Virus record (IMG/VR): IMGVR_UViG_3300035145_004316
Coordinates: 1 to 34,527 of that record
Length of the DNA stretch: 34,527 bases
Reading direction: 5' to 3' (one strand)
Source: a virus
Shown here: piece by piece, positions 1-34,527 of the stretch
How the letters are laid out: every line of letters begins with the position of its first letter
Position numbering within the stretch: position 1 is the stretch's first letter
The notes under the pieces: model-generated
The model's database searches: none
Told to the model about the DNA's origin: nothing
Seen by the model: only the letters and a program-made list of their open reading frames with translations
Position numbers and translations under genes: made by a program

Positions 1-99
1 GTTTACATTAAAAGTATTAAAAGTTGCGTTTGTTGTACCTGTTATTTTTCCAACGTCAAAAGGTGAAACTTCCCTTGTATTTGCTTTTATATAAGTCAT
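1..99 (-). CDS. Fibre-like structural protein, N-terminus only (cut by window edge)
   Basis: Only the first 33 codons are present, so the function cannot be read directly. The protein begins MTYIKANTREVSPFDVG and is rich in Thr and Asn, like the small structural proteins on the opposite strand; the one starting at 2922 begins MTYIRSNFYTN. An AGAGGA ribosome-binding site lies just upstream, inside the end of the preceding minus-strand gene, and the two genes are one base apart, so they are probably co-transcribed from the late promoter near 595. My reading is another small tail-fibre or virion module. Confidence that it is a gene is good; the role is inferred from the resemblance. Confidence 0.6.
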   Translation of the reverse strand, partial: MTYIKANTREVSPFDVGKITGTTNATFNTFNVN

Positions 100-100
100 A

Positions 101-574
101 TTATTTATCCTCTATTCTCGGGAGCCATTCAGCTACTTCATCGTGTAAAACAACTTGACTCACATCTTTTGTTTTAATTGGGTGCTGTCCTTTAAAAACT
201 GAAAGTTTATCAATTACAGCAGACTGAAGTTCGAATATTTGTTCTCTTAAAAGTTGCATTTGAATTTGAGAATCTCTAAGCCTACCGATCAAGGCAGCTC
301 TATCAGCATTTGCTGATGAAAGCTTGTCTTTGAGTTCTTCTACTTCTGACGGGTCTCTTCCTGCAGCGATTGAGAGCATCGAAGATATTGCGCCGGTAAT
401 CATACCAATCATACCTACGATGATATCACGATTGTCCTGTTGTAAAGGAATGAAAGCTAGGAACATTATTAAACATATAACAAGAACCATAAAAACGACA
501 CTAAACCACCAACCTCTTTTTGCCTTTTCAGTTTGAGTAAACTGCTTTTGTGTTTTTTCTTCTTTATTTGACAT
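101..574 (-). CDS. Two-helix membrane protein with coiled-coil tail
   Basis: Protein of 157 aa, family not recognised. The start at 574 (MSNKEEKTQKQF) is chosen over an upstream one at 637 because AGAGGA sits at the right spacing and because the longer version would overlap the divergent gene at 631. Residues about 22-44 and 51-71 are two hydrophobic segments joined by a short polar loop. Residues about 74-120 are charged and heptad-like, probably a coiled coil, followed by a polar tail. This suggests an inner-membrane hairpin with an oligomerising cytoplasmic or periplasmic arm. Holin, superinfection-exclusion or lysis-accessory roles are possible, but none is shown by a motif. The late promoter word upstream suggests late expression. 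Confidence 0.7.
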   Translation of the reverse strand: MSNKEEKTQKQFTQTEKAKRGWWFSVVFMVLVICLIMFLAFIPLQQDNRDIIVGMIGMITGAISSMLSIAAGRDPSEVEELKDKLSSANADRAALIGRLRDSQIQMQLLREQIFELQSAVIDKLSVFKGQHPIKTKDVSQVVLHDEVAEWLPRIEDK

Positions 575-591
575 AATGTTTTTCCTCTTTA

Positions 592-599
592 TATTTATA
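592..599 (-). promoter_or_regulatory. T4-type late promoter (TATAAATA)
   Basis: The minus strand reads exactly TATAAATA, the T4 late promoter -10 consensus recognised by the phage late sigma system. It lies 17 bases before the ATG at 574, with AGAGGA in between, so transcription would start around 585 and leave a short leader. An AATAAATA word on the plus strand at 613-620 resembles the looser T4-like late motif for the gene at 631, but it sits so close to that ATG that it would leave almost no leader. It is therefore not called. Confidence 0.6.
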
Positions 600-630
600 A
601 AAAACGTTTTTAAATAAATAGGACTAATGC

Positions 631-1230
631 ATGACATATTTAAAAAATAAAATTAGTAATCAAGATTCAGAAGTTACAATATTAGACTCGGGTTCAGATG
701 GTAATATTAATTTTACTACTGATAATTCTTCTCGATGGGATATTACTGCATCAGGACATATAATTCCTTCGTCTAACGCAACTTACGATATCGGTGAAGC
801 AGAAAATAAAGTTAGACATTTATATCTAAGTAACAACAGTATCAAGTTTGACGGAGGAGATGTTGGCATCGATGGCGACGGAGATGTTACTTTTGCAAAG
901 TCAGGTGAAGCTGCTAATAAGTTGGCGACGCAGTCGTATGTAACAGCAAATGCAGGTGGTGGTGGATATACTTATAGTGCTATAATAGCTGATCCTGCTA
1001 GTGCACAAACAGGTTATCATTATTCTTGTACGGGAACTTTTACTATTACATTACCAACGAGCGGGGTAAGTGCTGGGGAAGAGATTCGAATTAAGAATAT
1101 GGGTGTAGGAACAATTACAATCGATCCGCAAACTCAAAATATCGATGGATTAAATAACGTATATGTCCTCGACGTTCAGTACTCGGCTATTACTCTTGTT
1201 TCAACTGGAACAGATTGGGAGATTATCTAG
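631..1230 (+). CDS. Small modular tail-fibre protein
   Basis: 199 aa; start supported by AGGA eight bases upstream. Three modules can be seen. Residues about 45-80 (ATYDIGEAENKVRHLYLSNN) match the 'IGS...W.DLYL' unit repeated in the giant fibre at 22337-28132. Residues about 95-108 carry an 'A.NKLATQSYV' motif found at shaft/head junctions of many marine phage fibres. Residues about 130-199 are a beta-rich C-terminal module (LPTSG...AGEEIRIKN...TITIDP...IDG...TDWEII) shared with the genes at 2922, 21192 and 22337. It is most likely a virion adhesin or fibre tip component. It opens a run of eight co-directional small structural genes. Confidence 0.75.
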   Translation: MTYLKNKISNQDSEVTILDSGSDGNINFTTDNSSRWDITASGHIIPSSNATYDIGEAENKVRHLYLSNNSIKFDGGDVGIDGDGDVTFAKSGEAANKLATQSYVTANAGGGGYTYSAIIADPASAQTGYHYSCTGTFTITLPTSGVSAGEEIRIKNMGVGTITIDPQTQNIDGLNNVYVLDVQYSAITLVSTGTDWEII

Positions 1231-1841
1231 TGAGTCATAATAAATATACAGTAAACACATCTGAACCAAATCGAAATAGTCAGTTAACTATTAATATAAA
1301 TGACATAAATGATGTTAGTTTGTCATCAGCAGTAGCGAATCAAATCCTTACCTATGACGGTACAAATTGGTACAACTCAGCTGTTCCGAGTGGTTTAATT
1401 TTTGCAGGTGAAGGTGATAGCCAGAATTATAATACCTCATCAGCGAGTGGAGTATCAGTATCTGACAATATCGAGTTTTATGCTTCAAACCCGACTAATA
1501 GTCTAGGTGCAACAATTACAAGTGCATCAGGCTGGATTAGCTCAATAACACTAACACCAGGAACATATAAGTTACAAGCTGTTGCTGGTTTAGAACTTTC
1601 AGCTTCGAGTGGGCTTTTAGAGTACCGCTGGCATGATGGTACTAATTATCTTGGAGCGACTGGTAACTGCGGTTATACTGATGATCGAGTCGGAAATCCT
1701 TGCGTTGCTATTGTTTCGCCAACATCAAATACTACGTATACAGTTAAAATTACTACTTCTACAAGTATAACACCTGTTGTTAGTCAAGGCTCAAGGCATT
1801 CACAGAGAGGTTATATTCTTATAGAAAGGGTAGTTGGATGA
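1230..1841 (+). CDS. Small fibre module with jelly-roll-like C-terminus
   Basis: The likely start is the GTG at 1230, overlapping the previous TAG by one base, because GGGAG at 1217-1221 is ideally spaced; a TTG at 1215 is in frame but has no such site. This gives 203 aa. Residues about 20-52 carry the linker TININDINDVSLSSAVANQ followed by ILTYDGTNWYNS, a motif common in marine phage structural proteins. The rest alternates hydrophobic beta strands (SGWISSITLTPGTYKLQAVAG, then a terminal GYILIERV), like TNF/C1q-type trimeric jelly rolls. This is inferred from pattern, not from a confirmed match. The TGA stop overlaps the next ATG. Confidence 0.7.
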   Translation: MSHNKYTVNTSEPNRNSQLTININDINDVSLSSAVANQILTYDGTNWYNSAVPSGLIFAGEGDSQNYNTSSASGVSVSDNIEFYASNPTNSLGATITSASGWISSITLTPGTYKLQAVAGLELSASSGLLEYRWHDGTNYLGATGNCGYTDDRVGNPCVAIVSPTSNTTYTVKITTSTSITPVVSQGSRHSQRGYILIERVVG

Positions 1842-1923
1842 CACATCTTGTAGATAAGATAAATACAAACAAACAAAACATAAGCGGAAAAACTACTATT
1901 AATATAAATGACATAAATGATGT
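1287..1923 (+). repeat. Pair of identical 29-bp direct repeats
   Basis: The copies at 1287-1315 and 1895-1923 are identical over 29 bases and then diverge at once on both sides. Both encode the INDINDV linker of adjacent structural genes in the same reading frame. They are positioned where homologous or single-strand-annealing recombination would exchange or delete the receptor-binding halves. Confidence 0.9.
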
Positions 1924-2506
1924 CACGATATCTAATTTACAAACAAATGATATGCTTAAATATTCAAACTCATCATTTAACAATAGTCCTTCTGACGTAT
2001 TAAATCCGAAATCAAGTTATCCACTAACAAATGGATACTCTGTGTCAACAGCAACAGATTATCAAAACTATACATACTTTGAATCACCGTTTTATTTAGC
2101 ATGTCGTCACAACTATTATACTGTTGCTATTATGGATTTCTTTAACGATTCAGACAATACAATTTTAAAACCTAATTTAAACTCTAATTCAGGATATATA
2201 ACAGGCGTAAGTATTAAAGCTAATCAACCAACGCTTTTATTTTGCTATAGCGCATTATCTGAGGATTCTGATAGTACAGCGTACATCGACCTACAATGGC
2301 AAACTGTTACAGGAACACCTCTCGGACCAATTACTAGATTTATGAGATTAGAAAACAATAACAGGAATACTGTTATTGGATATATTAATTCTAGTGTAGA
2401 TGTTGATGTAGGTTTAAAAAGATTAACAGGCAATTCATCATACGGATGGATGATGTCATCAAAATCAAGAGAAAATTTTATTATGATAGCAAAGAGAGTA
2501 CTTTAA
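1838..2506 (+). CDS. Small fibre module sharing its linker with the upstream gene
   Basis: 222 aa, starting in an ATGA overlap with the previous stop, so probably translationally coupled to it. The N-terminal region repeats the TTININDINDVTISNLQTND linker of the neighbour, and 29 bases encoding it are identical between the two genes. The C-terminal part is unrelated in sequence but again beta-rich and ends GWMMSSKSRENFIMIAKRVL, a typical outer strand of a sandwich fold. It is interpreted as an alternative or additional receptor-binding module on the same virion structure. No enzyme motif is visible. Confidence 0.7.
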   Translation: MTHLVDKINTNKQNISGKTTININDINDVTISNLQTNDMLKYSNSSFNNSPSDVLNPKSSYPLTNGYSVSTATDYQNYTYFESPFYLACRHNYYTVAIMDFFNDSDNTILKPNLNSNSGYITGVSIKANQPTLLFCYSALSEDSDSTAYIDLQWQTVTGTPLGPITRFMRLENNNRNTVIGYINSSVDVDVGLKRLTGNSSYGWMMSSKSRENFIMIAKRVL

Positions 2507-2875
2507 ATGAAGTTTATTAATAAATGTGTACCTGATTTACAAGTCGGTATTTTAGCAGAATTTGACAATACAGGTTTAATTTCAAGAAGAGAAAATGGTC
2601 GAATCATCGGCGTTGTTTCAAAAGTTTATCAAACACAGGCATCTATAGATGATCCAACTTTAATAAATATTGCTGAAATAACAGTATCAGGTTGGGTTAA
2701 CAATGTAATTTTAAGTGGTATTGCTTCCTGGAAAGGATGTGACTTATATGCAAATGGCGAGTATTTGAGCGCTACTCCTAATGGAGAAGTAATTGCTAAA
2801 TTAATTCCAAAAGTATTCGGTGAAGATCAGTCTGACTTCACCGATGGCGAACTTGTAACAGTTCACATTAGATAG
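2507..2875 (+). CDS. Small beta-rich virion protein, unknown
   Basis: 122 aa starting one base after the preceding stop. The sequence is strand-rich (GRIIGVVSKVYQ, EITVSGWVNNVILSGIASWK) with a distinctive stretch KGCDLYANGEYLSATPNGEV followed by IAKLIPK. That pattern of a turn-rich 'Gd.LY...G.ls..p.G' loop recalls small beta-barrel capsid-decoration proteins (DUF2190 type) and C-terminal head domains of some fibres. I do not consider this more than a resemblance. Position inside the fibre-module run supports a structural role. There is no signal peptide or membrane segment. Confidence 0.6.
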   Translation: MKFINKCVPDLQVGILAEFDNTGLISRRENGRIIGVVSKVYQTQASIDDPTLINIAEITVSGWVNNVILSGIASWKGCDLYANGEYLSATPNGEVIAKLIPKVFGEDQSDFTDGELVTVHIR

Positions 2876-2921
2876 AATTGCTTCAAGCTTAATACTTATT
2901 AATATAAAATAAGGAAAAATC

Positions 2922-3233
2922 ATGACTTATATAAGATCAAATTTTTATACAAACAGTATTACGACGAGTAATGATTATACAATTACTACTCAAAGAGGTG
3001 TAGGCGAAACGTTTATAGTAACTGCTAGTGCAAATATTAACATTAATCTTCCGTCAGCAGTAGCTTGTGGTAACGGTTATCAATATAATATTAAAAGTAA
3101 TGCAGATGGATATACTATTACGCTTGTTCGAAGTGGATCAGAGTTAATTGACAACAAATCCTCAGTCAGCATTATAAATCGTTATGAGTCACTTACATTA
3201 CAAAGCAATGGCGCAAATTGGTTTATTGTTTAG
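2922..3233 (+). CDS. Stand-alone C-terminal fibre module
   Basis: 103 aa with a good AAGGAAA ribosome-binding site. Almost the whole protein corresponds to the C-terminal domain fused to the larger proteins at 631, 21192 and 22337: a hydrophobic strand then INLPSA, a Gly/Tyr-rich turn (GNGYQYNIK), a TITLVRSG strand, an 'IDNKSS' turn, and the terminal strand SNGANWFIV. Having the same domain as a separate gene and as a fusion suggests a self-contained folding or trimerisation unit at a fibre tip. The N-terminus MTYIRSNFYTN resembles the truncated minus-strand gene at 1-99. Confidence 0.7.
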   Translation: MTYIRSNFYTNSITTSNDYTITTQRGVGETFIVTASANININLPSAVACGNGYQYNIKSNADGYTITLVRSGSELIDNKSSVSIINRYESLTLQSNGANWFIV

Positions 3234-3242
3234 GAATGATTT

Positions 3243-3686
3243 ATGAGTTTTAACAACAAAAAAGCTACACTTGGTACATACCTCGTTTACCTTGAAGCAA
3301 GCTCTGCAACTGTGTCTGTAAGTGACACTATAGGATATACACTTACGACAGGAACAAGCGGTCATGGTGTTACTGTGTCAAATGGTGTGATTAGTCTGCC
3401 TGCTGGCGAGTGGATTTGTTACGCATCAGTAGAACCCGATGATATTGATACGCGTATTGAGATAAAATGGTATGTAGACAATACATTAAACACTAATTTT
3501 CCAGGCATTGCACATAATGACTGGGATAGTAACATTGACGGGCAATATGGCTTTAACACAGATATGTATACAAGTGCTATTACACTAGAAGGTGGAGTTG
3601 ACGTTGAATTAAGGGTAACAGATTCATATGCCCAAAGCACAGCAATAGGAAAATCAGATTTAGTTATTTACGGAGTAAGAACATGA
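3243..3686 (+). CDS. Jelly-roll-like small adhesin module
   Basis: 147 aa, with AGGAA upstream of the ATG. After a short polar N-terminus the protein is a run of predicted beta strands: GVTVSNGVISLPAGEWICYASV, then RIEIKWYVDN, then AITLEGGVDVELRVTD, and a closing SDLVIYGVRT. The 'G.i.LpAG.w...a.v' phrase followed by a closing strand is typical of TNF/C1q-like trimeric domains used by phages as receptor-binding tips. The assignment is by pattern only. The stop overlaps the next start (ATGA). Confidence 0.65.
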   Translation: MSFNNKKATLGTYLVYLEASSATVSVSDTIGYTLTTGTSGHGVTVSNGVISLPAGEWICYASVEPDDIDTRIEIKWYVDNTLNTNFPGIAHNDWDSNIDGQYGFNTDMYTSAITLEGGVDVELRVTDSYAQSTAIGKSDLVIYGVRT

Positions 3687-4081
3687 GCTATCGAGTAAAA
3701 AGAGGAATGTTTGCCATAGGGATTATTAATTCTGGTCAAGATACAGGAGTAGGTGAATTAAATAAGTTAACTATTGACGAGGTTAGAACGAGTGCAGGTT
3801 CATTTCATACTACTAAAATGTTTATTGAAGATGGTTTAGCTTTTAGTGATCTTTACACTTATGACGCAGGTGGAGGATCTCCAAACTTAATGTCTAATGC
3901 AGGTCACTGCCCTTCTACTACAGGCGGTTTTGGTTTTGATACAGTTGACGGGTATTCAAATAGTATTTCTGGCGGTTCGGTAGGATGTGCTAAATATACA
4001 AACGATGAACTAGCTATTCACTATTATGAGTTTAATGATACGAATCACTCACTAAACAGCTCAATTTGCGTAGTGCTGTAG
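3683..4081 (+). CDS. Small hypothetical structural protein
   Basis: 132 aa, coupled to the previous gene by an ATGA overlap. It is Gly/Ser/Thr/Asn-rich with short strands (GMFAIGIINSGQD, AIHYYEFND) and a glycine-rich middle (DAGGGSPNLMSNAG). Three cysteines (in HCPST, GCAKY and SICVVL) are spread through the C-terminal two thirds; in a cytoplasmically assembled virion protein these are more likely buried than disulfide-bonded. No family recognised. Its place between two jelly-roll-like genes argues for a virion or fibre role. Confidence 0.6.
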   Translation: MSYRVKRGMFAIGIINSGQDTGVGELNKLTIDEVRTSAGSFHTTKMFIEDGLAFSDLYTYDAGGGSPNLMSNAGHCPSTTGGFGFDTVDGYSNSISGGSVGCAKYTNDELAIHYYEFNDTNHSLNSSICVVL

Positions 4082-4090
4082 GAGCTAAAG

Positions 4091-4570
4091 ATGACATATG
4101 CCCCTTTTTTAGCAAACCCTGACGTTAATAAGTCACAAAGCACACTTGGCGTTCCAGCCGATTTAAACGTAAACACACGAATCCCATGCACTAGCATTAC
4201 ACATTCAGGTATAACTAATTCAAACGGTCAACTTGTTATTAGTAGTGGTTTATCTGTATTACTTACGGCAAGTGCTTTTATAGATAAACGCCTAACGTAT
4301 ACAGGAGGTTATATGGTCTTTCAATGGTACGATGTAACAAACTCAGTTTGGCTTGGAAAGGATTGTCAACTCAGTACCTCAACTTGGAATGATAATACAC
4401 ATAGATATAAATCAGAATCTTTTGCGAGATGTGTACTAATCACAACTGCACAGACTACAGTTGAGCTTAGGATCAAATCTATTTTAAATTGTACAGCTAT
4501 AAATGAAGAATACGATGGTTCTACAATATTTGGCAGACCAAGTCCATGGTATTCAATATTAAGTTTTTAG
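4091..4570 (+). CDS. Small adhesin-like module at the end of the cluster
   Basis: 159 aa with a GGAG site six bases from the ATG. Like the genes at 1230 and 3243 it has the pattern of a beta sandwich: ITNSNGQLVISSGLSVLLTA, GGYMVFQWYDVTNSVWLG, TTVELRIKS, ending PWYSILSF. It begins MTYAPF, another MTY start as in the neighbouring modules. The last 12 bases overlap the end of the convergent cyclase gene, so the two transcripts run into each other and no terminator hairpin is visible between them. Confidence 0.65.
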   Translation: MTYAPFLANPDVNKSQSTLGVPADLNVNTRIPCTSITHSGITNSNGQLVISSGLSVLLTASAFIDKRLTYTGGYMVFQWYDVTNSVWLGKDCQLSTSTWNDNTHRYKSESFARCVLITTAQTTVELRIKSILNCTAINEEYDGSTIFGRPSPWYSILSF

Positions 4571-5443
4571 AAACTCAATTATTTGAGAAAGTAGTTCAAT
4601 TACTTGGTTAAACAACGGGATAATCCAGCCGATATAATAATTCAAGTCAATACCTGTTAAAGAATAGAAAATACTATTGCTATGGAAATTATTCGCTGTT
4701 TTTATTAAAAATATAAAAATATAAATTAAAGAAATCCAAAAAACTTTTAAAGTTATCCACCATGCTAATTCTTTTAAGCTTTTATTTCTTAGTCTTGTTT
4801 TTATTTTTCTTGCACCACCGATTCTTTTTGCTTTTTCTCCATCTGGTGGAGGTTGTAATTGTGCTTCAATTAAACCAATTGCATAAATAGCTTCAGGCTC
4901 AGATACTCCTTTAAATCTGTATAGTCCTACTAGAGCTGAAAGTGCTTTTTTAGGTATATAATTGTTTCTATGACCAAATTTTTTATATTGCATATAAGCT
5001 TGTTGTGACATCAGTATTTGCTCTTCTCCACAAATACTCATAGTTCTTGCTGCAATATTTTTTCCAATTCCTTCAAGATTAATTCTTTTTCCACCTGCTC
5101 TAACCATATGTGCTTCTGACTTAACAATAAGCATTTTATCCCAGTGAATACCTACTCTACTTCTAAAAGGAAATTTTTTCTTTCTTAAGAACTTTTTATA
5201 TTCAAAAGCAAATGCAATTGCATCAGAGACTGAAGGAAACATCATTAAATGCCCGTCAGATGCATCTATTAGTTGCCCGTTATGTCTTGCAATAAAATTC
5301 ATAACAGCTTTGTCATGTGCACCAAACCATTTTGCAGCGCTATAAGAGCCGTTCTTTTGAACAAACTTTGTACTTCCAATAATATCTGTTAATACTATTG
5401 CAATATTTGCTTCTACAATATTATTATCGATTAAGTTTGCCAT
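4559..5443 (-). CDS. Class III nucleotidyl cyclase with C-terminal membrane segments
   Basis: 294 aa. Residues about 13-155 form a class III adenylate/guanylate cyclase homology domain. The metal-binding aspartates are D20 (LTDIIGST) and D63 (DGHLMMF), 43 apart as in active enzymes. VGIH is at 97-100, and the transition-state pair N129 and R133 lies in GKNIAAR, followed by QILMSQ. A terminal cyclase strand FKGVSEPEAIYAIG is at 177-190. A basic linker leads to a transmembrane helix (about 229-249) and a second hydrophobic segment (about 269-292). It should convert an NTP to a 3',5'-cyclic NMP at the membrane, probably as a homodimer. The usual adenine-specifying Lys (D63 minus 4) is I59 and the usual Asp (N129 minus 7) is N122, so ATP is not a safe substrate guess. 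It lies alone on its strand. Confidence 0.85.
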   Translation of the reverse strand: MANLIDNNIVEANIAIVLTDIIGSTKFVQKNGSYSAAKWFGAHDKAVMNFIARHNGQLIDASDGHLMMFPSVSDAIAFAFEYKKFLRKKKFPFRSRVGIHWDKMLIVKSEAHMVRAGGKRINLEGIGKNIAARTMSICGEEQILMSQQAYMQYKKFGHRNNYIPKKALSALVGLYRFKGVSEPEAIYAIGLIEAQLQPPPDGEKAKRIGGARKIKTRLRNKSLKELAWWITLKVFWISLIYIFIFLIKTANNFHSNSIFYSLTGIDLNYYIGWIIPLFNQVIELLSQIIEFLKT

Positions 5444-5536
5444 TTTTTACTTCACTTTATTTTATAATATAGATTATACTTTTGTTTTACAATATAATTA
5501 TTTAAAAAATGAGTAAGATTACAAGGATTAAAGATT

Positions 5537-5815
5537 ATGTTAGATAAAAACCCAATAAAAAGCAAGAAATTTTTAGCTTATTTAGTTTCTGATATTGGTT
5601 GGAAGATTATTATAATGTATATGCTTATGCATTTACAATCTAAACTGAGTGTTCAAGAATTAACATTACTTATGACTATTGTTATAACAAGTGGTGTAAT
5701 ACAGATTGGGTATATATTAGGACAGGTAGCATTAGATAAATACATCAGCGCAGCAGTTGAAATTTTAGACAACGACGAGAAAGATAAAAAACAAAATGTA
5801 TCTGAGAACAAATAG
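5537..5815 (+). CDS. Small two-helix membrane protein, holin-like
   Basis: 92 aa with AAGGA nine bases upstream. The N-terminus is basic (NPIKSKKFLAYLV), followed by a hydrophobic segment at about 12-32 and another at about 42-66, then a highly charged tail ending EKDKKQNVSENK. Size, two membrane passes, the 'KSKKF' start and the charged C-terminus resemble class II phage holins, but no endolysin gene is adjacent in this window. It is divergently placed against the cyclase gene; the 93-base gap contains TATAAT words on the plus strand (5463 and 5493) without convincing -35 partners. Confidence 0.6.
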   Translation: MLDKNPIKSKKFLAYLVSDIGWKIIIMYMLMHLQSKLSVQELTLLMTIVITSGVIQIGYILGQVALDKYISAAVEILDNDEKDKKQNVSENK

Positions 5816-6227
5816 ATGTAGTATATTACTTTCATTAGAAGAATCAAATTTTATTAATGAGAATATTGACAAAAAAAATTTAACTAAAAAAAATGTCAAA
5901 AGCGCTGTAACTAGACTATACTATAATAGTAGTAAAAGGTATTTTAGTAGAAGACACATAAACGAAATTACAAAAAATCTCTATGAAGATCTTGTTTTAG
6001 AAGAAATTGGTAGAAATTTAAGAAGTGACGAAGATCAACAATCAATTTCTGATAGTGATATTCTTAACAGGAAAGGTATTGTAAATACAGAGATAGGTAT
6101 TTGCACAAATTCTGGTGCTGATATTGTGACTCTTTACTTCAAGGATAAAGAAAATAAAATCTTATATTTTGATTCGCCAGACGCTGCTAGTAATTTTATA
6201 AAAATACTTAGATTTAAAAATTTGTAA
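5796..6227 (+). CDS. Hypothetical protein
   Basis: 143 aa, overlapping the end of the membrane-protein gene by 20 bases. It is Lys/Asn/Ser-rich. The N-terminal half looks helical (SAVTRLYYNSSKRYFSRRHI, EITKNLYEDLVLEEIGRNL). The C-terminal half has strands (EIGICTNSGADIVTLYFKD, ILYFDSPDAASNFIKILRF). No domain recognised. The ribosome-binding site is weak and the start could lie slightly downstream. A small hairpin follows in the gap before the helicase gene. Confidence 0.55.
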   Translation: MYLRTNRCSILLSLEESNFINENIDKKNLTKKNVKSAVTRLYYNSSKRYFSRRHINEITKNLYEDLVLEEIGRNLRSDEDQQSISDSDILNRKGIVNTEIGICTNSGADIVTLYFKDKENKILYFDSPDAASNFIKILRFKNL

Positions 6228-6244
6228 ATTAGTACTTTTGTTTA

Positions 6245-6268
6245 TTAAGATTAATAAAACAATCTTAA
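6245..6268 (+). other. Perfect 8-bp hairpin before the helicase gene
   Basis: TTAAGATT (6245-6252) and AATCTTAA (6261-6268) are exact complements around an 8-base loop, in the gap between the genes at 5796 and 6286. The stem is AT-rich and is not followed by a U-run, so it is a weak terminator at best. It may be an RNA processing or mRNA-stabilising hairpin upstream of the helicase ribosome-binding site. Confidence 0.35.
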
Positions 6269-6285
6269 AATATTAGGAAAATTAA

Positions 6286-7917
6286 TTGAAAAATATAAAT
6301 ATAGAAAACTGGCATAAATACTTTCCTTATACTTCACCTAGAAGTCAGCAGTCTAATGTAATAAACAAAGTACTAAAAGAGTTTTCAGAAGGAAAAAAAT
6401 ACGCAATAGTAGATTGTGGTACTGGTGTAGGAAAGTCTGCAATTGGATTAACTATTGCTAGAAGTTTAATTGAATCTTCTGAATTTGAAGGCAAATTTGA
6501 AAACGGCGCTTACTTTTTAACAACACAAAAGATACTTCAAAAACAATACGAAGATGATTTTACTAAAAGTACAGGTCTTGTATCACTGTATTCTTCTTCA
6601 AATTATAAATGTTCAATAGATAAAAATAGTTCTTGCAAAGAAATACAAACTGGCATTAGATCAAAAAGCATGCCAAAAAAATATAATAGTTGCAGTTATG
6701 ATTGTTGTTATAAAAAGCTAAAAAAAGATTTTATGGAAAAAAGTTTAGGAATAACAAACTTTAGTTATTTTTTAACAGAAAAGTCTTTTAGTCAAAAAAT
6801 ACCAAACAAAAGAGTTTTAATTATTGACGAAGCACATAATTTAGAAAACGAACTTTCTAGATTTGTTGAAATTTCTGTCTCTGAGTATTTTGCAGAAAAA
6901 ATACTTAAAATGAAACCTGACAAGTCTTTAAAAACTCAATTTCAAACTTTTAATTGGATTAAAAATATTTACTACCCTCAAATATCTAAAAAAATAAAAA
7001 GTATATCGAGTCAAATGGAAAAGTTTGGATTAACTACTCAGAAACTAGAAGAGTTTTCTAAAATAACCAAAAGATTTGATATGCTTGTTTCTCATGAAAA
7101 GAAAATATTAAACTTTATATCCTTGTATGATAAAGATAATTGGGTTTTTGATATTGAAAAAACAAACGATAACTATAGAAAATTTGTTTTTAAGCCGATA
7201 GAAGTAGCTGAGTATGCAAACGAATATCTTTTGCAATATGCTGATTATGTCATATTTATGTCTGCAACTATACTTTCTCACGAAGGATTTTCTTTAACAC
7301 TAGGATTACCTTACGAAAAAACTGTTTCCATAAAAGAAAGCTCTCCTTTCGACCCTAAAAAAAGTCCTATTGTTTATTCGCCAGCTGGCAGCATGTCAAT
7401 GAAAAATATTGAAAGAACACTTCCAGCAATGACATCTATGATTAAAGAAATAATTAATAATCATAAAAAAGAAAAAGGTATTATACATACACATAACATA
7501 AGAATTGCTGAACATCTTAAAAAGCATTTAAGATCAAAAAGAATATTAGTTGCGTATGGAGAAAATAGAGATAAAATTCTTGAAAAGCATATAAGCTCAA
7601 AAGAGCCTACGATTCTTCTTTCTCCGTCTATGGCTGAAGGTGTCAACTTAAAAGGCGAACTTTCAAAATTTCAAATACTTTGCAAAATACCTTTTCCTTA
7701 TTTAGGTGATAAAGTCGTTAATAAAAAAATAAACAAATGGAAGTGGTGGTATGATCTCCAGACCATAAGAACAGTAATACAAAGTGTTGGAAGAAGCATA
7801 CGTTCCGAAGACGACGAAGCAATAACATATATACTTGATAGCGATTGGTCTAGGGTTTATTCTAAGAATAAAATACAAATGCCAAAAAACTTTATTGAAA
7901 GCTATATTGAAGTATAA
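6286..7917 (+). CDS. DinG/XPD-type superfamily 2 helicase with Fe-S cysteines
   Basis: 543 aa from a TTG start with AGGAAAA just upstream; no in-frame ATG is better placed. Motifs in order: SPRSQQ (17-22), Walker A GTGVGKS (45-51), cysteines C109, C117, C136 and C140/C141 in the position of the XPD/DinG iron-sulfur domain, ITNFSYFL (156-163), DEAH (181-184), FMSATI (324-329), EGVNLKG (451-457) and QSVGRSIR (499-506). This is the Rad3/XPD/DinG order, a 5'-3' ATP-dependent DNA helicase acting on R-loops, forked or displaced strands. Length is shorter than E. coli DinG (about 716 aa) but complete in motifs. It probably works in phage replication, recombination or repair. It leads a co-directional run with the Nudix and chaperonin-like genes. 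Confidence 0.85.
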   Translation: MKNINIENWHKYFPYTSPRSQQSNVINKVLKEFSEGKKYAIVDCGTGVGKSAIGLTIARSLIESSEFEGKFENGAYFLTTQKILQKQYEDDFTKSTGLVSLYSSSNYKCSIDKNSSCKEIQTGIRSKSMPKKYNSCSYDCCYKKLKKDFMEKSLGITNFSYFLTEKSFSQKIPNKRVLIIDEAHNLENELSRFVEISVSEYFAEKILKMKPDKSLKTQFQTFNWIKNIYYPQISKKIKSISSQMEKFGLTTQKLEEFSKITKRFDMLVSHEKKILNFISLYDKDNWVFDIEKTNDNYRKFVFKPIEVAEYANEYLLQYADYVIFMSATILSHEGFSLTLGLPYEKTVSIKESSPFDPKKSPIVYSPAGSMSMKNIERTLPAMTSMIKEIINNHKKEKGIIHTHNIRIAEHLKKHLRSKRILVAYGENRDKILEKHISSKEPTILLSPSMAEGVNLKGELSKFQILCKIPFPYLGDKVVNKKINKWKWWYDLQTIRTVIQSVGRSIRSEDDEAITYILDSDWSRVYSKNKIQMPKNFIESYIEV

Positions 7918-7925
7918 GGAAAGCC

Positions 7926-8396
7926 ATGAAAGACATAAACCTTACAGGTTCAGGATTTGTTATTTTTTTTGACAACAGAAGTTTAATTGTAAAAGACAAA
8001 CCTAAAGAAATACTTTATTTTGTATTAGTAGACACAAAAGATAAAAATGATTTTCCTAAAGGTTCAATAGATCCTTATGAAGACTCTTTATCTTGCGCTG
8101 TAAGAGAAACAAGAGAAGAAACAAATCTTGTAATAAACAAAAACTATCAGCTATATAAAAACTTCAACAAGGTTTTTAGCAGAGGTTTGTCTATGTATAT
8201 TGGAGAATATATACTAAAATGGTCAGATTTAGACAAAGATATTGACTTAAGCAGATTTGTTAAAATATTACCTAACGAAAAAACAGGAATTATAGAGCAT
8301 AAAAGCTTTGGTTGGAAAACTTATGATGAATGTTATAACAATTTTCCTTCATATTTAAAAGAAGTTTTAAACTGGGCTAAATTAAACATCGAGTAA
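7926..8396 (+). CDS. Nudix hydrolase
   Basis: 156 aa with AAGGAAA at the start. The Nudix box is at 46-68: G46, five residues, E52, seven residues, R60-E61, then E64-E65, so the metal-binding REXXEE core is intact; the usual late glycine of the box is Asn67. Such enzymes hydrolyse a nucleoside diphosphate linked to another moiety (dNTPs, NAD-type molecules, RNA caps, ADP-ribose). The N-terminal FPKGSIDP resembles the 'PKG' that precedes the box in Ap4A/RNA-cap type enzymes, but the substrate cannot be fixed. The C-terminus (FGWKTYDECYNNFPSYLKEVL) fits the final helix of the fold. It lies 8 bases after the helicase gene. Confidence 0.85.
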   Translation: MKDINLTGSGFVIFFDNRSLIVKDKPKEILYFVLVDTKDKNDFPKGSIDPYEDSLSCAVRETREETNLVINKNYQLYKNFNKVFSRGLSMYIGEYILKWSDLDKDIDLSRFVKILPNEKTGIIEHKSFGWKTYDECYNNFPSYLKEVLNWAKLNIE

Positions 8397-8416
8397 AGAT
8401 TAGATATAATATTTCT

Positions 8417-9619
8417 ATGAATAATAATAAACTTTTAAAAACGATAGTATTTCTTGATAGATTAAATTCTTCTTTTGAACGTGAAAAACTCAAGATAATA
8501 AGTAGTAATAGAGTACACAAGTCTAAATTTGTTTTTTTTAGATATATCACTTCAAACGAAGAATTTAGAAGTTTGCCTTACTGTGACATACTAATTAACT
8601 ACTTAAAAAAGTCTGAAACGCTATATCCTGGTAGCTCTTTTTATCTTTCAAAATACATCGTTAATAAATTATTAAGAAATAAAAACATTTATAAAGATGT
8701 TGAAAAAATTGATAACAATATAGAAAATTTAAAAAAATATTTTTTGCAAAACTCAACAAAAAAAAGCTTTAGTCTTATAGAGAATGTATTAAGTTTTTCT
8801 GGGCCAAATGCTACATTAAGCTGTAGTCCTAGTAATATTAACACAATTACAGTTAAAAAAAGCAAAAATCCTTTATTTGATGTCAGTATACATAAAGAGT
8901 TTGCACCAATATATTTCAGTAAAAGCAAGTCTAAAACGCAAACGTACTTAACATCAGTTATCGATGCTTATATAGAAAGAGAGTCTGAAATTTTTTCTCT
9001 TATTGAGGAGTGCAAAAAGAATAAAGTTCCTTTAATGTTTTTTTGCAGAGGAATATCACACAATGCAGTCAATGCTTTAAAAAATATTATTTTAAGAAAC
9101 AATATACACGTTCTTCCTTATATTATTAAGTTTGATAATAATGATCCTTTTAAACTAGAAGATATCGCTTCTGTTCTTGATTGTAAGCTTTTGAGTATAG
9201 AAACAGGAGACAATATTTATAAAGACCTTGTCGAAAAGTCTAGTATAAGTATGATAAAAGCTTTTTGGAATAAAATAGAAATAATGAATCCAAACTCTGA
9301 TTTGTTAAATAAAAAAATAAATGAAAAACTATCTCAAAATAATGATTCAGAATTGAGAAACTATCTTTTTAAAAGAAAATCAAGAATAAATACTAATGTC
9401 GTAGAAATATTAATTCCTAAAAATGAAATAGAAATACTAGCAGAAATAAAATCACTAATAGTTGCTTTTAATAATATCGCCGTGTTTGGGCTTTTAAAGC
9501 AAAAAAACAATCTAATATTATCAAAAAAATGTGTTAATATAGCCGAATCATTAGGCGATAGTTTAATTTTTAATTTAAACTCAATTGGTTACGCAATTCT
9601 TAAAAACAAAAGAGCATAA
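8417..9619 (+). CDS. Divergent GroEL-like chaperonin, ATPase motif lost
   Basis: 400 aa. Residues about 160-265 follow the GroEL apical domain. FAPIYFS matches the 'LSPYF' region. PLMFFCRGISHNAVNALKN (205-223) matches '[20 protein letters not shown]'. KLEDIASVLDCKLLS (246-260) matches 'MLQDIATLTGGTVIS'. Residues about 312-360 (LRNYLFKRKSRINTNVVEIL, then a helix and IAVFGLL) follow GroEL's 'LQERVAKLAGGVAVIKVGA...GVVAGGG'. The helix after PGSS at 71-74 sits where GroEL has GDGTTT, so the catalytic Asp and phosphate loop are gone. The C-terminal equatorial part is short (about 40 residues against about 130). It could be a co-assembling or non-hydrolysing folding factor for the large fibres. No clear Shine-Dalgarno; a TATAAT word lies at 8405-8410. 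Confidence 0.6.
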   Translation: MNNNKLLKTIVFLDRLNSSFEREKLKIISSNRVHKSKFVFFRYITSNEEFRSLPYCDILINYLKKSETLYPGSSFYLSKYIVNKLLRNKNIYKDVEKIDNNIENLKKYFLQNSTKKSFSLIENVLSFSGPNATLSCSPSNINTITVKKSKNPLFDVSIHKEFAPIYFSKSKSKTQTYLTSVIDAYIERESEIFSLIEECKKNKVPLMFFCRGISHNAVNALKNIILRNNIHVLPYIIKFDNNDPFKLEDIASVLDCKLLSIETGDNIYKDLVEKSSISMIKAFWNKIEIMNPNSDLLNKKINEKLSQNNDSELRNYLFKRKSRINTNVVEILIPKNEIEILAEIKSLIVAFNNIAVFGLLKQKNNLILSKKCVNIAESLGDSLIFNLNSIGYAILKNKRA

Positions 9620-9620
9620 A

Positions 9621-10088
9621 ATGGAATACACAAAACACTTAATTGAATGCCAGTGTACACTTTCTATATTTAAAAATAAAACTAAACCTATTTATCACAA
9701 GATACCTGTTTTTTCAAAATTAGAAGGTGATAGTGTACAAGAAAAGTATGTTCTTTGCGAAAACTGCAGCATTATACATAAAGTTATAGAATTGTGTAAA
9801 AGTGAAATAAAATGGGGCAATGAAAACTTAGTTGCTTTAGTAAATACTATTGAAGATGTAAAATTTAATTTAAATGCTAACGGCTTTTCAAGCCTATCAG
9901 AAATATTAGAAAAAAATCAATGCCACGTTTCAGACTGGGAAATGGCTGAATTTTTTATTGAAACTAAAAAAAATGGTATTTTAGTATTAAACAAAAACGA
10001 AATTGATAATAATATTGTTATTAGCTTTTTAGAATTTAATGATGGAAAGTTTAAAATCAAGAAAGATATTGTTCAAAGGTACGTGTAA
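9621..10088 (+). CDS. Zinc-ribbon-like hypothetical protein
   Basis: 155 aa. The start at 9621 is chosen over one at 9585 because it follows the previous stop by one base instead of overlapping it by 35. Cysteines C10 and C12 (ECQCTL) and C46 and C49 (CENCSIIHKV) form a CxC...CxxC set that could bind one zinc ion. The rest mixes helices and strands, with a region SEILEKNQCHVSDWEMAEFF and an end FLEFNDGKFKIKKDIVQRYV. No family named; proteins of this look occur as conserved unknowns in marine T4-like phages, as far as I recall. The stop overlaps the next ATG by one base. Confidence 0.6.
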   Translation: MEYTKHLIECQCTLSIFKNKTKPIYHKIPVFSKLEGDSVQEKYVLCENCSIIHKVIELCKSEIKWGNENLVALVNTIEDVKFNLNANGFSSLSEILEKNQCHVSDWEMAEFFIETKKNGILVLNKNEIDNNIVISFLEFNDGKFKIKKDIVQRYV

Positions 10089-10306
10089 TGCTAGATTCAA
10101 ATAATCCTCGTGATATAGCTTCAATTGAAAAGTGTAGAAACATAGTATTAGAAATTAATAGATTTGGTGTTAATGATAGTGAAATTATTAAAATAATAGA
10201 ATTGCTTTCACTTGAACTAGAAAAAACAGAAATCATGAGAGGAATTCATAACATTATTAAGCCTGAAAACAAAGCAGAAGAAATCAAAAAAGAATTTATT
10301 ATTTAA
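10088..10306 (+). CDS. Small helical hypothetical protein
   Basis: 72 aa, starting on the last base of the previous stop codon and therefore likely coupled to it. Predicted almost wholly helical (SIEKCRNIVLEINRFG, SEIIKIIELLSLELEKTEIM, KAEEIKKEF) with an acidic and leucine/isoleucine-rich centre, so a helical bundle or small protein-protein adaptor is plausible. No domain recognised. Confidence 0.55.
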   Translation: MLDSNNPRDIASIEKCRNIVLEINRFGVNDSEIIKIIELLSLELEKTEIMRGIHNIIKPENKAEEIKKEFII

Positions 10307-10322
10307 TTACAAAGGAGACAAC

Positions 10323-10541
10323 ATGTCAGAAGAACTACAACTAGAAACAACAGAAGATATTTCACTCGAAACAGTTAACGATCACTTTTCTCATCTTAAA
10401 CTTTTAGTAGAATCAATCGAAGCAGATTCTCTAAAGGCAAGTAAAGGAAACAAAGCTGCAGGAGTAAGGCTAAGAAAAAGTCTTCGTCATATTAAAGGAT
10501 TTACAGGAGATTTTGTAAAGTTTACTTTAAATAAAGACTAA
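10323..10541 (+). CDS. Histone H1-like small DNA-binding protein
   Basis: 72 aa with the strongest ribosome-binding site of the region (AAAGGAGA). The C-terminal half DSLKASKGNKAAGVRLRKS followed by LRHIK closely resembles the bacterial histone H1/Hc1-like family (typical 'KGNKAAGARARKASLELEK'), with an acidic N-terminal third (LETTEDISLE). It probably binds DNA non-specifically or at RNA/DNA structures and may compact or protect phage DNA. The strong site predicts abundant protein. The gene ends overlapping the convergent sigma-like gene by 15 bases. Confidence 0.6.
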   Translation: MSEELQLETTEDISLETVNDHFSHLKLLVESIEADSLKASKGNKAAGVRLRKSLRHIKGFTGDFVKFTLNKD

Positions 10542-10769
10542 ATTTTTTCTAATTTTGTCAAGTACAGCTTTTTCTATTTGACAAACTCTCATTCTAGTAA
10601 TGCCAAATAAGTCACCAACTTCTTGCAAGGTAAAATCTTCTTTGTTGTTGACTTTATTTAATATACAATTATTATCTTCTTCACCTAAGTCATGCCAGTA
10701 CCTACAATTGTTATTTTTGCATGTCTTTTTATTTTTTTTGTGTGCATTAAAACATGTGATGTTTTTCAT
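10527..10769 (-). CDS. Zinc-finger plus sigma-70 region-4-like mini regulator
   Basis: 80 aa. Residues about 46-76 (DFTLQEVGDLFGITRMRVCQ followed by IEKAVLDKIRK) match sigma-70 region 4.2, the helix-turn-helix that reads -35 elements ('TLEEVG..fgvTRERIRQIE.kAL.KLR'). The N-terminal half has C6, H10, C17, C22, H26 and C35, suggesting one zinc site. No region 2, so it is not a complete sigma factor; a promoter-recognition subunit, anti-sigma-like decoy or repressor is likelier. It is transcribed divergently from phoH across a 73-base gap with a symmetric inverted repeat, and convergently with the histone-like gene. Confidence 0.7.
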   Translation of the reverse strand: MKNITCFNAHKKNKKTCKNNNCRYWHDLGEEDNNCILNKVNNKEDFTLQEVGDLFGITRMRVCQIEKAVLDKIRKNLVFI

Positions 10770-10782
10770 ATTATTTGTTAAC

Positions 10783-10829
10783 CTTTCTAAATAATTTAAT
10801 ATTTATTTTATTATAGATTTATTAGAAAG
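10783..10829. promoter_or_regulatory. Inverted repeat in divergent promoter region (possible operator)
   Basis: CTTTCTAA at 10783-10790 and TTAGAAAG at 10822-10829 are exact complements 31 bases apart. Each arm is exactly 14 bases from the start codon it faces (10769 on the minus strand, 10843 on the plus strand). On each strand the arm reads TTAGAAAG, which includes a weak purine-rich Shine-Dalgarno-like core. The AT-rich spacer could hold overlapping promoters. It is either a shared operator or coincident ribosome-binding sites. Confidence 0.45.
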
Positions 10830-10842
10830 AATTTACTATAAG

Positions 10843-12180
10843 ATGCAAAAAAAACAATTAAGAAAAACATTTATAGTTGATACTAGTGTTTTACTCTATG
10901 ACAAGCATGCGCTGTTTAATATGAACGGAAATGATATAGTCATACCTATGGTTGTATTAGAAGAAATGGATCGTTTTAAAACTCGTGAAGGTTTGCTAGG
11001 TGAAAACGCAAGATTTTATAACAGATTTTTAGATGAAACTAGAGAAAAAGGAAGTCTAAATACAGGAGTTTTTATAGAAGATCATAATATAAACTTAAAA
11101 GTAAGCTCTTTGTCATCTTGGCAAGGACTTGAAGGTTTAGATAAAAACACTAACGACAATGTAATAATATCTAATGCAAACTACTTTGTTATTAATGAAA
11201 AAGAAAATAATAAAGTAATTGTTATAACAAAAGACATAAACCTTAGAGTTAAATGTGATGCAGTTGGAATAGAAGCAAACGACTATTATGCAGATTATGA
11301 GTTTGTTGAGGCTGATAATTTGTATCAAGGACATATTGAACTATTAGTAGACCCTGATGTTATTAACAGAGCTTATTCTGGTAATCATTTAAAAATAAAA
11401 GAGGATCTTATAGAAAAAGGATATGATCTAAACATTAGCGAAAACGAGTTTGTTATTCTTAAAGCTAATAACGGAAGTAATCAGTCTTGCTTGATGATGA
11501 GAAATACTAAGAATCTTGTTTTATTAGAAACAAAACAAGAACTTCAAAAACAAAGCGGAATAGAGCCAAAAAATAAAGAACAAATATTTGCGTTAGAGCT
11601 ACTACTAAACGAAGAAATACCTTTAGTTACATTAACAGGAATACCTGGTAGTGGAAAAACTTATTTAGCACTAATGACTGCATTAAAGTTTATTGAAAAA
11701 AATACTAAAAAAAGAATTATTTTTACTCGCCCAATTCAGACTGTTGGAAAAGATATCGGTTTTCTTCCTGGCGACTTAAATGAAAAAATGTCGCCATGGC
11801 TTGCACCAATTGTTGATAATTTTAGAAATCAGTTTGGTGACTTGAGTTATTTTGAAATGATGATGGAAAAAGGACAGATAGATGTTGCACCTTTATCCCA
11901 TATACGAGGCAGAAGCTTTAATGATTCTATAATTATTGTAGATGAAGCTCAAAATGCAACAGTTCATGAACTTAAAACTGTGATTACACGTACTGGAAGG
12001 AATTCTAAAGTAATACTCTTAGGAGATATTGAGCAGGTTGATTTGCCTTACGTTAATAAATTTTCAAATGGCTTAACAATTGTAACTGAAAAACTTAAAA
12101 GCGAACAACTTACAGGACATGTTAACTTTACAAAAGGTTACAGATCAGATCTTGCAAATGTAGTAGCTGCAAAACTTTAA
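10843..12180 (+). CDS. phoH: PhoH-family protein with N-terminal PIN domain
   Basis: 445 aa, two domains. Residues 9-160 are a PIN-type nuclease fold with acidic residues D13 (FIVDTSVLL), E40/E41 (VVLEEMDRFK) and D131 (VITKDINLR). Residues about 240-445 are the PhoH ATPase: Walker A GIPGSGKT (266-273), TRPIQTVGKDIGFLPGD, Walker B IIIVDEAQN (363-371) and ILLGDIEQVD (391-400). PIN-PhoH (PhoH2-type) proteins are RNA helicase/nucleases; in marine phages phoH is very common and often treated as an auxiliary gene, with its benefit still debated. All core motifs are intact, so an active enzyme is expected. It is divergent from the sigma-like regulator, which may control it. Confidence 0.92.
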   Translation: MQKKQLRKTFIVDTSVLLYDKHALFNMNGNDIVIPMVVLEEMDRFKTREGLLGENARFYNRFLDETREKGSLNTGVFIEDHNINLKVSSLSSWQGLEGLDKNTNDNVIISNANYFVINEKENNKVIVITKDINLRVKCDAVGIEANDYYADYEFVEADNLYQGHIELLVDPDVINRAYSGNHLKIKEDLIEKGYDLNISENEFVILKANNGSNQSCLMMRNTKNLVLLETKQELQKQSGIEPKNKEQIFALELLLNEEIPLVTLTGIPGSGKTYLALMTALKFIEKNTKKRIIFTRPIQTVGKDIGFLPGDLNEKMSPWLAPIVDNFRNQFGDLSYFEMMMEKGQIDVAPLSHIRGRSFNDSIIIVDEAQNATVHELKTVITRTGRNSKVILLGDIEQVDLPYVNKFSNGLTIVTEKLKSEQLTGHVNFTKGYRSDLANVVAAKL

Positions 12181-12189
12181 GGAATAGAA

Positions 12190-12516
12190 ATGGCTAAATT
12201 ATTTGACGCAAACAGGTTAAGAAAAAACTATCCTTTAATTAGAGTGAAGCCAATATATAAACAACTTCTTTCAGGAGCTGAAATAGAAGGACTGGGTGTT
12301 AGAGTTGAAGTTGCTGTAGTAGATTTTGTATCATCGTCATCAGAAACTTATACTTTTACTGAAGTTTATACAGAAATTCCTGTAATTGCACTTACTCCTA
12401 AAGATGAAAATGTTAATGTTTTTATTACATCATTAACTACGACAGAAGTAGTTATTGAAAGTTCGAGCGAATTTACAGGTCAAGTCCACGTTCAAGTTTA
12501 TGAGGATGATACATAA
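12190..12516 (+). CDS. Small lectin-like structural protein
   Basis: 108 aa with AAGGAA upstream. After a basic N-terminus (FDANRLRKNYPLIRVKPIYK) the C-terminal two thirds read TFTEVYTEIPVIALTPKD, VNVFITSLTTTEVVIES, TGQVHVQVYEDD. This three-strand pattern (F..y...PvI.ltp / v.V.is.lTtt.v.i / g.v....) resembles H-type-lectin-like and related small beta sandwiches seen in fibre tips. The following gene repeats the same pattern. It is probably a small virion adhesin or fibre-attachment piece at the head of the fibre locus. Confidence 0.65.
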   Translation: MAKLFDANRLRKNYPLIRVKPIYKQLLSGAEIEGLGVRVEVAVVDFVSSSSETYTFTEVYTEIPVIALTPKDENVNVFITSLTTTEVVIESSSEFTGQVHVQVYEDDT

Positions 12517-12517
12517 A

Positions 12518-12736
12518 ATGTCAAATAGCTACGAATCAGGTAAAGTAACAATACCGAGTAATCAAGTTGAGTTTGTAGTTAGTCTTAGTGAGACTTACAT
12601 TGAGTTGCCTGTTATTAAAATTACTAGCAACAAAAATATAAACATATTTATAAGCGATGTTACTACAACTAGCTTTAAAATTAATAAAAGCAATCCAGAG
12701 GAAGTAACAGTTCATTACATAGCAATAGAGAGATAA
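12518..12736 (+). CDS. Small lectin-like structural protein, paralogue of upstream gene
   Basis: 72 aa from the ATG at 12518, one base after the preceding stop; an in-frame start at 12455 would overlap the upstream gene by 62 bases and is not used. It aligns with the C-terminal part of the neighbour: VSLSETYIELPVIKITSNKN, INIFISDVTTTSFKINKS, EVTVHYIAIER. Without the basic N-terminal arm of its paralogue it is probably the lectin-like core alone. Tandem duplication followed by divergence is the simplest origin. Confidence 0.65.
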   Translation: MSNSYESGKVTIPSNQVEFVVSLSETYIELPVIKITSNKNINIFISDVTTTSFKINKSNPEEVTVHYIAIER

Positions 12737-12738
12737 AA

Positions 12739-15700
12739 ATGGCTAAAGACTTTTTAAGTAATCAAATCAGAGTTAATAAAATAATTGGTTCAAATAATAC
12801 TTTAGGCCAACCAAAGCTAATAGTTTATCCTAATACAAAAGTGTTAGATGGCGCTGGCGGAATTAATCCTAATATGCTTTCTAACGTAGGCAGCGATGCT
12901 TTTTTATTTGTTAGTGGTGCTATAGGAGGAAAAGAACAGAGCTTAGATGACACAGTTTCAGTTTTTGGTGGTGACGTTGTAGTAAGTGGTACACTGTATG
13001 CTGAACGACAAGTAATTGAAGTAGATGAAGTATTACCAGGCTTTCTATACGTTTCAGGTAGCCTAGCTGTTACAGGAAGTTCTGTCTTTAATATCGATAA
13101 GTCTTCTGATTCTGATTTTATAGTTAAAACTATAGGAAAAGACAACGCAATTCGTGTTAATTCACTAAATGACACAATACAATTCATGTCAGGAGGATCA
13201 CCAACTTCTCCTGATGAATCAACATATACAGATACAAACTTTTTTGTAAGCGGATCAATAGGATCTGCACATCAACCTCATGCAGGTCAAATTGGTAATG
13301 GTGATAGAGGAACAGGAGTATTTGGCGGAGACCTTGTAGTTAGCGGTAACATGTGGGTTAAAGGAGTCAATATTGGCGGAAATCAAATTTCTCTCAAGGG
13401 TTATCGAGAAAACGGCGAGTTTGATCCTTCAAGCACAGTTACTGGAGATAACTCAATAGCGTTAGGATTTGAAAACAATATTGAAAGTGACTTATCTTTT
13501 ATTCTCGGTAGTAGAAACAATAAAATAGAAGGCGAAAACTATGTAAGAAATACAATAATGGGTTCTTACAATTCAGTAATATCTGGATCAAATTCTTCTA
13601 TTATTATTGGAGGTTCTTCAAATCAAATAAGCGGATCTTTTCCAGCTTATTCTGCATTTTCATCCAATGTCAGTATTGAAGCAGCAGAAGTTCTTGCTCT
13701 TTATAGTGACAATTTATTTGCAAGCGGAACTGTTAACAATTCTGTTGTTATAGGAAATGATAACAGAATAGAAGGTAGCTTAGAAGATCGCTCGGATGAA
13801 GTATTTATATTAGGGCGAAAAAACGAAGTATATGAAACGTCAAGAAGCTTAATATTAAATTTTGCTGACTCTAGCAGGTTTAACCCTGCCAACACAAACA
13901 ATCCCATACCAAATACATCCATCTCAGGCTCTAAAAATACATTACTGTTTTCAGCTGGTGCTGACTATGTTTCTGGCTCATATGATAACAAGTTGTTTTT
14001 AGAAAGCTCAAACGTAACAAAAACAAGTAACTCTTTTGTTAATGTAAAAAGCTCAGTCTTAGATGAAGTAGAAAACTCTTTTATATCATCGCAAAATGCT
14101 AATATCGAAAATGTCAAAAGTCTAGTTGCAATATCTGGAAAAAATAATACTATTAAAGACGATGATGTAACCTCTTTAGCTGACGAGCTAAACAGTAGAG
14201 CATTAAATGAATATATACCTGATACTGGCTTAAACGTTCTTCTAGGTAACGAGTACTCAGAAATTAGTGGTTCATACGTTAATATAATTGGAGGAGCTAA
14301 AAATAAAGTATCTGGGTCGTATTCGTCAATACTTGGATCAATATACTCTTCTATAACAGACTCTTCTGGGTCTGTAATTCTTGGTGGCTTAAACAATACA
14401 ATTACAAATAATCAAAACTTTATTCTAGGTACTGACAATATAGCAAATGCTGAACGGTCCTTTATAATTGGTAAAAACTTAACAAGTAATAATGACGACG
14501 AGTTTATTATTGGTGAAGGAACAAGCTCAAACGCAAGCTTAATTCTGAGTGCATCAAAATTTGAATTTGGCGATTTGACTGTGGATAAAGTTTACGGTAT
14601 TGATACAAACTTTTTTGTAAGCGGATCGATTGGTGCAAGAGAAAGATTTCTTCAAGGCAGCACTGTTGAAGAAGAATATTACGGTGTTGCAGTCTTTGGT
14701 GGAGATCTCCACGTTTCAGGAAACTTATCTGGTGGAAATTTCGATCTAGATAATGTCTTTTTTGACGGAGGCGATACAAAAGGACGCGCAAGATCTCTCG
14801 GTAATAATGATGCTCAAAATTTGTCTATTTTAACAGATGGAATACAAAGAGTCATAATAGAAGGAAACAGTGGAAGTCTAAACTTAGGCGGATTTGCTGA
14901 TGTTGATCAGTATGAGAATGTTCAGCTTCATATAAGGACTGGATCAATTGGTAGTTATGAATTTGAAAGCTCAAAAGATAAAGTTGCAGCAAAAAACTAT
15001 CCTTTCCTTATTTCTAGAAACGTTCAGCAAGTAATAAACGAACAAAATCCTTTTGTCAAAACAGAAGTAGGTCTTGCTTTTTCTTCATATCCTACTCTCG
15101 CTAATAACAGTTATGAAAGAGTTAATTCTGGCCTGGAAGAAGAACCAGGCGCTGCTATTACACATGAGGTAATAGGACGTCATTCTAAAGGTAATCTTTT
15201 ATTTAAAACTAAGAAAGATGAAGGTCAACTTTCTCTTGGAGAAGCGCCTTCTTTAACAACAAAACTTAAAATAACAAATGAAGGTGAATTTCTTTTAGGT
15301 AATGATAATCCTCAAGGAAATTATATTGATTTAAGAGTTTCTGGAAGTCAATGGCCACTAATACAAGCTTCAGGCTCAGTTCCTAGTGGTAGAATTATTT
15401 CTATCGCAGAAAATAGAGATGATACAAAAGGAATAAATCAGAAAGATACAATTTTTCATGTTTACGGAATTCCAGGATCGAAAAGAAATCTTCCAAACAG
15501 TCGATTAGTTTCATCTTTTGGCGGAGATGCTGTAATAAGTGGAACTTTATACGTTGAAGCTGACGTCAATCCTAATGAACCGGGGATTGATTTACATGGT
15601 TCTCTTTTGATACTAGGTGATATTGATAGTAAAGATGCTGATTTAGCAATAAATGCTCAAAATGATATTGCATTAAATGCTGAAAATGATGTAACTGTTC

Positions 15701-16086
15701 AAAATGATCTTGTTGTAACAAACAATATAACTGGCTCAAACATTAAAGGCTCAGGTGTAGAAGTTTCTAATGTCAATATGTCTTCTGTTTGGGAAGACGA
15801 AGGAAATGGAATCTTAAAATTTTCAGGGGCTATTGATGGTAATACAGGTCTAACAGCAATTGATTTATCTTCTACACTCGGGCTTTTAAGCACAACCACT
15901 GGAAATCCAAAAATTGTTTATTATCCGACTACAAATACAAGGCTATATGATACTTATTATGAGATAAGAAAAAACAATTTAGGCCAAGTAGAAGCATGGA
16001 ATACGGATACGAGTTCTTTTGTGACTAAGCCTATAGATACAGAAAGAGTTACAAGCCCTGAACATCTAGTTATATCTTTGAAATAG
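12739..16086 (+). CDS. Large fibre/adhesin, 1115 aa, with YadA-like repeats
   Basis: No enzyme motif; it is built from repeated beta elements. A unit of the type 'FFVSGSIG...VFGGDLVVSGN' occurs four times (around residues 54-89, 166-208, 622-668 and 904-940). Between the second and third lies a long stretch of short repeats such as SIALGFENNIES, FILGSRNNKIEG, TIMGSYNSVISG and SSILGSIYSSITD, resembling the left-handed beta-roll head of YadA-type trimeric adhesins. The C-terminal part is more irregular. Gene begins two bases after its neighbour. Most likely a trimeric tail-fibre or fibre-like adhesin exposed on the virion. High Ser/Gly/Asn content agrees. No S74-type chaperone domain is visible. 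Confidence 0.8.
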   Translation: MAKDFLSNQIRVNKIIGSNNTLGQPKLIVYPNTKVLDGAGGINPNMLSNVGSDAFLFVSGAIGGKEQSLDDTVSVFGGDVVVSGTLYAERQVIEVDEVLPGFLYVSGSLAVTGSSVFNIDKSSDSDFIVKTIGKDNAIRVNSLNDTIQFMSGGSPTSPDESTYTDTNFFVSGSIGSAHQPHAGQIGNGDRGTGVFGGDLVVSGNMWVKGVNIGGNQISLKGYRENGEFDPSSTVTGDNSIALGFENNIESDLSFILGSRNNKIEGENYVRNTIMGSYNSVISGSNSSIIIGGSSNQISGSFPAYSAFSSNVSIEAAEVLALYSDNLFASGTVNNSVVIGNDNRIEGSLEDRSDEVFILGRKNEVYETSRSLILNFADSSRFNPANTNNPIPNTSISGSKNTLLFSAGADYVSGSYDNKLFLESSNVTKTSNSFVNVKSSVLDEVENSFISSQNANIENVKSLVAISGKNNTIKDDDVTSLADELNSRALNEYIPDTGLNVLLGNEYSEISGSYVNIIGGAKNKVSGSYSSILGSIYSSITDSSGSVILGGLNNTITNNQNFILGTDNIANAERSFIIGKNLTSNNDDEFIIGEGTSSNASLILSASKFEFGDLTVDKVYGIDTNFFVSGSIGARERFLQGSTVEEEYYGVAVFGGDLHVSGNLSGGNFDLDNVFFDGGDTKGRARSLGNNDAQNLSILTDGIQRVIIEGNSGSLNLGGFADVDQYENVQLHIRTGSIGSYEFESSKDKVAAKNYPFLISRNVQQVINEQNPFVKTEVGLAFSSYPTLANNSYERVNSGLEEEPGAAITHEVIGRHSKGNLLFKTKKDEGQLSLGEAPSLTTKLKITNEGEFLLGNDNPQGNYIDLRVSGSQWPLIQASGSVPSGRIISIAENRDDTKGINQKDTIFHVYGIPGSKRNLPNSRLVSSFGGDAVISGTLYVEADVNPNEPGIDLHGSLLILGDIDSKDADLAINAQNDIALNAENDVTVQNDLVVTNNITGSNIKGSGVEVSNVNMSSVWEDEGNGILKFSGAIDGNTGLTAIDLSSTLGLLSTTTGNPKIVYYPTTNTRLYDTYYEIRKNNLGQVEAWNTDTSSFVTKPIDTERVTSPEHLVISLK

Positions 16087-16118
16087 TTAAAAATAGTTAA
16101 ATTAAAGGAAATTAAAAT

Positions 16119-19100
16119 ATGTCAATATTAGTACCAAAAGTACATCAAGATGGTTCACAAATAGGTATGCATGGAAGAGAATGGTCTAATGTTATATCTA
16201 ATATTATGCATGTGTCTTCATCTTTTATAGATGGTGCAAACATACTCTCAGGAGCTCATGGTTTAGAAGTAGATCAAAGATTAATTGTTTTGTCGCCGTA
16301 TCCAACTGCTGATGTACAGGCAAACTTAACAGGTGATGTAGTACCACTAAGAATCAATAACTTACTTGCTGCTTCTGCTGATTATAACATGGACGGAAAC
16401 AAAATAACCAATCTAGGTCCACCTACAGTAGCTGGCGATGCTGCTAATAAAAGCTATGTTGATCAAGCAATTACAGGATTAAAATGGAAGCAAAGTGTAA
16501 AAGCCTCTTCTGTTGACAAAGCTTCACCTGCTATAATATATTGGAAAACCTTCGAAGATGCAACATGGTCAGGTGACTCTGTTTCAGGATATACACAGAC
16601 TAGTTATGGTAATCCTGGGTGGGTATATAGCAATACAGCTGGCTCGCAAACACTCGAACTAAGAAGACCACGACAATCTAGAACAGAAGGTTCATATGGA
16701 CTAAATGTAAACACTAGTAATTTAGTGTGGAATGACGGTACTTCTCAGCAAAATCACCCAATTAGTGAATATTTATTTGATGGTGTTAATACATTCAAGA
16801 ACGGCGAAAGAGTTCTTGTTAACGTATTTCAAGATCCTTCAAGAAACGGTATTTATGAGTTTGTAATAACTGGTTCAAGCAATGAACCTGGATTTGAAAA
16901 TGTAAAACCTACTCTTATAAGAACAAATGATTTTAACTTAACTGCAGAAGTTTCTTCTGCAGCAGTTTTTGTAGAAGAAGGTACACAAAATGCTGATACT
17001 GCATTTGTTTGTACAACAAACAATACCGACATTGAAAATGATATTATCGGTACTTACAACATAGACTGGACAGTTTATGGCACACAAGCAGTTGATAATG
17101 TAACTATTTATAAAGATACAACACAGTCAGAGCGTTTAGAAGTGACTGGCGTTTTAAGAGATATCAATGATATTTATTACAACTATATTACTGATACTCG
17201 TCTTAATGTTGAGGATGGACACTTTCTTGTAGGCAATGGAACAACATTTGTTGCTGAAAAAGATGATACTGTTCGAACTTCAATGGGTTTAGGAACAGGT
17301 AATAGTCCTACATTTACAAACTTAACATTAACAGGTGGAGAATTAACAGCTTCTCATTTTGTATCCAACACAGGAAATCCTGTAAATCCGATAATATTAA
17401 GTTCACCTTTATCTGGAACAGTTTCTTTAACAGCCAACTCTATTGCTTTAGACACAAGTGTATCATCAAATACATTAACAACAACTGGAAATGCCGAAAT
17501 AGGTAGTGCTCTTACTGTAGTTGGACAACTTAATGCAAATGGAGACATTGTTGTTGCTAATACTAAAAATATTTCAGGTGCTAAATCAATCTCAGCACAA
17601 TTTGTTACAGCGTCTGTTGCATTAAGTGCAAGTTATATTCAGTTAAGAGAATTTTCAGATCAAACAACTTTTGAAAATGCGTACCCGACAAATAACTCTC
17701 TTTACACTTATGATAATGCACTTTACTTTGACGGTTCTGCGATTGCTGGCGAAGGAGTTATAGGCGGGCAGCCAAAAGAAAACGTTTTGTTTTACGGTGG
17801 TAATTTAACTTCAGATACAGCAACTTCTGGTGATCATTCCCCAACAGTTTTTTATATGAGAATGGGTGTTTCAGGTAGTCATCAAAGTGCAATTACAGAC
17901 GCAGCAGGAAGAAATTCTGCATATCAAATACTAACAGGATCTTTTGCAGAACTAACAGGCTCACGGGTCGATATTAATGGTGGTACAATTGATGTAGAAT
18001 TTGGTAAATTTGATGTACTATCAGGATCAGACGTTGATATTAATGCAGGTACAATTGATGGAACAATAATTGGTGACATTAACCCTGCTAAAGGTAAATT
18101 TACTATACTATCAGGATCAGACGTTGATATTGATGCAGGTACAATTGATGGAACAATAATTGGTGACCATACTCCTGCTAAAGGTACATTTACTATATTA
18201 TCAGGATCAGACGTTGATATTAATGCAGGCACAATTGATGGAACAACAATTGGTGACAGTAACCCTGCTAAAGGTAAATTTAGTGAACTTATTTCATCCA
18301 ACGCTTCAATAACAGGTGGTACAATTGATGGAACAACAATTGGTGACAGTAACCCTGCTAAAGGTAAATTTACCGAAATAACAGGATCTGTTGAAATTGT
18401 TAGTGGTAGAATAAGTAATACTATAATTGATAATACAAACACAATTCAGATAAACACAGCTGACTATACAACAGGTATATTTACAGATTTAACAGCATCT
18501 AACTTTATAATGCCTAAGACTGGCGATCAAGGTTATGTTGATATTAATGTAAGTAATACTACACAAGACAGTCAAATTTCATACTCAGGCAATGCTAAAC
18601 TAAGTATTGTTGCTACAGATCTTACAGCGTCTGACGCTCATATACAAGGTGGTTCTTTAACAGGTTCATTTGGTGTATTCTCAGTTCTAACAGGATCAGA
18701 TGTTGATATTAATGGTGGAACAATTGATGTAGAATTTGGTAAATTTACTATACTATCAGGATCAGACGTTGATATTGATGCAGGTACAATTGATGGAACA
18801 ATAATTGGTGATCATACTCCTGCACTAGGTATATTTACACAGCTGACAGGTTCCGATATTTATATAGGAAATGAATTAACAGCTAGCATTGGAGCGACAA
18901 TTGACTTTAATAATAATTTAGTACAAAATATTGAAACAGTTGGTTTTGAACCTGATCAGAGAAATGACGCTGTTAACAGACAATATATTGATACTGTTGT
19001 TGGCATTAAAACAAAGGTAAGACTTGCTTCAAGCGACGCAGTTGATATAGCAACTGTTAGTGTTGGTGATGAAATTGACGGTGTAGGCGCCCTTGCTGTG

Positions 19101-21158
19101 CAAGACGGCGATCGAATTTTATTGACAAATCAAGTTAATCCTGTAGAAAACGGAATTTATGTACTTGACAGTAGTTCATCACCTATGCTCGGAAGGCCTT
19201 TTGATTATGTTGAGTTTGATCCTGCTGGTGGTTTTGTTGTTTTAGTTGAAGAAGGAACAGCAAACGGACAAAGTATATATTCTCTTAAGTCTGACGGTAC
19301 CATCGGCAATGCCGCAATTACAGTAACAAAAATATCAAGTCAATATGGTGTATCATCTGAAGGCAAAGGTATTTCCAAAAACGTAAATATATTTAGTGTT
19401 GACTTACAAGAAGGTAATTGGGATAGTGATACTCCAGTTAATAGAGCTAATCTTGCTTTTGGAACAAGTGATAGACTTATTCTTTCTTCTTCAGTAAGAG
19501 TAGATGAATTAAAAGTTGTAGACTCAACAGGTCTAGCAGGCAAAGTTCAAATAAGTGGTAGCAATGACTCCTATATCGATAACGTTCAAATTGGTATGAA
19601 TACTGAAGCTTCAGCCAAGTTTAGTAATATCAATTTAACAACAGGTGAAATGATACTAGAAGGTACTACTCAAATAACAGGTTCAGCCGGTGCAACATCA
19701 AAGATTATACTTTCTAGTGGTAGCTTCGATAGGTTAAATATTCCTAACGTTATTACTATGGAAAAGACTTCAACACCTGAAGAACTTATTACAATACATG
19801 GTTCGTTAAAAATGGACAATGGCATGCCTTCAGATAGATCGCAAAGACTCTACCTTGATGGTGGCGATCTATACTTTGAAAATCATAAAATAGGTTCTGG
19901 TGGAGGTGGATCTGGTGGAGGTGTTCCGACAATATTAAGTGACTTTACTTCTATATATGTTACAGGTTCACAAGCTGATGGTCATGGTGCATTTATTAGT
20001 GGTAGCATGATAGTTGAAGGTGACTTGCAGATAAGAGGAACAACAACGACGGTTTCTTCTTCAAATACAACACTTCAAGATTCAATTATCGGATTAGGAA
20101 TAACAGGTTCACATAGTGGAAACGAAGAGTTTAATAACCTTGGAGATAGAGGTATAATATTTGCAAGAGGTGCAAACCAAACTGATGCACTTCCAGGTAT
20201 GTGGTGGGATGGATCGCAGTTCCAGTTTGCTAAGTCAGTAACATCTCCGTCATCTGGTTCTTTCGGCGCTGTAACAGAGAGATCAACAGTTAAGACAGGT
20301 GACGTAAATGCATTAGAAGTTACTGCTACAGAAGTTACTGCCAGTGCTGGATTAAATATTGGTGGAACTACTGGCTTTGACTTCCCTATAACAGACGGTA
20401 AAGATGGACAAGTATTACAAACAGACGGTTCTGGAAATCTAGCATTTGCAGATGCTTCATCACATCAAAGTAAAAAAATAAACGAGTTTGAACAAATAAA
20501 TATAACTAGCGACCCTGGAAGCTACGCCGCTCGAGCTTGGGGGATGGATTTTGCTAGACACATACATGATTTCAATGGTGTCAATCCTGATGTTATCTCA
20601 ATTAACATGTCAGCTGCATCAACAAATTCATATATAAATGTAACCGATAGCAAGTTAACTGTCTTATTCAATAATTTAAGTAGCGATTTTTATGTTCCAG
20701 GAAAGGTTTTTTATGTTGGTGTAAAAGGTTTAGACTTTGTCGCGTTGCAATCTTCTAATACAAAAGTACTTTCGATAGGGTTTACTATTGACCCTGCCGA
20801 TCCAAATTTTTCTAAATTTGCTACAGGTGGAACACTTTCATCAGGGTTTTATGATGGAATATATTCCAGTCTAATATATAGAGGCAGGCCATTTGAATCA
20901 GCTTCTATTTCAAGTTTTAACTTAATGGGTTCTAGGTGGCAATTTAATGCAGGTGATACAATCTCATCAAACGCAGCAGTAAACTATGCATTGTCTGATA
21001 TTTTAGATAGAATACCTTCTGGCGCTACAACCTCAACTGTTACTTATTGTCATAAGTTTGAAGTAGTAGAAAACACTCAAAATCCAGCTAAGCTCGAGCT
21101 TGTTTCAAATTATGATAACATATACATGTATTTTGACGATGCAGACCGAATTATATAA
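16119..21158 (+). CDS. Giant tail-fibre protein, 1679 aa
   Basis: AAAGGAAA precedes the ATG. The N-terminus (MSILVPKVHQDGSQIGMHGR, then EWSNV) is paralogous to that of the giant fibre at 22337, suggesting a common attachment end. Two 'D.AN/V.(K/R)(S/Q)Y(V/I)D' shaft modules occur (about residues 106-330 and 945-1075), each followed by an 'F/L.(G)(E/D)R(V/I)L..N/..NP..NGIY' unit. Residues about 614-758 and 858-912 are 30-residue repeats (LSGSDVDINAGTIDGTIIGD) encoded by near-identical 90-bp DNA units. Residues about 1250-1450 contain a Gly-rich hinge (SGGGGSGGG) and a 'TTTTVSSSNTTLQDSIIGLG ... GMWWDGSQFQFA' block typical of marine phage fibres. Probably a long trimeric fibre. Confidence 0.85.
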   Translation: MSILVPKVHQDGSQIGMHGREWSNVISNIMHVSSSFIDGANILSGAHGLEVDQRLIVLSPYPTADVQANLTGDVVPLRINNLLAASADYNMDGNKITNLGPPTVAGDAANKSYVDQAITGLKWKQSVKASSVDKASPAIIYWKTFEDATWSGDSVSGYTQTSYGNPGWVYSNTAGSQTLELRRPRQSRTEGSYGLNVNTSNLVWNDGTSQQNHPISEYLFDGVNTFKNGERVLVNVFQDPSRNGIYEFVITGSSNEPGFENVKPTLIRTNDFNLTAEVSSAAVFVEEGTQNADTAFVCTTNNTDIENDIIGTYNIDWTVYGTQAVDNVTIYKDTTQSERLEVTGVLRDINDIYYNYITDTRLNVEDGHFLVGNGTTFVAEKDDTVRTSMGLGTGNSPTFTNLTLTGGELTASHFVSNTGNPVNPIILSSPLSGTVSLTANSIALDTSVSSNTLTTTGNAEIGSALTVVGQLNANGDIVVANTKNISGAKSISAQFVTASVALSASYIQLREFSDQTTFENAYPTNNSLYTYDNALYFDGSAIAGEGVIGGQPKENVLFYGGNLTSDTATSGDHSPTVFYMRMGVSGSHQSAITDAAGRNSAYQILTGSFAELTGSRVDINGGTIDVEFGKFDVLSGSDVDINAGTIDGTIIGDINPAKGKFTILSGSDVDIDAGTIDGTIIGDHTPAKGTFTILSGSDVDINAGTIDGTTIGDSNPAKGKFSELISSNASITGGTIDGTTIGDSNPAKGKFTEITGSVEIVSGRISNTIIDNTNTIQINTADYTTGIFTDLTASNFIMPKTGDQGYVDINVSNTTQDSQISYSGNAKLSIVATDLTASDAHIQGGSLTGSFGVFSVLTGSDVDINGGTIDVEFGKFTILSGSDVDIDAGTIDGTIIGDHTPALGIFTQLTGSDIYIGNELTASIGATIDFNNNLVQNIETVGFEPDQRNDAVNRQYIDTVVGIKTKVRLASSDAVDIATVSVGDEIDGVGALAVQDGDRILLTNQVNPVENGIYVLDSSSSPMLGRPFDYVEFDPAGGFVVLVEEGTANGQSIYSLKSDGTIGNAAITVTKISSQYGVSSEGKGISKNVNIFSVDLQEGNWDSDTPVNRANLAFGTSDRLILSSSVRVDELKVVDSTGLAGKVQISGSNDSYIDNVQIGMNTEASAKFSNINLTTGEMILEGTTQITGSAGATSKIILSSGSFDRLNIPNVITMEKTSTPEELITIHGSLKMDNGMPSDRSQRLYLDGGDLYFENHKIGSGGGGSGGGVPTILSDFTSIYVTGSQADGHGAFISGSMIVEGDLQIRGTTTTVSSSNTTLQDSIIGLGITGSHSGNEEFNNLGDRGIIFARGANQTDALPGMWWDGSQFQFAKSVTSPSSGSFGAVTERSTVKTGDVNALEVTATEVTASAGLNIGGTTGFDFPITDGKDGQVLQTDGSGNLAFADASSHQSKKINEFEQINITSDPGSYAARAWGMDFARHIHDFNGVNPDVISINMSAASTNSYINVTDSKLTVLFNNLSSDFYVPGKVFYVGVKGLDFVALQSSNTKVLSIGFTIDPADPNFSKFATGGTLSSGFYDGIYSSLIYRGRPFESASISSFNLMGSRWQFNAGDTISSNAAVNYALSDILDRIPSGATTSTVTYCHKFEVVENTQNPAKLELVSNYDNIYMYFDDADRII
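17959..18391 (+). repeat. 90-bp in-frame tandem repeat array
   Basis: The word acgttgatat recurs at 18031, 18121 and 18211, exactly 90 bases apart, with a diverged unit at 18301 and a shortened unit (66 bases) at the left end. Each full unit encodes 30 residues with the motif SGSDVDI.AGTIDGT.IGD..PAKG. Adjacent units are nearly identical at DNA level, which points to recent expansion. Confidence 0.9.
18691..18855 (+). repeat. Second block of the 90-bp fibre repeat
   Basis: About 300 bases after the main array, 1.5 to 2 units reappear, including the shortened form followed by a full unit with HTPALG in place of HTPAKG. The same deletion-type short unit is present in both blocks, so the blocks probably arose by duplication of a larger segment. 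Confidence 0.8.
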
Positions 21159-21191
21159 TTTAAAAATCAATAACACATAGGAAGAATAAAT

Positions 21192-22007
21192 ATGTATTTC
21201 AATCGACGAGAACTTTTAAAAGCAAAAAATGGAGCTTTGCTGCAATTTGTAGGTGAAGATAATGAAATAGGATCTGTTGCCTTTAATAACAACATGGCTT
21301 TGTCTGCTTCGTCACCTGTAACAATGTCACTAGCAGCTTCGTTTAACGTAGACGGCGCAGACGCGTATTTCGGAAGCAATCTAAACACGTCAGGAAGTTT
21401 AGCAGTTTCTGACTCTACAACTCTTTATAATACACTTTCAGTTTCGCAAACAACATCATTACTAGGATCTTTAAACGTTACGGGTGAGTCCATTTTTTCT
21501 ACTGATACGACTGTTAGCGGAACACTCAAAGCTGAAAGTGATGTAGATCTTTCTTCTACAGGCGGCAACATAAAGGTTGGTAATGTAAATGCTTTGACAA
21601 TTAATGCATCTGGTGAAGTTACTAAAATTGGTCAAGGTATTGCATCAGACGGACAGTTTTTGAAATGGGATAATAGCAATGGAAAAGTTGTTTGGGAAAA
21701 TGTTCCTGATGCATATGAGACTTATAATGCAAAAACTACAGACTTTACAGCTGCGACAGGAAATTATTACAGTGTTGATACAACAACAGGACCTATAACA
21801 GCAACTCTTCCGTTAATTTCGAGTACTAGTGCTGGAGAAAAAGTTATTATCAAACTAAAAGCAGGTACTGACTTACTAAATATTTCTAGAGCAGGCACAA
21901 GTGACACGATAGAAGGAAGTAATAGCATAAATCTTACAGATTCAGCCATTCCTGGTCAAAGTGTAACTTTGATATCTGACGGGAATGGAACTTGGGAAAT
22001 TAATTAA
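21192..22007 (+). CDS. Fibre protein with shaft repeats and shared C-terminal module
   Basis: 271 aa with AGGAAG before the ATG. Residues about 65-135 are short shaft-like repeats (LNTSGSLAVSDSTTLYNTLS, TTSLLGSLNVTGESIF, TVSGTLKAESDV), the alternation expected of a triple beta-spiral or beta-helix. Residues about 148-172 hold a 'GQFLKWDNSNGKVVWENV' linker. The last about 90 residues (YYSVDTTTGPITATLPL, AGEKVIIKLK, TIEGSNSINL, SDGNGTWEIN) are the same C-terminal module as in the genes at 631, 2922 and 22337. It lies between the two giant fibres and is probably part of the same structure. Confidence 0.75.
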   Translation: MYFNRRELLKAKNGALLQFVGEDNEIGSVAFNNNMALSASSPVTMSLAASFNVDGADAYFGSNLNTSGSLAVSDSTTLYNTLSVSQTTSLLGSLNVTGESIFSTDTTVSGTLKAESDVDLSSTGGNIKVGNVNALTINASGEVTKIGQGIASDGQFLKWDNSNGKVVWENVPDAYETYNAKTTDFTAATGNYYSVDTTTGPITATLPLISSTSAGEKVIIKLKAGTDLLNISRAGTSDTIEGSNSINLTDSAIPGQSVTLISDGNGTWEIN

Positions 22008-22018
22008 ACGAGGTAGAA

Positions 22019-22294
22019 ATGTCAACTAATATAAAAACAATAACAATCGATGAGAATGGCAATGCATTTGCTGAAAGTTTTAAAAACCCAGGAGTAGGAA
22101 GTCTTTTAGTTGCTGAAGGTGATGATTTAGTTTTGCAAGAAGACTTGAGCACTGGTGTTGGAATTTTAACAGTAGATTTGACCACAACAAACAGTACAGG
22201 AACTTTAACTATAAATTTACCAGATTCAGTCGGCAATAGAACTGATAAACATTTAGAATTAGATTCAAATAATGATATTACACTAAAGTCATAA
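22019..22294 (+). CDS. Small structural protein
   Basis: 91 aa with CGAGG seven bases from the ATG. The first half (TITIDENGNAFAESFKNPGV, GSLLVAEGDDLVLQEDLS) is turn-rich. The second half (TTNSTGTLTINLPDSVGNRTDKHLELDSNN) resembles the beginning of the shared C-terminal fibre module (strand then 'NLPsa') but stops early, so it could be a shortened version. Position inside the fibre locus supports a virion role; no other evidence. Confidence 0.6.
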   Translation: MSTNIKTITIDENGNAFAESFKNPGVGSLLVAEGDDLVLQEDLSTGVGILTVDLTTTNSTGTLTINLPDSVGNRTDKHLELDSNNDITLKS

Positions 22295-22336
22295 CATAAT
22301 TAATATATATAAAACAAGAACAAAAGGATATGATTG

Positions 22337-25300
22337 ATGGCAAACTTAGTACCAAAGGTTAATAACACAGGTTCTATCGGAACTGATGCTAAAAAATGGA
22401 GCAATGTTCATACGACAAATTTGTCGCTTGGAGCACAAAGTTCTCCATTGAGTTTAAACTCGCAAAGAATAACAGACCTTTCAGACCCAACAGCATTAAC
22501 AGATGCAGCAACTAAAAGCTATGTTGACAATGCTATTCAAGGCCTGTCTGCCAAAGACTCTGTTAGGGCTTCAACAACTGAGGCAGGAACTCTTGCGACA
22601 TCATTTGAAAATGGACAAGCTATCGACGGCGTAACACTTTCAACTGGTGACAGAATTCTTATTAAAGATCAGGCATCTGGCGAAGAAAACGGTATTTATA
22701 CTGTTAATGCTTCAGGTGCACCAACAAGAGCCGGCGATTTTGATTCAGCAGAACAAATTGAAAAAGGTGCATATATCTTTGTTGAAGAAGGCACAGTAAA
22801 TGCAAATTCAGGCTTTGTATTGACAACTGATGGGTCCATTACAGTAGATACTACAGCACTTTCTTTTACACAATTTAGCGGAGCTGGACAAATCACCGCT
22901 GGAAGTGGTATAACAAAATCTGGGAATTCAATTTCAGTTGATCCTCAGCAAATGAATACTACTAACAATGAATTTTCTGTTGCATCAAGTACTAATTTAT
23001 TGACTCAAGTTGGTTCTCAAGATTTTGTTTCTAAGATTTCAATGGGGGACTTTGCAAACTTTTTAGTAGACAGCAACACTACTAACGGATTATCAAGTTC
23101 TTCTGGAAGAATGTCAATTGACATTTCAAGTCTAGCAGCTAAAAATACTCTTTCAGACGCAGATATTATTTTAATTGAAGATTCTGATGATTCAAGTGCA
23201 CTAAAAAAAGTTACTAAATCAAATTTTGCTAGTAGTTTAGGCTCTACAATTAATGATCTTTCAGATGTTACAATTACTTCTGCTGCAAGCGGTGAATATC
23301 TTCGATATGACGGATCTGCGTGGATAGATGAATCGTTATCAATTTCTGATGATACATCACCTCAACTTGGTGGCTCTTTAGATGTTAATGGCCAAGACAT
23401 AGTTTCACTATCAAATGGCAATATTACTCTTACTCCAGACGGCACAGGTGTAGTTAGGATTGATGGTTCTAACGGTATTGATATGCAAAGCGGAGAAGTT
23501 TCTGTTAAAAACAGCGGCGCAGTTTCAAATATTAAGCTTTATTGTGAAGTTGGGAATGCTCACTATACACAAGTTCAATCAGCAGCTCATGCCGATTACT
23601 CTGGAAATGTTACTTTAACTTTGCCTACATCATCTGGTACTTTAGTTAGTTCTGGAGATACTGGAACAGTTACAAACGCAATGCTTGCAGGCTCAATCGA
23701 AGCTAGCAAAATGAACAACTCAGTTTTTGCAGACCTTGAGACGCTTGGTGCACCGACAACTGATGGTGAGTTTATAGTAGCTACTGGAGCAGGCGCTTTT
23801 GCTTATGAGAGCGGCGTGACAGTTCGAACAAGTCTAGGCTTAGGCACTGGCGATAGTCCAGAATTTACTAGTCTAACACTTTCTGGACAAGCTGCACCTT
23901 TAGCAATGAATAGTCAACAAATTACTGGCCTTGCTGCTCCGACATCAGACACAGATGCAGCTACAAAAGCATATGTAGACGGAGTCGCACAAGGCCTTGA
24001 TGTAAAAGACTCAGTTGTTGCTGCCACGACAGCATCTTTTACTACTACACAGGCAGGAACTGTAGATACGATTATACTTAATGATGGAGATGGCGGTTTT
24101 AGTACTGCTAACTCCTCACTTACTATTGATGGTGTTTCTCTATCACAAGGAGATAGAGTTTTAATTAAAGATGGCGTTGATGAAAACAACACAGGCGTTT
24201 CTCAGGCTAAAAACGGTATATATACAGTTGGACCTCTTGGCGGTGCACTTGCACTGTTAACTCGATCTTCTGATATGGATTCGAATTCAGGTGTAACAGC
24301 AGGATCATTCTGTTTTGTTGAGCAAGGAACAAATAACGCTGACGTCGGTTTTGTGATTACAACTGATGGTTCAATAACAATTGGTACAACAAGTATTACA
24401 TTTTCGCAATTCTCTGGCGCAGGTTCAGTAACAGCAGGTGCTGCTTTAACAAAAACAGGAAATACTCTAGATGTTGCAGTTGATTCAAGCGGAGGTCTTG
24501 AAATTAATAACGATGAGCTTAGAGTTAAGGCAGCAGGTATTACAAGCGCTATGCTCGCAGGATCAATTGCTAACTCTAAGCTAAATACTTTAACAACAGC
24601 AAATAAAGTTGCACTTTCTTCTCTTGATTTGGATGGTGGTACAGATATTGGTGCTGATTTAGTAGATGCAGATCTTATTATTGTTGATGACGGTGCAGGA
24701 GGAACTAATCGTTCTTCAGCACTTTCAAGAATAAAGAAATACATTTTCTCTTCAGTAAGCGGTGACGCATCAGCAACTGATACAGGTGCATTTACAGTAG
24801 GTAGTAGTAGTGTTGCTCTTACTGATATCACTGCAGGCTCAGGCGCTGCTACCTTGGCAACCTCAGGGGACATTAATATTAATTCAACTTCTAACGGCGC
24901 CGATATTTATTTAAATGTAAAAAATGATGGTGGTGGTAATGTTCAAGGCATTAAGGTTCATGGTCAAGATGCAACACATGGCTACGGTTATGTTGAAATT
25001 CAAGGCACGCTTGGTGTAAGAAAGATAATTCCAGACTTTTCATCTAGCTTTTCTTCTCTAGGAACTGCTACAAACCCTTGGGGAGATTTATTTCTTGCAG
25101 ATAACAAATATATAAAATTTGGTAACGATCAAGAAATATCCTTACAGCACGATCCTGATGATGGATTGATTTTAAGAATGACAGGTGCAGCCACTTACGA
25201 TCCAAAATTTGTTTTATTAAGCGATAGTGATGCCACTATTGGTCCAATGCTCCAGCTCAGACAAGATAGCACAACACCGGCTGATAACGATAGGGTCGGA

Positions 25301-28132
25301 ACTATTGAGTTTACTGGCGACGACAGTGTAGGAAACGTTACTTCATTTGGTCAAATAATGGGAATTTCAAAATCTGTAACGAGCGGAGCTGAAGTTGGTA
25401 AAGTTGTAATCGGTGCGTATCCATCACTTTCAAGCACGCTAGGACTATCTGTTGAAGGTGTTTCAGGATCTACTACAAAAGTTAAGGTTAATATTGATAC
25501 ACACAACGGATCAGACTCTGGTTTACATTTAGATGGAACTTTAGTAACAGCAACAGCAGATGAACTTAATCTTCTTGATGGTGCAACGTCAGCACAAGCA
25601 ACAACTCTTGTTGATGCTGACAGAGTCATTGTTAATGATGCAGGTATAATGAAGCAAGTTGCTCTTTCTGATGTTAAAACTTATGTTAATGCCGGAAGCA
25701 GTAGCGCTGATTTCTCAAATGTTGGTGAAAACATTCTCCCTTCAGTTGCAAATACTTACTCGCTAGGTTCAGCAGCAGCAGAATGGAGTGACTTGTACAT
25801 GGGTGATGGTTCTAGAATTTATCTTGGTAATGATCAAGATGTTTATTTTGAGCATGACCCAGACGCTGGTGTTATTTTAGACCTTGCAACAGATGCAGCT
25901 CTTACACCTACGTTTACTTTAAAAACTGCTTGGGGTACTAATGCAGCTTCAGGAGGTCAGATTGAATTCTTAAGTGAAACTTCTTCACCAGCTTCAAATG
26001 ATATAATCGGAACAATTAAAGTTACTAGTAAAAACTCAGCAGCTGGCAATCACGATTATAGTTCTATTAGATCAAAAATAGAAAGTCCTACGAACAACTT
26101 AGAAGCGGGTGGTTTATATTTCTACGCATCAACTGGAGGATTCCCAGCAGGAAATGCAGCCACAGAATCTCTTAAAATACTTGGTGACGCCTCAGGAAAC
26201 TCAATTGTTGATGTTTCACTTCACGACGGCGCAAGCTCAGGACTTAAACTTGGTGGAACTTTAGTAACAGCAACTGCAACAGAACTAAATATTCTTGATG
26301 GTGTAACAGCAACTACAACAGAACTTAATCTTCTTGATGGTGCAACATCAGCACAAGCAACAACTCTTGTTGATGCTGACAGAGTCATTGTTAATGATGC
26401 AGGCACAATGAAACAGGTTGCACTTTCTGACGTTAAAACTTATATTAATTCAGGTGGTGGCTCGGCTGATTTCTCAAATGTTGGTGAAAACATTCTCCCT
26501 TCGGCTGCAAACACTTATTCTCTAGGTTCAGCAGCAGCAGAGTGGAGTGACTTGTACATGGGTGACGGTTCTAGAATTTATCTTGGTAATGATCAAGATG
26601 TTTACTTTGAGCATGACCCAGATGACGGCGTTCAATTGCATATGGCATCAGAAGGATCAATTGAACCTACATTTAAAATTGTTCACAATAACGCGTCTTC
26701 TAATTTCCAAGGGCCGTCATTACAGCTAGTTAATCAAACGCTGGACGCATCTTCAGATATAATAGGTTCGCTAAGATACGTTGATGGCAGTAATACTGGT
26801 GCTGTAATATACGGTGCAGGCCAAGGTGGAGCTAGCGGAACAGGTACTAAATTGTACATGAGCGTTTGCCCATCAGGCGGAACTGCTCAATCAGCGCTAT
26901 CAATAACTGGCGTAAGTAATACAGACGGAACAATTGTTCAAGTTCATGATCATAATGGGTCAACAACAGGTCTTAAGCTTGGAAATACACTCGTAACAGC
27001 ATCCGGATCAGAACTTAATATTCTTGATGGTGTAACAGCAACTACAGCAGAACTAAATATTCTTGATGGTGTAACAGCAACTACAGCAGAACTTAATCTT
27101 CTTGATGGTGCAACATCAGCGCAAGCAACAACTCTTCAAAATACTGACAGAGTCATTGTTAACGATGCAGGTATAATGAAACAGGTTGCACTTTCTGACG
27201 TTAAAACTTATGTTGGTTCAGGTACATTTGAAGCTTCTGCTATTGAGCTTGGTGATATGTTATTAAATTACAGCGGCAGTTCAACTTCACAGTACTTGCG
27301 TTTGACAATGGCAGCAAACTCAAGCAACGGAGAGCCGATTTTCTTAATCGAGAATGATACAACTTCTTCATCTGGTGGCAAGCTTTCGTTCAGCGTTAAA
27401 GAAGCAAACTCAAACTTAGTAGGTGATGGAGATACATTAGGTACTATCGAGTGGAGAGAAACAGAGAGTAATGGCGGTACTTCTTTCTGGTGCTATCAAC
27501 GAGGTAAAGTTTTAGATCATACAAACAATTATGGATCTTTAGAGTTCCAAGTAAGATCAGGAACCACTACACCTGCAACTGCAATTTCAATAGAAGGTTC
27601 AGCCGGAGGAACACTTGTTGATATAGAAGATCATGATGGTACTGATTCTGGTCTTAAACTTGGTGGAGCTTTAGTAACAGCAACAGCGTCAGAACTAAAT
27701 ATTTTAGATGGTGCAACAGTAGAAGCTTCAGAATTAAATGTACTAGATGTTTCTGCACAATCACCAGCTGATAGTGAAGTGTTAACATATACTGCTGCTA
27801 ATGGATTGCACTGGGCAGCTGCTGGTGGTGGCGGTGCTTCTGCGCCAACAGTTACATCAGCTTCCCCAAGCTCAGCATATACTATTACAACACATAGTGG
27901 TATTGAAGAAATTTATCTTCTTACACCTTCGACAGCTATAACTGTTAATTTGCCAGGAGCAGCAACAGCAGGTTCAGGATACAAATATCAAGTTAAAAAT
28001 CTTTCAGCAAACACAATAACGATTGATCCGAACGCATCAGAAACTATTGACGGCAGCGCAACTTTTGATCTTAGCTCACAATACTCTTCGGTGACTATTG
28101 TCTCTGATGGTTCAAATTGGTTTATTATCTAG
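22337..28132 (+). CDS. Giant tail-fibre protein, 1931 aa
   Basis: The ATG at 22337 is preferred to the adjoining TTG at 22334 because AAAAGGA is eight bases away. The N-terminus MANLVPKVNNTGSIGTDAKK resembles that of the 1679-aa fibre. Two copies of a roughly 150-residue shaft module start at about residues 55 and 538 (DAATKSYVDNAIQGL ... GDRILIKD ... NGIYTV ... VEEGT.N...GFV.TTDGSIT). From about residue 1066 three or four long repeats carry LVTATA.ELNILDG, then ATSAQATTLVDADRVIVNDA, then YSLGSAAAEWSDLYMGDGSR. The last about 95 residues are the C-terminal module ending SDGSNWFII. It probably trimerises, with distal modules contacting the host. It ends just before a strong terminator. No catalytic or S74 motif seen. 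Confidence 0.88.
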   Translation: MANLVPKVNNTGSIGTDAKKWSNVHTTNLSLGAQSSPLSLNSQRITDLSDPTALTDAATKSYVDNAIQGLSAKDSVRASTTEAGTLATSFENGQAIDGVTLSTGDRILIKDQASGEENGIYTVNASGAPTRAGDFDSAEQIEKGAYIFVEEGTVNANSGFVLTTDGSITVDTTALSFTQFSGAGQITAGSGITKSGNSISVDPQQMNTTNNEFSVASSTNLLTQVGSQDFVSKISMGDFANFLVDSNTTNGLSSSSGRMSIDISSLAAKNTLSDADIILIEDSDDSSALKKVTKSNFASSLGSTINDLSDVTITSAASGEYLRYDGSAWIDESLSISDDTSPQLGGSLDVNGQDIVSLSNGNITLTPDGTGVVRIDGSNGIDMQSGEVSVKNSGAVSNIKLYCEVGNAHYTQVQSAAHADYSGNVTLTLPTSSGTLVSSGDTGTVTNAMLAGSIEASKMNNSVFADLETLGAPTTDGEFIVATGAGAFAYESGVTVRTSLGLGTGDSPEFTSLTLSGQAAPLAMNSQQITGLAAPTSDTDAATKAYVDGVAQGLDVKDSVVAATTASFTTTQAGTVDTIILNDGDGGFSTANSSLTIDGVSLSQGDRVLIKDGVDENNTGVSQAKNGIYTVGPLGGALALLTRSSDMDSNSGVTAGSFCFVEQGTNNADVGFVITTDGSITIGTTSITFSQFSGAGSVTAGAALTKTGNTLDVAVDSSGGLEINNDELRVKAAGITSAMLAGSIANSKLNTLTTANKVALSSLDLDGGTDIGADLVDADLIIVDDGAGGTNRSSALSRIKKYIFSSVSGDASATDTGAFTVGSSSVALTDITAGSGAATLATSGDININSTSNGADIYLNVKNDGGGNVQGIKVHGQDATHGYGYVEIQGTLGVRKIIPDFSSSFSSLGTATNPWGDLFLADNKYIKFGNDQEISLQHDPDDGLILRMTGAATYDPKFVLLSDSDATIGPMLQLRQDSTTPADNDRVGTIEFTGDDSVGNVTSFGQIMGISKSVTSGAEVGKVVIGAYPSLSSTLGLSVEGVSGSTTKVKVNIDTHNGSDSGLHLDGTLVTATADELNLLDGATSAQATTLVDADRVIVNDAGIMKQVALSDVKTYVNAGSSSADFSNVGENILPSVANTYSLGSAAAEWSDLYMGDGSRIYLGNDQDVYFEHDPDAGVILDLATDAALTPTFTLKTAWGTNAASGGQIEFLSETSSPASNDIIGTIKVTSKNSAAGNHDYSSIRSKIESPTNNLEAGGLYFYASTGGFPAGNAATESLKILGDASGNSIVDVSLHDGASSGLKLGGTLVTATATELNILDGVTATTTELNLLDGATSAQATTLVDADRVIVNDAGTMKQVALSDVKTYINSGGGSADFSNVGENILPSAANTYSLGSAAAEWSDLYMGDGSRIYLGNDQDVYFEHDPDDGVQLHMASEGSIEPTFKIVHNNASSNFQGPSLQLVNQTLDASSDIIGSLRYVDGSNTGAVIYGAGQGGASGTGTKLYMSVCPSGGTAQSALSITGVSNTDGTIVQVHDHNGSTTGLKLGNTLVTASGSELNILDGVTATTAELNILDGVTATTAELNLLDGATSAQATTLQNTDRVIVNDAGIMKQVALSDVKTYVGSGTFEASAIELGDMLLNYSGSSTSQYLRLTMAANSSNGEPIFLIENDTTSSSGGKLSFSVKEANSNLVGDGDTLGTIEWRETESNGGTSFWCYQRGKVLDHTNNYGSLEFQVRSGTTTPATAISIEGSAGGTLVDIEDHDGTDSGLKLGGALVTATASELNILDGATVEASELNVLDVSAQSPADSEVLTYTAANGLHWAAAGGGGASAPTVTSASPSSAYTITTHSGIEEIYLLTPSTAITVNLPGAATAGSGYKYQVKNLSANTITIDPNASETIDGSATFDLSSQYSSVTIVSDGSNWFII
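25535..26630 (+). repeat. Long near-identical direct repeats inside the giant fibre gene
   Basis: A block of roughly 340-375 bases beginning ggaactttagtaacagcaac at 25535 recurs at 26255 with few changes, mostly at third codon positions plus an extra 39-bp unit in the second copy. Partial copies start near 26981 and 27664. Each encodes ELN.LDG, a 'DRVIVNDAG' segment and, in the first two, the YSLGSAAAEWSDLYMGDGSR unit. Confidence 0.85.
27011..27127 (+). repeat. 39-bp tandem repeats (ELNILDGVTATTA)
   Basis: Three in-frame 39-bp units start at 27011, 27050 and 27089, each encoding 13 residues of the type ELNILDGVTATTA. Two units stand at the equivalent place in the copy near 26281, and one in the copy near 25561, so unit number differs between repeats of the same gene (one, two, three). 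Confidence 0.85.
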
Positions 28133-28137
28133 AAAAC

Positions 28138-28172
28138 TAGGCCTTTTATAAAATACTTTAAGGCCTATTTTT
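28138..28172 (+). terminator. Intrinsic terminator after the fibre locus
   Basis: TAGGCCTT (28138-28145) pairs perfectly with AAGGCCTA (28160-28167) around a 14-base loop and is followed directly by five Ts. It lies six bases after the stop of the giant fibre and closes the fibre transcription unit. It is the clearest terminator in the window. Confidence 0.85.
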
Positions 28173-28248
28173 AATACGTTCTGTTTTGTAAATTTGTATT
28201 AAACAAACGGCATAATCTCTTTAAAATTAAATTATTTAAAGGAAGATT

Positions 28249-29145
28249 ATGTTTAAAAGCCCGTTTGAAGAAAAAAAAGATCTAATTGTCGTTTCTGATA
28301 TGTTTGTTCAACAATATGTTGGTGGCGCAGAAATGACTTTAGAGGCTTTTTTAAACTCTGTAAGTTCAAACTATAAAATTCATAAAATAAACTGCAGGGA
28401 TCTTACTTTTGAAGTATTTACTCAAATATTAAATAAATTTAGTAATGCAAAGTGGCTATTTGGAAATATTGGTAATATTGACGCTAATATTCTAAATTCT
28501 GCAATTTTTCAAATTAAAGATTACGACATTATTGAGTGTGATTATAAATATTGCTCTTATAGATCTGAAGAGTTGCATAAAGAAAAAACAAGTAATGAAT
28601 GTGACTGTGCAAACAACGAAAAATTGTATTACTTAATATCAAACTTCTATAGCAATGCAAAAAATTTGTTTTGGATGTCAAAAAAACAAATGCAAATAAC
28701 AAACAAAAGACTAAGAATTGTAAATGTTAACCAGATTGTTCTAGGCTCGCTTTTTGATATAGAACATATAAACTATATAAAAAGTTTAACGGATAAAACA
28801 GACGTTAAAAGAAGTAGTAAATATATTGTATTAAAAAGTCCTTCTTGGGTTAAAGGTTATAACAATTCAATTGATTATTGTGTTGAAAACAAACTAGACT
28901 ATGAAGAAGTCTGGAATTTAGACTATAAATCGCTGTTAAATAAGCTTAGATCCTCGAAAGGTTTAGTTTATCTACCTAACGGTAAAGACACTTGTCCTAG
29001 ACTCGTTATCGAAGCAAAGCTTTTAGGTTGCGATTTAATTTTAAATGATAAAGTTCAACATAAAGATGATGATTGGTTTAAAAACGTAAATAGTATATAC
29101 GATTATCAAGAAAAGCAACGTAAAATGATAAAGGAATTATTTTGA
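28249..29145 (+). CDS. Glycosyltransferase, GT-B / GT4-like
   Basis: 298 aa with AAAGGAAG upstream. GGAE at 25-28 matches the N-terminal glycine loop of GT4 enzymes. Residues 239-265 (LVYLPNGKDTCPRLVIEAKL followed by LGCDLIL) are the nucleotide-sugar-binding C-terminal motif, in which the usual E-x7-E is D247 to E255. Length is shorter than a typical 350-400 aa GT4, so the domains are compact. It transfers an unknown sugar from a nucleotide-sugar donor. First gene of the sugar operon, behind the fibre terminator; the gap holds a weak promoter-like CATAAT. The stop overlaps the next start (TTGA). Confidence 0.75.
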   Translation: MFKSPFEEKKDLIVVSDMFVQQYVGGAEMTLEAFLNSVSSNYKIHKINCRDLTFEVFTQILNKFSNAKWLFGNIGNIDANILNSAIFQIKDYDIIECDYKYCSYRSEELHKEKTSNECDCANNEKLYYLISNFYSNAKNLFWMSKKQMQITNKRLRIVNVNQIVLGSLFDIEHINYIKSLTDKTDVKRSSKYIVLKSPSWVKGYNNSIDYCVENKLDYEEVWNLDYKSLLNKLRSSKGLVYLPNGKDTCPRLVIEAKLLGCDLILNDKVQHKDDDWFKNVNSIYDYQEKQRKMIKELF

Positions 29146-30107
29146 AACTAAGCTCATATACTACAGTTTATAATTGCATTGATAACAAATATCCATGGAA
29201 AGACTCTATAAATTCACTTTTAGGCTTTAGTGATGAAGTATGTGTTGTTGATGGCGGGAGCACAGACGGTACTTGGGAGTCTTTAATTGAATGGGCAAAA
29301 AACGAAGATAAACTAAAGATTGATCAATATAAAATTGACTGGAATAGACCTGACTTTGCTTATGAATCTGACGGTCGTCAAAAAACAAGAGCAAGAAAAC
29401 TATGTTCAGGAGATATATGTTGGCAATCAGATGTCGATGAAATTATTGTTGAAAGTGATTATGAAAAAATTAAAAACTTGGCCAAAGCATTTTATGATTT
29501 TGATCTAGATTTAATAGCTTTACCTATTATAGAATACTGGGGAAATAAAGGAAAAGTTAGAATTGACGTGAATCCTTGGAAGTGGCGAATGAGTAAAAAT
29601 AAAGATTATATTATCCATGGTATACCTGATACTCATTTAAGAACAAGAGAAGATGGATTTGAATACGCATTAAGCGGAACAGATAGTTGTGACTATATTA
29701 ATTCAAAAAGTCATGAGTTAATCCCGTTTGGGTTTGTTTTTAATATTAAAGAAGTAAATCAAATAAGAGCAAAAGCACTAACAGGAAACAAAGAGTTTAT
29801 TGATTTATATCAAAAAGTTATTCAAAACATAGTGGAAAATATACCTACTGTCAGACATTACTCATGGTATAATATTGAAAATAAAATACACAATTATAAA
29901 AAACACTGGTCTAAGTTTTGGTGTTCTTTATATAATAAACCAGTAGAAGATACTCCTGAAAACAATATGATGTTTGACAAAGCATGGTCGGAAGTTTCTG
30001 ATAAAGAAATAAAAGAATTAGCTTTAAGACTTGAAAAAGAAATGGGAGGCTGGATATTTCATAAAAAAATTAATTGGGATAATAAAATATCGTGGATAAA
30101 ATTATGA
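29142..30107 (+). CDS. Glycosyltransferase family 2 (GT-A)
   Basis: 321 aa from a TTG start overlapping the previous TGA by four bases; AAGGAA is correctly spaced and no ATG is close. The nucleotide-binding motif VCVVDGGSTDGT (33-44) and the metal-binding DVDE (97-100) are typical of GT2. An acceptor region contains the run RARKLCSGDICWQSD. The C-terminal half is Trp-rich and helical (KIHNYKKHWSKFWCSLYNKP). It probably adds a sugar to a glycan made by this operon. TTGA coupling suggests fixed stoichiometry with the GT4 partner. Confidence 0.8.
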   Translation: MKLSSYTTVYNCIDNKYPWKDSINSLLGFSDEVCVVDGGSTDGTWESLIEWAKNEDKLKIDQYKIDWNRPDFAYESDGRQKTRARKLCSGDICWQSDVDEIIVESDYEKIKNLAKAFYDFDLDLIALPIIEYWGNKGKVRIDVNPWKWRMSKNKDYIIHGIPDTHLRTREDGFEYALSGTDSCDYINSKSHELIPFGFVFNIKEVNQIRAKALTGNKEFIDLYQKVIQNIVENIPTVRHYSWYNIENKIHNYKKHWSKFWCSLYNKPVEDTPENNMMFDKAWSEVSDKEIKELALRLEKEMGGWIFHKKINWDNKISWIKL

Positions 30108-30844
30108 ACAATAAGTTTGTTTTTTTAGTAACTTGTTTCAATGAAGAAAAAGGAATATTACAAACACTAAAGACATTCCATTCACAGTCTTATAATAACT
30201 GGAGAGTTGTTATAAGAAACGATATGTCAACAGATGATTCAATTACTTCTATAAACAATTTTAAAAGTGATCACCCAGAAATAAGTAGTAAAATTAATTT
30301 AATTAATAATAAAAGAAAATTTGGAGAAGTTGAAAATACTCTTGATTCTCTTAGAATGATAGAAGAAGATGAAATAGTTTGTAGAGTTGATGCTGGAGAC
30401 TGGTTAATAGATAATGATATCTTATTTTTTTTAAACAAAGTATATACAGAACATAAAGACTTAGATGTGTTATGGACAAGTCATCGGTGGGGGTATACAA
30501 CTAAAAACATATCAAATCATATGCCTTTAAATTGTGACGTGTACAAACATCCATGGGTATCAAGTCATATGAAAACTTTTAGACGATCTGCATTTTACGA
30601 CATACCTGATTCTAATTTTAAAGATGACAGAGGAGAATATATTATGATTGCATGTGATCAAGCTATATTTTTACCTTTATTACATAAAACAAACACCAGA
30701 AATAGAAAGTATGCTTACTTACCAATATCAGCGTATCATTACAATATTAAAACAAATGATCCAAGTATATACCAAACTGAAAGAGCTTATAGACAAAGAG
30801 ATTCAGCAATTAACTTAAGAAAAAGAGGTTATCTTGAAAATTAG
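30104..30844 (+). CDS. Glycosyltransferase family 2, short
   Basis: 246 aa using the ATG at 30104 in an ATGA overlap with the upstream stop; a GTG at 30092 is in frame but has no better site. The fold start FVFLVTCFNEEKGI and IRNDMSTDDSI (38-47) are GT2 hallmarks, and RVDAGDWL (94-101) carries the metal-binding acidic pair D96 and D99. A late acceptor-side motif HYNIKTNDPS is present. Its donor and acceptor are unknown. Confidence 0.78.
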   Translation: MNNKFVFLVTCFNEEKGILQTLKTFHSQSYNNWRVVIRNDMSTDDSITSINNFKSDHPEISSKINLINNKRKFGEVENTLDSLRMIEEDEIVCRVDAGDWLIDNDILFFLNKVYTEHKDLDVLWTSHRWGYTTKNISNHMPLNCDVYKHPWVSSHMKTFRRSAFYDIPDSNFKDDRGEYIMIACDQAIFLPLLHKTNTRNRKYAYLPISAYHYNIKTNDPSIYQTERAYRQRDSAINLRKRGYLEN

Positions 30845-31745
30845 ATTTGATAATGTAAATTTTAATGCTAATAATGGTCCTAATGGCTTTGGCGTTAAAC
30901 TTGCTAAAGAGTTTATTCGTCAAGGCCATAATATAGTACACGATAGACCTGATGTCCAAATTAGCTTTATCCAAAAAAAATTAGAATTTAATCCATGCGT
31001 ACTTAGATTAGACGGTATTTATTTTAATACTAGACAAGACTGGAAAAGTCAGAATCAGCAAATTTCTAAATCATATTTTAGCTCACAGTCAATTATAGTT
31101 CAAAGCAAGTTTAATAAAAATTTAGTTTTTAATTATTTTGGTGAAAGAGAAAACGTATATATTATAAAAAATGGAACTGACTTAGAGGAAATAAATAAAA
31201 TTCCTGCACTTGATCATGAAATTTTTAATAGATTTGAAAACATATGGATGAGCGCATCACACTGGCGACCTCATAAAAGATTAAATGAAAACATAGAATA
31301 TTATTTAGAAAACAAAGGTAGTAAAGATTGTCTAATTTTATGCGGCAAAGGATTTGATGAAAATATTAAGCAAGAATACAGAAATTTGCTTAAAGAAAAG
31401 TCTATATTTTATTTAGGTGAACTTAATTGGCATCAATTAATATCGTGTATGAAAAAGTCAAAATATTTTTTGCACTTATCTTTTTTAGATCATTGTCCTA
31501 ACGTAGTAGTTGATGCAAAAGCTGCAGGTTGTATTTGCATAGTAGCGTCTTCAGGGGGTACAAAAGAACTATGTAATAAAAATGATATTATTATTAAAGA
31601 TTTAGATTGGGATTATACACCTTTAGATCTTTACACTCCTCCAAAACTTGATTTTACTTTATTTCAAGAAAAATATAATAACGCTGATTATTCAATTGAG
31701 TGTAGTTATAAAAACTATTACAAGGTATTAACTAAAACATTATGA
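30834..31745 (+). CDS. Glycosyltransferase group 1 (GT4-like)
   Basis: 303 aa from a TTG start with AAAGAGG upstream, overlapping the preceding gene by 11 bases. The N-terminal GPNGFGVKLAKEF is the Gly-rich acceptor loop. SASHWRPHKRLN (140-151) is the phosphate-binding region. HLSFLDHCPNVVVDAKAAGC (214-233), followed by SSGGTKEL, is the GT4 donor-binding signature, with Asp in place of both usual glutamates. It is probably active with altered donor contacts. It ends in ATGA with the methyltransferase, keeping the chain of overlaps. Confidence 0.78.
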   Translation: MKIRFDNVNFNANNGPNGFGVKLAKEFIRQGHNIVHDRPDVQISFIQKKLEFNPCVLRLDGIYFNTRQDWKSQNQQISKSYFSSQSIIVQSKFNKNLVFNYFGERENVYIIKNGTDLEEINKIPALDHEIFNRFENIWMSASHWRPHKRLNENIEYYLENKGSKDCLILCGKGFDENIKQEYRNLLKEKSIFYLGELNWHQLISCMKKSKYFLHLSFLDHCPNVVVDAKAAGCICIVASSGGTKELCNKNDIIIKDLDWDYTPLDLYTPPKLDFTLFQEKYNNADYSIECSYKNYYKVLTKTL

Positions 31746-32332
31746 AATATAAAAATTATGAAGAGTATATAAATTTTCAAAAAACAAAAACTACAGACCC
31801 GATTAGAAGAAAAAAGTGGCTTAATGAAGAATGGGATTTAAAGTTAAATGGTTTTAACAAGCAATTCCAAAAGTTAATAAATTTAAACTTGCTTGAGAAA
31901 AATCAAAATTGTCTTTGTTTAGGTGCTAGAACAGGCCAAGAAGTTCAATCTTTAATTGATTTAGATATGAAATCTATTGGAATTGATATTGTCCCTTGTG
32001 AGCCTTTAGTAATTAAAGGTGATATACACAATCTGGATTTTAAAGACAATGAATTTGATTTTATATACACAAACATACTTGATCATTCTTTATATCCAGA
32101 AAAAATGGCAAGTGAAGTATTTAGGACATTAAAGACAAATGGCATATTTTTTTTACAAATACAATTTGGTATTAATCAGGACGAATATACAGAATATGAA
32201 GTAAAAAATATTCATAATGTCATTGAGGTTTTTAAAAGCTTAAAGTGCATACATGCTAATTGGATATTTAAGAATCCAAAACAAATAACAGAACATGGAA
32301 TGAATTTTGAATTTATTTTTAGAAAACAATAA
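31742..32332 (+). CDS. Class I SAM-dependent methyltransferase
   Basis: 196 aa, ATGA-coupled to the GT4 gene. Motif I is CLCLGARTGQEV (57-68), with an acidic residue D82 ending strand 2 (SIGIDIVP), a GDIHNLDF stretch around D94 and FDFIYTNILDHS (105-116) as the post-motif strand. N- and C-terminal parts are short. Candidate substrates are sugar hydroxyls or an enzyme of the same pathway, judged by the neighbours; the sequence does not fix them. Confidence 0.75.
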   Translation: MKYKNYEEYINFQKTKTTDPIRRKKWLNEEWDLKLNGFNKQFQKLINLNLLEKNQNCLCLGARTGQEVQSLIDLDMKSIGIDIVPCEPLVIKGDIHNLDFKDNEFDFIYTNILDHSLYPEKMASEVFRTLKTNGIFFLQIQFGINQDEYTEYEVKNIHNVIEVFKSLKCIHANWIFKNPKQITEHGMNFEFIFRKQ

Positions 32333-32417
32333 CGTACAATTATATAAGAAATTTATTGACAAAGAAAATAATTTAAAAGCAAAGCTTTATAGCAATAATA
32401 AAAGGCATATAAAATGA
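32307..32417 (+). CDS. Possible small protein or remnant (36 aa)
   Basis: An open frame with a TTG at 32307 runs through the 81-base gap between the two methyltransferases and stops at 32417 in an ATGA overlap with the next gene, the same arrangement used elsewhere in the operon. The deduced peptide starts NLFLENNNVQLYKKFIDKEN and is Lys-rich and helical; a GGA lies eight bases before the TTG. It may be a true small gene, the tail of a decayed gene, or chance in AT-rich DNA. Confidence 0.3.
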   Translation: MNLFLENNNVQLYKKFIDKENNLKAKLYSNNKRHIK

Positions 32418-33112
32418 AATATATGAAGAACTACTTTCAAAAGTTTAGCATGATTAAAAAAATTATCGCTAAAGAAAACCCTGTTATTATAGAAATTGGA
32501 GCTCATTATGGTGAAGATACGTTAAGATTTAATGAAATATTTTTGGATCCTACTATATATTGTTTTGAGCCTGATCCTAGAAATATAAATATTTTTAAAA
32601 AATATGTCAAAAGTTCAAATGTAAAACTTTTTGAAGTTGCTCTTTCCAACAAAAAAGGAACGTCAAATTTTTATCAAAGCTACCAGACATTTAATGCTAA
32701 ATCTGTTCCTAAAAAATATGACTGGATTTCTATCGAAGATTACAAACTAAACAAACTAAACAATTCAGGATCTTCTTCTTTGAAAAAAGGTTATAAACAT
32801 ATATTAGAAGAGAAAATTATTGTTAATACAGATACTTTTGATTCTTATTTTTGTGAAACAAAAACAATAGATTTTGTTTGGATTGATGTTCAAGGTGCAG
32901 AAAAAGAAGTTTTAGAAGGTATGTCTAATTCAATGACTAATATAAAATATATCTGGATAGAATATGGTGAAACAGATTACGAAGGCGGAATGAATAGATC
33001 TAACACAATAGAACTATTAAACGAGTACGGTTTTTGTTTAGTTTCAAATTTATCTGATACTTCTAGGCAAGGAGATTTATTATTCGTTAATAAGGACAAA
33101 ATACAAAAATGA
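32414..33112 (+). CDS. FkbM-family methyltransferase
   Basis: 232 aa. VIIEIGAHYGEDTLRF (24-39) is motif I, CFEPDPRNINIF (50-61) the acidic SAM-binding loop, EVALSNKKGTSNFY (74-87) the FkbM signature strand, and FVWIDVQGAEKEVLEGM (154-170) the conserved IDVQG.E motif. FkbM enzymes O-methylate sugars, antibiotics or glycoproteins, so this one fits capping of a glycan made by the operon. The stop overlaps the next ATG (ATGA). Confidence 0.88.
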   Translation: MKYMKNYFQKFSMIKKIIAKENPVIIEIGAHYGEDTLRFNEIFLDPTIYCFEPDPRNINIFKKYVKSSNVKLFEVALSNKKGTSNFYQSYQTFNAKSVPKKYDWISIEDYKLNKLNNSGSSSLKKGYKHILEEKIIVNTDTFDSYFCETKTIDFVWIDVQGAEKEVLEGMSNSMTNIKYIWIEYGETDYEGGMNRSNTIELLNEYGFCLVSNLSDTSRQGDLLFVNKDKIQK

Positions 33113-33942
33113 TTATTAGTAATATAACTAACGGATTTGGAAACAATATATTTCAATGTGTGGCAGGGAAAATCTTGTCTGATTTTTATAATACACAACA
33201 TTTTTTTTATTGTAGCGACCCAAATTATAATAACATTAATAATTTAGAAAAGTTAGGATTTAAATATTACAATAACAACATAGAACTCAGCAATTGTAAT
33301 ATTGTTAATGAAAGTCATTATTTAAAACTTTTTAATTATGAATATAAAGATATGAATATTTTTTTACATGGACATTTTGAAAACAAAGACTTTTACGAAA
33401 ATAGCAAAGAAAAAATATTAAATTATTTTCCCTTGATTAAAAAAACAAACTTAAATGACCTTGTTTTTCATTTTAGAACTGGTGATAGACTTTTTTATAA
33501 AATCTCTTTTGACTCAAATCCAAGCCCAAATAGTATAAAAAACGCAATTGATACTTTTAATTTTGAAAAATTATATATAGTAACCGACATGTATGACTGG
33601 AAAACACAAACACCTGAGTCAATTGAAAAATTAAAATTTCATATAGAAGTTAATGATAACCAAAAAATATGTTCTAAAGATTCTGCCAGATATTTTAATG
33701 AATGTTATGATATGTTGCAAACATATGATCCAGTAATTATCAATGAAAATGTTTTAGACGATTTTAACTTTATTAGAAGTTTTGATAAAATACTATTTCA
33801 ACATGGTACAATGTCATGGTGGGCAGCTTTTTTAAGCGACGCATCAAGAATAGGTGTTTATGAGCCGTGGAGAGAATGGAAAGGATCTTCTAATAAAAAT
33901 CTAAGCAAGGTAAAATTTAAAACTTGGTTTACATGGAAGTAA
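33109..33942 (+). CDS. GT11-like (alpha-1,2-fucosyltransferase type) glycosyltransferase
   Basis: 277 aa. NGFGNNIFQCVAG (8-20) corresponds to the GT11 start 'GGLGNQLFQ.A'. LHGHFENKDFYEN (86-98) corresponds to 'GYFQSEKYF'. HFRTGDRLF (121-129) is the conserved HxRxGD donor-binding motif. HGTMSWWAAFLSD (232-244) corresponds to the 'SNSSFSWWGAWL' motif. Length is usual for GT11. Members transfer fucose or a related sugar from GDP-sugar. No GDP-fucose synthesis gene is visible here, so the donor would come from the host or from outside the window. Last gene of the operon. Confidence 0.65.
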   Translation: MIISNITNGFGNNIFQCVAGKILSDFYNTQHFFYCSDPNYNNINNLEKLGFKYYNNNIELSNCNIVNESHYLKLFNYEYKDMNIFLHGHFENKDFYENSKEKILNYFPLIKKTNLNDLVFHFRTGDRLFYKISFDSNPSPNSIKNAIDTFNFEKLYIVTDMYDWKTQTPESIEKLKFHIEVNDNQKICSKDSARYFNECYDMLQTYDPVIINENVLDDFNFIRSFDKILFQHGTMSWWAAFLSDASRIGVYEPWREWKGSSNKNLSKVKFKTWFTWK

Positions 33943-33981
33943 AAATAATTTTAAATTAATCGTATATTGATTAAAATAAAT

Positions 33982-34010
33982 TTGTCATTTTTTTAAAAAA
34001 TTTATACAAT
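33982..34010 (+). promoter_or_regulatory. Sigma-70-like promoter for the nuclease gene
   Basis: TTGTCA (33982-33987) and TACAAT (34005-34010) are each one base from consensus with exactly 17 bases between. Transcription would start near 34017, just before the ATGs at 34025 and 34040. This would be read by host RNA polymerase, consistent with early expression, but AT-rich DNA gives chance matches. Confidence 0.5.
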
Positions 34011-34024
34011 ATTGACATATTAGC

Positions 34025-34527
34025 ATGAAAGTAAGAAATATGTCTGAAGATGAATTAAACAAAAAAACAAAAAATTATGTATCTTTTTCTGAAATAAAGC
34101 AATGGAAAGACTGTGGGTGGCGACATAAACTTCTTTACATAGATAAAGTTGGAACGTTTGAAGATTCGCCGCATCTTCATTATGGTACAATTGTACATGA
34201 TGCAATTGAACAATTTCTAAAATCAGGAAATATTGACTTTAATTCTTTAAAAGAAAACATAGAAAAAACTTGGAACGAGTCAGGTTTTGATAGCAATGAT
34301 TTTGTTTTGCTTCAAGAAAACAGAGCATCCTTACAAGGATGGAAATATAAACATAACAGCGTAAATGATTGGATTGAATGGTCTAATGCTTGTCTAGAAA
34401 GACTGCCTGAGTTTTTAAAAGAAAACTTTCCAGAATATTCTTTGTTTAACGCAGAAGAACAGTTATTCGAAGATATAGAGTTTAATGACAAAAAATTTAA
34501 AGGCTTTATAGACTGTGTCTTAAAGGT
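34025..34527 (+). CDS. PD-(D/E)XK superfamily nuclease (RecB-like), C-terminus cut off
   Basis: 167 codons are present before the window ends. YVSFSEIKQWKDCGWRHKLL (18-37) is the typical first helix of Cas4/RecB-like nucleases ('S.S.i..f..Cp..y...'). HYGTIVHDAIEQFL (52-65) matches 'G..vH.aie.fl'. AEEQLF (143-148) and GFIDCVL (160-166) supply catalytic Glu and Asp of motifs I and II; the lysine-bearing third strand lies beyond the edge. It is probably an exonuclease in phage recombination or host DNA degradation. The start may be 34025 or 34040; neither has a strong ribosome-binding site, and 34040 has AAG nearby. It is separated from the sugar operon by its own promoter. Confidence 0.75.
   Translation, partial: MKVRNMSEDELNKKTKNYVSFSEIKQWKDCGWRHKLLYIDKVGTFEDSPHLHYGTIVHDAIEQFLKSGNIDFNSLKENIEKTWNESGFDSNDFVLLQENRASLQGWKYKHNSVNDWIEWSNACLERLPEFLKENFPEYSLFNAEEQLFEDIEFNDKKFKGFIDCVLK

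Follow-up and report, generated by a model that had tools for sequence, protein, structure and literature searches.

The question raised by this locus is what a gene resembling a nucleotidyl cyclase is doing in the genome of a phage. The window, meaning the whole stretch of 34,527 nucleotides that was analysed (positions 1 to 34,527 of IMG/VR virus record IMGVR_UViG_3300035145_004316), carries phage structural genes together with PhoH and DinG-type helicase genes, and three glycosyltransferase-like genes and two methyltransferase-like ones lie in a row at its end (29142-33112). The gene in question and the parts of its product are as follows.

4559-5443, minus strand: 294-aa open reading frame, class III nucleotidyl cyclase
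Residues ~12-207 of this product: catalytic domain
Residues ~223-251: hydrophobic helix, followed by more C-terminal helices

The product of 4559-5443 is a class III nucleotidyl cyclase, with matches far above chance, and the sequence-only reading of this DNA was right both in this and in calling it a phage gene with a membrane tail. The assignment is supported by the following data. Phmmer matched the protein to Ma1120 (1.8e-6) and Rv1900c (1.9e-5). Its AF2 model (mean pLDDT 71.8, with residues 103-127 weak) was also matched to Ma1120 by Foldseek (E 1.6e-10) and by VIA (structure 5d0e_B; Z 18.4 over 162 residues, rmsd 2.4). No family was obtained in a Pfam search at E<=0.1, and in BFVD the model matched a few cyclases of giant viruses, together with a single protein from an uncultured Caudovirales member that carries the annotation of a COG4252 sensor. 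In the tail, a hydrophobic helix begins near residue 225 and the Kyte-Doolittle (KD) hydropathy reaches 2.24 near residues 229-247; 44/50 relatives likewise pass the hydropathy threshold that was applied. Homologues in 26 further virus records, the phage cyclases being 257-300 aa long, and dN/dS values of 0.05-0.13 mark it as a genuine phage gene that is kept by purifying selection.

The gene had been described as standing alone on its strand beside a small membrane protein, like a piece of cargo, and as perhaps acting through its own membrane segments. It does look like cargo and a small membrane protein, C1, does adjoin it, but this description overlooked a near-constant partner with two transmembrane helices, C3, which is also on the minus strand. 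The gene neighbourhoods of 27 records revealed a near-constant trio of C1, the cyclase and C3, and in the window the remaining features are the following.

101-574, minus strand: partner protein C3, 157 aa from an inner ATG; the open reading frame opens at 637
631-4570, plus strand: block of eight tail/virion-like or unknown small genes between the cyclase and C3
5537-5815, plus strand: C1, 92 aa with two hydrophobic segments, adjoining the cyclase in the window's group

The block at 631-4570 is missing from most relatives, and there the cyclase and C3 abut. A survey of related phage genomes, as the sequence-only reading had suggested, established that the cyclase recurs and that it does so with C3. 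A search with C3 alone gave 270 viral matches, and among the records fetched for the best 80 of these, a cyclase of the same family was present on the same strand as C3 in 79, the remaining one being cut at a contig end; the two genes overlapped or lay <=60 nt apart in 73 of the 80. In 24 further records, picked for having C1 without a nearby cyclase, 8 held both a cyclase and C3, 2 others held C3 without a cyclase and 14 held neither. The two C3 matches without a cyclase were divergent C3 proteins nearly identical to each other. From the counts in the C3-picked and C1-picked records it was concluded that the cyclase and C3 travel together, with C1 more loosely attached; C1 is a frequent neighbour and no core part. 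The divergences of the cyclase and C3 were weakly correlated (Spearman 0.15, Mantel p 0.07), so tight co-evolution of the two is not shown, and the weak correlation suggests that partners have been reshuffled.

Several variants of the arrangement were seen. At L248:4894-5529 a divergent C3 of 211 aa, with a longer C-terminal tail and without a cyclase, lies near dCMP-deaminase-like and tail-type genes. In a 316-kb phage record another small membrane protein (L249:3842-4135) overlaps the cyclase start by 4 bases, and C3 is ~1 kb from the cyclase on the opposite strand. A Cys-rich protein of ~70-135 aa, zinc-ribbon-like with repeated CxC / CxxC, is encoded between C1 and the cyclase in 16/27 near relatives (e.g., L031:9708-9995 and L042:9695-9976) and is absent from the window.

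The AF2 model of C3 (mean pLDDT 69.9) consists of transmembrane helices at residues 14-41 and 49-70, a long helix of 49 residues at 75-123 and a short tail. Two transmembrane helices followed by a helical segment is the topology of SLATT effectors, and SLATT is a predicted nucleotide-responsive pore-forming 2TM domain (PMC7159879). Pfam SLATT (PF18142) was weakly matched by 24/31 C3 members (best E 6.3e-5), the window copy not being among the matches listed; this similarity probably lies below the Pfam gathering score, and the AbrB family was matched by as many members. No globular ligand-binding or nucleotide-binding domain was recognised in the C3 model, which has no space for a cyclic-nucleotide-binding domain, and no match was found for it among viral structures. 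PHROGs offered no family for the cyclase or for C1 and gave C3 only weak matches, function unknown. C3 is nevertheless the better conserved of the two partners, with a mean divergence of 0.34 as against 0.46 for the cyclase and identities to the window copy of 53-94% as against 24-89%; its coiled coil and C-terminal extension are very conserved.

The pair looks like a virus-borne module, not described before, for signalling or membrane control. Our preferred reading, to which we give an even chance, is that the cyclase and C3 form a phage-borne, laterally mobile membrane module, control of C3 by the cyclase or by what it makes altering the host inner membrane. To the fold, catalytic residues, tail, purifying selection, linkage and spread observed here, this reading would add enzymatic activity, a substrate, a direction of control, a membrane effect and a biological purpose. 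The class III cyclase, with its TIGR04510-type domain, would be tethered by its C-terminal helix at the host inner membrane and would make a cyclic mononucleotide there, cGMP being the likeliest product, followed by cAMP and then a pyrimidine cyclic nucleotide. C3 would be a partner dedicated to the cyclase and under the control of it or its product, built as a membrane hairpin of two helices and a long coiled coil on the cytoplasmic side. Late in infection C3 would change the host inner membrane, with the result that rival phages are excluded or lysis is timed. A full phage-encoded second-messenger system, in which a cyclic mononucleotide made by the phage at the membrane of its host drives superinfection exclusion or timed lysis via C3, is put forward more tentatively, as a possibility somewhat on the doubtful side. 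Phages are known mainly as destroyers or sponges of host-made cyclic nucleotide signals, and phage genes expected to produce one at the membrane would turn this view around. At ~1.3 kb the pair is small, and it is conserved, widespread and laterally moving.

The main rival to this module reading takes C3 to be a sensor or scaffold that gates the cyclase, the cyclic nucleotide then acting on regulators of the host, CRP-like receptors or others, and reprogramming the infected cell. Such a role would fit the strong conservation of the C3 coiled coil and C-terminal extension in a protein with no recognisable ligand-binding domain. The receptor would have to be the host's, since no match to the cyclic-nucleotide-binding family PF00027 above the curated cut-off was found in nine related virus records, which are incomplete and in which divergent domains of this kind may be passed over. 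Against this rival, very different phages, and presumably very different hosts, would then need a common host receptor, and the better conservation of C3 relative to the cyclase fits a part with a job of its own. We consider this rival unlikely, though it is the most serious one.

The contexts in which the pair occurs bear on its mobility. The relatives all come from contigs of uncultured viruses, and many of these contigs are fragments. In T4-like phages, whose terminase is ~40% identical to that of Flavobacterium phage immuto, the cyclase-C3 pair lies beside dinG-type helicase genes; elsewhere it lies behind baseplate/tail-fibre genes or, in one large group, between TerL and portal. On the cyclase tree, branches with good support require the dinG-context label to have changed at least 5 times, from which it was deduced that the gene moved between phage lineages or was replaced in place. 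Among INPHARED phages no relatives of the cyclase, C3 or C1 were found apart from one 28% cyclase match, MT838110.1 (L247, "Bacteriophage sp."), which has the look of a bacterial contig, GC-rich and filed in error, with an ordinary class III cyclase. The plasmids searched contained no C3. Bacterial genome contigs scanned with chosen patterns gave no relatives, a result that does not imply absence from bacteria or prophages. T4-type late-promoter words were found upstream of C3 in 2/31 cases and upstream of the cyclase in none; such a promoter was rejected as a general feature, and late expression of the pair is accordingly predicted from gene neighbourhood.

Other features were noted in these neighbourhoods. 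The helicase of the window (6286-7917) was assigned both to the type IV CRISPR DinG by PADLOC (6.6e-72) and to phage DNA helicase by PHROGs (6e-111), a double assignment that carries a risk of false CRISPR calls. Beside C3, T4-like relatives recurrently encode an outer-membrane-like DUF481 protein whose start resembles a signal peptide (L020:14788-15540; Pfam 3e-21). An N-terminal EY(K/R).LVE.W motif is common to several otherwise different proteins near the module, some of which continue with a hydrophobic stretch (L023:14877-16547, L025:14660-16141 and L020:17542-18087, all on the minus strand), and may be a capsid-targeting leader for injected proteins.

The same contexts bear on a second rival, in which the pair controls lysis, C3 and perhaps C1 being holin- or antiholin-like and the cyclase a timing device. 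A GH24-like lysozyme gene lies near C3 in the window's relatives and an Amidase_2 endolysin lies near it in another group, which speaks for this rival. The large group with the pair between terminase and portal argues against it, as does the lack of a consistent lysis gene in other groups. A pure lysis cassette was rejected as a general reading on account of the terminase-portal group, and lysis control as such is judged improbable.

Whether the cyclase could act at all was assessed from its catalytic residues. Both metal aspartates (D20 and D63) and the transition-state pair N129/R133 were found where the sequence-only reading had placed them, and they are near-invariant. Over 50 non-redundant cyclase relatives, D60, D63, G64, K119, G125, K128 and R133 are invariant (50/50), D20 is present in every relative whose sequence covers that position, and N129 is retained in 47/50. 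The cyclase is therefore predicted to be probably catalytically competent on the strength of these retained residues. That it is a catalytically dead pseudo-cyclase, serving as a structural or sponge domain, would accord with the one residue missing before D63 and with the unusual residues of the base site; with both metal aspartates and the arginine in every relative covering them, and the asparagine kept in nearly all, it is a decidedly improbable explanation.

The base pocket is non-canonical, as had been claimed, but one of the two residues named was off by one position. In the HMMER alignment the phage segment GQLIDA-SDG stands opposite GHVVKSQGDG of Ma1120, and the alignments to both Ma1120 and Rv1900c place a one-residue gap after D60, the phage loop before D63 being one residue shorter. 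Because the gap falls after D60, the residue at the Lys site is D60 and not I59, and residue 59 is mostly hydrophobic among the 50 relatives. The other named residue, N122, is indeed at the Asp site, but the substitution is lineage-specific (Glu in 26 relatives, Asn in 19, Ser in 3 and Ala in 2). Since D60 is invariant and residue 122 is variable, the acid at the Lys site was taken to characterise the family, and N122 the branch to which the window belongs. The canonical adenine-selecting Lys/Asp (or Thr) pair of adenylyl cyclases is thus absent, with D60 and N122 (E122 in most relatives) in its place. In Ma1120 the K101E change, which likewise makes the Lys-site residue acidic, lowers ATP use and raises GTP use (PMC4215837). 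By this analogy a purine substrate, GTP first, is a reasonable guess for the phage cyclase, and is offered as that.

By profile comparison the nearest family of the catalytic domain is, by a wide margin, the NCBIfam family TIGR04510. It was matched by 16/16 close cyclase members (best 4e-36) and by distant phage cyclases with E down to 2.9e-45, always over profile positions ~5-204 of 814 and with 97-155 bits. In a control, ordinary class III cyclases encoded on alphaproteobacterial plasmids did not exceed about 28 bits over these positions. The best phage score of 155 bits is below the curated 400-bit cut-off, so the phage proteins are not full-length members, and a literature search for the TIGR04510 protein name found no paper. 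The kinship with Pycsar defence cyclases suggested by the sequence-only reading did not hold up. The PADLOC PycC models gave the phage cyclase 22.8 bits at best, as against 20.1-36.9 bits for four ordinary class III cyclases from plasmids; because these controls score equal or higher, the PycC matches are unspecific. The top 50 matches listed for the cyclase model by Foldseek and by VIA contain no PycC structure, which proves nothing. Capture by phages of a Pycsar-type cyclase making cUMP or cCMP could draw on the weak PycC matches, on the lack of the purine Lys/Asp pair and on the Asp used in the pocket by clade B PycC (PMC11224242), but with these controls, with no cyclic-nucleotide-binding effector above the PF00027 cut-off in the nine records and with TIGR04510 as the best family, it is very improbable. 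Both this capture and a pure lysis cassette fit the data less well than the module reading and its main rival.

Comparison with known systems places the pair near several of them. TIGR04510 (mod_pep_cyc, "putative peptide modification system cyclase") shares its N-terminal cyclase domain with the phage proteins, the match taking in the entire 7-204 region, but the 814-residue model continues into a long C-terminal part where the phage proteins have a membrane tail and no TPRs. A similar architecture is found in XC_0250 of Xanthomonas campestris, in which a class III cyclase domain is followed by TPRs and the product is cGMP, not cAMP (PMC3770947); its possible kinship with TIGR04510 is a lead drawn from architecture. 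Unlike the phage cyclase, XC_0250 has no reported membrane tail, and its partner is a CNBD-GGDEF protein. The nearest solved structures, those of the mycobacterial Ma1120 and Rv1900c, are about 21-22% identical to the phage cyclase and lack the membrane tail, and Ma1120 has the canonical Lys/Asp pair. Pycsar, in which PycC is accompanied by PycTM or PycTIR, likewise has a class III cyclase adjoining a membrane-protein gene, but C3 is without a cyclic-nucleotide-binding domain, PycC-specific similarity is missing and the phage pair is carried by phages. The SLATT 2TM effectors of nucleotide-signalling conflict systems also place two transmembrane helices and a helix beside a nucleotide-messenger enzyme (PMC7159879), with the difference that C3 is viral and its enzyme is a class III cyclase. 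If the full second-messenger system is real, the pair would be the phages' equivalent of the cyclase-effector defences of bacteria, able to move between unrelated phage lineages.
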